Assembly (NCBI GenBank): GCA_016286365.1
Contig: JAEESN010000013.1
Coordinates: forward strand, 1 to 64,000
Direction: 5' to 3'
From: Treponema sp.
GTDB taxonomy: Bacteria > Spirochaetota > Spirochaetia > Treponematales > Treponemataceae
Length of the DNA stretch: 64,000 nt
Shown here: in pieces, positions 1-64,000 of the stretch
How positions within the stretch are numbered: the stretch's first letter is position 1
How the letters are laid out: each line of letters begins with the position of its first letter
Translations under genes and position numbers: made by a program
The notes under the pieces: model-generated
Told to the model about the DNA's origin: nothing
Seen by the model: the letters and a program-made list of their open reading frames with translations, nothing else
Database searches by the model: none

Positions 1-241
<241 letters not shown>

Positions 242-335
242 TATTATCATTTTCACTTATTCTTTATTCCGTTCCCTTTGTGGTGTGCTCACCCCAAAAA
301 GTGACTAACACCCTTTGTATTAAATTATGAATAAA

Positions 336-449
336 ATGCCAGTGGCCATAGTGGAGAGGCAATACCCGTTCCCATTCCGAACACGGAAGTCAAGCTCTCT
401 AACGCTGATGATACTGCTCTCTAGCGGGAAAGTAAGTAGCTGCTGGCTT
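336..449 (+). rRNA. rrf: 5S ribosomal RNA
   Basis: This is a 5S rRNA of about 113 nt just downstream of 23S. It contains the conserved core CCCATTCCGAACACGGAAG, and its ends pair (TGCCAG with CTGGC). A short T-run (448-453) follows directly, with no separate terminator hairpin. The 3' part (414-428 and 439-447) is copied in the repeat immediately downstream. End positions are approximate by a few bases. Confidence 0.95.
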
Positions 450-484
450 TTTTATTTTTAAAGTCATACATCTTAGCACCAGTG

Positions 485-734
485 CCCGCTAGAGAGCAGC
501 AGAACGATTTGCGCAAAGCGCGGCGGCTGTCGGTGCAGCCGCACAGAACGGCTCTTAAGCGCGACGTTTGCGAAGCAAACTCGGTAGTGAGCGAACGCAG
601 TGAGGGAACGTAGGAAAATAGCTAGCTGCTGTTCGACTAGCAAAACAATCTTTATAAAAAATCAATGATATATGAATTTGGCTCATCCGCTAAACTGCGG
701 GAGAAAGATTTATCTTTCTGCTGCTGGCTTTTTT
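485..734. repeat. Structured repeat carrying copies of the 5S rRNA 3' end
   Basis: This 250-bp non-coding stretch fills the gap between 5S and mazE. It opens with an inverted 15-nt copy (485-499) of 5S bases 414-428. It then has GC-rich hairpins: GCGGCTG/CAGCCGC at 523-529/536-542 and GTTTGC/GCAAAC at 566-571/575-580. A 9-nt direct copy of the 5S end (623-631) is followed by a TTCGACTAGCAAA tail. A GGAGAAA hairpin (703-709 with 712-718) runs into a 15-nt direct copy of the 5S end with its T-run (720-734). The same arrangement follows tRNA-Gln at 59592. No coding frame with a plausible start was seen. I do not recognise a named family. Confidence 0.7.
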
Positions 735-758
735 TTGTTTTAAATCATTTTATAATTT

Positions 759-787
759 TTGACAAATTAATGTTATTACAATATAAT
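759..787 (+). promoter_or_regulatory. Sigma-70 type promoter of mazEF
   Basis: TTGACA (759-764) and TATAAT (782-787) are separated by 17 bp, a perfect consensus pair, 23 bp upstream of mazE. A ribosome binding site, CTTGGAGG, lies just before the mazE ATG. MazE-MazF complexes usually repress their own promoter, but no clear operator palindrome was identified here. Confidence 0.8.
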
Positions 788-810
788 TACATTAAACTTG
801 GAGGTATAAA

Positions 811-1053
811 ATGATAGTTCCTGTTATACCGATTGGAAATTCTCGTGGAATTAGATTTCCAAAAATTATATTAGATAAATTCTTTGTAAAAGATAAAATG
901 GATATGGAAGTTACTGACGAAGGAATTCTGCTTACTCCTGTAAAGGAACAGCCACGTAAAGGTTGGGAAGAAGCATTCTGTTCAATGCATTCAAATAAAG
1001 AAGATATTCTGGACGAAATTCCAGATTCAGGAGCGTTTGAATGGGAGTGGTAA
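811..1053 (+). CDS. mazE: MazE-like antitoxin (AbrB/MazE fold)
   Basis: An 80-residue protein. Its N-terminal half matches the SpoVT/AbrB swapped-hairpin DNA-binding fold of MazE; the GNSRGIRFPK stretch near residue 10 corresponds to the GNSxxxRIPK signature. The acidic, aromatic C-terminal tail (residues 54-80) is the part that in the family wraps around and blocks the toxin. A strong TTGGAGG ribosome binding site supports this start. The gene overlaps the downstream toxin gene by 13 bp, the standard arrangement, which couples translation of the two. Confidence 0.88.
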   Translation: MIVPVIPIGNSRGIRFPKIILDKFFVKDKMDMEVTDEGILLTPVKEQPRKGWEEAFCSMHSNKEDILDEIPDSGAFEWEW

Positions 1054-1370
1054 TTAATCAGTATAATGTTTATCTTATGAATCTTGATCCGACCGTTGGA
1101 CATGAAATAAAGAAAACCCGTCCTTGTCTTGTGATTTCACCAAATGAAATGAATCATAATATCGATACCATCATTATTGCTCCCATGACAACAAAATCTC
1201 ATGCTTATCCCACAAGAGTACCTTTAAAGTTTGGCGGTAAAAATGGCTGGATCGTGTTAGACCAGATTCGAACAGTCGATAAAATACGTCTTATAAATCA
1301 ACTTGGAAAAATCACAAAAAAAGAGACAATTGAAGTCAAAAGAGTTTTAAAAGAAATGTTAGTTGACTGA
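1041..1370 (+). CDS. mazF: MazF/PemK-family endoribonuclease toxin
   Basis: A 109-residue MazF-like mRNA interferase. Family signatures are present: the N-terminal LDPTVGHEIKKTRPCLVIS block, containing the catalytic Arg of the KxRP motif, and the conserved Thr in IIIAPMTTK near residue 50. MazF enzymes cut single-stranded mRNA at short motifs and are held inactive by MazE; the cut site here cannot be predicted. The start overlaps the end of mazE. The length is normal for the family, so the toxin appears intact. Confidence 0.9.
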   Translation: MGVVINQYNVYLMNLDPTVGHEIKKTRPCLVISPNEMNHNIDTIIIAPMTTKSHAYPTRVPLKFGGKNGWIVLDQIRTVDKIRLINQLGKITKKETIEVKRVLKEMLVD

Positions 1371-1414
1371 TAATAAAACTATTTTAAGTTCTATTTTGGA
1401 ATATTATAATTCTT

Positions 1415-2080
1415 TTAATCTTCTTTCATCATACAGATCTGGATGTCTGTTCCGTTTACAGTTTTATGTATGTAGAACTTGTCGTTAGCTGAGTTTGTCT
1501 GCATTGATGAGTTGTTTGTAACCATACTACTTATATATTCTACTGTATAACCGAAAAGATCGGGATCTGTCCCCCCATCATCATAAAGACCTATTAATCC
1601 TTTCCAACCTTGCCAGGAAACAGAATAATATCCAGATTCAAAATATTCTGGGCTATGTTCTTTACTAAAATCATAACGCTGCTTTGCAGTTTTTGAAGAT
1701 GCTATTAAAACAATATAGTTACTATCTTTTGTAAGATTACCACCAACATGATATTTACCATCATAATTATATTCAATTCTATAAGGTTTAAATCCCCAAA
1801 CACACGACTCAATCACCTGAACCCCATCATGCACGGAGCTAATCAAAAATTGGCATCTATAATTACCATCTGGGAAAATATAATCACTTGGATTAGAAAT
1901 ATTTTGTGTTAATCCTGCAATATCCTCATCAGAAAAAAGGCGCTGGACTTTATCAAGGCGGGTGAGGTCATCTGGTTCATCAACTTCTTCTGGGGTTCCA
2001 TTTTCGACTTCGCCCTTGCAGCCGGCAAAAAGACATGCAGCAAACATCAATAAAACAAAAATTTTAAAAAACTTTTTCAT
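1415..2080 (-). CDS. Putative lipoprotein of unknown function
   Basis: A 221-residue protein with a lipoprotein signal peptide: KK at the N-terminus, a hydrophobic stretch, then LFAGC with Cys21 as the likely lipidation site. The mature part starts with an acidic linker (about residues 24-42), followed by a mixed alpha/beta region rich in Tyr and Ser. No domain is recognised. An AAAGGAG ribosome binding site precedes the ATG. It is transcribed away from the divergent gene at 2188. Envelope location is inferred from the lipobox only. Confidence 0.7.
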   Translation of the reverse strand: MKKFFKIFVLLMFAACLFAGCKGEVENGTPEEVDEPDDLTRLDKVQRLFSDEDIAGLTQNISNPSDYIFPDGNYRCQFLISSVHDGVQVIESCVWGFKPYRIEYNYDGKYHVGGNLTKDSNYIVLIASSKTAKQRYDFSKEHSPEYFESGYYSVSWQGWKGLIGLYDDGGTDPDLFGYTVEYISSMVTNNSSMQTNSANDKFYIHKTVNGTDIQICMMKED

Positions 2081-2152
2081 AAAAAAATATCTCCTTTATG
2101 GAAAAATTTTATATCACAAAATTCTGTCTGTCAAACTAAAACTTCCTTACCT

Positions 2153-2180
2153 TTGTTAATCTGAGATACTATGATATAAT
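2153..2180 (+). promoter_or_regulatory. Promoter abutting the start codon (leaderless type)
   Basis: TTGTTA (2153-2158), a 16-bp spacer and TATAAT (2175-2180), then only 7 bp before ATG at 2188. No purine-rich ribosome binding site fits in the gap, so transcription would begin at or next to the start codon. Confidence 0.6.
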
Positions 2181-2187
2181 TAAACCA

Positions 2188-3129
2188 ATGAATAAAGTTC
2201 GTTTTAATGAAGAGAATCAGTTTGTGGGGCGAAGGTCTTTGTGCAGGATTTTCCTGTTTGTTGGTTTTATTATTCTTCAGATAAATTTTATTTCATGTAC
2301 CTCATCAAAACTTTCTTCCAGGAAAATTGAAATCAAAAATAAAATTGATATCGCGGTAAAAAATGCAGAGCCTCGTAGTGAGGAGAATAAAAAACAATAT
2401 ATTGAAGTATTAATCCGTAATAAAGTAATAAATGAATATTCTGAGGACATTATAAATACTCTATTAAATGATGATTTTATAGAAGCTGATATCAATAAAA
2501 TAACTGGTAAAGAAATAGAAATAATCCTGGTACCCGAAATTCTGCATAAACAATTTGTATTATTCGAAACCCGGGCAAAAAGAATAGTCGTTGATGGTGT
2601 AGTTTATATCGAGCATTATCCATGTGATAATAAAAATCTCCCTTCATTCTATACAGAAGTCTATGTCTATGATTCCAATCGGGAAAAAATCAGAGAATTT
2701 TATAAAGTAAATTATGATTTACTTGATGACAAGCAGATAGCTCAATATCCATTATTGCAACTTGAACCTACTACTTACACTAAACAAAAAGAAGAACTTC
2801 TTTTGAAAAAGGGATACATAAAAGTTTCGGAAGCTCAATTTGATGGAATTAATTTATTTAAAGAGATTTATAAAAAAGTTTATGGTGAAGAATATACTAA
2901 ACTAGTGCCAGACTATTGTTTAAATAATTTCCTTTTGGAAGGCATATACTATCAGATGCTTAATTCCCTCAAGTATTCTTCCGAGCCGTTCTTAATGACA
3001 TATGCAATTTTACAGGAGAAAGATAAAAAATATTATTATTATAAATTGAACTATAATCTGGAATATGAGATTTATTACTGGACGCCCGAGTATCCCCTAG
3101 AGAAAGAAGAGATGAAGATTTTTTATTAA
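2188..3129 (+). CDS. Putative lipoprotein of unknown function
   Basis: A 313-residue protein. After a 20-residue charged N-terminus comes a hydrophobic segment (about 21-35) ending in FISC, with Cys37 a plausible spirochaetal-style lipobox cysteine. The rest is hydrophilic and rich in Lys, Glu, Ile and Tyr, with a helical early region (50-115) and a Tyr-rich C-terminus. I recognise no family. The start lies 7 bp after a TATAAT box with no ribosome binding site; a later start would remove part of the long N-terminus but would still need a binding site that is not visible. Confidence 0.65.
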   Translation: MNKVRFNEENQFVGRRSLCRIFLFVGFIILQINFISCTSSKLSSRKIEIKNKIDIAVKNAEPRSEENKKQYIEVLIRNKVINEYSEDIINTLLNDDFIEADINKITGKEIEIILVPEILHKQFVLFETRAKRIVVDGVVYIEHYPCDNKNLPSFYTEVYVYDSNREKIREFYKVNYDLLDDKQIAQYPLLQLEPTTYTKQKEELLLKKGYIKVSEAQFDGINLFKEIYKKVYGEEYTKLVPDYCLNNFLLEGIYYQMLNSLKYSSEPFLMTYAILQEKDKKYYYYKLNYNLEYEIYYWTPEYPLEKEEMKIFY

Positions 3130-3148
3130 ATCCTATAATTTACTTCTT

Positions 3149-4018
3149 TTATACCTCATCCAGAATAAAATTCAAAATCAATTTAATCTGGTGCTGGCGT
3201 TCGGGGAGGGGGCCGGTTTTGGAGGTTTCGAAGGTGAAGGAGTTTTTGCAGCCCTGGTAATAGATGCCGTTGGTCACGGTTTTTTTAGATTTCATGTACC
3301 ACGAGGCGTAAAATGGAACGTAGAGGCGGCCTTTTTCGACGGTGAGGATGTTGTCTTTGTAGCTGTTGTCGAGTTCGGCTTTGTTTTCTTTAAGAAGGTT
3401 TAAAATCTGGTCGGAGAGTTTTTTATTTTTTGTGCCGTAGCAGTAGAGGAAAAATCCCTTTGAGTTTGCTTCGTGAAAATCAAAAACTTTTTCGTAATCT
3501 TTTGGCTTGCAGTGTTTTTGTAAAATCTTTCCTTCCTGGGTTTCAAAATTTTTCATATCGCGGTTTACATCCTTATTGTCGCCGTTGTATCTCTGGTTAT
3601 ATTCAAAGCCGAAAGGATTCACAATAAAAATAAAATCAAGCTGAAGGTCTTTTCTTTTAATTTCTTTTTTTGTGAGTGACAGGATGAATTCTTTGACTGC
3701 ATACACGGGAGCCGGTTCGTTTCCATGCACGCCGCAGATTATAAGATATTTTTTGCCTTTTTCTTTAAGCGGATTATACGAGATTTTATAAACAGGATAT
3801 TCTGCATTTTTGTATTTGACTGTATCGAGCTTTGTGACAGTGAAGTTTTTATTCAGTGTGGAAATAAATTTTGTGGTCTCTTTGTAATCACGGATTTTTT
3901 CTGCAGAAGAAAGGGGGAATAAAAATGATGAAAGTACAAGAAGCAGAAAGAGATGTTTTCTTGTGATGATTTTTTTGTGTGATTCTGATTTTATTTTTGG
4001 TGCCAAAACTTTACTCAT
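3149..4018 (-). CDS. M14-family zinc carboxypeptidase-like protein, exported or anchored
   Basis: A 289-residue protein with an N-terminal hydrophobic segment (about 22-38) that could export or anchor it. The M14 / aspartoacylase-like zinc site is visible: H98 and E101 in GVHGNEP, the substrate-loop VNRD at 151-154, and H182 in FDFHEA. The family removes C-terminal residues from peptides or amidates small substrates. A role in cell-wall peptide trimming is possible but not shown. The gene has a TATAAT box 6 bp from its ATG and no ribosome binding site, back to back with the gene at 4068. Confidence 0.78.
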   Translation of the reverse strand: MSKVLAPKIKSESHKKIITRKHLFLLLVLSSFLFPLSSAEKIRDYKETTKFISTLNKNFTVTKLDTVKYKNAEYPVYKISYNPLKEKGKKYLIICGVHGNEPAPVYAVKEFILSLTKKEIKRKDLQLDFIFIVNPFGFEYNQRYNGDNKDVNRDMKNFETQEGKILQKHCKPKDYEKVFDFHEANSKGFFLYCYGTKNKKLSDQILNLLKENKAELDNSYKDNILTVEKGRLYVPFYASWYMKSKKTVTNGIYYQGCKNSFTFETSKTGPLPERQHQIKLILNFILDEV

Positions 4019-4024
4019 TGTTAT

Positions 4025-4053
4025 ATTATATTAGTATGCTATACTTAAAACAA
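4025..4053 (-). promoter_or_regulatory. Promoter of the M14 peptidase gene, leaderless type
   Basis: On the minus strand TTGTTT (4053-4048), a 17-bp spacer and TATAAT (4030-4025) stand 6 bp before the ATG at 4018. A plus-strand TATACT (4040-4045) inside the same stretch could serve the divergent gene at 4068. Confidence 0.6.
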
Positions 4054-4067
4054 CGGATATATTCAAA

Positions 4068-4529
4068 ATGATAACGGAAAGACTTTTACAGGCAAGATAT
4101 GACAATTTAAAAAAGACTCATTGGTTTTACACCTTCGGCACAAAGTTGATTATCATAGCGCTGATTATTTATTCGGAATTTGTAAAAAAAGAAACTGTTT
4201 GGGATGTCTGTCTTTTCTTGTATGCCCTTAATCTTATTTACTGTCTTTTTTATCATCTTATTTTTGTATTAAAAAAAGAAAAATATACAACAAATGTGAT
4301 AGTCGCATACAGATTGAATTTTCCAAGATTACGAAAATTTTTGTGGATACTGAATTACATTGCCTGCATCGTTTTCTGCTTCTGGTTTAATTACTATTCA
4401 ATCTACATTTTATGTTATTCCACCTTCTACTGTTCCGGCGTCTACGAAACCTTCGAATACATAGAACTAAAAATGCACTTCACCGCCAAAGAAGAAAACA
4501 GGAGAAGATATGATTATACAGTCGGGTGA
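4068..4529 (+). CDS. Small integral membrane protein of unknown function
   Basis: A 153-residue hydrophobic protein with about four predicted membrane segments (roughly 24-42, 48-70, 92-110 and 112-130), aromatic-rich, ending in a short charged tail. No family is recognised. It is divergent from the M14 peptidase gene and shares its short intergenic region. No clear ribosome binding site is seen before the ATG; the TATACT box is 22 bp upstream. Confidence 0.55.
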   Translation: MITERLLQARYDNLKKTHWFYTFGTKLIIIALIIYSEFVKKETVWDVCLFLYALNLIYCLFYHLIFVLKKEKYTTNVIVAYRLNFPRLRKFLWILNYIACIVFCFWFNYYSIYILCYSTFYCSGVYETFEYIELKMHFTAKEENRRRYDYTVG

Positions 4530-4620
4530 AAACTGAAATCTGATTTTTTCAATATATCTTCCCTACAACTCATTAAATCACTATAATCTTACTATCTTTT
4601 AAAAATTTGAAGGACAAAAT

Positions 4621-5946
4621 ATGATAGTAATGAAATTCGGTGGTTCTTCTGTTGCAAATGCAGAAAGAATCAGACATGTTGCTTCTATAATCAAGGCTTA
4701 TCAGGAAAAGAGACCTGCAGTTGTTCTTTCTGCCATGGGCGATACAACTGATCATCTTTTAGAAGCGGCAGACAAGGCTGTAGAGGGAGTGGTTGATGTT
4801 GCGGGAGTTGCAAAGCTTCACGAAGATACTGCAGCTGAACTTGGAATCAATATCGAAACAATTCAGTCTTTACTGACCGAGCTCAAACAGCTTTTAACCG
4901 GAATTTCTATGCTCAAGGAAATAAGCAAGCGTTCACGTGATTATCTTGTTTCTTTTGGCGAACGCATGTCGGTTCGTATGATGGCCGCTTATCTTGAATC
5001 TCAGGGTATCCCTGCAAAATTTTATGATGCATGGGACATCGGTATGATTTCTGATTCAAACTTTATGTCTGCAGAACTCCTCGACGAAACCTGGAATAAT
5101 ATTCCTTCACACTTAAACGATTATAAAAACGGAAAGGATAATCACATTCCTATTGTGACAGGTTTTATTGCAAAGGATGTAAAGGGAAATATTACAACTC
5201 TTGGCCGCGGTGGTTCAGATTTAACTGCAACTATGATTGGTGCTGCCATGAAAGCCGAAGAAGTTCAGACATGGAAGGACGTTGACGGAATCTTAACTAC
5301 AGACCCTCGTGTCGTAAAAGAAGCAAGACCTGTCCCGGAAGTTACTTACGAAGAAGCACAGGAGCTTGCAATGTTCGGCTCTCAGGTTCTTCATCCACGT
5401 TCTATGCTTCCTGTAAGAAAGACTGGTACTCCGGTCCGCGTAAAAAATTCTTACAATATTCAGAGCCCTGGAACTTTAATCGTAGAAAATCACAAGGGAG
5501 AAATTCCTCCAGTATGTGCAATCACAACTGTAAAACACATCACCTTAATCGATATTCTTTCTTCAAGAATGCTTGGTGCTGCAGGATTTTTAGCTCACGT
5601 ATTTAATAACTTTTTAAAATGGAATATCTCCATCGATGTAATTGCTACCTCGGAAGTTTCTGTTTCTCTTACTGTAAATACAAAATCAGATTTAACAGGA
5701 CTGATTAAGGATCTTGAACAGGCTAGTCAGGTAACTGTAAAGAAAGATAAAGCCATTGTTACAATCATCTGCGATGCTGCTCATTCATCATCTATTCTTG
5801 CAGACGGATTTGCTTCTCTTGCAAAAGAAGGAATCAATGTTCAGATGATTTCGCAGGGAGCAAGCAAGGTAAACATCAGTGTGATTGTTGATGATGATCA
5901 GGCAGATAAAACTGTTCAGATTCTTCATAAGGCATATTTTGGATAA
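4621..5946 (+). CDS. lysC: Aspartate kinase
   Basis: A 441-residue aspartokinase, which phosphorylates aspartate at the entry to lysine/diaminopimelate, threonine and methionine synthesis. The kinase domain starts with KFGGSS at residues 5-10, with further conserved blocks around SFGER (~115) and TLGRGGSD (~195). Two ACT regulatory domains fill about 300-441, suggesting feedback control. There is no fused homoserine dehydrogenase. A GAAGGA ribosome binding site precedes the ATG. dapB follows 61 bp downstream, probably co-transcribed. No lysine riboswitch is seen upstream. Confidence 0.93.
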   Translation: MIVMKFGGSSVANAERIRHVASIIKAYQEKRPAVVLSAMGDTTDHLLEAADKAVEGVVDVAGVAKLHEDTAAELGINIETIQSLLTELKQLLTGISMLKEISKRSRDYLVSFGERMSVRMMAAYLESQGIPAKFYDAWDIGMISDSNFMSAELLDETWNNIPSHLNDYKNGKDNHIPIVTGFIAKDVKGNITTLGRGGSDLTATMIGAAMKAEEVQTWKDVDGILTTDPRVVKEARPVPEVTYEEAQELAMFGSQVLHPRSMLPVRKTGTPVRVKNSYNIQSPGTLIVENHKGEIPPVCAITTVKHITLIDILSSRMLGAAGFLAHVFNNFLKWNISIDVIATSEVSVSLTVNTKSDLTGLIKDLEQASQVTVKKDKAIVTIICDAAHSSSILADGFASLAKEGINVQMISQGASKVNISVIVDDDQADKTVQILHKAYFG

Positions 5947-6007
5947 TCACAACTCGGATAATTTATAAAAATCGCACATCATTTTTGTGCAGAAAAAGGA
6001 GGCTTTT

Positions 6008-6787
6008 ATGAAAATTGCTTTAGTTGGTTATGGAAAGATGGGTCACATGGTAGAGCAGTGTGCTAAACGTGCAGGCCACGAAGTTGTTGTTACTATAGAT
6101 ACTGTAAGCGAAGATGCAATGGTAAAAATTACTTCGGGCGATACAGAAGCTTTAACACGTGCCGTAAAATCAAGCGGGGCAGAAGGAATCATCGAATTCT
6201 CTCATCCTTCTGTTGTAATCGAAAACATAAAAGCTCTTCTTCCTCTGGGGCTTCCACTCATTGTTGGAACTACAGGCTGGAACGACAAGCATAAGGAAAT
6301 TGCTGATTACGCAGCAAAAGTTGGCGGAACCATTATGACTGCCGGAAACTTTTCTATTGGCGTAAACATGTTCTATAAAATCGTAGAAGAAGCTGCGAAA
6401 ATCATGGCAGAATTTAAAGACTACGATGTTGCAACCTGGGAACTTCATCACAATCAGAAGGCAGATAGCCCTAGCGGAACAGCCCTTGAAATTGCAAAAC
6501 GCGTTCAGGCAGGCTACAAAAATAAAACAGAAATCGTTACGGATGCATTCCACGAACGACCATCAGCTAATCAGCTTCATGTAAGTTCTACACGCTGTGG
6601 TAATGTGCCTGGAACTCACAAGGTTTTCTTTGACGGAACTGCAGATACAATCGAACTTACACACACTGCAAGAAGCCGCGAAGGTTTTGCCGTTGGTGCC
6701 GTAGACTGTCTTTCCCGACTATCTTCTGCATTAAAGACAGGAAAGCTTGCACCGGGTAATCTTTATGCATGGGACGATTTGTATTAA
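6008..6787 (+). CDS. dapB: 4-hydroxy-tetrahydrodipicolinate reductase
   Basis: DapB makes tetrahydrodipicolinate for lysine and for peptidoglycan diaminopimelate. The 259-residue protein has the nucleotide-binding GYGKMG at residues 7-12, the VGTTG block, and the active-site stretch ELHHNQKADSPSGTA with the conserved His-His, Lys and Asp-x-Pro-Ser-Gly-Thr. The ATG at 6008 is chosen over an upstream in-frame ATG at 5987 because AAAGGAGG sits at the right distance. It pairs with lysC. The gene ends tail-to-tail against the gene at 6788 with no base between. Confidence 0.93.
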   Translation: MKIALVGYGKMGHMVEQCAKRAGHEVVVTIDTVSEDAMVKITSGDTEALTRAVKSSGAEGIIEFSHPSVVIENIKALLPLGLPLIVGTTGWNDKHKEIADYAAKVGGTIMTAGNFSIGVNMFYKIVEEAAKIMAEFKDYDVATWELHHNQKADSPSGTALEIAKRVQAGYKNKTEIVTDAFHERPSANQLHVSSTRCGNVPGTHKVFFDGTADTIELTHTARSREGFAVGAVDCLSRLSSALKTGKLAPGNLYAWDDLY

Positions 6788-7480
6788 TTATTTAATCATC
6801 AACAGACCAGAGCTTGTAATGCAGAACTGTGCGAGTGCTATTAAGGCAATTCTTAGTGTGTGTTCAAGCTTTCTGTTCATTTCTACAGGCTTTGTTGTCT
6901 GAATCGTAAAGAAAATAAAATCGGCTATTAAAAGAATTGTTCCCGCGAGTAAAACGATTGTCGAAAGGTCGTGAAGGTTTATATAGCTGATTACTGCGCT
7001 GTAGTTTAAATATCCTATGAGTATAAAAGGTATGATTGCGGTGAGCGAGATTTTGTAATTATCTTTTCCAATCATGATGCTTAAAAAACCGTAGAGCAGG
7101 GCAAAAATTAAAATTACGATGAGTGTCCATAATCCGTTTGTGTGATATATATAGAAGGTTGTTTTATAAAGCTGAATCCACGAAATCAGGTTTAATACAT
7201 AAAGCGCCTGCGAAACGTACTTCATAATCCTGTGGATATTAAACCAGATAAAAAATTCCCTTAAAGAGATGAATATTACGGCAAAGCAGCTTATAAAAAT
7301 AATGTGATTTGAGTCAGGCTCGTAGTTATTTAAAAGCCTGATGATGAGCGAGCACGAAGCGGGAATAAAAAATAAGGCGCTTATTCCGTCCAGATATTTT
7401 ACTTTTTTGATGTTTGCAATTATATACAAAAGTATTGAAACAATGAGTAAACCCAATAAAATCCAGTCGATTAAAATCAT
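6788..7480 (-). CDS. Polytopic membrane protein of unknown function
   Basis: A 230-residue very hydrophobic protein with about seven to eight predicted membrane helices connected by short loops; conserved catalytic motifs are not evident. An AAGGTG ribosome binding site stands before the ATG. It is convergent with dapB and divergent from the PadR operon. It may be a YhhN-like or other small integral membrane protein, but I cannot assign a family. Confidence 0.55.
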   Translation of the reverse strand: MILIDWILLGLLIVSILLYIIANIKKVKYLDGISALFFIPASCSLIIRLLNNYEPDSNHIIFISCFAVIFISLREFFIWFNIHRIMKYVSQALYVLNLISWIQLYKTTFYIYHTNGLWTLIVILIFALLYGFLSIMIGKDNYKISLTAIIPFILIGYLNYSAVISYINLHDLSTIVLLAGTILLIADFIFFTIQTTKPVEMNRKLEHTLRIALIALAQFCITSSGLLMIK

Positions 7481-7578
7481 TTTAAAGCACCTTTTTCGTA
7501 TTTTTTCTTAATTTATGGATAATATTAGCATATTTTTTAAAAAAAAGGTAAAAATTTGGAAAAAAAATAATATTATTA

Positions 7579-7611
7579 TTGACAATATATTATATATTAT
7601 ATAATATATAA
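7579..7611 (+). promoter_or_regulatory. Promoter with 22-bp perfect palindrome, candidate PadR operator
   Basis: TTGACA at 7579-7584 is followed by a perfect 22-bp AT-only palindrome (7590-7611, centre between 7600 and 7601) that includes TATAAT at 7600-7605. A repressor dimer bound there would cover the -10 region. PadR-family regulators commonly bind AT-rich palindromes in their own promoters. The -35/-10 spacing is 15 bp with this -10, or 17 bp if TAATAT at 7602 is used. Confidence 0.65.
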
Positions 7612-7645
7612 ATATAAACAATATTATAAACAAGGAGTGGTGCTG

Positions 7646-7960
7646 ATGGTTTTTACGACAGGCTCTGCTTTACTTGATGCCATTGTTCTTGCGGTAGTCG
7701 CGAACGAAGGAACGTATGGTTATAAGATTACGCAGGATGTCCGTACGGTTATGGATGTTTCCGAAAGTACGCTTTATCCGGTCTTGCGCAGGCTGCAGAA
7801 AGACGGTTATCTGGAAACATACGACATGGAGTTTCAGGGCAGAAACAGAAGGTATTATAAAATAACTTCTAATGGTATGATTCTTCTGGATAAATACCGC
7901 TCTGAATGGATTACTTATAAAAAGGGAGTTGATTCAATTCTTTTAGGAGATGAAAAATGA
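7646..7960 (+). CDS. PadR-family transcriptional regulator
   Basis: A 104-residue winged-helix protein of the PadR type. The recognition region VSESTLYPVLRRLQKDGYL and the wing with GRNRRYYKIT are characteristic; the short C-terminal helix serves dimerisation. The ATG at 7646 is preferred over an in-frame GTG at 7637 because AAGGAG (7632-7637) is spaced 8 bp from it. It overlaps the next gene by 4 bp and probably controls its own operon. The inducer is unknown; in related operons these genes answer envelope stress. Confidence 0.87.
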   Translation: MVFTTGSALLDAIVLAVVANEGTYGYKITQDVRTVMDVSESTLYPVLRRLQKDGYLETYDMEFQGRNRRYYKITSNGMILLDKYRSEWITYKKGVDSILLGDEK

Positions 7961-8871
7961 CAAGATTACAGTACTTAAAAGCAATTAAAAATAACATTCA
8001 GTCTTTAACGATTGATGAACAGAATGAAGCCCTTCAGTATTATTCAGATTATTTTGAAGATGCCGGAGACGATAAAAAGGTAATGGAAGAACTTGGTAGT
8101 CCTGAAGAAGTTGCAAAGCAGATTATCGACAAATTTGCAAACGTTCCGGTTGCTTCTAAAAAAGAAGAAAAGCAGGAAGAGGAAAGTGCAGGTTCTTACA
8201 GCGAGTCTGATTCAATATTCTTCAGCTTTGATCCAAAAAAAGTAAAGAACATTGATTTTGGATTCGGTATTTCAGAAGTTGTAATGATTCCTGGAAGCAA
8301 GGTAACTGTTGAATGTCGTGGTTTTAATGCAGAAAACTTTGAATGCCGTATTGATGATAACGGAACCTTGTACTGCAGAAACGTAAGAAAATTAAACCTC
8401 TTTAATTTCTGGGAACACGGTAAAAGACAGAGAATTGTTCCACGCGTGCTCATTACAGTGCCTGACGGTTTTTCTGTAGGCTACCTCAAGCTTTCTATGG
8501 GAGCCGGTAACTTTACAACAAAGAACATCCATATGTCATGCGAAAGAGGAAGACTCGAAGTTTCTGCCGGAAATCTTTCTATAGATAGAATGGCAGGAAG
8601 AGATATGTTCCTCCGCTGCGGAATGGGTAACCTTACTTTTGCAGGAACTTTGGAAGGAAAGACAAACATCGACTGTGCTATGGGAAACATCAAGCTTAAT
8701 CTTACACAGGATCCGGAGCTTTGTTCTTACGATGCTAAGGTAGGTCTTGGAACATTCAAATTCAACGACATGGAAAAAACCGGTGCCGGTGGATTTTCAA
8801 ACTCAAGTGCAAAACCAAATCACTTTTCTGTAAATACAGGAATGGGTGTAGTACATATTAAAACTAACTAA
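7957..8871 (+). CDS. HAAS (DUF1700) and DUF4097 beta-helix protein
   Basis: A 304-residue protein in two parts. Residues 1-65 form a HAAS/DUF1700-type helical domain (MTRLQYLKAIK, then the EELGSPEEVAKQII stretch), which typically accompanies PadR regulators. Residues ~90-304 resemble the DUF4097 repetitive beta-strand domain, with recurring Gly-rich strands (SMGAGNFTTKNI, SAGNLSI, GMGNLTF, AMGNIKL, GLGTFKF). No signal peptide is seen, so it is likely cytoplasmic. It is the middle gene of a padR-HAAS-pspC operon, which suggests a sensing or adaptor role at the membrane. Confidence 0.8.
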   Translation: MTRLQYLKAIKNNIQSLTIDEQNEALQYYSDYFEDAGDDKKVMEELGSPEEVAKQIIDKFANVPVASKKEEKQEEESAGSYSESDSIFFSFDPKKVKNIDFGFGISEVVMIPGSKVTVECRGFNAENFECRIDDNGTLYCRNVRKLNLFNFWEHGKRQRIVPRVLITVPDGFSVGYLKLSMGAGNFTTKNIHMSCERGRLEVSAGNLSIDRMAGRDMFLRCGMGNLTFAGTLEGKTNIDCAMGNIKLNLTQDPELCSYDAKVGLGTFKFNDMEKTGAGGFSNSSAKPNHFSVNTGMGVVHIKTN

Positions 8872-8887
8872 AAGGAAGGGAAAGAAA

Positions 8888-9205
8888 ATGAGAAAATTAC
8901 AGAGATCAAACAATAGAGTAATTGCCGGAGTTTGCGGTGGTATTGCAAACTATTTCAAAGTAGATCCTACAATCATTCGTCTTGCATGGATTATCGGAAC
9001 TTTCATCTGGGGTGTTGGTGTTTTAGCTTACATTATTGCTGTTCTTGTTATGCCTCCTGCTGATATAACCGACGAAGATATTTCAAATCTTAAGAGTGCA
9101 AACATGAACGGGGACGAAAAGAAATCTTCTTCAAGGGGCTCTGGTTTCAAGGGAGAAAGCGGCCGTTCGGAAGAAGAATTCAACAGCTATTTTAATAAAG
9201 AGTAA
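8888..9205 (+). CDS. PspC-domain membrane protein
   Basis: A 105-residue protein with a PspC domain at residues 1-62: the N-terminal KLQRSNNRVIAGVCGGIA signature, YFKVDPTIIRLAW and one membrane helix. Phage-shock PspC proteins sense or buffer membrane damage. The C-terminal tail (65-105) is hydrophilic and rich in Ser, Gly and Glu. An AAGGAAGGG ribosome binding site lies before the ATG. It is the last gene of the PadR operon and is followed by a terminator. Confidence 0.85.
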   Translation: MRKLQRSNNRVIAGVCGGIANYFKVDPTIIRLAWIIGTFIWGVGVLAYIIAVLVMPPADITDEDISNLKSANMNGDEKKSSSRGSGFKGESGRSEEEFNSYFNKE

Positions 9206-9267
9206 ACTTAATTTAGGTTAATATATACTTAATTTAAGTAATAAAATTAACTAAATTTTACACTAAA

Positions 9268-9321
9268 AGCACAGAATATTAAGTAAAAAAATAAAAAAAC
9301 TTGATATTTTGTGCTTTTTTT
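9268..9321 (+). terminator. Rho-independent terminator of the padR operon
   Basis: A 17-bp stem with two G-T wobble positions (AGCACAGAATATTAAGT at 9268-9284 with 9299-9315), an A-rich loop, and a run of seven T. The next gene starts only 40 bp later. Confidence 0.85.
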
Positions 9322-9359
9322 ATGGTAATTTCTTTAACCTATGATACAATAGTAATACT

Positions 9360-12300
9360 ATGGTACAATTAAAAATAAGCAAAAAAACGCGAAATGTTTT
9401 AATTGCTCTGGCGGCGATTATACTACTTTTCGTGATCACGAGTCTTATTCCGGAAAAAGACTTTAGTGAAAAGTATGAAGGCGTTGATTTGTCTGTATCT
9501 GCAGTGCAGGGGGAAACCAGAAACTATTCACAGTATCTGGCTATTCATTCCGATTCTGCAAAGGTAACATCAAATGTAAAGGTTGATGTCCTAAGGTACG
9601 ATACGTCAAAATCAACTGGTGTAAGTCTTTATAAGAGCTATTATGGTAAGGATGCTGTTTTTACAGATGATGATTCTTCCATAACCTGGAATGTAGAAGT
9701 TCCTGCAGCAGGCTTTTATAATCTTGAATTTGAATATATTGCTACTCCATCAAGAAACGTAAACCTTGAACGCAGTATCTTAATCAACGGAGAAAGTCCT
9801 TTTAATGATGCGGAAAGTGTATTCTTCTCCAGATTATGGCAGGATGGCGGTCCTATTAAAACCGATAACAGGGGAAACTCTATACGCCCGGTTCAGAAGG
9901 AAACTTTTGCCTATCAGACTGCAAGGGTAAAAAGTCATCTTGGTTACGAAGTAGATCCATATCTTTTTTATTTTAACAAAGGAAACAATACAATAACCGT
10001 AAAGGCTCTGAATGAACCTATGGTTATAAGCAGAGTTACTCTTGCTGTTCCCGAAGTTTATAAAACTTACAAAGAATATCTTGCAGGTTTTTCTTCTAAA
10101 CCCGAAGACGAAACTAAGGATGAATATATAAAAGTGCAGGGTGAAGATTCTGTAGTAAGATCTGATCCTTCTTTGTTTGCACGCTATGATCACACATCTG
10201 CAACAACTCAGCCTTACAGCTTAAAAACTCAGGTGTTGAATTACGTAGGTTCCGATGCATGGAAAGATGCGGGACAGTGGATTGAATGGAATGTAGAAGT
10301 TCCTTCAGACGGATGGTATACACTTACCATTAAAGGAAGACAGTTATTCCAGCGCGGTTATGTTTCTTGCCGCTCTGTTTATATAGACGGAAAGATTCCT
10401 GTAGATTCATTAAAGGTTGTAAGATTCCCTTACAGTACAGACTGGGTTTTGAATACAGTTTCGGACGAAGAAGGAAATCCTTTGAATTTCTATTTTACAC
10501 AGGGAAGCCATACTATCCGTATAGAAGCAACCCTTGGCGAAATGGGAAACATAATCAGGGATTTACAGGACTGCATCTTTAGATTAAACAAAATCTACAG
10601 AACTATCCTTGTGCTCACAGGTACTGTTCCTGATCCAAACCGCGATTACGAAATTGACCGCGTATATCCAAACGAAGTAAACGGAATGCTCATGGAAAGT
10701 AAGCGCCTGTATGCCATAGTAGACCGCTTTGTAGAAATGACTGGTCAGAAGTCTAATCTTATTTCTCCGGCAGAAGCTCTTGCTATTCAGCTTGAACAGT
10801 TCTACGAAAGACCAGAAAAAATAACAAAGGCATTCCAGAACTTTAAAGATAACATTACATCTTTGGGTACTTCGCTTTTGACCATGCAGGAAACAAAACT
10901 AGACATAGATTACATCGCTTTACAAAGTTCAAATCAAAAGCTCAAAAAAGATAGTTCAAACTTCTTTAAAAATGCAAGGCACGAAATTGCTTCGTTCTTT
11001 ACTTCATTCTTTGTAGATACAACAAACTTTGGTAATGTTTACGACAAGGATGCTGAGCATACAATTCAGGTTTGGATAATTGCCGGTCGTGATCAGAGTG
11101 AACTTCTTAAGACAATCGTAGACGACAGCTTTACTCCTGAATACGGTGTTAATGTAAACTTAAAGCTTATTGCTGCAGAATCTCTTCTTAATGCAATCAT
11201 GGCAGGAAACGGTCCAGATGTTGTTGTTACTCTTTATAACAGTGCACCGGTTGATTATGCTCTTCGTAACGGTAACATCAACTTAAAACGCTTCCCTGAC
11301 TGCGATGAAGTATTAAAATGCTTTAAACCAAGTTCATACGAAGCATACCGTTACGACGGCGGACTTTATGCCCTTCCCGAAAAAGCAAACTTTAACCTTC
11401 TTTTCTATCGTAAAGATATTCTTGAACAGCTTGAGCTCGAAGTACCAAAAACCTGGGAAGATTTAATCAACATGCTTCCAACCCTCCAGGGAAACAATCT
11501 TAATGTTGGTATTCCTTATCCGAACATTGTGCTTCCTGATATGACTACCTTCTATTCTATGATTTATCAGCAGGGGGGAGCAATTTATAACGAAAAGGGT
11601 TCTAAATCTATTATAGACAGCGAACCTGGAATTAAGGCATTCAAGCTTTATACAAGTTTCTTTAATGATTACGGTCTTCCAACAATTTATGACTTTTTAA
11701 GCCGATTCCGTACCGGAGAAATGCCTATTGGTATTGCGCCTTATTCAACATATAACACACTTGCTGTTTCGGCTCCGGAAATCCGCGGGCTCTGGGACAT
11801 TTCTTATATGCTTGGAACAAAACAGGCAGACGGCTCAATCAACAGACTTTCCATGACAACTACAGAGTGTACTATGATGGTAAAAAAAGGAAAGGACCTT
11901 GATGATTATAATCTTCCAAATGCTAAAGAACTTATTGCAATGGCAATGAACGGAGAACCTCTCCCGGAAGCTGCCCCTACAGGAATAGATGCTTATGACT
12001 GGAAGGAAGTTCGAAAGAACGAAGTAAGAATTCAGGATGCATGGAAGTTTATGAAGTGGTGGCTTTCTACAGATATTCAGGTTCGTTTTGGACGTGAACA
12101 GGAAGCTATTATTGGTGCATCTGGACGTTATACAACTGCTAACGTAGAAGCCCTTAAACAGCTTCCATGGCGTACTGCAGAACTCAGGATTCTTTCTACA
12201 ACCTTTGATGAAACAATCGGTATTCCGGAAGTTCCGGGAAGTTATTATACTCCTCGTCACGTTGTAAATGCTGTTCGTAAAATCGTAAATGAACAGGAAG

Positions 12301-12392
12301 ATACACGCGAAACTCTTATTGATTATACACGTAAGATTAACGAAGAGCTTATTCGTAAACGACAGGAATTTAATCTGCCGCTTGATGAGTAG
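9360..12392 (+). CDS. Large membrane-anchored extracellular solute-binding protein with duplicated beta-sandwich domains
   Basis: A 1010-residue protein. One membrane segment (about 12-29) anchors it outside the cytoplasmic membrane. Two related beta-sandwich modules follow: around 100-230 and 270-400, each containing an ITWNVEVP/IEWNVEVP strand, an aromatic turn and a later ILINGE/VYIDGK strand, resembling carbohydrate-binding modules. After a helical linker (~430-560), residues ~575-1000 form a family-1 type sugar-binding protein fold (NGPDVVVTLY, then GLYALPEKANFNLLFYRKDI). It probably captures an oligosaccharide and passes it to the two permeases that follow. A TACAAT -10 box lies 9 bp before the ATG, with no ribosome binding site. 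It opens the uptake locus. Confidence 0.82.
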   Translation: MVQLKISKKTRNVLIALAAIILLFVITSLIPEKDFSEKYEGVDLSVSAVQGETRNYSQYLAIHSDSAKVTSNVKVDVLRYDTSKSTGVSLYKSYYGKDAVFTDDDSSITWNVEVPAAGFYNLEFEYIATPSRNVNLERSILINGESPFNDAESVFFSRLWQDGGPIKTDNRGNSIRPVQKETFAYQTARVKSHLGYEVDPYLFYFNKGNNTITVKALNEPMVISRVTLAVPEVYKTYKEYLAGFSSKPEDETKDEYIKVQGEDSVVRSDPSLFARYDHTSATTQPYSLKTQVLNYVGSDAWKDAGQWIEWNVEVPSDGWYTLTIKGRQLFQRGYVSCRSVYIDGKIPVDSLKVVRFPYSTDWVLNTVSDEEGNPLNFYFTQGSHTIRIEATLGEMGNIIRDLQDCIFRLNKIYRTILVLTGTVPDPNRDYEIDRVYPNEVNGMLMESKRLYAIVDRFVEMTGQKSNLISPAEALAIQLEQFYERPEKITKAFQNFKDNITSLGTSLLTMQETKLDIDYIALQSSNQKLKKDSSNFFKNARHEIASFFTSFFVDTTNFGNVYDKDAEHTIQVWIIAGRDQSELLKTIVDDSFTPEYGVNVNLKLIAAESLLNAIMAGNGPDVVVTLYNSAPVDYALRNGNINLKRFPDCDEVLKCFKPSSYEAYRYDGGLYALPEKANFNLLFYRKDILEQLELEVPKTWEDLINMLPTLQGNNLNVGIPYPNIVLPDMTTFYSMIYQQGGAIYNEKGSKSIIDSEPGIKAFKLYTSFFNDYGLPTIYDFLSRFRTGEMPIGIAPYSTYNTLAVSAPEIRGLWDISYMLGTKQADGSINRLSMTTTECTMMVKKGKDLDDYNLPNAKELIAMAMNGEPLPEAAPTGIDAYDWKEVRKNEVRIQDAWKFMKWWLSTDIQVRFGREQEAIIGASGRYTTANVEALKQLPWRTAELRILSTTFDETIGIPEVPGSYYTPRHVVNAVRKIVNEQEDTRETLIDYTRKINEELIRKRQEFNLPLDE

Positions 12393-12403
12393 AGGAGACT
12401 ATT

Positions 12404-13342
12404 ATGAGTGATTTATGGAAAAAATATTTTAATAAAAAGATTCTCTATCTTTCGGACACAATGCGAAGGGCTCGTAATTTAAGATTCTGCTATCTTTTCC
12501 TTTTGCCTTTTGCAGTTCTTTTTATAACATTTAACGTTCTTCCGGTTGTTACTTCTATCTGCTATAGTTTTACAAATTTTAACATTCTGGAAAAACCGGA
12601 TTTTATTGGAGTCAGAAACTACATCAACCTGTTCTTACAGGATGAAGTATTTCAGATTGCGGTAAAGAATACATTTTTAATTGCCCTGGTTATTGGACCT
12701 GTGGGCTATATCTTATCTTTCCTTCTGGCATGGCTTATCAACGAGCTTCCAAAATGGATAAGAACAATTGTTGTATTCATCTTCTATGCGCCTTCGATTG
12801 CAGGTAGTTCTTATTTAATCTTTAAGACTATCTTTAGTGATGACCGCTACGGTTGGGCAAACGCATGGCTCATAAAGCTTGGAATTACAACTCAGCCTAT
12901 TTTCTTCCTTACAGATCCACACAATGTTCTTAAGGTAATCATCCCTGTATGTTTATGGACATCTATGGGGGCTGGATTCCTTTCGTTTGTTGCAGGTCTT
13001 AAGGGAATTGATCAGTCTCAGTACGAGGCCGGATACATCGACGGAATCAGAAACAGATGGCAGGAACTTTGGTTCATCACATTGCCGAACATGAAGCCTA
13101 TGCTTTTATTCGGAGCTGTTATGTCAATCACTTCTGCATTCTCTGTATGCGATATTCCTCGAAACCTCGCAGGATATCCTTCTACCGACTATTGTGCAAG
13201 AACTATAGTTACGCATCTTTTTGACTACGCGTTTACAAGGTTCGAGATGGGTTATGCTTCGGCCATCGCAACGGTTTTGTTCCTTACGATGATTATCTGT
13301 AATAAGATTATTCAGTCATTCCTGAATAGAGTTGGACACTAA
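12404..13342 (+). CDS. Sugar ABC transporter permease (MalF/UgpA type)
   Basis: A 312-residue inner-membrane permease with six predicted helices. The cytoplasmic EAA loop is visible near residues 205-225 (EAGYIDGIRNRWQELWFITLPNMKP), which docks the ATPase. It sits 11 bp after the large solute-binding protein gene and 15 bp before a partner permease, so the three form one importer. No ATP-binding subunit is encoded in the locus; a shared MsmK/UgpC-type ATPase from elsewhere would be needed. Confidence 0.9.
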   Translation: MSDLWKKYFNKKILYLSDTMRRARNLRFCYLFLLPFAVLFITFNVLPVVTSICYSFTNFNILEKPDFIGVRNYINLFLQDEVFQIAVKNTFLIALVIGPVGYILSFLLAWLINELPKWIRTIVVFIFYAPSIAGSSYLIFKTIFSDDRYGWANAWLIKLGITTQPIFFLTDPHNVLKVIIPVCLWTSMGAGFLSFVAGLKGIDQSQYEAGYIDGIRNRWQELWFITLPNMKPMLLFGAVMSITSAFSVCDIPRNLAGYPSTDYCARTIVTHLFDYAFTRFEMGYASAIATVLFLTMIICNKIIQSFLNRVGH

Positions 13343-13357
13343 GGGGAGGCGCTGAAT

Positions 13358-14254
13358 ATGAGTAAGAAATTAAAATCAGGTGAAGTAAAACTTCATCACT
13401 ATAAATTCAGAAGAAAGCCTAACCGCTCCGTTGGTGGAGACGTAGGTATTTATATTGTACTCGCAATTGCTTCTATAATAATGTTCTTCCCGATTGTGTT
13501 TACCATTGCAAGTGCATTAAAACCTCTGGATGAAGCATTAAAGAATCCGCCGGATGTATTCCCAAGAAACCCGACAACTGATAACTTTATAGACTTATTT
13601 GTCTTTATGAGTCAGAGTTACATTCCGTTCTCCCGCTACTTATGGAATACGCTTTTTGTAACTCTTGCCGGAACCCTTGGCCATGTTGTTTTTGCTTCTA
13701 TGGCTGCGTACGTTCTTGCAAAGTATGATTTCCCTGGCGGAAGACTCTTCTTTAAAGTTGCAGTTGTTGCACTTATGTTCTCGGGTTATGTTACAGGCGT
13801 TCCAAACTACATCATCATGTGTAAGCTTGGATTTGTCGACACATACTGGGCTTTGATTCTTCCAGCCATAGGTGCACCGATCGGTATCTTCCTTATGAAG
13901 CAGTTTATGGAAAGCTTTCCTATGTCGGTCATAGAGGCGGCAAAGATAGACGGTGCAAAAGAAATCACTATTTTCTGGAAGCTTGTAATGCCTAACGTAA
14001 AACCTGCATGGCTTACAATCTCGGTATTCTCTATCAATGCTTTGTGGAATAACCCTCAGACTCAGTATATCTATACCGAAGCAAAAAAGATGCTCGTATA
14101 TGCATTAAACTCTATTCAGACAGGTAACCTTGTTGCACGACAGGGTATGGCAAACGCCGTAATGGTTGTTACTCTGTCTGTGCCAATTGTATTCTTCCTC
14201 TTCTCTCAGAGTCAGATTATGGAAACAATGGCTACTTCGGGACTTAAGGATTAA
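13358..14254 (+). CDS. Sugar ABC transporter permease (MalG/UgpE type)
   Basis: A 298-residue partner permease with about six membrane helices. The EAA loop appears near 190-215 (EAAKIDGAKEITIFWKLVMP). The Lys-rich N-terminus (1-25) is cytoplasmic. The gene follows its partner directly and is preceded by GGGGAGGCG. With the upstream gene it forms the first permease pair. MalG-type subunits of this class import mono- or oligosaccharides; the substrate is not readable from sequence. Confidence 0.9.
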   Translation: MSKKLKSGEVKLHHYKFRRKPNRSVGGDVGIYIVLAIASIIMFFPIVFTIASALKPLDEALKNPPDVFPRNPTTDNFIDLFVFMSQSYIPFSRYLWNTLFVTLAGTLGHVVFASMAAYVLAKYDFPGGRLFFKVAVVALMFSGYVTGVPNYIIMCKLGFVDTYWALILPAIGAPIGIFLMKQFMESFPMSVIEAAKIDGAKEITIFWKLVMPNVKPAWLTISVFSINALWNNPQTQYIYTEAKKMLVYALNSIQTGNLVARQGMANAVMVVTLSVPIVFFLFSQSQIMETMATSGLKD

Positions 14255-14265
14255 CGGTGGTGAGT

Positions 14266-15729
14266 ATGAAAAAATTATTATTTATAACATTACTTTTTTC
14301 TCTCTGTGCCGTTAGCTTTGCAAAGGGAGATACTTATATTTATGATCACTGGACAGAAGTAGAAAAGTCACCGGATGTTTACAGGGTTACGCATGTTCTT
14401 TATTCGGATGATTTGAATCTTGGTTCTTCATTAAAGAATCCTAATTCACTTTTTGCCTACGAAGATCTTCTTTATATTCTTGATTCTGACAACAACAGGA
14501 TTATTGAATTAAAATACACTCAGGATAAAAAGCTTGAACTTCAGCGTGTAATCGATCGTTTTAACGGAAACGGAAAAACTTCGCTTACTACTTTTAATAA
14601 ACCGAATGATTTATTTATCAACAAGGACGGAAGCTTCTTTATTGCCGACACAGAAAACGGACGTGTATTAAAGCTCGACAAAAATCTGAACTATCTTCTT
14701 GAGTTTGTAGAACCTGATGATCCTACATACGAAAAGGGTTCTGAGTTCAGACCGGAAAAGGTTGTAGCCGACGCAAAGGGCCGTGTTTATCTTCTTGCAA
14801 GAAACATAAACAAAGGTTTTTTAAAGTATGAATACGACGGAACCTTCCAGGGCTTTTATGGAGCAACAGATGTTATCTACAACTTCCTCGATATGATCTG
14901 GAAAAGACTTGCAACAAAGGCTCAGCGTGACCAGATGGAATCATTTGTTCCTACTGAATATTCAAACGCTTACATGGATAAAGATGGATTTATCTATGCG
15001 GTAACAAACAGCTTTGAAGAATGGGACTTAAAATCTGATGTTGCAAAACCAATCAGACGTCTTAATGCTCTTGGAAAAGATATCCTTGTAAAAAACGGTA
15101 ACTACTATCCGATTGGAGACTTAAACTGGGGTGACGCAGCCGGAATTAAAGGTCCTGCAAAATTTACAGACATCACTGTTTTTGATAACGACATTTATTG
15201 TACTATCGATAAAACTCATGGTCGTATCTTTGGATATAACAGTCAGGGTTATCTTCTTTTTGCCTTTGGTGGAAGGGGAAGCATAGACGGATTCTTTAAC
15301 TATCCTGTTTCAATTGAACACATTGGTAATGATCTTTTTGTTCTTGATAACATGAATGCTTCCATAACAGTGTTTACTCCGACAGAATATTGCGAACTCA
15401 TCTATAAAGCACTGGAACAGTATTCAGAAGGCGAATACGATGCTTCGGCTGTAACATGGGATAAGGTTCTTAAGATAAACGGAAACTATGACCTTGCTTA
15501 CATAGGTCTTGGTAAAGCTTATCTGAGGAATAATCAGTATAAACAGGCTATGGACTGCTTTAAGCTTAAAAGAGCAAGAAAGGATTATTCAAAAGCCTTC
15601 CAGTACTACCGCAAGGAATGGATAGAAGCACATCTGGGCTGGATATTCGCAATTATTGTTGCCCTGATTTTAATTCCATTTATTATCAGACGAATTAAAG
15701 CTATTAAGCGGGAGTTACAATCACTATGA
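14266..15729 (+). CDS. Exported NHL-repeat and TPR protein with C-terminal membrane anchor
   Basis: A 487-residue protein starting at ATG 14266, chosen over two in-frame GTG codons just upstream that overlap the ribosome binding region. A signal peptide (1-19) is followed by an NHL-type beta-propeller: repeats such as FNKPNDLFINKDGSFFIADTE recur through about residue 370. A TPR-like segment (about 375-445, YDLAYIGLGKAYLRNNQYKQAM) and a C-terminal membrane helix with a basic tail complete it. The propeller and TPR would face outside, perhaps as a scaffold for the uptake complex. Its conserved place between the permeases and the Yip1-like gene suggests a part in the same system. Confidence 0.77.
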   Translation: MKKLLFITLLFSLCAVSFAKGDTYIYDHWTEVEKSPDVYRVTHVLYSDDLNLGSSLKNPNSLFAYEDLLYILDSDNNRIIELKYTQDKKLELQRVIDRFNGNGKTSLTTFNKPNDLFINKDGSFFIADTENGRVLKLDKNLNYLLEFVEPDDPTYEKGSEFRPEKVVADAKGRVYLLARNINKGFLKYEYDGTFQGFYGATDVIYNFLDMIWKRLATKAQRDQMESFVPTEYSNAYMDKDGFIYAVTNSFEEWDLKSDVAKPIRRLNALGKDILVKNGNYYPIGDLNWGDAAGIKGPAKFTDITVFDNDIYCTIDKTHGRIFGYNSQGYLLFAFGGRGSIDGFFNYPVSIEHIGNDLFVLDNMNASITVFTPTEYCELIYKALEQYSEGEYDASAVTWDKVLKINGNYDLAYIGLGKAYLRNNQYKQAMDCFKLKRARKDYSKAFQYYRKEWIEAHLGWIFAIIVALILIPFIIRRIKAIKRELQSL

Positions 15730-16403
15730 GTTATATAACACGAGGACTTAAAAAATATACACAGAAAGAAACATATAAGCATTACTGGGAAACTCTCCGC
15801 TATGCTTTTTATGTCATGTTTCATCCTGTAGACGGATTCTGGGATTTGATTCATGCAAAAAGAGGTTCTTATGCAGCAGCAAATACAATTGTAATCCTTA
15901 CCCTGTTAACACATATCTGGCAGCTTCGTTTTTCGAGCTTCCTTGTAAATAATACAAACTGGGAAAAGGTTAATGTATTTATTGAACTTGCTACCATCCT
16001 GCTTCCGCTTGCAATTTTCTGTATCTGTAACTGGGGTGTAACAACTTTGTTCGACGGAAAAGGTAAGCTTGGAAACATCTATATGGGAACAGCCTATGCA
16101 TTAATGCCATATCCGCTGATTCAGATTCCATGTATTATCGCAAGTAATTTTGTTACTGTAGATGAAATTGCTTTCTACGATATATTTGTTGTCATTTCAC
16201 TTTTATGGTGTTCCATGCTGATTATTATGGCAATGATGATGATTCATCAGTACACGTTTAAAAAGACTATTCTGTTCATGATCATCACCATTTTTGGAAT
16301 GCTGATATTTATCTTTATCCTGCTTCTGTTCTTCAGTATGATTTCGCAGGGTGTTTCATATTTTATTTCCCTTGGCCGGGAAGTTATCTTCAGGTTGAAT
16401 TAG
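15726..16403 (+). CDS. Yip1-family membrane protein
   Basis: A 225-residue integral membrane protein of the Yip1 (DUF1282) type: an amphipathic N-terminus with FHPVDGFWDL, then about five membrane helices, with GYxxxPY-like features (GTAYALMPYPLIQIP near 130). It overlaps the preceding gene by 4 bp, so translation is coupled. Yip1 proteins in bacteria have no defined reaction. Here the gene is embedded in a carbohydrate-uptake locus, and a membrane scaffold role is a guess. Confidence 0.75.
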   Translation: MSYITRGLKKYTQKETYKHYWETLRYAFYVMFHPVDGFWDLIHAKRGSYAAANTIVILTLLTHIWQLRFSSFLVNNTNWEKVNVFIELATILLPLAIFCICNWGVTTLFDGKGKLGNIYMGTAYALMPYPLIQIPCIIASNFVTVDEIAFYDIFVVISLLWCSMLIIMAMMMIHQYTFKKTILFMIITIFGMLIFIFILLLFFSMISQGVSYFISLGREVIFRLN

Positions 16404-16413
16404 GGAGGTGAGT

Positions 16414-19146
16414 ATGAAAAAAGATGAAAATAAAGAGCCCGAAATGAAAGCAGAAGTAAAAGCAAAAGCAAATAAAAAAGAAAAAGCGGCTGTAAAAGAG
16501 CCAAAGCTTAAAAAAGATAAAAAATCAAAATATCCAGACTGGTATATCGGAAGACCAAAACCGATGAAGGTTAAAAAATTCCAGTTCCATAAGCCGACTT
16601 TAAAAAATTATATAGAAGCCGGACTTGTTGTTCTTATTCTTGGATTTTTAACTTATATTGTTCTTCGCCTTATAGCAGTTGGAAATCAGGTTCAGCCACA
16701 GTTTGAATATTATGCTTACGAAGCTGAAGAAAATGCTGAATATAAAATGGAGAATAACTTCCTTAAGTTTGAGCTTGATCCTTTAACAACTCAGTTTACA
16801 ATCACTCAAAAATCTACAGGAAAGGTGTGGTATTCAAATCCTAAGGATGCAATGAACGATCCTATTGCTCTTCCAAAAGAAAAAAACAGGATGATGTCTC
16901 CGTTCCTCATCAAGTATTCTACTATTACAGGTACCGACGACACTTATGATGTTTACACTGGAAGTATCAAAAATAAATTCTACGAAATCAAGAAAGTAGG
17001 AGATACTGCTTTCCGCGTAAATTACACTGTCGGCGATATCCAGAGGGAATATATAATTCCTCTTGCTTTTTATGAATCAGATTTGAACAAGATTACTAAA
17101 AAGCTTTCGAATACCGATAAGAGGTCAATGCTCCGTTCTTATAAGACTGTTACATTAAAGTCACTTAAGACTCAGGAAGAAAGAGATTTAATGCTTTCTA
17201 AATATCCGGACATCGAAAAAGAAACCCTCTATCTTATCTTCGATAACGCACAGGAATTTGCAAAGAAAAAGATAGAACAGAATCTTGCTAAGGCAGGCTT
17301 TACTGTTGATGATTATGAACACTATAAAGAGATTTATAAGGAAGAAAACATTAAGGAAGTACCGGCATTCAATCTTTCTGTAATCTATCGTCTTGATGGA
17401 AACAAACTCACAGTTGATGTTCCTTTTAAAGAAATTGCGTACAGAATTAAATATCCTGTTACAAACATTTCTATCCTTCCATATTTTGGAGCAGGAAGCA
17501 CAGAAGACGAAGGCTTTATGTTCGTACCGGAAGGTGGTGGAAGTGTAATCAACTTTAATAACGGTAAACTCAAGCAGAACTGGTATTATGCAGATATGTA
17601 TGGATGGGATAATGCCGAAAGCCGCGATGCACTTATTACAGAAACAAGAAATATTTTCCCTGTTTTTGGTATTGCAAACGGAAATGCCGGATTTATCTCT
17701 GTGATTGAATCTGGAAGCGAGTATGCTGTAATCAATGCCGACATAAGCGGAAAGCTTAGTACTTACAACTATGTAAATGCAATCTACGATATGCTTCACA
17801 GGGAACAGTTCCTTGTAACAGCCAGAAACAGCAGCACACAGTATACATACGAAAATGAACTTCCACAGAATCAGAAAATCACTCAAGTCTACATCTTTAT
17901 AGATGAACCTTCTTATGTAGAAATGGCCAAGTCTTACGGAAACTATCTTTTTGGAGATAAAAAAGTCAGTCAGAATAAACCGGTTCCTTTAGTTGTAGAA
18001 GTTCTTGGAGCTATAGATAAGGTTCAGCAGATTGCAGGCTTACCAAAGACAAAACCTTATGCACTTACTTCTTATTCTCAGGCAGCAGATATCATCAACT
18101 CTGTAAATAAATATGATTTTAGCGGAATGCGATACAAGCTTTCGGGATTTATAAACGAAGGTATGAGGCAGACTCTTTTAACCAGAATCAAATGTATTTC
18201 TGAACTCGGCGGAAAATCAGGATTTAAAAAGATGCTCAAATCTATTTCTGATGTTTCCGAAAAGGTTTATCTTGATGCAGCAATAGAAACTGCATACAGG
18301 TCTGGAATGTCAAAAGGATTCTTTAAGTATAAGGATGCTGCACGCCTTATAAGCGATGAACTTTGTGAACTTTATGAATATTCTTCTGTATGGTACGGGG
18401 CTCGTGATGATAAGGATTCTTATTACCTCATAAATAAAAAACTCCGCGAAAAAGCAGTAAAAGAACTTTATAAGGTTTCTGGAAAATATGGAATCAAAGG
18501 TGTTTCTTTCAGGGATTATGGAAATAACTTAAGCTCTGATTTTAATAAGAGAAGAACCTTGAACCGTATGGATTCGCGCGAAATGCAGCAGAATGCAATG
18601 GAAGAAGCCGGAAAGAAGGGAATGAAGGTGATGATTAACGGCGGTAATGATTATGCTTTACCCTATGTTGACTGCATCACTAATATGAAGCTTCACGGAA
18701 ACAGCTACGGTATAATCGATTATAAGATTCCATTCTATCAGATGGCTATTCACGGTTATGTTGATTATGTTTCTGAACCAGTAAATCTTGCACCTGAACA
18801 GATACAGGTTATTCTTGAATCTGCAGAAGCAGGAGCCGGATTAAGCTTTGCATTCACCGGAAACGACGAAAAGAGAGTTCAGGAAACTGATTACACGCAG
18901 TATTATTCTACATATTATACAAGATGGGAAAATGATTTTGCCGAAATCTGTAAAAACTATGTAGAAAAGATGAACAATGTAAGCAGTTCAAAGATTATAA
19001 ATCATGAATTTATTACAGCTGATATCACTAAGACAACATACGAAAACGGTTACAGTGTATATGTAAACTTTGGATATCAGGATTATTCTAAAGGCGGATT
19101 GGAATTAAATGCCCGTTCTTTTGATGTGATAAAGGAGAATAAGTAA
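16414..19146 (+). CDS. DUF5696-like membrane-anchored surface protein, possible glycoside-active
   Basis: A 910-residue protein from ATG 16414 (an in-frame GTG at 16408 overlaps the GGGAGGTG ribosome binding site). A Lys/Glu-rich cytoplasmic tail (1-60) is followed by one membrane helix (about 68-90) and a large external part. It matches my recollection of the DUF5696 proteins found beside NHL, Yip1 and permease genes in Gram-positive sugar loci. The first external region is beta-rich; the C-terminal region (about 540-860) shows alternating strands and helices like a TIM barrel, with acidic residues in KGVSFRDYGNNLSSD and NGGNDYALPYVD. Catalysis is not established. Confidence 0.72.
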   Translation: MKKDENKEPEMKAEVKAKANKKEKAAVKEPKLKKDKKSKYPDWYIGRPKPMKVKKFQFHKPTLKNYIEAGLVVLILGFLTYIVLRLIAVGNQVQPQFEYYAYEAEENAEYKMENNFLKFELDPLTTQFTITQKSTGKVWYSNPKDAMNDPIALPKEKNRMMSPFLIKYSTITGTDDTYDVYTGSIKNKFYEIKKVGDTAFRVNYTVGDIQREYIIPLAFYESDLNKITKKLSNTDKRSMLRSYKTVTLKSLKTQEERDLMLSKYPDIEKETLYLIFDNAQEFAKKKIEQNLAKAGFTVDDYEHYKEIYKEENIKEVPAFNLSVIYRLDGNKLTVDVPFKEIAYRIKYPVTNISILPYFGAGSTEDEGFMFVPEGGGSVINFNNGKLKQNWYYADMYGWDNAESRDALITETRNIFPVFGIANGNAGFISVIESGSEYAVINADISGKLSTYNYVNAIYDMLHREQFLVTARNSSTQYTYENELPQNQKITQVYIFIDEPSYVEMAKSYGNYLFGDKKVSQNKPVPLVVEVLGAIDKVQQIAGLPKTKPYALTSYSQAADIINSVNKYDFSGMRYKLSGFINEGMRQTLLTRIKCISELGGKSGFKKMLKSISDVSEKVYLDAAIETAYRSGMSKGFFKYKDAARLISDELCELYEYSSVWYGARDDKDSYYLINKKLREKAVKELYKVSGKYGIKGVSFRDYGNNLSSDFNKRRTLNRMDSREMQQNAMEEAGKKGMKVMINGGNDYALPYVDCITNMKLHGNSYGIIDYKIPFYQMAIHGYVDYVSEPVNLAPEQIQVILESAEAGAGLSFAFTGNDEKRVQETDYTQYYSTYYTRWENDFAEICKNYVEKMNNVSSSKIINHEFITADITKTTYENGYSVYVNFGYQDYSKGGLELNARSFDVIKENK

Positions 19147-19147
19147 A

Positions 19148-20068
19148 ATGTTTAATAAAAAGAAAACAGTAGGCCTTAGTAACCGACGCGCCTTATACGG
19201 ATATTTATTCATATTACCATTCATTCTGGGGTTTGTATTCTTCATGTTAAAACCTCTTTGTGAATCATTTATGATGGCTCTTAACGAAGTAACTCTTAAC
19301 AAAGAGGGCTTCCAGATGGAGTGGAACAATTATTACAACATCAAACGTGCCTTTGCGATTGACCCTGAATTCAACCGAATGCTTTTTGATGGAACTGTAA
19401 CAATGCTTTACCGTGCTCTTGCAACAATCGTATTCAGTTTCTTCGTAGCACTTCTTTTGAACCAGAAGTTTAAAGGTCGTGCGCTTGCAAGATCTATCTT
19501 CTTCCTTGCTGTAATTCTTTCTTCGGGTGTACTCGTTGGTCTTGAATCAAGCAATACACTTATGGCTCAGCTTAAAGATACGATTGCAGAGCAGGGTAAT
19601 GCCAATACGATTACCGACCTTCTGGAACGGATTCTTGTTTCTGAGTCTTCGGGTGTAGAAGGAATCAGCGGAAAGGTATTTAAAACCGTATTCGAAATTA
19701 TTGATTCGATCTACGATGTTGCAATGGCTTCGGGTATTCAGATTATCATCTTTATTTCCGGCTTGCAGAATATTTCTCCAAGTATGTACGAAGCTGCCCA
19801 GATGGAAGGATGTACTTCGTGGGAAAGCCTGTGGAAAATTACAGTTCCAATGATCAGTCCTCTTCTTCTTGTAAACTGGATTTATACAATCATTGACTTC
19901 TTTATGAAATCTGATAACGAACTCATGCAGAAAATCAGGAACGAGATGGTTCTTCAGCTCAACTTTGGATTCAGTTCTGCCATGGCTTGGATTTACTTCC
20001 TTGCATGTATGCTTATTATTGGAATAAGCTCTCTGATCATTTCTAAGGTGGTATACAATTATGACTAA
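19148..20068 (+). CDS. Sugar ABC transporter permease, second pair (MalF-like)
   Basis: A 306-residue permease with six predicted helices; the EAA loop is EAAQMEGCTSWESLWKITVP (about 217-237). Between helices it carries a long external loop (about 130-175, including LLERILVSESSGVEG), which is unusual in size. It starts one base after the DUF5696-like gene stop, with AAAGGAG upstream, and overlaps the next permease gene by 8 bp. It forms a second importer pair with that gene. Confidence 0.88.
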   Translation: MFNKKKTVGLSNRRALYGYLFILPFILGFVFFMLKPLCESFMMALNEVTLNKEGFQMEWNNYYNIKRAFAIDPEFNRMLFDGTVTMLYRALATIVFSFFVALLLNQKFKGRALARSIFFLAVILSSGVLVGLESSNTLMAQLKDTIAEQGNANTITDLLERILVSESSGVEGISGKVFKTVFEIIDSIYDVAMASGIQIIIFISGLQNISPSMYEAAQMEGCTSWESLWKITVPMISPLLLVNWIYTIIDFFMKSDNELMQKIRNEMVLQLNFGFSSAMAWIYFLACMLIIGISSLIISKVVYNYD

Positions 20069-21080
20069 AAATAAAGCGCCAAAAATAAAGACAGAACCTA
20101 AGAAAAATTCAGTTTCTGCAAAATTTCACGAATTCTGGGAACGTAACGAAGCTTCCAATGGTATCCTTTTAAAGGAAACAATCAAAAAGCAGTCGCTTTC
20201 GCTCTTCCGCGGAATTCTTTTGTTCGGTATGTGTTTTATGATTCTGCAGCCTCTTTTGAATAAGATTGCAATCAGTTTTATGTCAGAAAGAGACCTGTAC
20301 GATTCAACAATCACACTCATTCCAAAGCATTTTTCTATCAGCAACTGGAAGATTGCTTCGGACATGCTCACATATAAGTCTACGCTCTTTAATACTCTCT
20401 GGGTTTCGATTCTTGTTTCTGTAATCGAAGTTACAATGTGTACTCTGGTAGGTTACGGATTTTCACGCTTCCAGTTCCCTCTTAAAAGATTCTGGTTCTT
20501 CTGTGTAATCCTTGTAATCGTAATTCCTCCACAGACAATTTCTACTTCACTCATGCTGCACTTCAGGTATTTCCACTTCTTTGGAAAGATAGTAAACCTT
20601 ACGGGTAAAATAACGCCTTACATCCTCCTGTGTTTTGGCTGTATGGGACTTAAAAACGGACTTTATATTTTTATGATAAGGCAGTTCTTTATGGGCTTCC
20701 CGTTCGAGCTCGAAGAGGCGGCTTATGTAGACGGATGTGGACCATTCAAGACGTTCTTCCGCATTATGGTACCTGGTGCAAAGCCAATCATTACTTCATG
20801 TTTCCTCTTCTCGTTTGTATGGCAGTGGACAGATATCTTTTATGCAAACCTCTTCCTTGGAAACATCAGTCTTTTGTCTAAGCAGCTTTCGGGTCTTGTA
20901 GAACGATTCGGACAGTATCTTTCTGTTTTATATGGAGGTTCTACACAGGCTCCAATTGCTTATTCAAATGCCATCCTTTCTACGGGTGTTCTTATGGTAG
21001 TTCTTCCTCTGATTATTCTTTACCTCTTCTGCCAGAAGCTCTTTGTAGAAAGCCTTGCAAGTACAGGTGTTAAGATGTAA
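20061..21080 (+). CDS. Sugar ABC transporter permease, second pair (MalG-like)
   Basis: A 339-residue permease with a 45-residue Lys-rich cytoplasmic N-terminus, then about six helices. The EAA loop is EAAYVDGCGPFKTFFRIMVP (about 220-240). It overlaps its partner by 8 bp. The last gene of the uptake locus, a solute-binding protein, follows after 141 bp with its own promoter, so it can be made in excess over the permeases, as is usual for binding proteins. Confidence 0.88.
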   Translation: MTKNKAPKIKTEPKKNSVSAKFHEFWERNEASNGILLKETIKKQSLSLFRGILLFGMCFMILQPLLNKIAISFMSERDLYDSTITLIPKHFSISNWKIASDMLTYKSTLFNTLWVSILVSVIEVTMCTLVGYGFSRFQFPLKRFWFFCVILVIVIPPQTISTSLMLHFRYFHFFGKIVNLTGKITPYILLCFGCMGLKNGLYIFMIRQFFMGFPFELEEAAYVDGCGPFKTFFRIMVPGAKPIITSCFLFSFVWQWTDIFYANLFLGNISLLSKQLSGLVERFGQYLSVLYGGSTQAPIAYSNAILSTGVLMVVLPLIILYLFCQKLFVESLASTGVKM

Positions 21081-21139
21081 AAGATGGTCGGATAAGGGTT
21101 TATAAAAGGTTTTACTGGAAGAATACTAGTATAAACTTA

Positions 21140-21196
21140 TTGAAAAGTATATAAAAAGTGATATAATTATAATTCAGGCAATTGACCGGAAACGGT
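21140..21196 (+). promoter_or_regulatory. Promoter and palindromic operator of the solute-binding protein gene
   Basis: TTGAAA (21140-21145), a 16-bp spacer and TATAAT (21162-21167) lie 55 bp upstream of the gene. Just past the expected start of transcription is the palindrome ACCGGAAACGGT (21185-21196), the size and CG-centred style of a LacI-family operator. No LacI-type regulator gene is in the window. Confidence 0.55.
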
Positions 21197-21221
21197 ACAA
21201 AAATAAAAAAGGAGTATTTTT

Positions 21222-22625
21222 ATGAAGAAAATTGCAAAAATCGTTCTTGCCGTTGCAACAGTAGCATTACTCGCAAGCTGTGGTGGCGGAAAGAAACAGT
21301 CTAAAGCTGCTTTGGAAGCTGCTGCAAACGGAGACTATTCACAGTTAAAGGTATTCAATGATCCTAAAACTGGAAAGCCATACGACTTTGGTGGAATGAC
21401 TGTAACAGTATGGGACTGGTGGTCAAATCCAAATGCTGAACCTACAACTAAAGAAGCTGTAGATAGAGCTGCTTATCGTCAGTATTTAATGGATACTTAT
21501 AACTTTAAGTACGTTGAATGTGACTTAGGTGCTGGATGGGGTGGATACCCAGAAAAAGTATTACAGATTTGTGCTACTGGCGACAGATCAGTTGGATATT
21601 CTGTATTCCGTCTTGACGGACGTCCTGCATTAAAGGGTCTTATGAATGGTTACTATGCTGACCTTTCTAAATGTCCAGATATCGACTGGAAAGATAAAAA
21701 ATGGAACCAGGCTGTTCGCGGAACTATGACAAACGGTAAATCATTCTACTGTTTCAACGCTGGTGCTCCAGAGCCAAAGAACTGTCTCTTCTTCAACAAA
21801 CGTATTCTTGAAGAAAACGGATATGACAGAGACTATCCATATGACCTCCAGAAGGAAGGAAAATGGACTTGGGCTAAATTCGAAGAAATTCTTGCTAAAC
21901 TTACAAAAGATACAAATGCTGATGGTATTATCGATCAGTATGGTATGGCTTCATTCAATACAGAATTTGCATGGCAGGCAATTGCTTCAAACGGTGCAAA
22001 CGTAGTTGTTGGAAAAGACAAAGACGGAAAATTCTTCCTTGATATGAGCGATGCTGAAAAAGAAGCATGGCAGTGGATTCAGGATATGTTCACGAAATAT
22101 AACAAACCACAGGGTGACGCTAGCTGGGATTACTGGAGACCTGCATTTGTAAATGGTGAAGTTGGATTCATGGCTAACCAGGAATACGATGCTCAGCCAA
22201 ACGGAAACTTCAAAGATATGAAGGATGACTTTGGTATGGTATCATTCCCATCTGGACCAAAAGGAAACGGAAAACCATTCACATTCTCACAGGATTATAT
22301 GTGGGTAATTCCTTCATTCTATGAACAGGATGAAATCGATGCAATCATGAAGATTATGGACTTCTGTACAGATCCAGTTCCTGGATATGATGATCCAGAT
22401 GCTTGGAAAGAAGGATACTATGCTGGATTCCGTGATGAAAGAGCTGTAGATGAAACATTACAGTACTTCCATGACAATGCATTACCATTCTATGCATGGT
22501 TAATCCCAGATTTCAACTATGCTCCATTAGCATGGAGCATCTGTGCTGGTGCTGACGTTTCTACAACACTCGAAGAAAACAAGAACCAGCTTCAGGCTGC
22601 ACTTGATAAGGTAAACAATAAATAA
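21222..22625 (+). CDS. Sugar ABC transporter solute-binding lipoprotein
   Basis: A 467-residue lipoprotein: the signal peptide ends LLASC with Cys20 as lipid attachment. The mature protein has a family-1 extracellular binding fold, rich in Trp and Tyr (TVTVWDWWSNPNAEP near 60-75, WQWIQDMFTKY near 285), consistent with stacking against sugar rings. A strong AAAAGGAG ribosome binding site, a separate promoter and a very strong terminator point to high expression. It belongs with the permease pair just upstream. Confidence 0.9.
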   Translation: MKKIAKIVLAVATVALLASCGGGKKQSKAALEAAANGDYSQLKVFNDPKTGKPYDFGGMTVTVWDWWSNPNAEPTTKEAVDRAAYRQYLMDTYNFKYVECDLGAGWGGYPEKVLQICATGDRSVGYSVFRLDGRPALKGLMNGYYADLSKCPDIDWKDKKWNQAVRGTMTNGKSFYCFNAGAPEPKNCLFFNKRILEENGYDRDYPYDLQKEGKWTWAKFEEILAKLTKDTNADGIIDQYGMASFNTEFAWQAIASNGANVVVGKDKDGKFFLDMSDAEKEAWQWIQDMFTKYNKPQGDASWDYWRPAFVNGEVGFMANQEYDAQPNGNFKDMKDDFGMVSFPSGPKGNGKPFTFSQDYMWVIPSFYEQDEIDAIMKIMDFCTDPVPGYDDPDAWKEGYYAGFRDERAVDETLQYFHDNALPFYAWLIPDFNYAPLAWSICAGADVSTTLEENKNQLQAALDKVNNK

Positions 22626-22655
22626 GTTATATCCTGATTGGATTTAAGCCTTATA

Positions 22656-22702
22656 AAAGAAACAGGGGATGCCGCTTTGCGGCATCCCCTGTTTCTTTTT
22701 TA
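22656..22702 (+). terminator. Strong rho-independent terminator
   Basis: A perfect 20-bp stem (22656-22675 with 22679-22698) around a 3-base loop TTT, followed by T-rich sequence. A partial second copy of its right arm (ATGCGGCATCCTCTG then seven T, about 22764-22787) lies 80 bp downstream, near the 3' end of the convergent SulP gene. Confidence 0.93.
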
Positions 22703-22783
22703 TTCAATTAATATTTACGAAGGATTTTTCCCAGTTCCCGCATTCAATATATATTCCAATACTATGCGGCATCCTCTGTTTTT

Positions 22784-24490
22784 TTATCCCAATATTTCGC
22801 GGCTTCGTTCAAGTGCTTCTGTTATGTTTTCGAAGATGTTTTCTCTTCCAAGCTTATCGGCCATTCCGGTCTTTTCTAAAAGCATGTACGGCTGTGTGTG
22901 TATACCGCTTATTACAATTTTTATTCCCTTTCTGTCGCAGGCTGCCTTACACTGCTCTAAGGCTCTTATTCCACCTGCATCAAGGTAGATTGTGTTTCTC
23001 ATTCTTAAAACAAGTACCTTACAGTTTGTCTGGGCTCTTTCTGTTGCAAGCTCAAACTTTCGTACGGTTCCAAAGAAGAGTGGGCCTTCAATTTCGTAAA
23101 CAAAGCAGCCCTTTGGAATATCAAGATTTTCGGCCGGCATATCTGTCCTGATTCCGGCTGTAGTTGTTTCTCGTGGATCCTGCACTTCGGAAAGGTCTAT
23201 CATCTTTTTAATAAAGAAGAATGCGGCAAATCCAAGACCAACTTCGATTGCAACTGTAAGGTCTACAAAGACTGTAATCAGGAATGTGATTAAAAATACT
23301 GTAATATCCGATTTCTGACCTTTTACAAGCGCTTTGATTGCGGGGAAACCTGCCATATTCCATGCAACATTTATTAATACTGCACTCAAAGCTGCCATAG
23401 GAATGTAAGAAGCATATTTTCCGGCAAAAAGAAGGATGAGTAAAAGGGTAACTGCATGAATGATTCCTGCTACCGGTGTTTTTCCGTTGTTTTTAATATT
23501 TGTTGCTGTTCTTGCGATTGCACCTGTTGCAGGGATTCCTCCGAACAATGGAGAAGCAATATTAGCAACACCCTGAGCTACAAGTTCCATGTTAGAATCG
23601 TGCTTTGTACCAATCATACCATCTGCTACAACTGCCGAAAGAAGCGATTCAATCGCTGCTAAAACTGCAATTGATATGGCAGTAGGAAACAGAGTTGTGA
23701 TTGTTTTTATGCTCAAATCGGGTAACTGTGGAAGCGGTAATTTTGACGGGATGACATAGTGGCTTGAGCCGTCTGCAAAAGTTCCGATTGTATCTGTTTT
23801 AAGTCCGCATGTTTTTTCAAGGATAATCGAAATTACAGTTGCAAGGATGATTACGACAAACGAGCCCGGAATCTTTTTAATGAATTTTGACCATACAAAG
23901 ATGAACACAAGGCTTACGGCTGCAATGGCAAAAGAATACCAATTTATAGAAGAAGCCGATTCAAAATATGCAATCATCTTTGGTAAAAAGTTTCCCGGAA
24001 GCTTTGTGTATTCTTCTCCAAGAATAATCATAGGTTTTGAAAAATCAGGGTGAAGTCCAAAAAAGTCTCCAATCTGTCCGGCTGCAATTGTAACTGCAAT
24101 TCCGGCTGTAAAACCTGTTACGATTGTATATGGAATAAATTTTACAAGTCCACCCATCTTAAATACACCAAGCAGGATTAAAATGATTCCGGCCATCACT
24201 GTTGCAGTGGCAAGACCGCTCATTCCATACTGCGAAACAACACCGTAAACAATAACGGCAAATGCACCTGTTGGACCACCAATCTGTACACGGCTTCCTC
24301 CCAAGAAGCTTATAAAAAAGCCTGCAATTATGGCTGTGTAAAGTCCTGCTGCAGGGTTTACTCCTGATGCAATTCCGAATGCGATTGCAAGCGGGAGTGC
24401 GACAATACCGACAATGATTCCGACAATAAGGTCACTTACAAATTTTTTAGCATTGTAATCTTTTAAAGTATTAAAGAGTTCTGGTTTCAT
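22784..24490 (-). CDS. SulP-family anion transporter with STAS domain
   Basis: A 568-residue SLC26/SulP transporter. The N-terminal membrane domain (about 20-430, 12-14 helices) carries the conserved ASGVNPAAGLYTAIIAGF and GGSRVQIGGPTGAF stretches. A cytoplasmic STAS domain (about 450-560) follows; its loop reads YLDAGGI, without the Ser found in anti-sigma-factor antagonists, as is common in SulP proteins. Substrates in the family include sulfate, bicarbonate and dicarboxylates; none can be chosen here. A TATAAT box is 9 bp before the ATG, with no ribosome binding site. Confidence 0.9.
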   Translation of the reverse strand: MKPELFNTLKDYNAKKFVSDLIVGIIVGIVALPLAIAFGIASGVNPAAGLYTAIIAGFFISFLGGSRVQIGGPTGAFAVIVYGVVSQYGMSGLATATVMAGIILILLGVFKMGGLVKFIPYTIVTGFTAGIAVTIAAGQIGDFFGLHPDFSKPMIILGEEYTKLPGNFLPKMIAYFESASSINWYSFAIAAVSLVFIFVWSKFIKKIPGSFVVIILATVISIILEKTCGLKTDTIGTFADGSSHYVIPSKLPLPQLPDLSIKTITTLFPTAISIAVLAAIESLLSAVVADGMIGTKHDSNMELVAQGVANIASPLFGGIPATGAIARTATNIKNNGKTPVAGIIHAVTLLLILLFAGKYASYIPMAALSAVLINVAWNMAGFPAIKALVKGQKSDITVFLITFLITVFVDLTVAIEVGLGFAAFFFIKKMIDLSEVQDPRETTTAGIRTDMPAENLDIPKGCFVYEIEGPLFFGTVRKFELATERAQTNCKVLVLRMRNTIYLDAGGIRALEQCKAACDRKGIKIVISGIHTQPYMLLEKTGMADKLGRENIFENITEALERSREILG

Positions 24491-24499
24491 AATTTTGTA

Positions 24500-24528
24500 A
24501 TTATAGTGAGTGTAAGGACTTTGGACAA
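24500..24528 (-). promoter_or_regulatory. Promoter of the SulP gene, leaderless type
   Basis: On the minus strand TTGTCC (24528-24523), a 17-bp spacer and TATAAT (24505-24500) end 9 bp before the ATG at 24490. Confidence 0.55.
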
Positions 24529-24591
24529 GGATAGGCAGGTCGGAGTTTCTGGATACAGTGGGCTCAGTGGGAAGAGTATAATCAGCTTAAA

Positions 24592-24626
24592 AAAAAACCG
24601 CCCGCACTTACGCACAGACGGCTTTG
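24592..24626 (-). terminator. Terminator downstream of cstA
   Basis: On the minus strand a GC-rich stem with several G-T pairs (CCGTCTGTG with the facing GCGGGCGG arm, loop CGTAAG) is followed by a run of eight or more T. It lies between the cstA stop and the SulP promoter. Confidence 0.7.
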
Positions 24627-24643
24627 AATGAATTATCTATTCA

Positions 24644-26362
24644 TTATTTTTTTGCAAGCTGTTTTTTGAAAGTAGAAATACCTTCGATTACAAGGATAAC
24701 AGCTAAAACTGTCATTGCAGCGGCAAAGAATAACTGGAACCAGTTACCCCATGCAAAAGCACCGGCATCACCTTTGCAGAAGGCCTTAATTATACTGTAG
24801 ATTTTGATTACAAGAGAAGTAAGGGTAGCAGCAAGCATAAAGATCATAGGGATGAAGAACATCTTGTTGTCTTTTCCTACATTACCAAGCCATGCAGCAA
24901 CTGCCAGTAAAGCGATACCTGCAAGGAGCTGGTTTGCAGCACCAAAGAGACCCCAGATCTGAGAAAGCTGAAGACCACCAAGAATACATCCGATTACAAC
25001 CATCAAAGTTGTTCCGAATAATGGGTGAGCTAAAACTTTTCTTACACCAGAAGCATCCTTCCATGTGTTTTCGTTATCCTTTAAGAATAATTCAGCGAAC
25101 ATAAAGCGGCTCAAGCGTGTACCTGTATCAAGTGATGTTAAAGCGAATACAGAAACAGCGAGTGTGAGTAAAGCGTTGATTGTGTTATAAACGCCAGAAC
25201 CTTCTGGTCCGAACATGATGGCAATACCACCACCGAATGCTGCAGAAGGAGATCCGAATCCACCGCCTGTATATTTAGCAAATACCATACCAACGGCAAT
25301 CAAAGAAATGATACCGAGTGCAGATTCAATAAGCATTGAACCGTATCCTACAGCTTTGGCATGAGATTCGTTATCGAGCTGTTTAGAAGAAGTACCTGTA
25401 GAAATCAATGAGTGGAAACCAGAACAAGCACCACATGCAACTGTAATAAATAATGCAGGGAATAATGTTCCGAGTTTTGCGTTTGTCCATCCAGTGAATG
25501 CAGGAATTTCAAACTTAGCAGAACCTGTAATAGCAGAAATAATGATACCAACAACGGCAACAATCATCATAGCGTAAAGAAGGAATGATGAAAGATAATC
25601 ACGAGGCTGGAGCATAATCCATACAGGAATTAAAGAAGCAATTGCGATGTAAACACCGATGAATACAATCCATGCAGTGCGGCTCATGGCAAATCCGCAT
25701 TTTAATCCGATAAAGATGATTGCAACAATACCGATGATTCCGATGATTGTAGCAGGAAGAGTTTTTACTCCGCCCTTATTAGTAATAATTCCATAAATTA
25801 CAGCAAGAACAATGAATAAAAGAGAAATCATTGCTGTAGTCTGATTGTTTGTAGGTGAAGTGATAAAGCCGAACATTTTTTCGCTTCCGGCTGCAGTAAA
25901 GAATGTACCTGCAACAACGTTTACAAACGACGCAATTACAAGAATCAAAACGAGAAGGGCAAAGATAATAAAGAGCTTCTTTGCGCGTGAACCCATTGAA
26001 TCCTTGATGATTTCACCAACAGATTTTCCGTCGTGGCGGATTGATGCAAACAAAGAACCAAAGTCCTGAAGTCCACCAAAGAAAATACCACCAATTACAC
26101 ACCAAAGGAATACAGGAACCCATCCGAATACAGCAGCCTGAATAGGACCGTTGATTGGACCAGCTCCAGCGATAGATGAGAAGTGATGTCCCATCAAAAC
26201 TGCAGGTTTTGCAGCTACGTAATCAACCCCGTCTTCTTTTTCGATAGCAGGGGTTTTTCTTGTAGGGTCAATTCCCCACTTTTTTGCCAACCATGATCCG
26301 TAGAAAACGTAACCAAGGAACAGCAAAGCAATAGCAGCAATAATGATTAGTAATGCTGTCAT
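24644..26362 (-). CDS. cstA: CstA-family peptide/pyruvate transporter (carbon starvation protein A)
   Basis: A 572-residue membrane protein with about 16 helices. The N-terminal CstA signature is clear: YVAAKPAVLMGHHFSSIAGAGPINGP (about 50-75), the block that in Escherichia coli CstA and BtsT marks peptide or pyruvate importers. It is shorter than E. coli CstA (~700) and closer to the compact form in many anaerobes. An AGGAGG ribosome binding site stands before the ATG. A small unrecognised gene lies 25 bp upstream and may be co-transcribed. Substrate undetermined. Confidence 0.88.
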   Translation of the reverse strand: MTALLIIIAAIALLFLGYVFYGSWLAKKWGIDPTRKTPAIEKEDGVDYVAAKPAVLMGHHFSSIAGAGPINGPIQAAVFGWVPVFLWCVIGGIFFGGLQDFGSLFASIRHDGKSVGEIIKDSMGSRAKKLFIIFALLVLILVIASFVNVVAGTFFTAAGSEKMFGFITSPTNNQTTAMISLLFIVLAVIYGIITNKGGVKTLPATIIGIIGIVAIIFIGLKCGFAMSRTAWIVFIGVYIAIASLIPVWIMLQPRDYLSSFLLYAMMIVAVVGIIISAITGSAKFEIPAFTGWTNAKLGTLFPALFITVACGACSGFHSLISTGTSSKQLDNESHAKAVGYGSMLIESALGIISLIAVGMVFAKYTGGGFGSPSAAFGGGIAIMFGPEGSGVYNTINALLTLAVSVFALTSLDTGTRLSRFMFAELFLKDNENTWKDASGVRKVLAHPLFGTTLMVVIGCILGGLQLSQIWGLFGAANQLLAGIALLAVAAWLGNVGKDNKMFFIPMIFMLAATLTSLVIKIYSIIKAFCKGDAGAFAWGNWFQLFFAAAMTVLAVILVIEGISTFKKQLAKK

Positions 26363-26387
26363 TTTTTTTCCTCCTGGAAAATTTTTT

Positions 26388-26873
26388 TTATTTTGCTAAC
26401 AAGCTTTTTAAGTCCTTGCCAAGTCTGTTATAAGCAGTCTGGTTCGAAGAAAGCTCAATTGCAATCAGTCTGAAATTACTCCATCCCCAAATTCCAAGTT
26501 TATAAGTTTTAGAAAGCTTAGTCCTTTTTATTTTTTTTGCGACATCATCCTCAAAGGAATCTGCAATGATGATGAGCGTTACATCGGAATTTCTGTGGCC
26601 GTTATATGGATGCACCTTCGCTATGCCGTTATCCCACGAAGCTTTTACAAAACGGTTTAATTCATCTTCCGTAAGCTTTTGAGTCTCTGCAAAGTAAACG
26701 TAATCGTTTGAATCTATATCAGCGATTTTTGCCTGTTTTACTAAAAAATACTGCTCGTTATGAGAGCTGAAAGTTGCCTGGGCAGAAAAAGGAGGTGTGA
26801 TATCATCTTCTTTTATGGTGTAGTATTTTTTAAAAGCGGGTAATAACTTTGTAAGATATTCCTTTGTATCCAT
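26388..26873 (-). CDS. Conserved-looking cytoplasmic protein of unknown function, upstream of cstA
   Basis: A 161-residue soluble protein without signal peptide or membrane segments. It has a beta-rich N-terminal half and a basic stretch (AKKIKRTKLSKTYKLGIWGW, about 112-131) before an amphipathic C-terminal helix. I recognise no family. It starts the leftward unit that continues into cstA and is divergent from the AAA+ ATPase gene. A regulatory role for cstA or a partner role for the ATPase are both only guesses from position. Confidence 0.6.
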   Translation of the reverse strand: MDTKEYLTKLLPAFKKYYTIKEDDITPPFSAQATFSSHNEQYFLVKQAKIADIDSNDYVYFAETQKLTEDELNRFVKASWDNGIAKVHPYNGHRNSDVTLIIIADSFEDDVAKKIKRTKLSKTYKLGIWGWSNFRLIAIELSSNQTAYNRLGKDLKSLLAK

Positions 26874-26962
26874 TTTTACATTTTAATCCTTAACAGTAAA
26901 AAAGTAAAATTTTACTGAAAAAATTCAGTTATTATTAATAAATTATATGCTATAATCAGACT

Positions 26963-28102
26963 ATGAAAAGACGATTAATACCATTTTTTATTATTCTGAT
27001 TATAGGACTTTGCGGGGCCGCGTTCTGGTTTTTTACAGAATATCAATACACAAATTACACAGAAGAATCTTACAGACTCTTTGCAGAAAATCTTGAAAAA
27101 GGCTACTGGGATAAAATAGAAATAAAATCAAATTATATTCTTGCCCGCGATGGGATTACCGGCTGCTGGTGTAAAATCAAAAAGCCTGAATCTCCGCTTC
27201 TAGAAGAATATGTAAAACGCTATGCTGATGATGTAACTGTAGAAGCGTCTGCATCGGATGTTTTTAATCTTGTTTTTGATTTACTTTTTTATACGGTTTT
27301 CTTTGGTGTGATTATTATTGCCTTCCGAAAATTTATCAGCCCTAATACATTCAAAGTTGTTTATAACACAAAGGTAAAGTTTGATGATGTTGTTGGGATG
27401 GATGCCTTAAAGAAAAATATGGCCCAGATAATCGAGGTGATGAATCATCCGTCTGAATATGCAAAAAAGGGAATAAGACTTCCGCGCGGAATTTTACTCG
27501 AAGGAGAACCTGGTAACGGAAAGACTTTATTTGCAAGAGCCCTTGCGGGAGAAGCCAAGGTTAATTTTATTCCTGCCAAAGCAACTGATTTTGAAAGCAT
27601 GTTTATGGCAATAGGTCCGTTAAAGGTAAAGCTTTTATTTGCAAAGGCAAGACGCCGTGCTCCCTGTATTGTTTTTATAGATGAGTTTGATGGAATCGGA
27701 ACTGTGAGAAATTACAGTGGTAGCGCACTCGAAACAGAAAATACTAGAATTGTAACAGCTTTATTAAATGAACTTGACGGATTTAAGGCAAGTAACGGTG
27801 TAGTAGTGATAGCGGCAACTAACAGCATTCATGCATTGGACCCGGCGCTCATAAGACCCGGTCGTTTTGATGCAAAGTTTAAAGTCCCTTATCCTGATTC
27901 AGCTGCCCGCGAAAAACTTATCAAGATGTATACAAAAGATAAAACACTTTCTTCGGAATGCCCTGTTTCTTCGCTTGTGAAAAAGTTTGACGGATGGTCT
28001 TGTGCAAAGATTGAATCAACACTCAATTCTGCCGCTTTGTATGCCCGTCAGGAGGGCCGCGAAGAAATAATGATGAAAGACATCGAAGCTGTGAATAATT
28101 AG
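26963..28102 (+). CDS. FtsH-like membrane AAA+ ATPase lacking the protease domain
   Basis: A 379-residue protein with FtsH topology: membrane helices at about 7-26 and 103-121 around an external domain, then one AAA+ module. Walker A GEPGNGKT is at 181-188, Walker B IDEFD at 239-243, and the second region of homology ends in the arginine-finger motif RPGRFD (298-303). The protein stops after the helical lid, so the zinc protease part (HEXXH) of true FtsH is absent. It could unfold or extract membrane proteins without degrading them. TATAAT lies 6 bp before the ATG, without a ribosome binding site. Confidence 0.85.
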   Translation: MKRRLIPFFIILIIGLCGAAFWFFTEYQYTNYTEESYRLFAENLEKGYWDKIEIKSNYILARDGITGCWCKIKKPESPLLEEYVKRYADDVTVEASASDVFNLVFDLLFYTVFFGVIIIAFRKFISPNTFKVVYNTKVKFDDVVGMDALKKNMAQIIEVMNHPSEYAKKGIRLPRGILLEGEPGNGKTLFARALAGEAKVNFIPAKATDFESMFMAIGPLKVKLLFAKARRRAPCIVFIDEFDGIGTVRNYSGSALETENTRIVTALLNELDGFKASNGVVVIAATNSIHALDPALIRPGRFDAKFKVPYPDSAAREKLIKMYTKDKTLSSECPVSSLVKKFDGWSCAKIESTLNSAALYARQEGREEIMMKDIEAVNN

Positions 28103-28108
28103 TTCTTT

Positions 28109-30046
28109 TTACTTAGGAATCTTTACTTCCAGAAGCGACTTCATATTCATATAGTTTTTAACCGGCTCATTGTCTTTTGAATAGGAAAGGCGGATGAGTT
28201 CTCCAAGCGGCGAAGAAAAAAGTTCTTTATCGAGCGCTTTAAGTTCGTCTTTTAAGGTAGGTGAGTTTGTGATGCAGAGTTCTACCCCCCGATTGATTTT
28301 CTGTATGAGAAAGCGATATGAGTCAAAGAATTCTTTTTGGGCGGCAGAAAATAGTGCTTCGTTTTTGTAGAAGGATTTGTTTTCTCCGCCTATGCGATGT
28401 AATGTTTTATCGGCAGAAGCTTCTTCCCCCGCGCGATGCAATGTTTTATCGACAGAAGCTTCTTCCCCCGCGCGATGCAAGGATTCTACGCCCCCCTGAT
28501 GCAATGTATTACCGATAGCAGAATTATCACCCGAGCGAAGAGATGTCTCACCGGCTGAAGAATTACCTTTTCCGCTCAATCCCTCTCCCCCAAAAATCTC
28601 CTCCACATCCTTAAACTCAATCCCCGGAATCTTCATGCTCTTTTTGGAAAGCGACCAGGTTTTAACTTCTGAGTTTCCCTCTGTCTTACTTTCGAACCAC
28701 CATGCAAACATTTTCATGCGGCTGTCGGTCAAAACTTTATTTCCTTCGTAGTCAAATCCTTCTTCCGCGTTTGCACTGTGAATTATTTTATAGCTTAAAG
28801 TATCAGATGTAGAAAGCCTTGTTCCGGTTTTTATGATTGTCTGTTCTGCGCTGCTTCCCTTTATGTGAGTCTGTTTTGAAGGGTAAGAAAGATCAAGTCC
28901 TGCAAGATAAATATTTTTTGCTCCGCATAAACCCGCAAAGGTCCAGGCAGATGATGCAACAGAACCGCCCGCACCAAGGTTTCCGAATTCAGAAGAACGG
29001 CTTTCAAAAAAACTGCTTACAGGAATCATATCTGAGCATAAAAGTGTTTCCTTACATTCAAAACGAAAGACGCCCGGATGAACGCTCAAAGGTGCAATCA
29101 TTATGCTCGAAGGAGATTTTAATCCCATGATGTGTTTATATGCGTAATACTGAGGGTCTGTGATTATTATAAAGTCAGGTTCCACGCTGTAGCTTAGGAG
29201 TGCTTTAAGCGCAGTTTCTACACAGATGATTTTATATTTTTTTTGTAGAACTTTTAAGTGAGGTAAGATTTCCCCGAGCGAAGGTCCTGCCGCAGTGAGG
29301 ATAAAATCAGTTCGGGATTCGAGATTTCCTAAAAAATCATTCACCGTACGGCAGGTTTTAATTTGCGCCAGATTTTTTATGCTGTTACGAAGCCAGAGCT
29401 TTGAAAACTTTTTAAAGGTGGCTGCATTTATATCGTTCTTTTTTTTGTTTCTTTCTATAAGCTCCTGCACAAGCTTAAAATAGTTTTCGTCGTGGGCCGT
29501 AAAGGCCTGGTTTATAAAAACAAAGGAATCGCTTAATCCGCCCGAAACTGCAATTTTATTCTGGTTTTCTATGAGAGGGATAATCTGATCGATGGGACAG
29601 GCGAGGGCAAGAACAAGGTTTTCTACTTTAAAAACTTCTTCCCAGTCAAGGATGCTTAAAGCACCGAAAAAATGAAGAAGGTCGCTTTCTATGATAATCA
29701 GTTTTTTTTCTTTTGCAAATTCTGCATTCTGGTTTATAGCTTTTGCAGCGGCGATTACATGGTATCCAAGACCAAAGCCTGCAAAAATGATATTTGTATT
29801 CTTAGAGATATTCTGGCAAATACTTTCTGCTTCCCTCGAAGGATTATATGAAGAATGGAGGAGCTTTCCGTTTTCGCTTGCAGTCATTTCGCCGTTTTTT
29901 GCCTGACTCAGAGTCCAGAAATCAAGCTTAGATAAATCATCAGCGAATTCTTTTTCGTATAGTGAAAACTGATTTTCGTACATCCGGTAAAGAGCGGCAA
30001 ATCTGGTTTTTAAAAGCGATACATTTTTATTCCAGATAGAGTTCAA
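28109..30046 (-). CDS. MAF/DUF115 protein (MptE-like), probable flagellin glycosylation factor
   Basis: A 645-residue protein. The central domain (about 240-430) matches DUF115 / 6-hydroxymethylpterin pyrophosphokinase MptE-like sequences: LTAAGPSLGEILPHLK, IICVETALKALL, PDFIIITDPQ, and GAKNIYLAGLDLSYP with TH shortly after. In motile bacteria this family (motility-associated factors) attaches nonulosonic sugars to flagellin, which would suit spirochaetal periplasmic flagella; that role is inferred. The C-terminal part (about 490-560) holds a low-complexity insert with 13-residue tandem repeats (AGEEASVDKTLHR type). It overlaps the PBP gene by 20 bp. Confidence 0.8.
   Translation of the reverse strand: MNSIWNKNVSLLKTRFAALYRMYENQFSLYEKEFADDLSKLDFWTLSQAKNGEMTASENGKLLHSSYNPSREAESICQNISKNTNIIFAGFGLGYHVIAAAKAINQNAEFAKEKKLIIIESDLLHFFGALSILDWEEVFKVENLVLALACPIDQIIPLIENQNKIAVSGGLSDSFVFINQAFTAHDENYFKLVQELIERNKKKNDINAATFKKFSKLWLRNSIKNLAQIKTCRTVNDFLGNLESRTDFILTAAGPSLGEILPHLKVLQKKYKIICVETALKALLSYSVEPDFIIITDPQYYAYKHIMGLKSPSSIMIAPLSVHPGVFRFECKETLLCSDMIPVSSFFESRSSEFGNLGAGGSVASSAWTFAGLCGAKNIYLAGLDLSYPSKQTHIKGSSAEQTIIKTGTRLSTSDTLSYKIIHSANAEEGFDYEGNKVLTDSRMKMFAWWFESKTEGNSEVKTWSLSKKSMKIPGIEFKDVEEIFGGEGLSGKGNSSAGETSLRSGDNSAIGNTLHQGGVESLHRAGEEASVDKTLHRAGEEASADKTLHRIGGENKSFYKNEALFSAAQKEFFDSYRFLIQKINRGVELCITNSPTLKDELKALDKELFSSPLGELIRLSYSKDNEPVKNYMNMKSLLEVKIPK
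28394..28480. repeat. 39-bp in-frame tandem repeat inside the MAF/DUF115 gene
   Basis: Two 39-bp units (28394-28432 and 28433-28471) differ at only two positions, and a third partial unit (28472-28480) leads into a degenerate copy. Each unit encodes 13 residues, so copy-number change keeps the frame. Runs of five or six C (plus strand) recur at the unit borders. Confidence 0.9.
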
Positions 30047-31892
30047 TTACCATGTCCTTTGTGATTGGAGTTCCAGGAGCCGGAGTCTGGCTTGTTACCC
30101 ATCCGCTTCCGTTTATGTTCAGCTTGATGCCAGGAATATCTATAAGTCCCATGAGCTCTTTTTTAGAGCAGCCTGTAAAGTCAGGTAAAGAATCCCCGAT
30201 TTTTACAGAAGTGTTTCCAGGAAGCTGAATAATTCCGTTGTGTTCAACAGAAGAAGCACCGCCGCGCCTCATTCCAAGGTGGTCTATGATTACATCTGCG
30301 GCCTTACCGATTACAGGTGCTACGATTCGTCCTGCATAAGTTTCGCCCTTTGCTTTTTCTACTACGATGTAAAGAATAATCTGCGGGTCATCAATCGGGA
30401 AGATAGCAATACAGTTAGAAAGGAAGTCTGTGTCGCTGTATCCGCCGTTTACCTTATCGGCCATCTGTGCAGTACCTGTTTTTACACCAATTTCTACGTC
30501 TCCAAGATTTGCCTTGGAACCTGTTCCCGTAGAAGCAGTTGTTGCCATACAGCTTAAGATGTACTGTGCCGAATTTTTATTCATAGCTTGAGTTTTATAT
30601 TCAGGTGTGTGTGAGTAAATTATTTTTCCGTCGCGGTCTACAATTTTATTTATAACGGTGAGTCTTACAGGAACTCCTTCGTTTGCAATTGCAGTTGCAG
30701 CCTGTACCATCTGAAGGGCAGAAACACTTATTTCCTGTCCGATTGCGATTGTTGGTTTAGAACGTGCAGACCAGGTTTTTGCATCGGGTTCTTTTACAAA
30801 GCCTGTAGTTTCTCCCGAAAGTTCAATTCCTGTTTTTTCGCCAAAGCCTAAAAGTTTGATTCGTTTTATGAATTCTCTGTCAGGAATCTTTTCTGCAATC
30901 TGGCCAAGAACATCGTTGCACGAATATTTTAATGCTTCGCGTGGAGTAAGCCATCCGTGGTGATCAAGACACTTAATCCTGATTGTTTCCCCGTTTGGAA
31001 GTCTCTTTTCGTATCCGCCGTCGCAGAGGTAAGAATCGTTTGGAGAGATGGAATGTTCATCAACTGCAATTCCTACAGTAAAGATTTTAAATACAGAACC
31101 CGGTTCGTAAGCGTTGTTCGAAGGTCTGTTGATTTTAGATTCAGAAGATTCAGAGCCGTATTCATTTAAGTTGGCAGAAGGAAGGCTTATATAAGAAAGA
31201 ATTTCACCTGTCCTTGAATCAGCTGCAATAAGCATCATGCTTTCGGCACCTGTTTCTTCCATAGTCTGGTAAGCAATCTGTTCAAGCTTATACTGAAGGT
31301 TTGAGTCGATTGTAAGATAGATGTTTTTTCCCTGCTCAGGATTATCTTTAGAAGGATCTACAGGAGGAGAAAGAATGCTTTGCTGTGAAAATTCAATTCC
31401 GGCAAGTCCGTAACCTTCATCACCCATGTAACCAATCAGTTGGGAAGCAAGCGCATAGTTAGGATAGATTCGCCCCGGGATTTTTTCGTAAGTAATAAAA
31501 TTATATCCGTTTTCTGCGGCAACTTTTTTAATATCATCATATTCATTAAAGGTTGCCTTTTTCTTAAGGATTACGTATTCGCGCTTTTTATCAATCTTTT
31601 TAAAAAGCTCATCGGCTGTTGTATCGAACACATAAGCCATGGCTTTTGCAAACTGTTCTTTATTATCAATATCTTTTGTGTTAAGACCAATTCTGTAAAA
31701 GGTAGTCTGAACTGCAAGAGGAACTCCGTATCTGTCTGTGATTGTACCTCGTTCTACAGTGGCAAGATTTTTTGCAGAAGATTTTACAGTTACAACGGCG
31801 AGTTTAAAATATCCTATGACAGTTACACTAAGAAGAAGCAGGCAGAGCCCAAAGAATAAAAAAATGCGTTTTTCCCTAAAAAAACCGTTCAT
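30027..31892 (-). CDS. ftsI: Penicillin-binding protein, FtsI/PBP2 class B transpeptidase with PASTA domain
   Basis: A 621-residue class B PBP that cross-links peptidoglycan. An N-terminal membrane anchor (10-32) is followed by the dimerisation domain (ERGTITDRYG at 48-56) and the transpeptidase, with SVFK at 266-269 (catalytic Ser), SCN at 324-326 and KTG at 471-473. A single PASTA domain forms the C-terminus (~560-621). PASTA makes a septal FtsI/SpoVD-like role more likely than an elongation PBP2. lepB precedes it by 2 bp and the MAF gene overlaps its end, so the three form one operon. Confidence 0.92.
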   Translation of the reverse strand: MNGFFREKRIFLFFGLCLLLLSVTVIGYFKLAVVTVKSSAKNLATVERGTITDRYGVPLAVQTTFYRIGLNTKDIDNKEQFAKAMAYVFDTTADELFKKIDKKREYVILKKKATFNEYDDIKKVAAENGYNFITYEKIPGRIYPNYALASQLIGYMGDEGYGLAGIEFSQQSILSPPVDPSKDNPEQGKNIYLTIDSNLQYKLEQIAYQTMEETGAESMMLIAADSRTGEILSYISLPSANLNEYGSESSESKINRPSNNAYEPGSVFKIFTVGIAVDEHSISPNDSYLCDGGYEKRLPNGETIRIKCLDHHGWLTPREALKYSCNDVLGQIAEKIPDREFIKRIKLLGFGEKTGIELSGETTGFVKEPDAKTWSARSKPTIAIGQEISVSALQMVQAATAIANEGVPVRLTVINKIVDRDGKIIYSHTPEYKTQAMNKNSAQYILSCMATTASTGTGSKANLGDVEIGVKTGTAQMADKVNGGYSDTDFLSNCIAIFPIDDPQIILYIVVEKAKGETYAGRIVAPVIGKAADVIIDHLGMRRGGASSVEHNGIIQLPGNTSVKIGDSLPDFTGCSKKELMGLIDIPGIKLNINGSGWVTSQTPAPGTPITKDMVIELYLE

Positions 31893-31894
31893 AG

Positions 31895-32434
31895 CTATTT
31901 ACCAATCACTTTTCCAGTAATATTTTTGACAGAAACAAATCCGTAATCCCTTGAATCCACCGAATTAGAATCATTATCTCCAAGAACAAATATAAATCCT
32001 TCCGGGACTTTTTTGCAGTCTCCAAACTGAATCGCCTGTTCCGTAGAAAGAATCACTCTTCTGTCTTCTATATCTATATAATGAAAATAATACTCTGAAT
32101 CATATATAATTTCTAGAGAGTCACCCTCGGTTAAAACACAGCGCTTTATGATATTTTTATTATCGTGCATATAAAAAACTACATCATTTTTCTGGGGTGT
32201 TTTCCATTGAAGAAAATACCGGCCCTTAAACGGAATCTGAAGCCCATACACAATTTTATTGATATAAACTGTATCTCCGTTGTGGATTGAATTAATCATC
32301 GACTGTCCGCTAATCCGCTGGTAATCAAAAAGAAAAAATTTAACAAAAAGTGCAATCAGAAATCCCGCCAGAACAATAAATCCGGCTCTGTCTAAGAGGC
32401 TTTTTCCTTCTTTATTATGATGATTTATTCCCAC
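31895..32434 (-). CDS. lepB: Signal peptidase I
   Basis: A 179-residue type I signal peptidase with one N-terminal membrane helix (about 16-36). The Ser/Lys dyad is visible: S45 in SGQSM and K97 in IIKRCV; the GDNDSNSVDSRDYG box follows near 150-163. It cleaves signal peptides of exported proteins at the outer face of the membrane. The start is GTG; no ribosome binding site is visible. Its 5' end overlaps that of the divergent LysM-M23 gene by 18 bp if both first starts are used. Confidence 0.9.
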   Translation of the reverse strand: MGINHHNKEGKSLLDRAGFIVLAGFLIALFVKFFLFDYQRISGQSMINSIHNGDTVYINKIVYGLQIPFKGRYFLQWKTPQKNDVVFYMHDNKNIIKRCVLTEGDSLEIIYDSEYYFHYIDIEDRRVILSTEQAIQFGDCKKVPEGFIFVLGDNDSNSVDSRDYGFVSVKNITGKVIGK

Positions 32435-33718
32435 AAAAATATTCTAAACCCAGATTTGTTTCCTGTCGATACACAAAATATGGAAATAATAAGTTTTATT
32501 AATCAGGATTATTCAGAAAGAAAAACACCAGGCTTTTTAAAACGCCCGAACTTTAAACGCACAGACTACAAACGTCCCGTAAAGGAAAGAAGTCTTTCTT
32601 CTTATGCAATTGCCTACCCGGATGAAGATATTACATTCAGAGCCGGAAGAATCAAAAGACAGCTTTCTCCAAAAGGAATTCTTATTGCAATTGGTCAGAT
32701 GGTTTCGCTTGCAACAGGATATATTTCGCTCAATCTTAAAAAGATTTTAATCAGCCTTATCTGTGTGATTGCAGGATTTTCCATTGGTGTTGCAAGTTAT
32801 AAGCTTATTATCTATAAACAGAATCACATTGGTGCTCTTACATTCAATAACGAAGATGATTCGGAACTTGATGCAGTAAGCCGCCTTATGTCTACTTTTG
32901 CACTCGACACTTCAGTTCAGATTGATGAGTTTGGTCACGTGCTTGGAGAAGAAATTGATTCATCTTCAATCGTTCTTACTCAGCCGGTAAGCTATCAGAC
33001 ATATACAGTTTTAGCAGGCGATACAATCGGTGGAATTGCAAAGAAATTCGGACTTTCAAATATTTCGACCCTTATTTCTGTAAACAATATTTCTAACGTA
33101 CGCTCGGTTTATGCAGGACAGAAACTTAAGATTCCTTCTATTGATGGTATCATCCATAAGGTAGGAAAGGGAGAAAGCCTTAATTCAATCGTAGAAAAGA
33201 ATAAGCTCAAGCTCGAAGTTCTGATTGATGTAAACGATCTTACTTCCGAAGTTTTATCTGTTGGTCAGGAAATCTTCCTTCCTGGAGTTTCTCTTGATGC
33301 AAATACATTAAGAAATGCAATGGGAGATTTATTCAAGCTTCCAATCAAAGCAAAATTCAGATGGACTTCTCCTTACGGCTACAGAATCGATCCTATTAAA
33401 AAGGTAAAGGCATTCCACACAGGAACAGATATGGCTTGCCCTACAGGAACACCGATTTTTGCAGCAATGAGCGGAACAGTTTCTTATACAGGTGTTTCAA
33501 GCGTATTTGGAAATTATGTAATCGTAAGTCATCCAAACGGATATCAGACTTTATATGCTCATATGTCAAAGATTCTTGTAAAGAAGGGACAGAGCGTTGG
33601 TCAGGATACAAAACTTGGACTTGTTGGTTCAACAGGATATTCAACCGGTCCACATCTTCACTTTACTGTTTATAAAAACGGAAAGATTGTAGATCCGATG
33701 ACGGTACTTAAAAAATAA
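32417..33718 (+). CDS. Membrane-anchored LysM-LysM-M23 peptidoglycan endopeptidase
   Basis: A 433-residue protein: a 100-residue cytoplasmic N-terminus, a membrane helix (about 108-133), two LysM domains (about 193-240 and 245-290) and a LytM/M23 metallopeptidase (about 320-430). The zinc ligands look intact: H334 and D338 in HTGTD and H415 in HLHF; H382 is the likely catalytic His. It should cut peptide cross-links in peptidoglycan. The first ATG overlaps the divergent lepB start and has no ribosome binding site; ATG 32480 is a possible alternative start. Confidence 0.88.
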   Translation: MMIYSHKNILNPDLFPVDTQNMEIISFINQDYSERKTPGFLKRPNFKRTDYKRPVKERSLSSYAIAYPDEDITFRAGRIKRQLSPKGILIAIGQMVSLATGYISLNLKKILISLICVIAGFSIGVASYKLIIYKQNHIGALTFNNEDDSELDAVSRLMSTFALDTSVQIDEFGHVLGEEIDSSSIVLTQPVSYQTYTVLAGDTIGGIAKKFGLSNISTLISVNNISNVRSVYAGQKLKIPSIDGIIHKVGKGESLNSIVEKNKLKLEVLIDVNDLTSEVLSVGQEIFLPGVSLDANTLRNAMGDLFKLPIKAKFRWTSPYGYRIDPIKKVKAFHTGTDMACPTGTPIFAAMSGTVSYTGVSSVFGNYVIVSHPNGYQTLYAHMSKILVKKGQSVGQDTKLGLVGSTGYSTGPHLHFTVYKNGKIVDPMTVLKK

Positions 33719-33740
33719 TCAAAGGTGGTGTAAAATATAA

Positions 33741-33983
33741 ATGTTTACTAAAGCAGTGTGCAAAGGATGCGGGCGTACAATTCAGAGTGATTTTCTGTAC
33801 TGCCCGTGGTGTGGTTATTCCAGAGTTTCAAATGCAGAAGAATCTCTGGATGTTTTGTTTAACAGGTTTAAAGAAAACCGTAAAGACAAACGTCGTAAAC
33901 AGCTTGATGCATTGGAAAAAGAGCTGGATGACTTAAAGCAGGAACTCGATGTTCTTGTATTGAGCGCGGAGATGCATAAATGA
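33741..33983 (+). CDS. Small zinc-ribbon and coiled-coil protein
   Basis: An 80-residue protein. Residues 7-24 form a zinc ribbon with Cys pairs at 7/10 and 21/24; residues 35-75 are a charged coiled coil (Lys/Arg then Glu/Leu heptads). AAAGGTGG upstream supports the start. It overlaps the next gene by 4 bp and follows the LysM-M23 gene after 22 bp. The family is not recognised; an oligomerising adaptor is a possible reading. Confidence 0.7.
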   Translation: MFTKAVCKGCGRTIQSDFLYCPWCGYSRVSNAEESLDVLFNRFKENRKDKRRKQLDALEKELDDLKQELDVLVLSAEMHK

Positions 33984-36163
33984 AAAGAACACTTTTATCA
34001 ATAAGTCTGTTACTTATAGCAGTACAATCATTCGCAAAAATCACTTTTGGACCTTCGGATATAAACTCAAAAGACGAGGTCCTTTTTACATTGAGTCAGG
34101 AAATGGCGGGTGTAAATACCTATCGTTCTCTTTTTTATTCAAAAGTGGTGAATGGCGAAAGCGAAAAGAATCCTCTTCTTCTTACCTGCTATGCAGAACA
34201 GATGGAATTGATAAACGGTGCAAAACAACTTCAGATCAGAAACCGCTATGGTACAGGCGTATACGATATAGATAAAAATACATTTGCCTGGTCAGATACA
34301 CTTTCAGAAATTCCAACAAACGCTCTTCCACTTGCTCCATATTCTGTAAGTCCAGATGGAAAATATTTATGTAAGATTGTAAAAGATACACTCACATCGG
34401 GAACTTTAGTATTACAGGATATCCAGAGCGGAAAAACATCAGAAATCGGCGAAGACGTAAGACAGAATTATGAATACATCCCTGTAAAATGGTCGCTCGA
34501 CAGTTCTCTTTTGATTTACGAAAAAGAAGGAAGTCTTTATTTCTGTAACCCCGAAGCAATTCTCCGTGGTGTGGAAATGGACGAAAAATACAGAAAAATC
34601 GGGCGCGGGACAATCAACAGCATAAACTGGGCAACAGACAGAATAATCATTTATATAGATGATTATCTTGTTTATCAGATAAACGCAAAGGAATTATATA
34701 CAATCGGTCTTTATTCAGGAATCATAGGGCAGGGTAAGGCAATAGGCCGTCTTCCGGTACAGTTCAACGCATTAACAGATAAGTTCAGTGTAAATAAAAC
34801 TGTTTCTTCCCTCTTTTTGATTCAGAATAACAGGCTCTTTTCTTATTTAAAATTCCAGAATAAGAACTGCGACTATCTTGATGTAGTATATTCAAAGCCA
34901 TATATAGATTCATCTGCTTCTCTTGTAAGCTCTTATGTTTTCTGGGATAAGGAACAGGAACCTCATCTCTGGCTCGAAAAGCTTCCTTTTAATGGCAGTA
35001 GGGAAAAGGGTGCAGTATTAAAGATTTCTACAAAATCAACAACTGTTTTAGAGATTGCAGATTCAGGAAGACCAATCGTTTCTCCTGATAATTCAAAGGC
35101 CGCTTTTTATGCTGCATCATCAATCTATGTTTATGACACAAATACATGGCAGCGCCTTGCAGAGCTTTCGGGAGAAAAAGTTACAAGTGCCATCTGGGGT
35201 TCAAACAATGTTCTTTATGTAGGCGGCGAAAAAACAATCAAAAAGTGGAATCTTTTAGCAAATACCTACGAAGTAATTATGCTTTCTTCTGTAGAAACAG
35301 GAGCGTGGGCAGAAGATGGAAAGACAATTGTTGCAGATACAGGTTCAAAGAATTTTTATAAATACATTCCTGAATCTTTTACCTGGCAGAGAATTGCAGA
35401 AACTGAATTAAGTCTTTCTAACGAAAACGGAAGATACAGAATCTTTACGGGCACTACACCAAATAAACTCTTCGAAAACGCACTTTATATAAGAACGCTC
35501 AGTCGTAAGGCAGTTACAAAACCGATGTACAAACAGAGTACAAAAAAATCAGCAGAGCGTAAAAAGATTGCCCTTGTATTTGACGCATACGACAATTCAG
35601 ACGGACTTACAAAAATAATTTCTGTTTTACAAAAATACAATGTTCCTGCAACATTCTTTGTAAATGGGGAGTTTATAAGAAGATATCCTTCGGAAACAAG
35701 ACAGATAGCATTCAACGGCTACGAAGTTGGTTCAATGTTCTTTTCTACAACCGATCTTGTAAATAACTCATTCATCATCGACGAAAACTTTATCCGCCGT
35801 GGTCTTGCAAGAAACGAAGATGAATACTATCAGTGTACTCAGAAAGAACTTTCGCTTTACTGGCATGCTCCATATTATTCAGTTGAGCCAAAAATAATTG
35901 ATTATGGAACTGCAGCTGGCTACACATATGTAAATTCTTATCAGACAGAAAACGATACAGCCCTCCTTAATAAGGAAACAAAGCCCGAAGCGCTGATTTA
36001 TGCTTACTGCGAATCGCTCAAAAAGACAAATGGAGGAATTGTTCCGGTTTCTACAGGCTTCTCTCAGGGAAACAGAACAGACCCTCTTTATAATTATCTT
36101 GATATCTTAATCTGTGCGCTGATTGATTCAGGCTTTGAATTTGTTACCGTAAACGAACTTTAA
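33980..36163 (+). CDS. Exported beta-propeller protein with degenerate polysaccharide-deacetylase (NodB-like) domain
   Basis: A 727-residue protein with a signal peptide (1-19), a WD40/TolB-like propeller (about 25-500, with blades such as YSVSPDGKYLCKI and PIVSPDNSKAAFY) and a C-terminal NodB-like fold (about 530-727). The fold is recognisable by KIALVFDAYDN, NVPATFFVNGEFI and the WHAPYYS motif. However, the HxxxH metal motif is replaced by a stretch with no His (EVGSMFFSTTDLV). Catalysis is therefore doubtful, and a carbohydrate-binding or scaffold role is more likely. It closes the M23 operon. Confidence 0.78.
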   Translation: MKRTLLSISLLLIAVQSFAKITFGPSDINSKDEVLFTLSQEMAGVNTYRSLFYSKVVNGESEKNPLLLTCYAEQMELINGAKQLQIRNRYGTGVYDIDKNTFAWSDTLSEIPTNALPLAPYSVSPDGKYLCKIVKDTLTSGTLVLQDIQSGKTSEIGEDVRQNYEYIPVKWSLDSSLLIYEKEGSLYFCNPEAILRGVEMDEKYRKIGRGTINSINWATDRIIIYIDDYLVYQINAKELYTIGLYSGIIGQGKAIGRLPVQFNALTDKFSVNKTVSSLFLIQNNRLFSYLKFQNKNCDYLDVVYSKPYIDSSASLVSSYVFWDKEQEPHLWLEKLPFNGSREKGAVLKISTKSTTVLEIADSGRPIVSPDNSKAAFYAASSIYVYDTNTWQRLAELSGEKVTSAIWGSNNVLYVGGEKTIKKWNLLANTYEVIMLSSVETGAWAEDGKTIVADTGSKNFYKYIPESFTWQRIAETELSLSNENGRYRIFTGTTPNKLFENALYIRTLSRKAVTKPMYKQSTKKSAERKKIALVFDAYDNSDGLTKIISVLQKYNVPATFFVNGEFIRRYPSETRQIAFNGYEVGSMFFSTTDLVNNSFIIDENFIRRGLARNEDEYYQCTQKELSLYWHAPYYSVEPKIIDYGTAAGYTYVNSYQTENDTALLNKETKPEALIYAYCESLKKTNGGIVPVSTGFSQGNRTDPLYNYLDILICALIDSGFEFVTVNEL

Positions 36164-36297
36164 TTATAAGAAAACTCTCATGATATCTTAGGATATTTTT
36201 AATTGACCTCTATCTCGTGTTGCTGCATACTAAAGGCGTAGAATAAAAAGAAGGGTACTCGGAGTGCTCTTTGATTCAGTATGAACGAGGTGATATT

Positions 36298-36885
36298 ATG
36301 AAAAAATTATTTTTATCAGCAATTTTATTACTTTCTTTTACAGGCGCTTGTCTTCATGCAGAAGAAAAAGTTTATCTTACAGTGAACGGAATTTATGGAC
36401 AGGCAAATCAGACTAGTGCATTAGCATTTGATGGAGCTTTCGCATACGGTTTAGGATTCGATACAAAGGCTTTTTTAACTGATTTTGTTGGTATTTCGGT
36501 TGGTGTAAACTGGAATATGATGTTTGCAAGCTGGAATCAGGTAAATGATCTTCTTATGCTTGATGTATATCTTGGTGTTCCTATTAAACCTTTTGATAAC
36601 GGCCATCTGATTTTTACCGTTACTCCATGTGTTGGCTGCAATCTTTATTCAAACGACATAATCGGATTTTTGTTCTTCCTTGACGACAGCATGGATACAG
36701 ATTTTGTTGGAGTCTGGTTTGGTGGTGAAGTAAGCGGTACAATCATGCTTGGTGATTCAGTTGGTATTTCTGTTTCGGATCAGCTTGAATACCTTGGAAT
36801 GGGAATTGGTTCTACAAGACCTTTCCCGGAAATGAACCGCTGGTCTAATCAGCTTAAAGTTGGTCTTACATTTTCTCTGGACTAA
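36298..36885 (+). CDS. Exported small beta-barrel-like envelope protein
   Basis: A 195-residue protein from ATG 36298, chosen because CGAGGTGAT precedes it (an in-frame TTG lies upstream). A signal peptide ends near LHA-EE (about residue 21). The mature part alternates hydrophobic and polar residues with many Gly and aromatic residues and ends in FSLD, resembling a small outer-membrane barrel. No family is recognised. It has similar length and style to the two paralogues downstream but low visible identity. Confidence 0.6.
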   Translation: MKKLFLSAILLLSFTGACLHAEEKVYLTVNGIYGQANQTSALAFDGAFAYGLGFDTKAFLTDFVGISVGVNWNMMFASWNQVNDLLMLDVYLGVPIKPFDNGHLIFTVTPCVGCNLYSNDIIGFLFFLDDSMDTDFVGVWFGGEVSGTIMLGDSVGISVSDQLEYLGMGIGSTRPFPEMNRWSNQLKVGLTFSLD

Positions 36886-36919
36886 TAACCAGAAGAATTT
36901 ATTGTGGTTGATAATTAAG

Positions 36920-36948
36920 TCACCGGCTTTTTTGCCGGTGATTTTTTT
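36920..36948 (+). terminator. Rho-independent terminator
   Basis: TCACCGGC (36920-36927) pairs with GCCGGTGA (36934-36941) around a T6 loop, followed by seven T. Confidence 0.92.
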
Positions 36949-36992
36949 AGATTAATAATTTTTTAAGCCTAATAAAAATAATGGAGTTTAAA

Positions 36993-37556
36993 ATGAAAAA
37001 ATTAATTGCATGTGTACTTATTCTTGGTTCACTCTTTGCAGGTGCATTTGGTAAAGAAAATGAAGGAAATGAGAATTTTTCTTCATTCAGTGTGGTTTTC
37101 CCGATTTGGGGTGCAGGAGATGGTTCTTTACCGCTTATTGGTGTGGATTATCATGATCAGGAGTTTAGTTCTGATTTCTTCGGATTTTTCAGTCAGTCTT
37201 CTTTTTCTGTTCCCTTAGATGTTTTCAAATCTAATCCAAACTATGTTTTTTCGTTTATGTTAGATGGAAGCTGGGGTGTTTCTTTTCGTCTTTTAGATAC
37301 AAGCTGGTTATCCTGCGTTTTAAGTGCCGGAGTTACAGCTAACTGGTTTATGGTCGGAATTGTACTTAATATTATAAATGTAGGTGTATGTGCAGATGCT
37401 GCTTTAAACTTAAAACTTACAGACAGTTTGTATATAACAGGCGGTGTACAGTGTGCTTATTATCCTGTTGGATATCTTCTGGCCTTTGAAGATGTTTCAG
37501 GAGTTGTAAATAATAGTTATACACTTTCCCCAAGAATCGGTATCACATTCAGATAA
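36993..37556 (+). CDS. Exported small envelope protein, tandem paralogue 1
   Basis: A 187-residue protein from ATG 36993, supported by GGAG at 36983 (an in-frame ATG at 36981 overlaps that site). A signal peptide (1-22, ending GAFG or AFGK) precedes a mature part with barrel-like alternation. It is clearly related to the next gene: both have a FPxxxxG stretch, then an IGxDYHDxxFSSxxFG motif (about residues 55-70), then SVPLxVF. Outer-membrane or periplasmic location is inferred. The family is unknown. Confidence 0.65.
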   Translation: MKKLIACVLILGSLFAGAFGKENEGNENFSSFSVVFPIWGAGDGSLPLIGVDYHDQEFSSDFFGFFSQSSFSVPLDVFKSNPNYVFSFMLDGSWGVSFRLLDTSWLSCVLSAGVTANWFMVGIVLNIINVGVCADAALNLKLTDSLYITGGVQCAYYPVGYLLAFEDVSGVVNNSYTLSPRIGITFR

Positions 37557-37563
37557 TAAATCC

Positions 37564-37612
37564 GGCTGTTGTACAAAAGAATATATTTCTTTGGTACAAC
37601 AGCTTTTTTTTT
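37564..37612 (+). terminator. Rho-independent terminator
   Basis: GCTGTTGTAC (37565-37574) pairs perfectly with GTACAACAGC (37594-37603); the loop has further pairing, and eight or more T follow. Confidence 0.92.
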
Positions 37613-37780
37613 AAAAAACAATTCATTTCAGAAAACAATTTATTTCTATTTTTTTAGACTTTTTTCTAATCTTTTTCCCTATGAACCGTTTTGCCCCCCT
37701 TATCATTATTTTTCTTTATGTTTTAAAACATATATAGTACAATAATTGAAGAAATAGTTTATAAAAAGGAGAAGAAAACT

Positions 37781-38329
37781 ATGAAAAAATTATTAGCAAT
37801 TGTAATGATTGCCGGTTCACTTATTACAAGTGTTTTTGCACAGGAAAATGGAAAAGAAAAATTATCAACTTTTAATCTGTCATTCCCTATGTTGTTTTCA
37901 GGTACAAAAACAACAAATCTTATTGGTATAGACTATCATGATTATTCTTTTTCTAGTGGTCTTTTTGGATATTATATGTCTGGTTCTATTTCGGTTCCTT
38001 TATCGGTATTTGATCCGGATACAAGCGGTTGGGCATTTTTGTTTGATTCAGCCTTTGGAGCCTCTTTCAGAGTTTTAGATACTGATATGATGTCTCTCAT
38101 TTTAGGTGCTGGTATAACAATTGATTTTATTTATTCAATGATGATGTTCATTGATGTTGGTGTTTGTGCTGATGCTTGTCTGAATTTTAAGTTTTCAGAG
38201 GATACATATCTTACAGGAGGAGTACAATTTAGTTATTTCCCTCTTGGATGGGCATTTACTGAAGGTTTCCCAAAAACATCTAAGCATACATTAATAGCTC
38301 CTCGTATTGGTATAACAACGAGATTGTAA
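37781..38329 (+). CDS. Exported small envelope protein, tandem paralogue 2
   Basis: A 182-residue protein with a signal peptide (about 1-20, ending VFA-QE) and the same motif order as its neighbour: FPMLFSG, IGIDYHDYSFSSGLFG, SVPLSVF, then FRVLDTDMMSLILGAGI and a final IGIT strand. AAAGGAGAAG precedes the ATG. It has its own upstream region and terminator, so the two copies are likely regulated separately. A duplicated surface protein could point to antigenic or substrate variation, but nothing shows this directly. Confidence 0.65.
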   Translation: MKKLLAIVMIAGSLITSVFAQENGKEKLSTFNLSFPMLFSGTKTTNLIGIDYHDYSFSSGLFGYYMSGSISVPLSVFDPDTSGWAFLFDSAFGASFRVLDTDMMSLILGAGITIDFIYSMMMFIDVGVCADACLNFKFSEDTYLTGGVQFSYFPLGWAFTEGFPKTSKHTLIAPRIGITTRL

Positions 38330-38351
38330 AGAATAATTAGTTTATTTACAC

Positions 38352-38384
38352 AAACTGCATGTCGCAAGATGTGCAGTTTTTTTT
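38352..38384 (+). terminator. Rho-independent terminator
   Basis: AAACTGCA pairs with TGCAGTTT across a 12-base loop and runs into eight T. Confidence 0.85.
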
Positions 38385-38430
38385 AATAAACAAAAAAAAT
38401 ATGTTATAATGTGAACTAGAGGTAATTAAG

Positions 38431-38745
38431 ATGATAACTGCAGAAATTCAGTCAATAGCAGAAAGACTTAAACAAAGTGTCAATCCTCAGAGAATATATC
38501 TTTTTGGTTCATTTGCTCGTGGAGATGAACGGGAAGATAGTGATTACGATTTTTATCTTGTTATGCCCGATGCTGTCAAAGACAGAGTTGCAGTTTCTCA
38601 AATAGCTTATCGTTCATTACGAGGATTAAAACGACGTCCTGTTGATATAGTTGTTGGTTCTGTTTCCGGGTTTGCAGAAAGAAAAGACCGTAAAACACTC
38701 GAAAATATAATAGCTCGTGAAGGTATCGTTCTTTATGAAAAATGA
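38431..38745 (+). CDS. Minimal nucleotidyltransferase (MNT) of an MNT-HEPN pair
   Basis: A 104-residue protein with the polymerase-beta type nucleotidyltransferase signature: GSFARGDEREDSDYD, which fits GSX10DXD exactly (about residues 26-40). In MntA-HepT systems this antitoxin adds AMP groups to the HEPN partner and silences it. TATAAT at 38405-38410 and AGAGG upstream support the start. It overlaps the HEPN gene by 11 bp. Confidence 0.87.
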   Translation: MITAEIQSIAERLKQSVNPQRIYLFGSFARGDEREDSDYDFYLVMPDAVKDRVAVSQIAYRSLRGLKRRPVDIVVGSVSGFAERKDRKTLENIIAREGIVLYEK

Positions 38746-39148
38746 AAATGATGTAAAAGAATGGATAAGATTCGCGGATATGGATGTTCTTTCTGCAAAT
38801 TATCTGAATGAAATCCAACATTCTAAACCTCTTGAAATCATATGTTATCATTGCCAGCAAGCTTCTGAAAAAATGCTCAAGGCTCTTATAATAGCTTTTG
38901 ATGGCGAATTACAAAAAACTCACGATTTAGGTTTACTCACAGAACAGTTATCGGAGTATATTTCAATTCCAGATAATATACTGGATGCTGCTGATGAGTT
39001 AACTCCATATGGTGTAAAAATCCGTTATCCACAAGAATTAAATATAGAGGAAATCCATGTTTCTAAGGCTCTGTCGAATATGCAGCTTATATATGAATTT
39101 GTTTCCAAGGAAATAAAGAAATTAGAGAAAGCAGAAAATGAAAACTAA
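38735..39148 (+). CDS. HEPN-domain protein of an MNT-HEPN pair
   Basis: A 137-residue helical HEPN protein; the ATG at 38735 is preferred over an in-frame GTG at 38717. Family marks are the WIRFADMDVLSA helix, the CYHCQQASEKMLKAL helix, KTHDL (near 65) and IRYP (near 100). The RX4-6H ribonuclease motif of HepT-type toxins is not seen, so it may belong to the HEPN/MNT class with another function, such as substrate-binding for the transferase. It is translationally coupled to the MNT gene. Confidence 0.82.
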   Translation: MKNENDVKEWIRFADMDVLSANYLNEIQHSKPLEIICYHCQQASEKMLKALIIAFDGELQKTHDLGLLTEQLSEYISIPDNILDAADELTPYGVKIRYPQELNIEEIHVSKALSNMQLIYEFVSKEIKKLEKAENEN

Positions 39149-39257
39149 TTTTTCCAATATTCTTTCCTCTATTTTCAAAGACCTGGAAAAATGTTAAAAT
39201 TGAATCCTGCTGGTGCAAAAAATAATCCGGCAGGATTTATTTATTCTGGAGAAATAT

Positions 39258-41306
39258 ATGGCTCTCGACAAAATGCGCAATATCGGTATTATGGCCCACA
39301 TCGATGCGGGTAAAACTACAACAACAGAACGCATTCTTTTTTATACAGGAAAAATTCATAAGATTGGCGAAATAGATGACGGTCAGGCAACTATGGACTG
39401 GATGGCTCAGGAACAGGAAAGAGGAATCACTATCTGTTCTGCCGCTACTACAACTTACTGGCGCGATCATCAGATTAATATTATCGATACTCCGGGACAC
39501 GTTGATTTTACTGCCGAAGTAGAGCGTTCCCTCCGCGTACTCGATGGTGCCGTAGCCGTAATCTGTGCGGTAGACGGTGTTCAGCCACAGACAGAAACTG
39601 TATGGAAGCAGGCAGATGAGTTTAATGTTCCACGCCTTGCATTTATGAATAAGATGGATAGAATCGGAGCTGATTTTTTTGGCTCAATGAACGATGTTCA
39701 CGAAAAATTCGGTGTAGACTGTCTTGCCCTCCAGATTCCGATTGGCGAAGGCCAGGATTTCGAAGGCGTAATCGATCTTCTTAAAATGAAAGAACTTCGC
39801 TTTGAAGGTGATGAAGGCGAAATCGTAAAGGAAAGCGACATTGATCCTTCAAGAAAGGCACAGGCCGACGAATGGCACGAAAAATTAGTAGAAATGGTTG
39901 CCGGTGCAGATGATTCTTTGATGGAGCTTTATCTTGACGGAAAAGAAATCACAATTGACCAGCTTAAAAAAGCAATCAGAACGGGAACAATCAACCGCGC
40001 TTATGTTCCGTTCATCATGGGTAGTGCAAGACACAATCAGGGTGTTCAGCCTTTAATCGATGCTGTTGTTGATTATCTTCCTTGTCCTACTGATGTTCCT
40101 CCTGCAAAGGGAATTAAAGTAAAAAAAGATTCAGAAGAAAACGTAGAAGTTCCATGCGATGCAACAAAGATGCCACTTGGTCTTGTATTTAAAATTCAGT
40201 ATGACCGCGAGATGGGACCTTTGTGCTATGTCCGAATGTATTCAGGAAAGATTCAGGCAGGAACTCAGATTTTTAATATGAACAAAAAGAAGAGGGAAAG
40301 GGTAAACCGAATCCTTCGTATGCATGCAGATAAATCAGAAGCAATGGACAGCCTTAGTGCCGGAGACATTGCCGTATTTATCGGTCTTAAGCTTGCACAG
40401 ACAGGTGACACAATCGGAAGCGAGGCATTCAATGTTTTACTCGAACAGCCTAAATTCCCGGAACCTGTAATCTCTGTTGCTCTTGAACCCGAATCAATGA
40501 GCGAAAAAGACAAGATGAACGAAACTTTAAAGATTTTAAGCTGCGAAGATCCAACCTTCAGCTATCACGAAGATGCCGAAACTGGTCAGCTCATCATATC
40601 AGGAATGGGTGAACTTCATCTTGATGTTCTTGTTACACGTATGCGCGATGATTTTGGTGTTAAGTGTAACGTTGGTGCTCCTCAGGTTACATACCGCGAA
40701 TCTGTAAGCTCTACTGCCGAAGTAAGCGAAGAATTCAGCCGTGTTCTTGCGGGTAAAGAAAATACTGCGGGCTTAAAGATTAAAGTAAGCCAGTGCGAAA
40801 CAGGAAGCGGAAATATTTATTCAATCACATGTAAAACTGCAAATATTCCTGAAGAAATCATCCAGGCAATCAACTCTGGTTTTGCCTCTGCATTTAATTC
40901 TGGAATCAAATACGGATATCCTTGTACAGATGTAAAAGTCGAAGTAACAGACATCGTTTATAACGAGCTTACTTCTACAACCTTTGCATTCGAAGCGTGT
41001 GCGGCTCAGGTTTTCGATAAGGCTTGTAATGCTGCAAATCCTGTAATTTTAGAGCCTGTTATGAATGTAGATATTTCATGTCCTAAGGAATTTGTGGGAC
41101 CTGCATCGAGTCAGCTTTCACAGCGCGGTGGAAACATCATGGGGCAGGATTCAAAGGTTTCTGGCGAAGTTATTCATGCAACTGCTCCAATGGCAAATAT
41201 GTTCGGATTTACAACAAACCTCCGTTCTGCAACACAGGGAAGGGCAAGCTTCAGCATGGAATTCAGTCATTTCCAGCTTAAAGCCGGCGGATTGAATAAT
41301 TACTAA
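39258..41306 (+). CDS. fusA: Elongation factor G
   Basis: A 682-residue translational GTPase from ATG 39258, with GGAG (39248-39251) at the right distance; an in-frame ATG at 39213 would add a 15-residue tail. G motifs are AHIDAGKTTT, RGITI, DTPGHVDF and NKMD; domains II-V follow to the end. EF-G moves tRNA and mRNA through the ribosome. It is not linked to rpsL, rpsG or tuf. Spirochaetes often carry more than one EF-G, so this may be the secondary copy; that cannot be settled here. Confidence 0.93.
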   Translation: MALDKMRNIGIMAHIDAGKTTTTERILFYTGKIHKIGEIDDGQATMDWMAQEQERGITICSAATTTYWRDHQINIIDTPGHVDFTAEVERSLRVLDGAVAVICAVDGVQPQTETVWKQADEFNVPRLAFMNKMDRIGADFFGSMNDVHEKFGVDCLALQIPIGEGQDFEGVIDLLKMKELRFEGDEGEIVKESDIDPSRKAQADEWHEKLVEMVAGADDSLMELYLDGKEITIDQLKKAIRTGTINRAYVPFIMGSARHNQGVQPLIDAVVDYLPCPTDVPPAKGIKVKKDSEENVEVPCDATKMPLGLVFKIQYDREMGPLCYVRMYSGKIQAGTQIFNMNKKKRERVNRILRMHADKSEAMDSLSAGDIAVFIGLKLAQTGDTIGSEAFNVLLEQPKFPEPVISVALEPESMSEKDKMNETLKILSCEDPTFSYHEDAETGQLIISGMGELHLDVLVTRMRDDFGVKCNVGAPQVTYRESVSSTAEVSEEFSRVLAGKENTAGLKIKVSQCETGSGNIYSITCKTANIPEEIIQAINSGFASAFNSGIKYGYPCTDVKVEVTDIVYNELTSTTFAFEACAAQVFDKACNAANPVILEPVMNVDISCPKEFVGPASSQLSQRGGNIMGQDSKVSGEVIHATAPMANMFGFTTNLRSATQGRASFSMEFSHFQLKAGGLNNY

Positions 41307-41354
41307 TCAGTGTTTATAAAAATTCTTCATTTTTTCTCTTTATTTTTCTTAGTG

Positions 41355-41397
41355 AAACGTTTAACTAAATTGCATTCCTAAAAAACTGTACTATAAT
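41355..41397 (+). promoter_or_regulatory. Promoter with AAACGTTT palindrome upstream
   Basis: TTGCAT (41370-41375), a 16-bp spacer and TATAAT (41392-41397) precede the gene at 41428. The 8-bp palindrome AAACGTTT (41355-41362) within GTGAAACGTTTAAC lies just upstream of the -35, a possible activator or LacI-type site. Confidence 0.5.
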
Positions 41398-41427
41398 TTA
41401 TTTATATTAAAAAATAAGGAGTGTCCT

Positions 41428-41994
41428 ATGAAAAAATTAAGAAAATGTCTTGTTGTTCTTCTTTCGCTCTCTCTCATCTCGGTGGTTTTTGCAAAGAGTG
41501 CTGCTCTTGTAAAAGTTACTCTCTCGGAAGCTAATGTCTGGGGTACAGATGCAACTTTAGGTGACGGTGTTTTTGCTAAAGATGGTTCTGTAACTTATAC
41601 TGCCATGTATAGATATGGTGGCGGCGGTTATACTTTTAAGATTAATGGAAAAGACGGAATTGATCTTAAAGATTATGCTACCTGCGAAATCGAATTTGAT
41701 TATAAAACAGGTTCATGGGAAAAACCAAAGGTAATGCCAAAGTTCGGTATTAAATACTGGGGTGCTAATGGAAACTTCTACAGCAATGGTCAGCCGATTG
41801 ACTGGGTTGATGCAGAAGCTTTAAAAGGTACAGTAAAAAGATCAATCGACCTTAAGGGAAAAACTGGAAAAGCTCTTTATATTGGTGTCCTTGCTAATTC
41901 ATGGATGTGGGAAGGAAACGGAGACGGTGCAAACAATGGTGATGATACAGTAATCATTACTGTTAAGAGCATTAAATTCATCCCAAAAAAATAA
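41428..41994 (+). CDS. Secreted beta-sandwich protein of unknown function, possible carbohydrate binder
   Basis: A 188-residue exported protein: signal peptide 1-23 (ending VFA-KS), then a beta-rich single domain with exposed aromatic residues (YRYGGGGYTFKINGK near 65-80, IKYWGANGNFYSNGQPIDW near 107-127, SWMWEGNGDG near 160). This looks like a carbohydrate-binding sandwich, but no family is recognised. AAGGAGTG precedes the ATG. It is a single-gene unit with its own promoter. Confidence 0.62.
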   Translation: MKKLRKCLVVLLSLSLISVVFAKSAALVKVTLSEANVWGTDATLGDGVFAKDGSVTYTAMYRYGGGGYTFKINGKDGIDLKDYATCEIEFDYKTGSWEKPKVMPKFGIKYWGANGNFYSNGQPIDWVDAEALKGTVKRSIDLKGKTGKALYIGVLANSWMWEGNGDGANNGDDTVIITVKSIKFIPKK

Positions 41995-42084
41995 GATAAT
42001 TTTAAAAGGCTGATTAGAGTGTGATTAAGCTGATTAATCCGGCTGATTATAGTTTAAATTAATTAAGCCTCTCTTTTCTTATAT

Positions 42085-42127
42085 AAAACTGTTTCTGATT
42101 ATTTTATGGTCGGAAGCAGTTTTTTTT
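42085..42127 (+). terminator. Rho-independent terminator
   Basis: AAAACTGTTTCTGA (starting 42086) pairs, with G-T wobbles, with TCGGAAGCAGTTTT, followed by a T-run. It separates the secreted protein gene from the SPFH operon, whose -10 TATAAT is at 42150-42155. Confidence 0.82.
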
Positions 42128-42215
42128 ATTTATTTATTCAAAAATGGTGTATAATATATTTCATATTTAAGGGCAGTTTTTCTGGCCGCTAATTCTATAT
42201 TATTGGAGTATTTAA

Positions 42216-43388
42216 ATGGGATTGATTAAAGCTATAACAGGTGCAGCTGGTGGTGTTCTTGCAGATCAGTGGAAAGAGTTCTTTTACTGTGATTCAATGA
42301 GTGCGGGGGTTTTGTGCAAAAGAGGACAGAAAAAAACTACCGGACGTTCAAGCAATACAAAAGGGGATGAAAGCATCATCACAAGCGGTTCTATAATTTC
42401 TATTGCTGATGGTCAGTGTATGGTGATTACAGAACAGGGAAAAGTTGTTGATGTATGTGCTGAACCTGGTGAATATAAATACGATGCTTCTACAGAGCCT
42501 TCTGTTTTTGCCGGAAGCTTTGGAAAAGGTCTTATAGATTCTTTTAAGAATATCGGTAAGCGTTTTACTTTTGGTGGTGAAGCTCCAAAGGATCAGAGGG
42601 TTTACTACATCAATACAAAGGAATTAATCGGAAATAAATATGGAACTCCTTCTCCTGTTCCTTTCCGTGTTGTAGACCAGAGAGCCGGAATCGATATCGA
42701 TATCAGTGTTAAATGTTTTGGTGAATACAGCTTTAAGATTGTAGATCCTGTTGTTTTCTATACTAATATCTGCAGCAACGTAGAAGAAGAATATGTTGTA
42801 GATAATCTTGAAGGTCAGCTTAAGAGTGAACTTTTAACTGCACTCCAGCCGGCTTTTGCTCAGATTTCCATGATGGGAATCCGTTATTCTTTAGTTCCGG
42901 GACATACACAGGAGCTTGCTCAGATTCTTAAAGAAGAACTTTCGGCAAAGTGGAGGGTTGCACGCGGTCTTGAAATTCAGAACGTGGGTATTTCTTCTAT
43001 AAAGGCAGACGAAGAAGACGAAAAGATGATTAAAGATCTTCAGAAGAACGCTGCATTTATGGATCCTACACGTGCTGCTGCAAACCTTGTCGGTGCTCAG
43101 GCTGATGCTATGAAGATGGCTGCTTCTAATCCAAACGGAGCCGGTATGGCATTTATGGGAATGGGAATGGCTGGTCAGGCAGGTGGTTCTAATGCACAGA
43201 ATCTTTTTGCAATGGGACAGATGCAGAATCAGAATCTTCAGAATATGCAGATGCCAAATGGTGGTGCACAGATGAATCAGGCTCAGGGCACAGGTGCTGC
43301 ACAGAATGCTGTAACCTGGACATGTTCATGCGGAACTGTAAACACAGGTAAATTCTGTTCTGAATGCGGTGCAAAAAAACCGGAATAA
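42216..43388 (+). CDS. SPFH-domain protein with C-terminal zinc ribbon (YdjI-like)
   Basis: A 390-residue protein resembling Bacillus YdjI and 'virion core' SPFH proteins. The SPFH-like core spans about 15-290, with the dense helical tail EEDEKMIKDLQKNAAFMDPT near 265-285. A Gly/Met/Asn/Gln-rich linker (about 295-365) leads to a zinc ribbon, CSCGTVNTGKFCSECG (about 370-385). SPFH proteins form oligomeric rings on membranes. A TTGGAG site precedes the ATG. It is the first gene of a three-gene operon whose members match ydjI, ydjG and ydjH in type. Confidence 0.82.
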   Translation: MGLIKAITGAAGGVLADQWKEFFYCDSMSAGVLCKRGQKKTTGRSSNTKGDESIITSGSIISIADGQCMVITEQGKVVDVCAEPGEYKYDASTEPSVFAGSFGKGLIDSFKNIGKRFTFGGEAPKDQRVYYINTKELIGNKYGTPSPVPFRVVDQRAGIDIDISVKCFGEYSFKIVDPVVFYTNICSNVEEEYVVDNLEGQLKSELLTALQPAFAQISMMGIRYSLVPGHTQELAQILKEELSAKWRVARGLEIQNVGISSIKADEEDEKMIKDLQKNAAFMDPTRAAANLVGAQADAMKMAASNPNGAGMAFMGMGMAGQAGGSNAQNLFAMGQMQNQNLQNMQMPNGGAQMNQAQGTGAAQNAVTWTCSCGTVNTGKFCSECGAKKPE

Positions 43389-43400
43389 CGGGGAAATAAA

Positions 43401-44486
43401 GTGGCTCAGGTAACTAACTATCAGTGTCCGTCTTGTACGGGACCATTACATTTTTCGAGTAAGACAAAAAAACTTGAATGCGATTACTGTGGAAGCTCGT
43501 TTGATGTTTCCGAAATAGATGCTCTATACAACAAAAAGGTAGATGCAGCCCAGGAAGAATCAGGCAAAAAGCAGAAGGAAAATCAGGAAAAGTGGGATGC
43601 GACAGGTTTAAGAACTTATAACTGTTCTTCGTGTGGTGCAGAGATTTTCTGCGACATAAACACTGTTGCAACTAGCTGTCCGTACTGTTCAAACCCTTCT
43701 GTAATTCCGGGGCAGTTTACAGGTGGCAGAAGACCAGACCTTGTTATCCCTTTTTCTGTAGATAAGAATCAGACTATAAAGGCTTTGTCGGAACACTATA
43801 ATAAAAAGCCACTTCTTCCAAAGGTTTTTAAAACAGAAAATCATATAGAAGAAGTAAAGGGTATTTATGTTCCTTTTTGGCTCTTTGGTGGAAAAGCTAA
43901 GGCCAGTGTAGACCTTGACTGTACAACTACATCTTCTGCACGTTCAGGAAATACAGAAACAATCACTACAAAGCATTTTAAGGTTTCAAGAAAGGGAAAT
44001 ATCTTATTCGAACAGATTCCTGTAGATGCTTCTACAAAGATGGATAACGCACTGATGGATTCCATTGAGCCGTTTGATTATGCAAAGCTCGAAAAGTTTT
44101 CTACATCATACCTTCCGGGTTTTTATGCAGAAGCTTATGACGATTCCGAAGAAGAGTGTAAACCTCGTGCCGAAACAAGAATCAATAATTCATCTATCAG
44201 CGCTTTATTAAATACAGTTTCGGGCTATGATTCACAGAGTGTAACTTCCCGCGAAGTAAACGTCGACTACAAAGATACATCTTATGCGCTTTTTCCTGTG
44301 TGGCTTTTGAATACAAAGTGGAAGGATCAGAACTTTTTATTCGGTATAAACGGTCAGACAGGAAAGCTTGCCGGTGATTTACCTGTTTCGTGGGGAAAAT
44401 TCTGGGCTTATTTCTTAAGCATTTTTGCCGGAAGTACGGTAGTTTTATCTGCAATTCTTTATTTTGTGATGGGGTTGGTACAATGA
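43401..44486 (+). CDS. Membrane protein with two zinc ribbons (YdjG-like)
   Basis: A 361-residue protein with GTG start. Two N-terminal zinc ribbons: YQCPSCTGPL with LECDYCG (about 7-31) and YNCSSCGAEI with TSCPYCS (about 73-98). A beta-rich middle contains IKGIYVPFWLFGG-like sequence (EVKGIYVPFWLF), then a C-terminal membrane helix (about 335-357). This layout matches YdjG-type double zinc-ribbon membrane proteins that recruit partners to the membrane. It overlaps the next gene by 4 bp. Confidence 0.78.
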   Translation: MAQVTNYQCPSCTGPLHFSSKTKKLECDYCGSSFDVSEIDALYNKKVDAAQEESGKKQKENQEKWDATGLRTYNCSSCGAEIFCDINTVATSCPYCSNPSVIPGQFTGGRRPDLVIPFSVDKNQTIKALSEHYNKKPLLPKVFKTENHIEEVKGIYVPFWLFGGKAKASVDLDCTTTSSARSGNTETITTKHFKVSRKGNILFEQIPVDASTKMDNALMDSIEPFDYAKLEKFSTSYLPGFYAEAYDDSEEECKPRAETRINNSSISALLNTVSGYDSQSVTSREVNVDYKDTSYALFPVWLLNTKWKDQNFLFGINGQTGKLAGDLPVSWGKFWAYFLSIFAGSTVVLSAILYFVMGLVQ

Positions 44487-45385
44487 AAAAGCGTCTTTTA
44501 ATAATTTTTACCCTTTTTAGCTTCTGTTCTTTTGGTCTTTTTTCACAGGATAGTCTTTTAGAAGAAGCACAAGAAATCTTAGGTCTGGATGAAACAAATT
44601 TACAGGAAGAAACAATTTCGCAGGAAGAATTTGAATACGAAGATATTTATGTTATAGATAATGCTTCTATTTTTTCTGAGGATGAGTTTTCTACCCTGAA
44701 TGAAGTTTGTTCTGGATTAAGGGAAACTTATGATTTTGGATTTCATATTGCAACAGATAATGATCCAACATCATATGATATAGAATTATTAGCCGAAGAT
44801 TATTATATTGATTATAACTTTGGTGTTGGACCGGAAAAAAACGGTATTCTTCTTATGCTCAATTTTGCCGACCGGGATTACGCTATCTGCTGTTATGGCG
44901 ATGATGCTCACAAGGTTTTTACAGATTCAAAAAAAGATTATGTAGCAGATGCATTTAAGCCTCACTTTAGAAACGATAACTGGTACGACGGATGTATGGC
45001 ATTCCTTCAGAAATCGGAGGATTATTATTCTGAATACCATGATAAGCTTCTTAAGGCACAGCTTAAAGCTCAGGAAAAAGAACTTGCAATGCAGGAGCAT
45101 AGGCTTTACATCGACTTTGATTTATTAAGGGCAGCATTACTCATCGGTGGCGGTATTTCTTTAATCATTGCTCTTGCCGTTTGTTTTTCTATGAAGGCAA
45201 AGATGAAGTCTGTTCACATTGCAAAGCAGGCAAGTGAATATATCCCCGAAGATGGTATTGATATAACTCATGCTGTAGATAATTATACACACAGCACAAC
45301 AAAAGTTATTCATCATGAATCATCTTCGAGCTCGCATACTTCGGTTAATTCAAGAGGATTTTCTCACTCAAGCGGAAAGTTTTAA
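44483..45385 (+). CDS. TPM-domain membrane protein (YgcG/YdjH-like)
   Basis: A 300-residue protein from ATG 44483, which overlaps the previous stop (ATGA). A signal peptide (1-22) precedes an acidic linker and a TPM domain (about 55-195, beginning YVIDNASIFSEDEFSTLNE and including EKNGILLMLNF). A membrane helix (about 212-234) and a Ser/His-rich tail ending SSGKF follow, a variant of the Gly/Ser tail usual in the family. TPM proteins act in membrane-protein repair or assembly. It completes the ydj-like operon. Confidence 0.82.
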   Translation: MKKRLLIIFTLFSFCSFGLFSQDSLLEEAQEILGLDETNLQEETISQEEFEYEDIYVIDNASIFSEDEFSTLNEVCSGLRETYDFGFHIATDNDPTSYDIELLAEDYYIDYNFGVGPEKNGILLMLNFADRDYAICCYGDDAHKVFTDSKKDYVADAFKPHFRNDNWYDGCMAFLQKSEDYYSEYHDKLLKAQLKAQEKELAMQEHRLYIDFDLLRAALLIGGGISLIIALAVCFSMKAKMKSVHIAKQASEYIPEDGIDITHAVDNYTHSTTKVIHHESSSSSHTSVNSRGFSHSSGKF

Positions 45386-45396
45386 ACCGTTGGGTG

Positions 45397-45425
45397 TTGA
45401 CAAAGAAAAGCCTTTTAGATATATT
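45397..45425 (+). promoter_or_regulatory. Promoter of tRNA-Leu
   Basis: TTGACA (45397-45402), a 17-bp spacer and TATATT (45420-45425), 12 bp before the mature tRNA. Confidence 0.8.
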
Positions 45426-45437
45426 ATTATTCATCCC

Positions 45438-45519
<82 letters not shown>

Positions 45520-45527
45520 ATAATTCA

Positions 45528-45555
45528 GGAGTTGAAATATCAACTCCTTTTTTTA
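45528..45555 (+). terminator. Terminator of tRNA-Leu
   Basis: AGGAGTTG (45528-45535) pairs with CAACTCCT (45541-45548) around AAATA, then seven T. Confidence 0.93.
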
Positions 45556-45578
45556 TTTTAAAACCATAGGAGAGAAAA

Positions 45579-46334
45579 ATGCCTGCTGTATTTGTAAACT
45601 GCGGAACTGTAATTCTTGGCTCAATAATAGGGCTCTTACTTTCTAAAAAATTCACAGAAGAATTAAATCAGATGATTCAAACTGCGTGCGGTGTTATAAC
45701 ACTTGTGCTCGGCCTTCAGATGGCTTTTAAGTTCGACAGTGTTATTTTTCTGGCACTTTCGCTTATCTTTGGAGCCATTGCAGGTTATCTTTTGAACATT
45801 GACGGTGGAATCCTTAAGTTTGGCGGCTGGCTCGAAAAAAAGCTTATGCCAAAAAAAGGTGTTATCGTGGCAGGCGGGGAAGCTTCTTTAGAAGATGGAA
45901 AAACAGAACTTGCTTCTAAAAGCAATAAAAACTTTGCATACGCATTTTTGAACTCATCAGTTTTATTCTGCGTTGGTGCAATGTCAATTGTTGGTTCTTT
46001 CGAAGCGGGTGTTCAGGGAAACTATACTACAATCTATACAAAATCAATCTTAGACGGTTTTATGGCCATCAGTTTTACAGCCGCAATGGGAATAGGAACT
46101 GCATTTTCTGTAATCATGATTTTAATCTATCAGGGTGGACTTACTCTTTTATCTACTGTCATCGCGCCTTATGTTTCGGAGCATCTCATTACAGAAGTGT
46201 CTGCCTGTGGGGGTGCCATAATCATCATGATTTCTATAAATCTTTTGGGACTTAAAAAAATCAAAACTGCTAACTTTTTACCTGCGTTGATTTTTCAGGT
46301 ATTATTTGTGTTGATTTTCGTTTCAAATAAATAA
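45579..46334 (+). CDS. DUF554-family membrane protein
   Basis: A 251-residue protein with about seven membrane helices. The start PAVFVNCGTVILGSIIGLLL is characteristic of DUF554 (YdfK/YqgA type). A 40-residue hydrophilic loop (about 85-125) interrupts the helices. Function is unknown in the family; a transport role is often assumed. TAGGAGAG precedes the ATG. Confidence 0.85.
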   Translation: MPAVFVNCGTVILGSIIGLLLSKKFTEELNQMIQTACGVITLVLGLQMAFKFDSVIFLALSLIFGAIAGYLLNIDGGILKFGGWLEKKLMPKKGVIVAGGEASLEDGKTELASKSNKNFAYAFLNSSVLFCVGAMSIVGSFEAGVQGNYTTIYTKSILDGFMAISFTAAMGIGTAFSVIMILIYQGGLTLLSTVIAPYVSEHLITEVSACGGAIIIMISINLLGLKKIKTANFLPALIFQVLFVLIFVSNK

Positions 46335-46355
46335 AAACCGGAGTATAATAGAGTT

Positions 46356-46655
46356 ATGAGTGAAATTGAAAACAAAGAAAAGCTTGAAGAAAAAGCAATT
46401 AAGGAACTCTGTAAGATTTTTACTACAAGCGACGAAAAGCTCGTAAACAATTTTATCAAATGTCTTTTTACGCCCGCTGAATTAAAGGATATTGCAAACA
46501 GATGGCTTTTGGTAAAAGAAATCGATAAGGGAACTACTCAGAGGGAAATTGCAAAGATGTTCGGAATGTCGCTTTGTAAAATCACACGCGGTTCAAAGGA
46601 ATTAAATAAACCGGACAGCGCGTTCAGAAAGGTCTTGGATAAGATTAAAAAATAA
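46356..46655 (+). CDS. YerC/YecD-type TrpR-like DNA-binding protein
   Basis: A 99-residue helix-turn-helix protein of the Trp-repressor superfamily, YerC/YecD branch: FTPAELKDIANRWLLVKEI (about 39-57) followed by TTQREIAKMFGMSLCKITRGSKEL (about 60-83) as the HTH. Its target is unknown; it is not next to trp genes. TATAAT at 46344-46349 is only 6 bp before the ATG, with no ribosome binding site. Confidence 0.88.
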   Translation: MSEIENKEKLEEKAIKELCKIFTTSDEKLVNNFIKCLFTPAELKDIANRWLLVKEIDKGTTQREIAKMFGMSLCKITRGSKELNKPDSAFRKVLDKIKK

Positions 46656-46731
46656 ATCATCAGTGAATGTATCAGGCGGTTTTTACAGCCGGCTTTCGTG
46701 CTGATTATCGTAAATTAAATCATTTTAAAAC

Positions 46732-46780
46732 AAAAACAGGAATCTTCAGAAATCAAACTGAAAATTCCTGTTTTTTTTAT
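46732..46780. terminator. Bidirectional terminator between the TrpR-like gene and putP
   Basis: AAACAGGAATCTTCAG pairs, with one mismatch, with CTGAAAATTCCTGTTT around an AT-rich loop. A T-run lies on the right and an A-run on the left, so it can serve both converging genes. Confidence 0.85.
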
Positions 46781-46811
46781 GCTGATTATTTTTGTTTAAT
46801 AATCAGACGAC

Positions 46812-48374
46812 TTAGTCTTTCATGGCTTTGTATTCATCAAATTTTGCCATAACATCATTATCCTGCTTTGTGAACAGAGAAACAACTACTGTTACCAAAA
46901 GACAAACAATGAATGCAGGTAAGATTTCATAAATATCAAAAATACCACCCTTAAGTTTTTCCCATACAACAACTGTAATACCACCGGTAATAAGACCGGC
47001 AATTGCACCAGGTGCTGTAGTTTTCTTCCAGTAAAGGGCAAGGATGATTAAAGGTCCGAATGTTCCGCCAAAGCCTGCCCATGCGTAAGAAACAAGCTTG
47101 AATACAGAACTGTCAGGATCAAGTGCAAGAAGAAGACCAACAATAGCAATTACAAAAACAGAAATACGGCTTACTAAAAGAACTGTCTTATCGGAAGCAT
47201 CCTTTTTAATAATACCTTTGAAGATATCCTGTCCGATTGCAGAAGAAGCAGAAAGAAGCTGTGAGTCTGCAGTAGACATTGCCGCAGCAAGAATACCACA
47301 GAGGAAGATTCCGGCGATGAAAGCAGGGAAGAGACGAATCATTGTTTCGCTGAATACTGCTTCGTTTGTACCGTTTCCAAGTGCTGTGATTCCGGCCGTT
47401 GTTACTTCTGATGCATCGGCTCCAAGAATTACGCCCTTACTCAAAAGATATGCAGTTCCAAGAGTTCCGATTAAAACTGTACCGATGTAAGAAATAATCA
47501 TCCAGCTGATTCCGACTCTTCTTGCCTTTGTGATTTCTTTGTTAGAACGGCAACCCATAAATCTGATGATGATGTGAGGCATACCAAAATATCCTAAGAA
47601 CCATGCAAATGCAGAAATTGCCTGTTTTGCACCAAAGGTCTGGTTCCCTTTGAATGTATCTAAGATTGTCTTTCCAAATTCACCGCTTAAGGCTCTGTCT
47701 GTAAAGTTAGAAACATTCTGTGCGGCATTACCAATTCCACCAAGAGAAACAACGATTGCTACTGCAGAAATGATGAAAGCGATAATGATAAGGCTTCCCT
47801 GAATAAAATCAGTTGTACATACAGCGCGGTATCCGCCAAGAATTGTATAAGAAAGGATGATTACAAATCCGATCAAAAGACCAATATTCCAGTCGAGTCC
47901 GAATACAGAACGGAAGAGTTTTGCACATGCAACAAATCCGGAAGCTGTATAAATTGTAAAGAAGAATACAATAAAGATAACAGAAACAATAGAAAGAATG
48001 TGTGACTTATCTTTGAATCTGTTAGTAAGGAATTCCGGAATAGTGATTGAATCATTGTAAGTTACGGAACACTTTCTTAAAGGCTTAGCAATAAAAAGCC
48101 ATGCAAGGTAAGTTCCCACAATAAGACCAATTGCTGTCCAGAAGGTTTCTTTAAAACCACCAAGATAACATAAACCAGGTAATCCCATTAAAAGCCATGC
48201 TGATGAGTCAGATGCTTCTGCACTTAAGGCAGTAACCCAGGGACCAACTTTTCTTCCACCAAGGAAAAAATCAGATGCTGAATTATTGTTCTTTGCGCTT
48301 CTTATACCGACAAAAACCATAAGTCCAAGGTAAAGGGCAAAAGCAATAATCATTGCAATCATTTGTGAAGTCAT
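46812..48374 (-). CDS. putP: Sodium/proline symporter
   Basis: A 520-residue sodium:solute symporter with about 13 helices. PutP-type marks are FFLGGRKVGPWVTALSAEASDSSAWLL (N-terminal), GGYRAVCTTDFIQG and the later SAMSTADSQLL-like stretch (AAAMSTADSQLLSASS), which holds sodium-site residues. It imports proline with sodium. The ATG at 48374 is chosen because CAGGAG lies 6 bp upstream; an in-frame ATG at 48413 would add 13 polar residues. Confidence 0.9.
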   Translation of the reverse strand: MTSQMIAMIIAFALYLGLMVFVGIRSAKNNNSASDFFLGGRKVGPWVTALSAEASDSSAWLLMGLPGLCYLGGFKETFWTAIGLIVGTYLAWLFIAKPLRKCSVTYNDSITIPEFLTNRFKDKSHILSIVSVIFIVFFFTIYTASGFVACAKLFRSVFGLDWNIGLLIGFVIILSYTILGGYRAVCTTDFIQGSLIIIAFIISAVAIVVSLGGIGNAAQNVSNFTDRALSGEFGKTILDTFKGNQTFGAKQAISAFAWFLGYFGMPHIIIRFMGCRSNKEITKARRVGISWMIISYIGTVLIGTLGTAYLLSKGVILGADASEVTTAGITALGNGTNEAVFSETMIRLFPAFIAGIFLCGILAAAMSTADSQLLSASSAIGQDIFKGIIKKDASDKTVLLVSRISVFVIAIVGLLLALDPDSSVFKLVSYAWAGFGGTFGPLIILALYWKKTTAPGAIAGLITGGITVVVWEKLKGGIFDIYEILPAFIVCLLVTVVVSLFTKQDNDVMAKFDEYKAMKD

Positions 48375-48495
48375 TTTTTGCTCCTGTTTTTTTTGTGCCA
48401 TAGATTCGGACACAAACTGTAAAAAAGATTATTAATTATACCCTTTAAAAATGTAATTCTCAATAAAAAAACTGCCACTTTTTTCTATTATCTTT

Positions 48496-48501
48496 TATAA
48501 T
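48496..48501 (+). promoter_or_regulatory. -10 box 7 bp before the GH95 start codon
   Basis: TATAAT at 48496-48501 precedes ATG 48509 by 7 bp. A CTGCCA (48472-48477) at 18 bp spacing is a fair -35. No ribosome binding site is present. Confidence 0.55.
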
Positions 48502-48508
48502 ATTTTGT

Positions 48509-50989
48509 ATGCGTAATCTTCTTGTCTTTAATAATCCGCCTGAAAAATGGGAACACTATCTGCCTATTGGAAATGGACGACTTGGCTGCATGGTAAAAGC
48601 TCATCCTTGTAACGAGGTAATCCAGCTGAACGAAGAAGGAATCTGGTCTGGTGGTCCACAAAACAGGCTTAATCCCGACTCTAAAAAAAATCTTTCTAAA
48701 ATTAGAACGCTCATAAAAGAAGGAAAGGTTTTAGAAGCCCAGAAGTATTGTTTTGAGTCTTTAAGCGGGATGGGATTTAACGACAGGGTCTATCAGACTG
48801 CGGGAGAGTTTAAGATTGATTTTTTCTCTAAAAAAGATTCAGGCCTTAAACACGGATGGCCGCTTGCACATAGCTTTTCTCCAAAATGTCTTTCTTTCTA
48901 TAAAGGTACCCTCGATTTAGATAAAGCCTGTGCTACTGTCTCATATAAAAATGAAGATGGTGTAAACTTTACTCGCCGTACCTGGATCAGCGCGCCTGAT
49001 GATATTCTTTTTATGCACGTTAGTTCCGACTCCCCGGGAAGCATTAATTTTTCGGGTTACTTTGACCGTGGTATATGGAGTGATCAGGTATATGCGGATG
49101 ATGGATTTATTTTTTTAGAAGATTCACACGGTATTCCTTTTTGTGAAGGGGCCGGTATGGTTTGCAGGAGAGGAGAGTCTGGTACAAGAGGCTTTTGTCT
49201 TTATGGGAACGCATGTGATGAAGTTTTATTTTTTATAGATATAAAAACCTGGAAGTACAGCGAAAAAGCGCGTGATAAAAAAGCTTATGAAAAATTGATC
49301 AGGAAAAATACCTGGGCCGCTGAATGTAAAAATCATCTTAGGAAAATCAGGCGGGAAATAAATGCATCCTGTGGGGTGAATGAATCTTCGGGGGGTGTAA
49401 ATAATATCTCCCGCTCGGTTGAACATTCTTCGGGGGCTCAGGATATAATCTTTCGTGCCGCTGATTACTATTTTAATAATCACCTTAAAGAATACGAATC
49501 TTACTGGAAGACCTTCAGCCTTAAAATCGGCGTGGATGATGAAGAAAAAAAATCATCAGCCAGGGGGAATAATAATCAGAAAAAAGAAAATATAATCACA
49601 ACGCCGGAGCTTTTAAAAGCCGCATGCAAATCCAACACAAGCCTTGTAAATCTTTATGCCGCTTTTTCACGCTACCTCATGATTGCAGGAAGCAGAAAGC
49701 CCGGAGTTCTTCCTTTAACATTGCAGGGATTATGGAACCCTTACATGGATCCTCCCTGGGGAAGTAAATATACAATCAACATAAATGCACAGATGAATTA
49801 CTGGCCTTCGAATATTTCAGGTCTTTCTGAATGCGAGCTTCCGCTTTTTAATCTTCTGGAACGTTCGTTTGAGCGTGGAAAAATTGCTGCAAAAAAACTT
49901 TACGGCTCACGTGGATTTGTCCTACATCACAATACCGACTTCTGGGGAGATGCGGGAGTTCAGGATGCATGGATTCCTTCTTCTTACTGGGTTTTGGGAG
50001 CGGCATGGCTTTGTACTCATATCTACGAACATTTTGAATATACAAATGATAAATCTTTTCTTGCTCGCTATTATTATCTTATGCACGAAGCGGCGCTTTT
50101 CTTTGTTGATTATCTTATTCCTTCAAGCGATGCTTCTTCTCTTGCCGACGACGGTAAGCCTTATCTTGTAATAAGTCCGACTCTTTCACCGGAAAATTCA
50201 TATATCACAAAAACAGGGGAAACAGGTGCAGTGTGCGAAGGCTCCCAAATGGACAACATGATTTTAGAGCATCTTTTTAAGAGTGTCCTTTCTGCAGAAA
50301 AAATCCTTGGGGAAAATGCATGTTCGCACAAAGGGAAAAAATATCCTCATTCTGATTTTGATTCATTTGAATTTGTTTTGTCTCATCTTAAAAAGCCTTC
50401 GCTTAATAAAGACGGAAGTTTAATGGAATGGAATCAGGAAGTAGAAGAAGTTGAACCAGGTCATCGCCATGTCTCTCATCTTTACGGTCTATTTCCTGGT
50501 CACACAATTACAAAAGAAGAAACTCCAGAGCTTGCAAAAGCATGTGTAAAAACGCTTGAAAAACGCCTTAAAAATGGAGGAGGACACACAGGCTGGAGCC
50601 AGGCATGGATAATCAATTTCTGGGCACAGCTTGGAATGGGAAATAAGGCACTCGATTCAATCGTAAATTTATTCAAAAACTCAACCCTTCCAAATCTCCT
50701 CGATAATCATCCCCCTTTCCAGATCGACGGAAATTTCGGTGCTCTTGCAGGAATCATAAGGCTTTTAGTTCAAAGCGATGTAAAGAATGACGGCACTATC
50801 AGTGTAAAACTTCTTCCATCACTTCCGACAGAAGCCTCATGGCAGAGTGGAAAAATAAAAGGGGCCGGCATAAAAGGCGGCTATACACTTGATTTTGAAT
50901 GGAAGAACGGAAAAGTTACAACATACACCCTACATCCCGGCCAAAACGCGGTTGAAAAAACGAGGGTGAAGGTTTTGGAAAATAATTGA
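48509..50989 (+). CDS. Glycoside hydrolase family 95 enzyme (alpha-L-fucosidase type), cytoplasmic
   Basis: An 826-residue GH95 enzyme. Family blocks in order: WEHYLPIGNGRLGCMV (about 13-30), NEEGIWSGGP (about 44-53), LQGLWNPYMDPPWGSKYTIN (about 408-428), HHNTDFWGDAG, SPTLSPENSY with the likely acid Glu, HVSHLYGLFPG, and PFQIDGNFGA near 745. GH95 acts by inversion on alpha-1,2-fucosides or related alpha-L-galactosides. No signal peptide is seen, so it should act on imported oligosaccharides. A low-complexity insert (about 288-312, Ser/Gly/Asn-rich) interrupts the early domain. Substrate is not determined. Confidence 0.9.
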   Translation: MRNLLVFNNPPEKWEHYLPIGNGRLGCMVKAHPCNEVIQLNEEGIWSGGPQNRLNPDSKKNLSKIRTLIKEGKVLEAQKYCFESLSGMGFNDRVYQTAGEFKIDFFSKKDSGLKHGWPLAHSFSPKCLSFYKGTLDLDKACATVSYKNEDGVNFTRRTWISAPDDILFMHVSSDSPGSINFSGYFDRGIWSDQVYADDGFIFLEDSHGIPFCEGAGMVCRRGESGTRGFCLYGNACDEVLFFIDIKTWKYSEKARDKKAYEKLIRKNTWAAECKNHLRKIRREINASCGVNESSGGVNNISRSVEHSSGAQDIIFRAADYYFNNHLKEYESYWKTFSLKIGVDDEEKKSSARGNNNQKKENIITTPELLKAACKSNTSLVNLYAAFSRYLMIAGSRKPGVLPLTLQGLWNPYMDPPWGSKYTININAQMNYWPSNISGLSECELPLFNLLERSFERGKIAAKKLYGSRGFVLHHNTDFWGDAGVQDAWIPSSYWVLGAAWLCTHIYEHFEYTNDKSFLARYYYLMHEAALFFVDYLIPSSDASSLADDGKPYLVISPTLSPENSYITKTGETGAVCEGSQMDNMILEHLFKSVLSAEKILGENACSHKGKKYPHSDFDSFEFVLSHLKKPSLNKDGSLMEWNQEVEEVEPGHRHVSHLYGLFPGHTITKEETPELAKACVKTLEKRLKNGGGHTGWSQAWIINFWAQLGMGNKALDSIVNLFKNSTLPNLLDNHPPFQIDGNFGALAGIIRLLVQSDVKNDGTISVKLLPSLPTEASWQSGKIKGAGIKGGYTLDFEWKNGKVTTYTLHPGQNAVEKTRVKVLENN

Positions 50990-51043
50990 CGTCGTATGGA
51001 TATGAGATAATATTTAAAAATAAGAAGAGAGGTTTAAATTTTC

Positions 51044-51499
51044 TTGAAAGTTACAATTGAAACCAGAAAAACAAAAGCGGAAATAAACAGGATATTGCAT
51101 GAAAATACGGCAAGACCGGAATTATTTCACACAGATAATACTAAATATTTTGTAGGTGATATCCTTCCCGATACGTTTAAAATTCATAGGATTATAAGAT
51201 ACAGGAATTCTTTTTTGCCTATTATTATGGGTAAAATTGAAGAAGTTGATGGCGGGCATAATATTAATTTAAAAATCAGAATGATTATAGGAGTAATTAT
51301 TTTTCTTATTTTCTGGCTTACTCCCTTTTTGGTTTTAAGCATTGCAAGTATTATAAATTTTATAAAAGCCAGAGCAATAGTATTTGATCTTCCTCATTTT
51401 GCCCCTTTTACCGGACCTATCGTGTTTATCGGAGTTTATTTACATTACAGGTTTGAAGCAAAACTGGCAGTAAATAAATTAAAAAAGTTATTTGAATAG
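51044..51499 (+). CDS. Small membrane protein of unknown function
   Basis: A 151-residue protein with TTG start, supported by AGAGAGG about 11 bp upstream. Residues 1-75 are hydrophilic and basic; two membrane helices follow (about 82-105 and 125-140). It has the look of small YcxB-like or PH-like membrane proteins, but no family is recognised. Confidence 0.5.
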   Translation: MKVTIETRKTKAEINRILHENTARPELFHTDNTKYFVGDILPDTFKIHRIIRYRNSFLPIIMGKIEEVDGGHNINLKIRMIIGVIIFLIFWLTPFLVLSIASIINFIKARAIVFDLPHFAPFTGPIVFIGVYLHYRFEAKLAVNKLKKLFE

Positions 51500-51654
51500 G
51501 GTGATTTTAAAATTCGTCTCTTTTTCAATTTTTTGACAAATCCATAATCTGATTTTATAATTTATTATTATAAAAAATTAATAAATAATGTTTATTTAAA
51601 AGTGCTGTTTAAAAGAGAGTTTAGAAAAAATGTATTTTAGAAAAAGAGGCGATT

Positions 51655-52653
51655 ATGAAAAAAGCATTATTTATTGGTCTTTTTGCGTGGCTTGCTGTTT
51701 CCTGTAGTAATGGGACAGATGATGTACGGCCCGGCGCAATTGCAAAAAATTCCGTAACAATTGATGGTGTAGCTATTGATAAAACAGCAGAAGTTTATGT
51801 TTTAACAAGTGAAACGACGGTTGATTCTACTTCTGACCCTGTTTTCTTAGATAATCATGCGACTGCTTCGGATAAAGGAAGTTTTTATGCAGGAACAAGT
51901 GTAACATTAAAACCATTTATTATGGGAAAGTATGAGGTTACACAGGAACTTTACGAAAAGGTTATGAACTCTCAAACAGCATATGCATTAAATACAACTC
52001 CCTCTTATTGTAACGGAAATAATGGGACTGTACTTGCACCAGGCGAAACACAAGGTTTAAGACCTGTAGATTGTATCTCCTGGTATGATGCTGTTTATTT
52101 CTGTAATGTTTTAAGTAAAAAATCAGGATATTCAGAGGCATATACAATAACAGGAATCGAAGTTATTGACGGTCATATTACATCTGCAACAGTAACAGTA
52201 AATTCGAAAGCAGACGGCTACAGGCTTCCAACCGGAGCAGAATGGGAATTTGCAGCAAGGGGCGGAAATCCTTCTAAAACTGAATGGAATTATATGTTCT
52301 CAGGTTCACCAACCGGTAAGGATTCACAGGGGGATGACATTTATTATACGGCTCTTGAAAATAGTGGAATAGATCCAGTCGGTTGGTATAGTCATAATTT
52401 AAATGGTACATCAGGAAGTCACGAAGTTGGAATGAAGAAAGCTAATTCCTTAGGCATTTTTGATATGACGGGAAATGTATGGGAATGGTGTTTTGATGAT
52501 GAAACTAACGGTGATAGTGGAAAGCTTGAAAAAGGCGGTGGCTGGCAGTTTGGTGATGCACCTAATTTGATTGTTACTTATAAATACGGAGTAGCACCTG
52601 CCCACTATGATTATGCTGACCTCGGCTTCCGCATCGTTCGCTCGGTAAAGTAA
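51655..52653 (+). CDS. Formylglycine-generating-enzyme-like (SUMF1) lipoprotein
   Basis: A 332-residue lipoprotein with lipobox AVSC (Cys17). The FGE-sulfatase/SUMF1 fold covers about 75-330: GKYEVTQELYEKVM, PVDCISWYDAVYFCN, YRLPTGAEWEFAARGG, DMTGNVWEWCFD, and the final LGFRIVRS. The C-terminal copper-binding cysteines of true formylglycine-generating enzymes are missing in GGGWQFGDAPNL and after, so it is probably a non-enzymatic or carbohydrate-binding member, a type common on spirochaetal surfaces. AAGAGGCG precedes the ATG. Confidence 0.85.
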   Translation: MKKALFIGLFAWLAVSCSNGTDDVRPGAIAKNSVTIDGVAIDKTAEVYVLTSETTVDSTSDPVFLDNHATASDKGSFYAGTSVTLKPFIMGKYEVTQELYEKVMNSQTAYALNTTPSYCNGNNGTVLAPGETQGLRPVDCISWYDAVYFCNVLSKKSGYSEAYTITGIEVIDGHITSATVTVNSKADGYRLPTGAEWEFAARGGNPSKTEWNYMFSGSPTGKDSQGDDIYYTALENSGIDPVGWYSHNLNGTSGSHEVGMKKANSLGIFDMTGNVWEWCFDDETNGDSGKLEKGGGWQFGDAPNLIVTYKYGVAPAHYDYADLGFRIVRSVK

Positions 52654-52665
52654 GACTTTGTGCTA

Positions 52666-52694
52666 TTGAACAAAATCCTCATTTCTGATATATT
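52666..52694 (+). promoter_or_regulatory. Promoter of the rplU operon
   Basis: TTGAAC (52666-52671), a 17-bp spacer and TATATT (52689-52694). Transcription would start near 52701, leaving a leader of about 150 nt. Confidence 0.65.
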
Positions 52695-52700
52695 TTTTTA

Positions 52701-52849
52701 TACGTATTTAAGCTTTTGGGGTAGTGGTGTTTAATCCCCGTTTTACACCTTCTGCCGGGTTTATTTTACGAGTCTTTTGCAGAACGGATTGCGTTCCCTT
52801 ATTCCGCTGCATCGGGCGTTATAAATGATTCAATTAATAGAGGTATTAT
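52701..52849 (+). promoter_or_regulatory. Structured 5' leader of rplU, candidate ribosomal-protein regulatory RNA
   Basis: The leader is richer in GC than the flanks. GGGG (52718-52721) can pair with CCCC (52736-52739), or GGTGT (52726-52730) with ACACC (52745-52749); these pairings exclude each other. A second stem joins GCAG-AA-CGGA (52779-52788) with TCCGCTGC (52803-52810). The AGAGG ribosome binding site lies just after. Autoregulatory leaders for L21 operons are known in other phyla; I cannot tell whether this is homologous. Confidence 0.45.
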
Positions 52850-53164
52850 ATGTACGCAACTATTGAATTTAAGGGCAAACAGTACAAAGCAGAAAAAGGT
52901 GTTGTCCTTACAGTAGACAAGCTTGATGCTGAAAAAGGTACAAAAATTGACATTGATACAGTTCTTTTAGTAAGTGATGGAGATAAAATCAGTGTTGGAA
53001 CTCCTTATGTAAAGGGAGCTAAAGTGACTGTAGTTGTAGAAGAATCTTTCAAAGATAAAAAGGTTTTAGTATTCAAATACAAATCTAAGAAAGATTATCA
53101 TCGTCTTATTGGTCACAGACAGCAGTACACAAAAGTACGCGTTGATTCAATCACACTTGCATAA
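52850..53164 (+). CDS. rplU: 50S ribosomal protein L21
   Basis: A 104-residue L21 ([17 protein letters not shown] start; C-terminal [21 protein letters not shown] motif). It binds 23S rRNA in the large subunit. It is the first gene of the rplU-rpmA operon, 23 bp before rpmA. The small Prp protease gene that separates rplU and rpmA in Firmicutes is absent. Confidence 0.96.
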
Positions 53165-53187
53165 GCGAAGTTTTAAAGGAGATTACT

Positions 53188-53442
53188 ATGGGAAGAACAC
53201 GTGGTGGATCTGGTGCTAAAAACGGACGCGATCCAAATCCAAAAAGCCTGGGTGTAAAAAGATTTGCTGGACAGACAGTAACTGCAGGTTCAATCATCGT
53301 TAAACAGCGTGGAACAAAATTCTATCCTGGTGACAATGTTATGAAAGCAGGTGATGACAGCTTGTTTGCTACAGCAGACGGAAAAGTAGTTTTCGGCGAA
53401 AGAAACAATCACAAAGTTGTTTCAGTAGAAGCTGCAAAATAA
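53188..53442 (+). CDS. rpmA: 50S ribosomal protein L27
   Basis: An 84-residue L27 with the conserved [18 protein letters not shown] block (about 13-30) and [11 protein letters not shown]. The N-terminus MGRTRGG begins close to the mature form used at the peptidyl-transferase centre, without the cleavable extension seen in Firmicutes; this agrees with the absence of Prp. AAAGGAG precedes the ATG. Confidence 0.96.
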
Positions 53443-53471
53443 GTTCAGCCCCCGTGCTTGAACACATGAAT

Positions 53472-53505
53472 GCCCGGTGCGATATAATCCCCGGGCTTTT
53501 TTTTT
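53472..53505 (+). terminator. Terminator after rpmA
   Basis: GCCCGG (53472-53477) pairs with CCGGGC (53491-53496) followed by nine T. It can separate the ribosomal-protein pair from obgE, or act as a partial attenuator. Confidence 0.85.
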
Positions 53506-53531
53506 CCTCCCTTCCACGGGTTGAAATATAA

Positions 53532-53645
53532 ATACCAGTTCCAAAAACTGGTATTACATTCCGGATGGCAGCGTAGTGAAAAATGGCATCGGCCAGCGTG
53601 TTTTAGCTGGCTGCATGACATTTTTCACGGAAGCGGACATCCGAA
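53532..53645. repeat. Nested inverted repeats in the obgE upstream region
   Basis: A 9-bp hairpin (53532-53540 with 53546-53554) stands before a nested structure. The outer pair is CGGATG/CATCCG (53562-53567 with 53638-53643), then GTGAAAAATG/CATTTTTCAC (53576-53585 with 53619-53628), and the inner pair is GCCAGC/GCTGGC (53592-53597 with 53606-53611). No T-run follows, so a simple terminator is unlikely. It ends 32 bp before the obgE start. Confidence 0.75.
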
Positions 53646-53676
53646 ATAAAATAAATTTTTTTAGGAACTGATATTT

Positions 53677-54804
53677 ATGATTGGTTTTGCTGACGAAGCA
53701 ATAATTGAAGTTCGCTCCGGAAACGGCGGTAACGGCTGTGTTGCCTTCAGGCGCGAAAAATATATTCCTCATGGTGGCCCTAACGGTGGTGACGGTGGTA
53801 AAGGCGGAGATGTAATCTTCTGCGTAAAACGCAATTTAAGAACTCTTGCCAAAATCCGCCAGCGACATTGTTTTAAAGCCAAAAATGGTGGCGACGGTCA
53901 GGGCTGGAACCGCTTTGGGGCAGACGGCGAAGATGTAGTTATTCCTGTTCCTCCCGGAACTACAATCAGCGACGCAGAAACTGGTGAAATCATTTACGAT
54001 TTTTCTACTGCCTCGGGCGATGAACAGTTTACATTCTTAAAAGGCGGAAACGGCGGCTGGGGAAACGTTCATTTTAAGACATCAACTAATCAGGCTCCTC
54101 GCCATGCAAACCCGGGACAGAAGGGAGAAAAGCGCTTTTTAAAACTTGAACTTTCTATTATGGCAGACGTTGGTCTTGTTGGTTTCCCGAATGCAGGTAA
54201 ATCATCTCTCCTAACATTTTTTACAAATGCAAGACCAAAAATCGCTCCATATCCTTTTACGACAATCATTCCAAACCTCGGTGTTTTAAGACTGGACGAC
54301 GAATCAGATATCATCATTGCAGATATTCCCGGAATCATCGAAGGTGCTTCGGAAGGGCTTGGACTTGGTGACACATTTTTAAAACACATCACCCGTACTT
54401 CATGCCTCATCTTTATGATTGACTGTTCGGACGAAAATTATCTGACTGCATATGACACGCTCCTTGGCGAGCTTGCAAATTATTCAGATGAACTTCTTGA
54501 AAAACCACGAATCGTCCTATTAAATAAAATCGACATGGAAGGCGCTTACGAAAGAGCAGTAGAGCTTGCAGAGGTCATCCGTAAAAAAGAAAAAGAAACT
54601 GCAGTAATCCCGGTTTCTGTTATGATGGGAAGGGGAATGAAGGAAGCTCAGAAAAACATCGTTGACCTTGTAAATAAGATGGAAAAAAGAAATCCATCAG
54701 CACAGGAAGATGAATCTACTTTTGGAAATAAATTCATGCAGTCACGCGCAGTCATAGACGAATTTGATGAGCCCGAAATCCAATATCCTGGAAGTGAACA
54801 GTAG
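53677..54804 (+). CDS. obgE: Obg-family GTPase
   Basis: A 375-residue GTPase for late 50S assembly and stress response. The Gly-rich Obg domain (1-158) carries repeated GGNGG stretches; the G domain starts with GFPNAGKSSLL (about 167-177), followed by DIPGIIEGASEGLGLG and NKID. A short acidic tail replaces the longer C-terminal domains of some homologues. Its stop touches the nadD start, so the genes are co-transcribed. Confidence 0.95.
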   Translation: MIGFADEAIIEVRSGNGGNGCVAFRREKYIPHGGPNGGDGGKGGDVIFCVKRNLRTLAKIRQRHCFKAKNGGDGQGWNRFGADGEDVVIPVPPGTTISDAETGEIIYDFSTASGDEQFTFLKGGNGGWGNVHFKTSTNQAPRHANPGQKGEKRFLKLELSIMADVGLVGFPNAGKSSLLTFFTNARPKIAPYPFTTIIPNLGVLRLDDESDIIIADIPGIIEGASEGLGLGDTFLKHITRTSCLIFMIDCSDENYLTAYDTLLGELANYSDELLEKPRIVLLNKIDMEGAYERAVELAEVIRKKEKETAVIPVSVMMGRGMKEAQKNIVDLVNKMEKRNPSAQEDESTFGNKFMQSRAVIDEFDEPEIQYPGSEQ

Positions 54805-55467
54805 ATGAAGATTGCGGTTTTTGGCGGAAGTTTTAATCCTTTTCATATTGGGCATGCAATGCTTGCAGATTCAGTGATTAATGAACTTGGCTACGATAAG
54901 GTTTTGTTTGTTCCCGCTTACAATCCGCCTCATAAAACTCTTTCTGTAAATATTGCTCCAGAGCACCGCTTAAAGATGCTCGAACTTTTTTGTAAGCAGA
55001 ATAAAGAAAATCATTTTGAAGCAGAACCATGCGAAATAAAGCGTGGTGGAGTTTCTTATACAATCGACACCCTTTTATATCTTAATCAAAAATATGAGGG
55101 AAAGCTCGAAGGAAAATTTGGTCTTATTATGGGAGACGAAGTTGCTGCAGAGTTTCATAAGTGGAATAATCCGGAAGGAATTTTAAATCTTGCTGACTTA
55201 ATCATCACTCACCGTTACCCTGATGAAAGTTTTATTTTAAACAATAATCAGAAAAATAAACCGACCGGAAATTATACTGGAGAATATCCTCTTTCATTTG
55301 ATCCCAAAGATTTTAAATATCCATGTAAATTTTTAAAAGAAAGCGTTTTACCTGTTTCATCAACAGAAATAAGAAGCCGCATTGCAGAAGGAAAATCCTT
55401 TAAGTTTTTGCTTCCTCCTGTGATTTATGATTATATTCAAAAGCACAATCTTTACCGGGGGCTTTAG
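54805..55467 (+). CDS. nadD: Nicotinate-nucleotide adenylyltransferase
   Basis: A 220-residue NadD, joining nicotinate mononucleotide and ATP to deamido-NAD. Marks: GGSFNPFHIGHAML at about 5-18 (the HxGH nucleotidyltransferase motif) and the C-terminal VSSTEIRSR (about 190-198). Its start directly abuts the obgE stop and its stop abuts the yqeK start. Confidence 0.93.
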   Translation: MKIAVFGGSFNPFHIGHAMLADSVINELGYDKVLFVPAYNPPHKTLSVNIAPEHRLKMLELFCKQNKENHFEAEPCEIKRGGVSYTIDTLLYLNQKYEGKLEGKFGLIMGDEVAAEFHKWNNPEGILNLADLIITHRYPDESFILNNNQKNKPTGNYTGEYPLSFDPKDFKYPCKFLKESVLPVSSTEIRSRIAEGKSFKFLLPPVIYDYIQKHNLYRGL

Positions 55468-56046
55468 ATGGATATCGACAAAACTATCAGAAAAGTAGAA
55501 AAATATACACAAAAGCATGTAAAAAAATCACGCTTTGAACACTGTAAAAGAGTTGCGGCTATGTGCGTAGAGCTTTGCAGATTGTTTAATATAGACGAAA
55601 AAAAAGGATATCTCTGCGGAATCGGCCACGATATGTGTAAAGATTTTCCTGATGATAAGATGATTAAGCTTGCAAAAAAAGATGGACTTGGGATTTCTGA
55701 TTATGCAAAAGACCATGTTTACATCTTACACGGAAGGGCTGCTTCTGTTAAAATGAAAGATAAGTTTAAGATTAAAGACGAAGATGTATTACAGGCAGTG
55801 AGTACACATGTTTCTGCAGAGCCTGGTATGTGCGACCTTGCAAAGATTTTATACATCAGCGATAAGGCAGAACCAGGTCGTGCTTTTTCTACAGATGAAT
55901 ACAGGGAAAAGTTGTTCAAACTGTCTTTAAATGATATGTTTATAAAGGTACTTTTACAAAGTTATGAGTATATAAAAACTAAGGGATGGGACATCTATCC
56001 GAATACATTAAAAACAATAGAATATTATACGGGAGGAAATAAATAA
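55468..56046 (+). CDS. yqeK: YqeK-type HD-domain hydrolase
   Basis: A 192-residue HD-domain protein. Metal ligands are visible: RFEHCKRVA (about 22-30), GHDMCKD (about 53-59), HGRAAS and the later Asp in YISDKAEP. YqeK proteins hydrolyse diadenosine tetraphosphate symmetrically to ADP. It lies between nadD and an LCP gene, the usual nadD-yqeK-rsfS neighbourhood. Confidence 0.92.
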   Translation: MDIDKTIRKVEKYTQKHVKKSRFEHCKRVAAMCVELCRLFNIDEKKGYLCGIGHDMCKDFPDDKMIKLAKKDGLGISDYAKDHVYILHGRAASVKMKDKFKIKDEDVLQAVSTHVSAEPGMCDLAKILYISDKAEPGRAFSTDEYREKLFKLSLNDMFIKVLLQSYEYIKTKGWDIYPNTLKTIEYYTGGNK

Positions 56047-56048
56047 TA

Positions 56049-57248
56049 ATGAGGAAATTGAGGGATGAGCAGAAGGGATTAATTTTTATTGGAATTATTC
56101 TTTTTATTCTGTCTTCGGTAGTTTTATTTTTTACATTTGCATTAAAAACAGATAATGTCGAAGAAATCATTCAGTCAGAAAAACTTGTACATCTTCTTTT
56201 AGTAGTAGAAGAGGATGATGGAACTGAACTTTTTTCTACCGTTATTATTTATGATCCGGAAACTAAAAAAGGTGCTTCATTCAATGTTCCAAGTTATACG
56301 GGTGCTACATTCAAATCTCTTGGAAGAACAGACAGCCTTGAAGCAGTTTATAATCATAAGGGAATGGAAGTTTATAAATCCGAAGTTGAAAATCTTTTAG
56401 ATATAAAAATTCCGTTTACAACTTCCATCCGTATGGATAATCTTATCCGTCTTACAGACATGCTCGGCGGTATGCGTATTTTTATTTTCCCTGCCGTTGA
56501 CCAGGTTTCGCCAGATGGAGAAGAAAGATGGCTTTTACCTTCGGGAGCCGTAAACCTTGATGGAGATAAAATTTCTACATATCTTCAGTACCGCGTTGAA
56601 TCGGAAGATGAAACAGATATCCTCGACAGGTATCAGAATGTAATCACGGCCTTTTTGACTCAGCTTCACGACAAGAGCTTTGTTATTTTTGATGATGATA
56701 ATTTTAAGCAGTACGGAGAATGTCTTGATTCAAATTTAATCGAAGATGATGAAAGAAGTCTTTATCAGAAGCTTTCGGAAATTGACCCTGAATCTTTAAT
56801 CAGGCAGACAATCACAGGTTCGCTCAGAACTGTAGAAGGAAAAACTCTTCTTTTACCATTAAACAACGGTGACTTTGTAAAGCGTGCTGTTAAACAGACA
56901 ACAAGTATGATTCAGGCAACAGACGGAAATGCAGCAGGACATGTTTATGTACTCGAAATCCAGAATGGAACTACAATTCCAAAGCTTGCATCAAGATGTG
57001 CAAGACTGTATTCGAGCGCAAGTTATAAAGTTATTTCTACCATAAATGCAGATACAAGCGATTATACCGAAACTGTAATCCTTGATCACGTAGGAAACGA
57101 AACGGCAGCAAAGAATGTTGGAGACCTTATCCGCTGTAAGAATATCAGGGCGGCTACAAAAGAAGATGATGAAAAAAATCCTTCTACTGCTCAGGTCGAT
57201 TTTACAATCATTCTTGGCTCTGATTTTAATGGTGAGGTTGTATACTAA
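56049..57248 (+). CDS. LytR-CpsA-Psr family protein with LytR C-terminal domain
   Basis: A 399-residue protein: cytoplasmic start, membrane helix (about 12-35), an LCP-type domain (about 45-260: HLLLVVEEDDGTELFSTVII, TSIRMDNLIRLTDMLGG, then YLQYR) and a LytR_C domain (about 295-395, VYVLEIQNGTTIPKLASR). LCP enzymes link glycopolymers to peptidoglycan; many Gram-negative versions have lost key Arg residues, and here they cannot be confirmed. It sits 2 bp after yqeK. Confidence 0.82.
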   Translation: MRKLRDEQKGLIFIGIILFILSSVVLFFTFALKTDNVEEIIQSEKLVHLLLVVEEDDGTELFSTVIIYDPETKKGASFNVPSYTGATFKSLGRTDSLEAVYNHKGMEVYKSEVENLLDIKIPFTTSIRMDNLIRLTDMLGGMRIFIFPAVDQVSPDGEERWLLPSGAVNLDGDKISTYLQYRVESEDETDILDRYQNVITAFLTQLHDKSFVIFDDDNFKQYGECLDSNLIEDDERSLYQKLSEIDPESLIRQTITGSLRTVEGKTLLLPLNNGDFVKRAVKQTTSMIQATDGNAAGHVYVLEIQNGTTIPKLASRCARLYSSASYKVISTINADTSDYTETVILDHVGNETAAKNVGDLIRCKNIRAATKEDDEKNPSTAQVDFTIILGSDFNGEVVY

Positions 57249-57261
57249 GGAGAATTCATAA

Positions 57262-57612
57262 TTGAAAACACTTGAAGAAAAAGCAAAAGAAATTGCCAGA
57301 TTAATGGAAGACGGAAAGGGTAAGGACGTAAGGGTTTTAGATATCAGTAAACTTAATTCATGGACTGATTATTTTGTAATTGTAACCGTAAACAGTTCTA
57401 CTCACTGGCAGGGACTTTATAAAGATATTAAACAGTATATTAAAGATAATGATTTAGAGATTCATGTTACAAATAGAAAGAGCCCTGATGGTGATGACTG
57501 GAATCTGATTGACCTTGGACCGATTGTTGTTCACCTTATGTCTGAACAGGCAAGACAGTTTTATGACCTAGAAAAATTGTGGTTTAATGGAACTGTTGTT
57601 GAGTATAATTAA
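57262..57612 (+). CDS. rsfS: Ribosome silencing factor RsfS
   Basis: A 116-residue RsfS/Iojap protein with TTG start, placed by AAGGAG 9 bp upstream. The conserved KLNSWTDYFVIVTVNSSTHWQ (about 29-49) and DDWNLIDLGPIVVHLMS (about 77-93) motifs are present. It binds L14 on the 50S subunit and blocks subunit joining during starvation. It is the last gene of the obgE operon. Confidence 0.93.
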   Translation: MKTLEEKAKEIARLMEDGKGKDVRVLDISKLNSWTDYFVIVTVNSSTHWQGLYKDIKQYIKDNDLEIHVTNRKSPDGDDWNLIDLGPIVVHLMSEQARQFYDLEKLWFNGTVVEYN

Positions 57613-57642
57613 GATTTTAAGATTTAATAAGAAAAAGCAGGA

Positions 57643-57924
57643 TTAGAAGCGCGGATCGTAATCATCAATAAAGCCGATATCATCTTCGTCATTATTTGAT
57701 TTATATGTTCCGTAGCCGTCCTCTGGTTCTACATCATCATAAGGTTCGTCAACGTCTTCTTCCTCTTTGAAAACATCGTCGTATAATTCTACTGAATCAT
57801 CAAAGTCATCAAGACTTTCGTCCTCATCATAATCTTCAAAATCATCTTCAAAGTCTTCGTCGTATTCATCAAAATCATCATCCAAAGAAAGTGAAAAATC
57901 ATTTAATTCAGAATCGGTTGACAT
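57643..57924 (-). CDS. Extremely acidic small protein
   Basis: A 93-residue protein in which 45 residues are Asp or Glu and only three are Lys or Arg. Asp/Glu clusters are spaced by Phe and Tyr (FxxDYDED pattern) throughout. It has no signal peptide or known domain. TGGAG lies upstream of the ATG. The acidic tail of the RNA polymerase delta subunit and DNA-mimic proteins have similar composition, but there is no structural evidence here. It is convergent with rsfS and divergent from ispE. Confidence 0.7.
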   Translation of the reverse strand: MSTDSELNDFSLSLDDDFDEYDEDFEDDFEDYDEDESLDDFDDSVELYDDVFKEEEDVDEPYDDVEPEDGYGTYKSNNDEDDIGFIDDYDPRF

Positions 57925-58047
57925 AAATAACTCCAGGGCGTTTTCGGCATACAGAAATTTCTCTCTATCCTTACAACTAAAAGATATTTTAAAGTAGAAT
58001 GTTAGTCAACTATTTTTATTCAAATTTTGATACATTTTTCTTTTAAT

Positions 58048-58075
58048 TTGACAACACAACAAAATCAAGTATAAT
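58048..58075 (+). promoter_or_regulatory. Consensus promoter of ispE, 10 bp before the start codon
   Basis: TTGACA (58048-58053), a 16-bp spacer and TATAAT (58070-58075), followed by ATG at 58086. The expected transcript start leaves at most a few bases of leader and no ribosome binding site. Confidence 0.75.
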
Positions 58076-58085
58076 TAACTTATTG

Positions 58086-58955
58086 ATGGAAAAAGTGTTT
58101 GTGGCAAAAGCGTACGCTAAGGTGAATTTTAATCTTAAAGTTCTGCCTGTGCGTGAGGATGGCTTTCATAACATTGAAAGTATTTTTCAGACTGTTGATT
58201 TATATGATGAATTAAGGGTCAGAAAAACAGAAAATCCCGGTTGCCAGGTAGTCTGTAAGTCTTTTGAATTACCCCCCAAAAATACTTTAACATCAGCGTA
58301 TCAGGCATTCGTTCAGGTTGCACCCTGTAAGGTACCCGGAATTGAGGTTGAACTCATTAAAGGAATTCCTTCCGGCGGCGGACTTGGAGGCGGATCTTCG
58401 GATGCGGCGGCATTAATACGTGTGCTTGAAAAAATGTGTGGATTAAAACTTTCCGACATGCAGCTTGATTATATTGCGTCTAAAACCGGAAGTGATGTTT
58501 TTTTCTTTATGCATTGCGATAAAAAGGGAAGAGGGTGTGCTCTTGTTTCTGGTCGTGGTGAGATAATCAGAAAAATAAAATCCAGACATGATTTACATTT
58601 GGTGTTTGTGTTTCCGAACATAAGCAGTTCAACAAAAGAAGCCTATGCTTTAGTTGATGAACTTCTTACCGAAGAAAAAAAAGAAAAGTATCCGTTGTTT
58701 AGAGAGTTAGAAACAATCTATCATTTAACTCCCCAAAAATGGACTTTTCGCAACACTTTCACACAGGCTTTGTGCACCCGCTATAACGAGATTGCACAGA
58801 TTCTTTGTGAATTAAAAAGACTTGGAGCTCCTTATTCCGATATGTCAGGCTCTGGTTCTACAGTCTTTGCGGTGTTTTCTAAAAAGCAACAAGCGATCTA
58901 CTTTAGTAATTTGCTTGCTGAAACTTTGAGTTGGAAAATTGTACAAACAATATAA
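58086..58955 (+). CDS. ispE: 4-diphosphocytidyl-2-C-methyl-D-erythritol kinase
   Basis: A 289-residue GHMP kinase of the non-mevalonate isoprenoid pathway. Marks: AYAKVNFNLKV near the start, PSGGGLGGGSSDAAALI (about 97-113) as the ATP loop, and the C-terminal DMSGSGSTVFAVF. The ATG at 58086 is taken; an in-frame TTG directly before it is possible. It shows near-leaderless promoter spacing. spoVG follows after 32 bp. Confidence 0.93.
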   Translation: MEKVFVAKAYAKVNFNLKVLPVREDGFHNIESIFQTVDLYDELRVRKTENPGCQVVCKSFELPPKNTLTSAYQAFVQVAPCKVPGIEVELIKGIPSGGGLGGGSSDAAALIRVLEKMCGLKLSDMQLDYIASKTGSDVFFFMHCDKKGRGCALVSGRGEIIRKIKSRHDLHLVFVFPNISSSTKEAYALVDELLTEEKKEKYPLFRELETIYHLTPQKWTFRNTFTQALCTRYNEIAQILCELKRLGAPYSDMSGSGSTVFAVFSKKQQAIYFSNLLAETLSWKIVQTI

Positions 58956-58987
58956 AAATGGACTGAAATAAGCGGAGGTTAAAGCTT

Positions 58988-59266
58988 ATGCAGATTACTG
59001 AACTTAGAATCAGAAAAGTCGAGGATGAAGGTAAGTTACGTGCTTATGTAACAGTTACTTTCGACAATTGTTTCGTTGTTCACAACGTAAAGATTATTGA
59101 AGGCAAGAGCGGACTGTTCATTGCAATGCCAAGCAGAAAAACTGCAAACGGTGAGTACAAAGATGTAGCTCATCCAATCAGCCCTGAATTCCGTACAGAA
59201 TTACAGGACAAGATTCTTGCAGAATTTAATGCCGGCCATGTAGAAACCGGTTCTGCAGACGAATAA
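58988..59266 (+). CDS. spoVG: SpoVG-family nucleic-acid-binding regulator
   Basis: A 92-residue SpoVG (start MQITELRIRKV; IAMPSRKTANGEYKDVAHPI block at about 49-68). In other bacteria, including the spirochaete Borrelia, SpoVG binds DNA and RNA and modulates gene expression. GCGGAGG precedes the ATG. The order ispE-spoVG-rplY resembles that in Bacillus. Confidence 0.94.
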   Translation: MQITELRIRKVEDEGKLRAYVTVTFDNCFVVHNVKIIEGKSGLFIAMPSRKTANGEYKDVAHPISPEFRTELQDKILAEFNAGHVETGSADE

Positions 59267-59305
59267 TCATTTTAAAACCGTAACCGCAGAAATTATATAA
59301 ACAGC

Positions 59306-59339
59306 TTCCGGCAGTCACTTTTCTTTTCCACTGCCGGAA
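59306..59339 (+). terminator. Hairpin after spoVG, probable terminator
   Basis: TTCCGGCAGT (59306-59315) pairs perfectly with ACTGCCGGAA (59330-59339). Only a weak T-rich stretch follows, so termination may be incomplete. Confidence 0.6.
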
Positions 59340-59440
59340 TGTTATCTGATTATCTGTCGTAAAAAACTCCCATTTTTTCTCATTTATTGCAAAAATCAAG
59401 CGTTTATGTTATTGTAACAATTATTAAATCATTATAACTT

Positions 59441-59513
59441 TGGGCCGTCGTCAAGCGGTAAGACACGGGCTTTTGGTGCCCGCATTCCACAGGTTCGAAT
59501 CCTGTCGGCCCAG
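59441..59513 (+). tRNA. tRNA-Gln (TTG)
   Basis: A 73-nt tRNA: acceptor TGGGCCG pairs with CGGCCCA, anticodon arm CGGGC-TTTTGGT-GCCCG (anticodon TTG), T-arm ACAGGTTCGAATCCTGT, discriminator G. CCA is not encoded. A TTGCAA...TATTGT promoter (59387-59415) is likely. Its last 18 bases are copied 237 bp downstream. Confidence 0.96.
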
Positions 59514-59533
59514 GTATTAAAGTTAAACAATAA

Positions 59534-59563
59534 AACCATTGCCAAAGGGCAATGGTTTTTTTT
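59534..59563 (+). terminator. Terminator of tRNA-Gln
   Basis: AACCATTGCC (59534-59543) pairs with GGCAATGGTT (59548-59557) around AAAG, then T8. Confidence 0.94.
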
Positions 59564-59591
59564 GTTAAAGTGAACGATTGAAACATTAAGT

Positions 59592-59925
59592 GCCGACAGG
59601 ATTCGAACCAAAGTGAGCGGCCGTAAAAAGGCGAAGACTTGGAGCGTTTTTACGGCAAATCCGACAGGACGTCGGATTTAGCGAACGAAGGCGCCGCAGA
59701 AGGAGAAAACAGGATGTTTTCGACTGTCGCGGCGAATCCTGTCGGCCCAGTATTCGAACAGCAAACTAATCCAACGTGGCGAATTCTTGTATCTTATTTT
59801 TCGCAGCGGGAGAAACAGTATGTTTCGACCAACGCGGCGAATCCTTACATTCAGTAGCCGTATAGCAACCCCATGTCTCATTACGAATTCACTCTTTCAG
59901 TAGCCGCACAGCCAACCCATTCTTC
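59592..59925. repeat. Structured repeat carrying copies of the tRNA-Gln 3' end
   Basis: This 330-bp non-coding stretch begins with a perfect inverted 18-nt copy (59592-59609) of tRNA bases 59492-59509. Hairpins follow: CCGTAAAAA/TTTTTACGG (59621-59629 with 59647-59655 less one offset base) and AAATCCGAC/GTCGGATTT (59657-59665 with 59671-59679). A GGAGAAA hairpin is GAAAAC/GTTTTC (59705-59710 with 59716-59721). Next comes a perfect direct 18-nt copy of the tRNA end (59733-59750), then the tail TTCGAACAGCAAA (from 59753). A second GGAGAAA-type hairpin (59812-59816 with 59822-59826), an 8-nt tRNA-end remnant (59838-59845) and two copies of TTCAGTAGCCG (59850 and 59896) finish it. No credible gene is present. 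The layout parallels that after 5S rRNA. Confidence 0.75.
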
Positions 59926-59932
59926 CGCCATA

Positions 59933-59961
59933 TTGCCACACCCCCATATTTCTGCTATTAT
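59933..59961 (+). promoter_or_regulatory. Promoter of rplY
   Basis: TTGCCA (59933-59938), a 17-bp spacer and TATTAT (59956-59961), 56 bp before rplY, just after the end of the repeat. Confidence 0.6.
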
Positions 59962-60016
59962 ACTCTAAACGACCCGGTTCGCATGAGCCGGAAAAGATAT
60001 AAGGAGCTTTAAGAAA

Positions 60017-60571
60017 ATGAGTAAGCAGACTTTAAACGCAAAAGTGCGCACAGTCACAGGTAAAACTGCTGCTAAAAATCTTCGCAAAGAAGGACGTATC
60101 CCTGCCGTTGTATACAATGCAAAAGGTGAGGCTACATCAATCGATGTTGACGAAGTAGAATTTAACAAGGTTTGGAGATCAATCACTCCAACAACATCAA
60201 TCACCTTAAACATTGATGGAAAAGAAAATCTTGCCTTAATCAAAGACACAGAGTACAACATCCGTACAGACAAAGTACTCCACGCAGATTTCTTTGTACC
60301 AGATGCAGACCAGAAACTGGTTATCACAATCAAAGTACATTACACAGGAAACCCAGCTGGTGTTCTTAGAGGTGGATTTAAGAAAGAACGCAACAACAAG
60401 ATTAAAATCAAGGCTTGTATTGCAGATCTTCCAGAAACAATCACAGCAGATATTTCTAAACTTAATGTGAGCGAAGCTTTACGCGTAAAAGATCTTGACC
60501 TTGGAAGCAAAGTAGAAGTTCTTACAGACCCTAACCTTCCACTCGTTACAGTATCACCTGCACGCGGCTAA
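60017..60571 (+). CDS. rplY: 50S ribosomal protein L25/general stress protein Ctc
   Basis: A 184-residue two-domain L25 (TL5/CTC form) that binds 5S rRNA. The N-terminal domain (1-92) includes the RTVTGKTAAKNLRKEGRIPAVVY block; the C-terminal beta domain (about 95-184) includes the conserved ADISKLNVSEALRVKDL stretch. TAAGGAGC precedes the ATG. In Bacillus ctc likewise lies downstream of spoVG. Confidence 0.95.
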   Translation: MSKQTLNAKVRTVTGKTAAKNLRKEGRIPAVVYNAKGEATSIDVDEVEFNKVWRSITPTTSITLNIDGKENLALIKDTEYNIRTDKVLHADFFVPDADQKLVITIKVHYTGNPAGVLRGGFKKERNNKIKIKACIADLPETITADISKLNVSEALRVKDLDLGSKVEVLTDPNLPLVTVSPARG

Positions 60572-60606
60572 TATATAGTTTAAGACTACATTTTAGTGTA
60601 TAATAA

Positions 60607-60638
60607 AGACTGTCTTTTTTAAGGCAGTCTTTTTTTTT
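60607..60638 (+). terminator. Terminator between rplY and tilS
   Basis: AAGACTGTC pairs with GGCAGTCT (60623-60630), one G-T pair, followed by eight or nine T. It ends 12 bp before tilS, so tilS may depend on read-through. Confidence 0.88.
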
Positions 60639-60649
60639 GAGGAATTATT

Positions 60650-62059
60650 GTGGATATCAGTTTTGAACAGAAAGTCCGGAAAAGTTTTACCGATGCCGCG
60701 ATTGATATTAAAAATATCAGAAAAATCGGTGTGGCTGTTTCGGGCGGCGCAGATTCTGTTTCACTTTTAATTTCTCTTTCAAATATCTTTTTAAACACAA
60801 AGACAAAAATTTTTGTAATCACTGTAAATCACTTTATTAGGGAAGAAAAAGAAACTACCGGAGATGCCTTATTTGTCGAAGAAATCTGTAATCAGCTTAA
60901 AAAAGAAGGACGCAATCTGGAGTTCAAACTTTATGCTCTTAAAAAAGGGATGGTTGCTTCTTACGAAAAAGAAAATCACTGTGGAACAGAAGCTGCTGCC
61001 CGCGACCTCCGCTATGAATGTTTTGAACGCTTTATAAAAGAAAATAATCTTGAATACCTCTGCCTGGCTCATAATCAAAATGATCAGCTTGAAACTTTAT
61101 TGATGCGCTTTCTGCAAGGCTCACAGACAGAAAATTCTACAGGCATAAAATTAAGACGCGAAAAATATTTAAGACCTCTTCTTGGAATTACAAGAAAAGA
61201 AATCGAGCAATATTTAAAAGAAAAAAAAATCAGCTACAGGATAGATTCAACTAACAGCGATACATCATATTTAAGAAACAAAATCCGCTTAAATCTTATT
61301 CCCGTTTTAGATAAAAATTTCCCCGGCTGGAAAAATGCATTGCTTACGGGAGCAGAAAAAAATCAGGAAGATGCAGAGCTTATTCAAAGTATGATTTCGG
61401 GCTACAAAATCGTCCAGAAAAAAGATGAAGTTTTAATTAGCCGCAAGGATTTTCATAATGCAAAAAAGGCTGTAAAAAGAAGGCTAATTCTTAGCGCAAT
61501 AGATTCGTTGGTAAAAAATTACCGCGTTCCATCAGCTTTTATCTGGGAAGTAATCAGGGCGGAAGATGAGGCTTTGGGAAATAAAATTTTAAAAGAAACC
61601 GGCATCATTCAAATTCTAATCAATAAAGAAAATCTTTTAATACGGAAAAATATTAAAAAAAATACGGATTCATATTTTTCTGTTATAATAGAAGAAGATT
61701 CTGAGTTTGATTTACCTTTTGCCAGAGTTTTAATCACTACTAAAGGAAAAAAAGACGGTTCAGACAGGGGAGTAAAAGGTACAAAAATCATTCAGATCAA
61801 CGGAATCGAAGAAGAATGTAATATAGAATATCCTTTTATTTTCCGTAGTTTTCAAAGCGATGATTATGTAAAAACTGCCGATAATAAAAAAAGGAAAATT
61901 TTAAAAATTTTTTCGGACTGGCATATCACAGAGGAAAGCCGGGAAATGATACCTCTTATTCAGGAAATAAAAACTTCTGAACAGGAAATTAAATGTATCT
62001 TAGGTAAACCTTTTGGGTTTTATAATTGGATTGTTAAAGACGATATTGAGGGCGTATGA
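60650..62059 (+). CDS. tilS: tRNA(Ile)-lysidine synthase
   Basis: A 469-residue TilS, which turns the anticodon C34 of tRNA-Ile(CAU) into lysidine. The PP-loop motif is VAVSGGADSVSLL (about 27-39); further N-type blocks are GTEAAARDLRYECF (about 111-124) and LAHNQNDQLETLLMRFLQG (about 140-158, with HNQNDQ where many homologues have HTADDQ). Accessory and C-terminal TilS domains fill the rest. The start is GTG after GAGGAATT. The stop overlaps the next start (ATGA). Confidence 0.9.
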   Translation: MDISFEQKVRKSFTDAAIDIKNIRKIGVAVSGGADSVSLLISLSNIFLNTKTKIFVITVNHFIREEKETTGDALFVEEICNQLKKEGRNLEFKLYALKKGMVASYEKENHCGTEAAARDLRYECFERFIKENNLEYLCLAHNQNDQLETLLMRFLQGSQTENSTGIKLRREKYLRPLLGITRKEIEQYLKEKKISYRIDSTNSDTSYLRNKIRLNLIPVLDKNFPGWKNALLTGAEKNQEDAELIQSMISGYKIVQKKDEVLISRKDFHNAKKAVKRRLILSAIDSLVKNYRVPSAFIWEVIRAEDEALGNKILKETGIIQILINKENLLIRKNIKKNTDSYFSVIIEEDSEFDLPFARVLITTKGKKDGSDRGVKGTKIIQINGIEEECNIEYPFIFRSFQSDDYVKTADNKKRKILKIFSDWHITEESREMIPLIQEIKTSEQEIKCILGKPFGFYNWIVKDDIEGV

Positions 62060-64000
62060 AAAAGTTAATTTTTAGTTGTCTCGTTTTATTAAGCGGTGCC
62101 GTTCTTTTTGCGGCAGAAAGTGAAGCATCTTTGGCCAACAGAAAAACAGCAGAAAGATGTCTGCAGCTTGCCGAAACAAGCATCAAAAAAAATGACTGGA
62201 AGAGTGCATTAAGTCATGCTGAACTTGGACTTTCTTATGATGATTCAGTTTCTGATTTATATTATATTAAGGCATCTTACCAGCAAAAAACCGGAGAAAG
62301 CCGTGCAAAGGTTTTAGAAACAATCAGTCTTGCATTCGAAAAAGATAACTGGATTAAGAACAATAAATTGAGCGCACGTGTTATGTATGCGGATTTTCTT
62401 TGCGATACATGTCAGAGTGGAAAAGCTTTGGAAATTTTGAACGAGACACCTTTAATCTATTCCGCAGATGCTGAGTTTGTTCGAATTAAAGCTTATTACA
62501 GGCTTGGAACTTCGGATTCTATTTCTAAAGCACGCGATAAGATTGATGCTTTAAGAAGACTTTATCCTAAGGATGAACGCTTCCCAAAACTCTTTTTTAT
62601 GTTTGAATCTCTTTTTATGCTCAATGCAGAAAGAGCCGGAATCCAATACGTAATCCCTCCTGGTGTAAAAAAGATTGCTTCAAACTACATTGCTGTTTTC
62701 CCTGATTATAAAAAGAAGGAAGTTGAAACAGAAATCCAGGCAAGTCTTTTTGCAGACGGAGAAACAAAAATCAGGCTTTTACAGGCAATCGGCGAAAAGG
62801 ATAATAAAAACGCACTCTTTGCTTATGCCGCATTAAAAGCAGGCGTTGTTTCTGAAGAAAAAGCATATAATCTTTTCTTTATGAATACCGAGCGATATCC
62901 GCTTTATCTTTTTGAATCTTTTTCCAACCTGATTAAAGATAAGCTTTTAAAAGAAAACTTAAAGGAAAGGCTTTCATCTTTTTCGAGCATCCTTACTGTT
63001 GATGACAATCTTGATTTAATCGATGAGCTTGTCGTTAAGTATGACCGCGGCCGTCCTGAATATATTTATTATGATGAAAATAACGACGAAATCTTAGAAA
63101 TCTATGCAGCCTGCGATTTTGGTGTTCCTCTTTCAATTTCGTTTGTTTCAGAAAATACAGATTTATTCTACGGGCTTTATCCTGCAGTTCAGAAGGTTTC
63201 GCAGAACAGTCTAAAAGCTGATTATACATTCGTAGGAGATTCTTATCAGTATTCTCCGTTCGAGATGACTGTAAATCCTCCTTTTGCAAACATCGGTTCA
63301 GATTTTTATATTCCTTTTATAGATAAAGAATATGTCTGTCCTGACCGTTATACACTCATGTTAAAAGCATCTTCCATGGTAGTTCAGACTTACGAAAGGG
63401 AAGCATCGTTTGTAAAATATCTTATTCTTGATGGTGTCCCAAAGGTGATTTATTTCTCTCAGGGCGGAAAGCAGCAGGATGAAGTTTTTGCAGTTGCAAC
63501 GCTTGAAGATGGTTTTCCATTTATAAGATATGTTGATTATGATAATGATTCGGTTTACGAGACTTCCGAAACTTACGATATACTTGAAGAAGGAAAATCA
63601 ATCGACGAAGAAGAAAAAGAAATTTTAAGAAAAATATTCGGCGACCTTCCTTTGAACGAGCGCATGTATCTTTCGCGTGTTCAGATTGACCGTGATAATG
63701 ATACTCATCCGGAATTTTCAGAAACCTATCTTGGAGACGGTGGAAAAATCTGTTCATGGGATACGGACGGAAACGGAATCTGGGATTATGAATTTATCAT
63801 CTATCCTGCAAAACCGGGCGAAGCACAGATTCAGGATACAATTTTTTACGATACAAATGGAATCGAAATTGTTACTGTTACAGACAGAAACGGCGAGCCA
63901 TATAAAATCACTAAGTCGCAGAAAGAACTTCCTGTGATGAAAGGTTATGCAAAAAATTATTACTGGATTAATAAGAAGCAGTCCGAAAAAGTTGAAAATA
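62056..64000 (+). CDS. Exported TPR-like protein of unknown function (partial, runs off the window)
   Basis: The frame opens at ATG 62056, overlapping the tilS stop by 4 bp, and stays open to the window edge (648 codons seen, no stop). A signal peptide (1-19, ending LFA-AE) is followed by TPR-like helices (about 30-215: RTAERCLQLAETSIKK, WKSALSHAELGLSYDDS, KALEILNETP). After about residue 330 the sequence turns beta-rich and contains Asp-rich loops (DRDNDTHPEF, DTDGNGIWDYE) like calcium-binding repeats. It is probably a periplasmic or outer-membrane-linked protein. No family is recognised. Confidence 0.78.
   Translation, partial: MKKLIFSCLVLLSGAVLFAAESEASLANRKTAERCLQLAETSIKKNDWKSALSHAELGLSYDDSVSDLYYIKASYQQKTGESRAKVLETISLAFEKDNWIKNNKLSARVMYADFLCDTCQSGKALEILNETPLIYSADAEFVRIKAYYRLGTSDSISKARDKIDALRRLYPKDERFPKLFFMFESLFMLNAERAGIQYVIPPGVKKIASNYIAVFPDYKKKEVETEIQASLFADGETKIRLLQAIGEKDNKNALFAYAALKAGVVSEEKAYNLFFMNTERYPLYLFESFSNLIKDKLLKENLKERLSSFSSILTVDDNLDLIDELVVKYDRGRPEYIYYDENNDEILEIYAACDFGVPLSISFVSENTDLFYGLYPAVQKVSQNSLKADYTFVGDSYQYSPFEMTVNPPFANIGSDFYIPFIDKEYVCPDRYTLMLKASSMVVQTYEREASFVKYLILDGVPKVIYFSQGGKQQDEVFAVATLEDGFPFIRYVDYDNDSVYETSETYDILEEGKSIDEEEKEILRKIFGDLPLNERMYLSRVQIDRDNDTHPEFSETYLGDGGKICSWDTDGNGIWDYEFIIYPAKPGEAQIQDTIFYDTNGIEIVTVTDRNGEPYKITKSQKELPVMKGYAKNYYWINKKQSEKVEN

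Follow-up and report, generated by a model that had tools for sequence, protein, structure and literature searches.

The closest described systems are the tRNA-linked repeat (TLR) genes of E. coli, 22 of which lie at ten loci and which include tyrT/RttR and rrA, rrB, and rrF (PMC8144298). They have been known since 1978 (Egan and Landy 1978 and Rudd 1999, as cited in PMC8144298), and their hallmark, as given in the available text of PMC8144298, is a 3′ end whose 18–19 bp exactly repeat that of the tRNA or rRNA gene lying upstream. Before the description of rrA, rrB, and rrF, read-through RNAs that lie between two terminators and bind CsrA and Hfq, TLRs were without known function; GGA loops are named as the CsrA sites of rrB (PMC8144298). 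The scope of that text is E. coli and related genera, and an inverse copy at the 5′ end goes unmentioned there among the TLR hallmarks. Of the papers found in literature searches, none describes such units in Treponema, judged by title and abstract opening.

In the Treponema DNA analysed here (the whole stretch of 64,000 nucleotides, referred to as the window), the sequence behind the 5S rRNA gene is, with a probability of about 0.6, a TLR-like unit with a degraded second unit behind it. The features of the locus are these:

338–448, plus strand: 5S rRNA gene, the host RNA of the unit (Rfam RF00001, 91 bits).
414–428, plus strand: X, the helix IV segment of the 5S gene (CTGCTCTCTAGCGGG) and source of the inverse copy (repeat search; helix IV is hypervariable in the genus).
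439–453, plus strand: Y, the 5S 3′ end with the first T-run (repeat search).
485–499, plus strand: X′, exact inverse copy of X at the 5′ end of unit 1 (repeat search; helix IV comparison across the genus).
523–542, plus strand: GC hairpin GCGGCTGTCGGTGCAGCCGC in unit 1 (sequence; predicted fold).
566–580, plus strand: hairpin GTTTGCGAAGCAAAC in unit 1 (sequence; predicted fold).
613–631, plus strand: Y2, decayed direct copy of the 5S 3′ end at the 3′ end of unit 1 (84% repeat; intact in relative G145, locus L012).
677–735 (approximate), plus strand: remnant of unit 2, ending in Y3 (720–734, 5S 3′ end with T-run); the block is common to operons C5 and C28.

A sequence-only reading of the locus had reported an inverted copy, a 9-nt copy, and a 15-nt copy of 5S sequence with GC-rich hairpins between them. 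Repeat search recovers all three copies and, together with the predicted fold, confirms that the hairpins are real. The inverted pair (414–428 and 485–499) is identical at 15 of 15 positions. The direct pair 439–467 and 720–748 matches at 86%, its first 15 nt being identical, and the pair 427–445 and 613–631, which matches at 84%, includes the 9 nt TAGCTGCTG at 623–631. Both copied words are nearly unique within the 64-kb window: GCTGCTGGCTTTTTT has two matches with at most two mismatches, both at the 5S locus (0.29 expected), and CCCGCTAGAGAGCAG has two exact matches, again both at the 5S locus, and one elsewhere with three mismatches. Unit 1 of G145 has kept its copy of the 5S end and T-run intact; in the window, 485–631 is therefore taken as unit 1, its 3′ copy having decayed, and about 677–735 as what remains of unit 2. 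A terminator scan over 330–830 gave no terminator-like site.

A second unit of this architecture, here called type A, follows a tRNA gene of the window:

59440–59514, plus strand: tRNA-Gln(ttg), host RNA of the unit.
59536–59563, plus strand: terminator-like hairpin and T-run between tRNA-Gln and the unit (sequence).
59592–59609, plus strand: inverse copy of the tRNA-Gln 3′ half, 18 of 18 (GCCGACAGGATTCGAACC).
59593–59739, plus strand: core of the type A unit (covariance model R1, 111.9 bits; the core is itself a row of the R1 alignment).
59733–59750, plus strand: direct copy of the tRNA-Gln 3′ end, 18 of 18.

The common architecture is an inverse copy of the last hairpin of a stable RNA, several hairpins, and a direct copy of the RNA 3′ end, all on the same strand as the RNA gene and directly behind it. 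The copied hairpin is helix IV of 5S rRNA, or the T-arm of tRNA or tmRNA. Both ends match the local RNA gene, and units occur singly or in tandem. The two window units stand directly behind an rRNA and a tRNA gene, as TLRs do. The TLR-type 3′ end is represented at 18 of 18 positions in the tRNA-Gln unit, and in the 5S unit by just 9 nt of RNA end plus the T-run.

The genome to which the window belongs is a draft of 35 contigs and 2.68 Mb, in which the window lies on contig C3; its three 5S genes are in operons C3, C5, and C28. Operon C5 has both the helix IV sequence and the inverse copy found in C3. Operon C28 differs in helix IV and is without that inverse copy, but it shares the last block, which contains the 5S end and T-run. 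This joint presence of 5S variant and inverse copy in C5, and their joint absence in C28, imply that the end copies exceed chance. When 338–760 was searched in the same genome, the matches were rRNA operons and short terminator or hairpin matches only, and a dispersed repeat was rejected on that ground. Among the matches listed in 196 genus genomes, the window's own genome aside, clear alignment beyond the 5S gene was confined to G145 (1–294 of the 423-nt query) and G119 (1–227). An ancestral spacer, without independent copies elsewhere, had been named as the finding that would count against a mobile element. It is rejected by this narrow distribution and by the difference between C3/C5 and C28; moreover, tRNA and tmRNA genes are followed by units built in the same way, whose ends match the RNA gene in front of them.

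The DNA adjoining the window's 5S unit (759–1370) contains a promoter-like site with 12 of 12 matches (TTGACA-17-TATAAT), followed by an 80-aa ORF and a PemK/MazF-like toxin. In operon C5, a DUF1902/HicA pair occupies the position of this ORF and toxin.

Among 36 tRNA contexts of this genome, inverse copies, direct copies, or both follow tRNA-Gln (the unit of the window), Arg(tcg), Pro(tgg), Pro(cgg), Met (two loci), and Leu(caa). Two tandem units follow tRNA-Thr(cgt), and the architecture seen at 5S is present, whole or in part, at all of these loci. Over 857 kb of the genome, the triple of copy, inverse, and copy was found at 5S and tRNA loci only, besides palindromic tandem arrays and two oddities (165 reverse-complement matches, nearly all of them in tandem arrays, versus 7 in the mirror and 1 in the complement control). 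In a scan of contigs the triple appeared in 43. Treponema is represented, for instance by T. bryantii NK4A124, as are several Desulfuromonadales, with units behind tRNA-Ser and tRNA-Pro, and one Omnitrophota, with a unit behind tRNA-Arg; some matches without a unit or tRNA look like chance, as do some in other phyla. The tRNA units are not universal, since no inverse copy of at least 12 was found in 33 tRNA contexts of G042 or in 36 of G216, which represents genus g9.

Covariance model R1 was built from 31 tRNA-type units (alignment A2), chosen by a pattern that demands the T-arm inverse and its direct complement. The closing stem is therefore true by construction; the inner hairpin (columns 119–124 and 131–136), which covaries in the 31 units, was not built in by the selection. 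R1 matches 65 of 89 genus genomes and has seven matches in the genome of the window. All 30 units inspected, one of which (L337, the tRNA-Arg unit of the window's genome) is also in the model, follow a tRNA or tRNA 3′ piece (29) or a tmRNA (1). Intact tRNA genes lie within 900 nt upstream at 23 of the 30 loci, always on the strand of the unit. At these 23, the inverse end matches the unit's own tRNA with a mean of 12.3, versus 7.4 for other tRNAs, and the direct end with a mean of 16.9, versus 6.0. One of the other seven loci (L365, G036:C16) is a type A unit behind a tmRNA gene, with ends that match the tmRNA, and at another the tRNA is cut by the contig end. In the remaining five (L341, L345, L347, L349, and L356) the unit stands behind a tRNA 3′ piece that has no 5′ half upstream of it, a pattern that integration of DNA into the tRNA gene might leave. 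R1 found no match in the E. coli TLR loci L268, L270–L272, L274, and L275, nor in the 5S units, and no claim of a single ancestor is made for that reason. Rfam searches revealed no Rfam relatives of the units.

The sequence-only reading had suggested that the copies mark the target choice of a small mobile element. Because the rRNA operons differ and units with matching ends stand behind tRNA and tmRNA genes, the idea that the copies mark a target was right in spirit: the ends do match the genes behind which the units stand. The mobile element itself fares less well. A family of small elements that settle behind RNA genes, derive their end sequences from the target, perhaps through target-primed copying, and have no host function would suit the combination of one scaffold with different matching ends at many RNA genes in distant phyla, the tandem arrays, and the varying presence among operons and species. 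We nonetheless consider such a family unlikely. No transposase or recombinase gene is found in the window units, where the largest ORF overlapping 449–758 has 56 aa and the largest overlapping 59592–59750 has 72 aa. Within the 857 kb, no unit was seen away from RNA genes besides the tandem arrays, a few type B hairpin oddities, and one orphan. A clean pair of filled and empty sites was not established, and the constant orientation of the 23 units with an intact upstream tRNA also speaks against such a family. Ordinary transposition, furthermore, leaves ends that differ with each target unexplained. It seems rather improbable, too, that the elements rewrite both ends, one inverted and one direct, from the RNA gene behind which they have settled, and have spread among 5S, tRNA, and tmRNA genes and several phyla by an undescribed copying mechanism. 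Elements integrated in tRNA genes, with their attL and attR sites, resemble the units in the direct copy of the RNA 3′ end, but the window units have no integrase-sized ORF, their ends follow the individual RNA gene, and the inverse copy is added.

The copying would reflect either a small RNA whose match is maintained by selection or an element that remakes its ends wherever it settles anew. The presence of the architecture across a Treponema genus, in Desulfuromonadales, and in one Omnitrophota provides many natural variants for testing both the role of the unit and the matching of its ends. Such units would also account for part of the GC-rich sequence that clutters the regions behind RNA genes in these genomes.

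The matching could be followed in 112 5S loci from 62 genus genomes (29 and 80 from relatives and 3 from the window's genome; loci without downstream sequence and 20 further marked rows were left out, and helix IV of one locus, L058, was set by hand). Helix IV is hypervariable, with 38 variants. The locus's own helix IV recurs inverted within 600 nt downstream, at a score of at least 12, at 30 loci in 23 genomes, where the helix IV of other variants gives an expectation of 1.3. As read from the list, the 30 loci span 12 variants, and 0 of 2000 permutations, in which relatedness was ignored, reach the observed total. In the control region 700–1300 nt downstream the own inverse helix IV occurs at none of the 112 loci, and helix IV is seldom copied in direct orientation downstream of them. 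Direct copies of the own 5S 3′ end are found at 15 loci at a score of at least 16 (1.7 expected) and at 13 at a score of at least 18. When inverse copies of any variant are counted, 16 loci have both copies, 22 the inverse only, 4 the direct only, and 70 neither. The inverse copy tracks the local 5S gene across the genus. Fifteen 5S loci with downstream sequence from other genera of the family had no inverse copy at a score of at least 12.

Of the 36 genomes in which at least two 5S genes were sampled, 8 have more than one helix IV variant. At L022 (G011), the region downstream of 5S is an array of short repeats around CGACCGTACAAAAGTTAATTTA.

At several 5S loci the inverse copy corresponds to a helix IV variant other than the local one. 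The homologous units of G004 and G024 share an identical 5S variant, which the inverse copy matches in G024 only, and in the homologous units of G043 and G130 inverse copy and 5S variant are reciprocally mismatched. These mismatched loci argue against strict pairing in cis. The G004/G024 difference would be expected if fold-back template switching during replication of heavily transcribed RNA genes made the copies, and quasi-palindrome correction kept X and X′ alike without any function; so would the exactness of the inverse matches (539 pairs, with 7 wobble and 10 other differences). It is hard to see single errors producing a shared structured scaffold, with an inner hairpin that covaries in 31 units and extends to several phyla, and it is regularly the last hairpin that is copied. 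This explanation is highly doubtful.

A simple transposon, a passive spacer, and one-off template-switch damage each account for less than the TLR-like reading. The best reading of the units is a TLR-like read-through small RNA, to which GGA hairpins lend support for the tRNA units; the window's 5S unit has none. Transcription that continues beyond the first T-run would produce the unit RNA, as it does for rrA, rrB, and rrF of E. coli. Because of the 3′ copy, the nucleases that trim the host RNA could trim the unit as well; at 5S the copy would also supply the second T-run. In the tRNA units the inverse and 3′ copies would pair and close a small structured RNA, whose GGA hairpins may bind CsrA. 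In the predicted fold of the tRNA-Gln unit the two copies do pair and close a multi-hairpin RNA. Some tRNA units sit behind a strong terminator, so that read-through there would stay low.

The 3′ copy of the window's 5S unit offers no such partner to the inverse copy, which would most likely pair with helix IV of 5S in the unprocessed transcript and so free the 5′ strand of 5S for the distal 3′ copy. The predicted fold of the window pairs the 5S 5′ strand with the distal copy near 720–730. Across the 30 5S loci, the helix of X with X′ is part of the minimum-energy fold predicted for the read-through RNA at 26, with local pairing of the inverse copy at 4; the predicted energy gain over separate folding is about 7 to 32 kcal/mol. 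Pairing of the inverse copy with the 3′ half of 5S, as a processing or termination signal, was the alternative offered by the sequence-only reading, whose interpretation is thus supported in part; it is thermodynamically possible, and would fit the dual-terminator precedent of rrB as described in the available text of PMC8144298. That the inverse copy is just a regulatory antisense segment, unfolding read-through 5S in quality control or attenuation with no independent small RNA, is very improbable: the predicted helices would suit it, but any exact 15-nt complement would behave so, mismatched loci persist, at G053 a terminator-like hairpin separates 5S from X′, and the tRNA-Gln unit is predicted to use its inverse copy as its own closing stem.

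Hairpin loops with GGA are a known kind of CsrA site. They number 1.97 per tRNA unit, versus 0.81 after shuffling, and 0.53 per 5S unit, versus 0.24. The tRNA-Gln unit of the window has three and E. coli rrB two, and csrA is present in the genome of the window. With no GGA loop in the window's 5S unit, a role as a CsrA sponge is unsupported for that unit.

The units noticed in the sequence-only reading belong to a genuine family and are best filed beside the TLRs, with which they share their placement and the 3′ copy; what is new is the inverse 5′ copy, the occurrence in other phyla, and tmRNA as a host. Like TLRs, the Treponema units stand directly behind tRNA or 5S genes, number from one to several in tandem, and copy the RNA 3′ end; the place between two terminators and the GGA hairpins recall rrB. 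The E. coli tyrT unit also starts with an imperfect inverse copy (19 of 22), whereas the inverse 5′ copy is perfect in many Treponema units and absent from the E. coli rrnB and arg TLRs tested. The RtT RNA (Rfam RF00391) is the tyrT member of the TLR kind in E. coli; its model found no match at permissive thresholds in 10 loci or at the tRNA-Gln unit of the window. Further differences from TLRs are that Treponema-type units also occur at tmRNA and in other phyla, and that the R1 scaffold was not found in the E. coli TLR loci, a relationship by scaffold lying outside the TLR definition in the available text of PMC8144298.

A type B hairpin (CCTAAAA..TTTTTTAACGG) is common to 5S units (11 of 112 loci) and to tRNA-Leu(caa) of the window's genome, and it looked putatively like an integron attC. 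At L286 (G042:C1, about 1998.4–1999.3 kb), five tandem 168-bp pseudo-tRNA repeats precede a real tRNA gene, each with a type B hairpin in the anticodon region and then an inverse copy of the tRNA end. The orphan is a type B unit on the minus strand (G000:C31:171399); it has a tRNA-like 3′ end and no same-strand tRNA close upstream, and a tRNA-Gly lies on the other strand. Tandem arrays of the palindromic word TTTACGGACGAAA / TTTCGTCCGTAAA occupy about 251.2–252.0 kb of G000:C31 and about 15.1–15.5 and 38.7–39.2 kb of C29, and a second kind of tandem array, built on ATTTATGTAA, is found at 8.7–9.1, 25.4, and 28.2 kb of C29.

Follow-up and report, generated by a model that had tools for sequence, protein, structure and literature searches.

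From our analysis of a 64,000-nt stretch of Treponema DNA (the window) and of related genomes, we conclude that the segment at positions 59592–59750, downstream of tRNA-Gln(TTG), is one copy of a family of structured elements. Its members consist of an inverted copy of the tail of the adjacent tRNA gene (INV), a multi-hairpin core of ~105–130 nt and a direct copy of tRNA nt 56–73 (DIR), in this order. They are linked to tRNA genes, carry arms that follow the tRNA, share cores between tRNAs, and occur in tandem as well as in present and absent alleles. The element is probably a small selfish or recombining unit for which the tRNA tail serves as landing and recombination sequence. To the full reading, in which a small RtT-like element without genes resides at the 3' ends of tRNA and tmRNA genes, moves by recombination between tails and is mainly selfish, we give a probability of about 0.5.

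The element behind tRNA-Gln

The sequence-only reading of the window had reported that the last 18 bases of tRNA-Gln (59496–59513) recur exactly at 59733–59750, and that 59492–59509 recurs inverted at 59592–59609; both were confirmed by sequence match. The tRNA itself aside, each copy is found once in the 64 kb. The longest shared word had 18 nt in either orientation, compared with 9 nt (direct) and 11 nt (inverted) in 500 dinucleotide shuffles drawn from the 411 bp downstream of tRNA-Gln, and the tail repeats are far beyond chance. The ~220 bp from the tRNA to DIR are filled by a terminator and the core (Table 1), and there is room for no gene between the tail copies. A promoter-like site (TTGCCA-17-TATTAT, window positions 59933–59961) lies right after the element, upstream of rplY, and is conserved in the sister genome G429. 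In element-free species, rplY is located directly 3' of the tRNA.

Table 1. Features of the tRNA-Gln locus and its element (window coordinates).
Feature	Position	Strand	Evidence or remark
tRNA-Gln(TTG), host gene, tail copied	59440–59514	+	ARAGORN; Rfam RF00005 (59441–59513)
Intrinsic-terminator-like hairpin and T-run, between tRNA and element	59532–59563	+	Belongs to the repeated unit in many other loci; recurs after DIR in 39/72 loci
INV, inverted copy of tRNA-Gln nt ~52–69	59592–59609	+	Kept alone in sister genome G429
Structured core, model R1, 131 bits	59607–59733	+	Fold z-score −7.2
Core hairpin 1	59621–59655	+	Covarying helix 3
Core hairpin 2, loop AGGAC	59657–59679	+	Covarying helix 4
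Core hairpin 3, internal GA/GA motif, loop AGGAT	59694–59732	+	Covarying helices 5–6
DIR, direct copy of tRNA-Gln nt 56–73 (T-loop to discriminator)	59733–59750	+	Sequence match
Decayed second unit, hairpin 3 remnant, end = CGAATCCT	59802–59845	+	Self-match to element; repeat D2

The fold of 59585–59755 has an energy of −77 kcal/mol (z −7.2), and the Met copy of the element shows similar folding behaviour. INV and DIR form the closing stem, which has 14 bp (59592–59605 paired with 59733–59746), and the hairpins inside it contain conserved GA/GA internal motifs. INV is a constant component of the element, and the earlier remark that an inverted copy is foreign to ordinary att sites was right. 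Among 13 cores taken from several genomes (model R1), both sides had changed in 24 of 32 pairs, and 94% of the pair cells held standard pairs, compared with 33–47% in slid controls. Over 134 copies, 93% of the pair cells were Watson-Crick, 1.7% G-U and 0.7% A-C. Because of these both-side changes, the margin over the slid controls and the prevalence of Watson-Crick pairs, we conclude that the fold is real and strictly paired.

Arms and cores across tRNA genes

The surroundings of all 43 Rfam tRNA matches were scanned in the genome from which the window derives (G000; 2.68 Mb, 35 contigs). Inverted and/or direct copies of the own tail were detected behind Gln-ttg, Arg-tcg, Thr-cgt, Met (two genes), Pro-cgg, Pro-tgg, Gly-tcc and Leu-caa, on a common plan of tRNA, terminator, linker, inverted copy, GC-rich core and direct copy. 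The core motifs AGTGAACG... and GGCGCCGCAGAAGGAG... and the AGGAY hairpin loops are shared between loci, some loci (Thr, Met) contain two units in tandem, and the R1 matches in this genome are all directly behind tRNA genes (7/7). The sequence-only reading had proposed a search for other RNA genes trailed by copies of their own 3' end; there are many in the same genome, in addition to tmRNA in relatives.

A tRNA upstream on the same strand was recognised for 120 of the 134 copies, at a median distance of 74 nt and with 27 isoacceptors represented. The median match to the own tRNA was 12 nt for INV and 18 nt for DIR (nt 56–73), as against 0 for other isoacceptors. Two of the remaining 14 copies follow tmRNA and have arms of the tmRNA tail, six follow a tRNA 3' half, and most others are at contig edges. 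In the two loci behind tmRNA (ssrA; L109 and L164), the arms reproduce the 3' end of the tmRNA. The six tRNA 3' halves (L093, L124, L131, L098, L140 and L115) comprise nt ~52–73, with the 5' half missing, replaced or unrecognisable; L124 and L131 belong to different genomes and have similar upstream sequence. INV and DIR were complementary over at least eight consecutive bases in 92 of 132 copies, compared with 6% of mismatched pairs. Where the fit of INV to the two differed by at least 3 nt, the tRNA was the better match 27 times and the own DIR three times, and INV follows the tRNA even where DIR has been lost. Arms whose sole task was closure of the fold would not be expected to behave in this way, and an INV that outlasts DIR speaks for some role of INV itself.

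Integration sites in tRNA genes are expected to show identity over the block from T-loop to discriminator, and the element shares the direct repetition of this block with the tRNA att sites of tyrosine integrases. DIR could on this ground be part of a passive scar, in which attL and attR of a tyrosine-integrase island remain after the loss of the cargo and INV results from a chance inversion. We consider such a scar extremely unlikely and rejected it, since the same conserved core is found behind 27 isoacceptors and tmRNA; in addition, INV is regular, units form tandem arrays, and no cargo is present in the loci read. Unlike these att sites, the element has neither cargo nor integrase between its repeats, and has an inverted third copy, a conserved folded core and repeats that are re-made for each tRNA. 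The att-like insertion claimed by the sequence-only reading therefore stands as a unit tied to tRNA 3' ends, but not as an ordinary att pair.

The nearest core belonged to another tRNA of the same genome for 32 of 120 copies (permutation mean 2.1, maximum 8) and to the same tRNA of another genome for 36 of 120 (permutation mean 3.6, maximum 11). As an example from the own genome, the Arg-tcg core and the core of the second Thr-cgt unit are 87% identical. These nearest-neighbour counts indicate that cores are inherited at a tRNA and are also passed between tRNAs, while the arms are re-made.

R1 copies were detected in 45 of 296 sampled spirochaete genomes, often as arrays with a period of 160–180 bp, and their presence is patchy between close species. 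One copy (L223) belongs to Treponema bryantii, which is available in culture. A strict core pattern matched 104 stretches among 84,980 species genomes. Among the matches listed, all were from Treponema, Brucepastera or other spirochaetes, save a termite-gut Tannerella metagenome-assembled genome and one 'bacterium' bin, which are probably binning errors. The strict pattern was absent from viral contigs and the core from phage records, and among the matches listed for plasmid records the query matched through its tRNA part alone; a phage or plasmid origin was rejected on these grounds. None of the 4227 Rfam models matches the element in the window or at the own-genome tRNA loci, and we likewise rejected a known RNA family. 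A search of the literature on tRNA-linked repeats in spirochaetes and on RtT/tyrT repeats yielded no description of it, which is weak evidence of novelty as most subscription journals are outside the coverage of that search.

Filled, empty and altered alleles

An alignment of the spoVG–rplY interval had been suggested as a way to find empty sites, and alleles without the element do exist. In several species with the order spoVG–tRNA-Gln–rplY, the gap between tRNA and rplY is 38–56 nt and contains neither a run-of-T terminator nor an element. The comparison with the closest relative relied on a single sister genome, G429, which is 81% complete. Its Gln site consists of the tRNA, terminator, linker and an exact 14-nt INV, and then rejoins at the rplY promoter (59933) without core or DIR; it represents either a deletion or a partial site. 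At Met1, G429 has a single tail copy and the own genome an extra unit between two 22-bp tails, a clean filled/empty pair that insertion, or exchange or deletion between direct repeats, would explain equally well. In 39 of 72 first units, the stretch of ~60 nt that follows the tRNA recurs immediately behind DIR, and the repeated unit therefore includes the terminator.

The T-arm of the own tRNA-Thr (CTCGG/CCGGG) differs from that in G429 (GTTGG/CCGAC), and the first DIR of the own genome keeps the G429 version, so that the old Thr tail appears to have been displaced downstream into DIR. At Pro-tgg, the two sisters likewise have different T-arms, and in both the arms of the element agree with the local tRNA. 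T-arms that differ along with the arms, and an old T-arm kept in a DIR, would suit tail copies favoured by the host as spare tRNA 3' ends that absorb integrating elements or donate T-arms. We regard such decoys or reserves as very unlikely, as they leave the conserved core and INV unexplained and no island was found integrated at a DIR. At Met2, comparison of the own genome (L044) with G429 (L324) suggests that whole hairpins or cores are exchanged, because the core hairpin stems differ completely yet stay paired, in a setting of nearly identical arms and terminator.

The unit comprises tRNA nt ~52–73, trailer with terminator, linker, INV, folded core and DIR, and in our preferred reading it would be gained, lost and amplified through recombination at the tRNA-tail repeats. 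A single exchange between the tRNA tail and DIR would add or remove exactly one unit, yielding tandem arrays and clean empty sites, and would sometimes swap the T-arm of the tRNA for another version. Cores may enter other tRNA genes of the genome through a join at the T-loop, whose sequence is near-universal; the arms would then be copied, with the tail of the new host tRNA as the putative template. The core would act as a folded single strand. Recombination would be the mover, possibly with a trans-acting tRNA-gene recombinase, and the element would be mainly selfish rather than host-serving. Fold-back copying that began at a T-loop nick would account for the similar start positions of INV and DIR and for the variable length of INV.

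The nearly pure Watson-Crick stems, the movement of cores between tRNAs, and an INV of variable length whose start in the T-loop nearly coincides with that of DIR would also fit a Y1 (REP-type) transposase that acts in trans on hairpin DNA, or retrotransposition with priming at a T-loop nick, the arms being made by fold-back copying. We consider this unlikely. Y1 transposases (PF01797) occurred in 13 of 48 genomes and showed no clear link with the presence of the element, and reverse transcriptases (PF00078, RVT_1) in 14 of 48, again not tracking the element and with none in the own genome. Both were rejected as movers, since neither tracks the presence of the element, and the lack of a candidate enzyme among these two also counts against the recombining unit. 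The single Y1-type transposase of the own genome (G000:C29:76646–76969) has a 281-aa frame, long enough for the REP-associated (RAYT) type.

Relation to RtT RNA and other repeat families

RtT units (RF00391), known as the 178-bp tyrT repeats of E. coli, are located downstream of tyrT/tyrV. In E. coli, each unit is bounded by two copies of the tRNA-Tyr tail, inverted at its start (GGGGAAGGATGAGAA) and direct at its end (AATCCTTCCCCCACCACCA). The RtT of Salmonella and Klebsiella follows tRNA-Pro and its terminator, and its INV (GAGGATGAGAACCTCC) and DIR (CATCCTCTATCACCGACCA) both match tRNA-Pro. RtT thus resembles the spirochaete element in its tandem units behind a tRNA, its outer stem of inverted tail and direct 3' end, its branched core, and arms that switch between tRNA-Tyr and tRNA-Pro along with the host gene. 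It differs in that its DIR includes the encoded CCA, and was seen here at two tRNAs only, whereas the spirochaete family occurs at 27 isoacceptors and tmRNA. A common family is unsupported by the core: R1 scored only 7 bits against E. coli rttR (E 0.08 in 2.5 kb; not significant), the RtT model had no match in the window or at the own-genome tRNA loci even at E up to 2–5, and the spirochaete element does not reach the Rfam gathering threshold for RF00391 of 45 bits. Because architecture and arm tracking are alike and the cores are not recognisably related, we conclude from these sequence comparisons that the spirochaete element is of the same kind as RtT, and would work alike, but lies outside RF00391.

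The annotation of rttR as a small RNA in E. coli brings in the main rival to the recombining unit, a host RNA gene of the RtT type, which we consider rather unlikely. It would be transcribed by read-through from the tRNA promoter and cut by tRNA-processing enzymes at the tRNA-like 3' end to give a small RNA, in which INV pairs with the tail or with DIR as a switch. A strongly conserved RNA-like fold with covariation, and an excess of G-U over A-C in the element stems, could indicate such a host function. The excess (60 vs 24 cells, a count limited by the pair cells not being independent) hints that this strand matters. INV, moreover, follows the tRNA more closely than DIR and persists where DIR is absent. 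Against a host RNA gene, a strong terminator separates the element from the tRNA here, in the majority of the loci read, and at proK of Salmonella and Klebsiella, and no promoter-like site was found between tRNA-Gln and the element. Its patchy presence among close species argues in the same direction, as does the G-U content of its stems, 1.7% compared with 7.9% in the tRNA stems at the same loci, a scarcity that leaves open a role at the DNA level.

The element is, like REP/BIME elements and MITEs, short, gene-free, rich in hairpins and multi-copy, but its ends are not fixed and copy the adjacent tRNA, and it is confined to the tails of RNA genes. By analogy, its tandem units and putative folded recombination sites also recall integron cassettes (attC), from which it would differ in its gene-free units and in a tRNA tail in place of attI/attC. 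Among the families compared (transposons, integrons, REP elements and islands), none has ends that are copied from the host and re-made for each tRNA.

RtT, an odd repeat annotated as RNA of one E. coli tRNA operon, would become one case of a wider class, and the origin of RtT-like repeats becomes testable. More tentatively, and with the balance somewhat against it, these units may form a class of mobile elements in at least two bacterial phyla that lacks ends of its own, copies the local tRNA tail both ways at each landing, and in this way shuffles the 3' halves of tRNAs among species. The Thr and Pro comparisons suggest that units swap T-arms into tRNAs; if so, the units would contribute to tRNA evolution and to changes at the attachment sites that phages and islands use. 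The R1 covariance model and the list of loci are a ready search tool.

Two other cores occur in the own genome, type B behind Leu-caa and one Met gene, and type C behind the Pro genes; these are possibly further families of the same kind. The type B cores (L043:3124–3300, behind Leu-caa, and L047, behind Met1) are accompanied by direct tRNA-tail copies and have a different fold, and the type C core of L046 and L051 is GGGGGCTCATCGCCGCCCCC-like. Behind tRNA-Glu (ctc) on contig C4 of the own genome (L039:3140–3360), and at L327 of G429, there is a second tRNA-Glu-like copy, split behind its anticodon region by ~75 nt that contain the hairpin-1 motif of the element (AAAATTGCGAAAACTTGGAGCAATTTT), in the manner of an intron or of an element lying within the tRNA copy.
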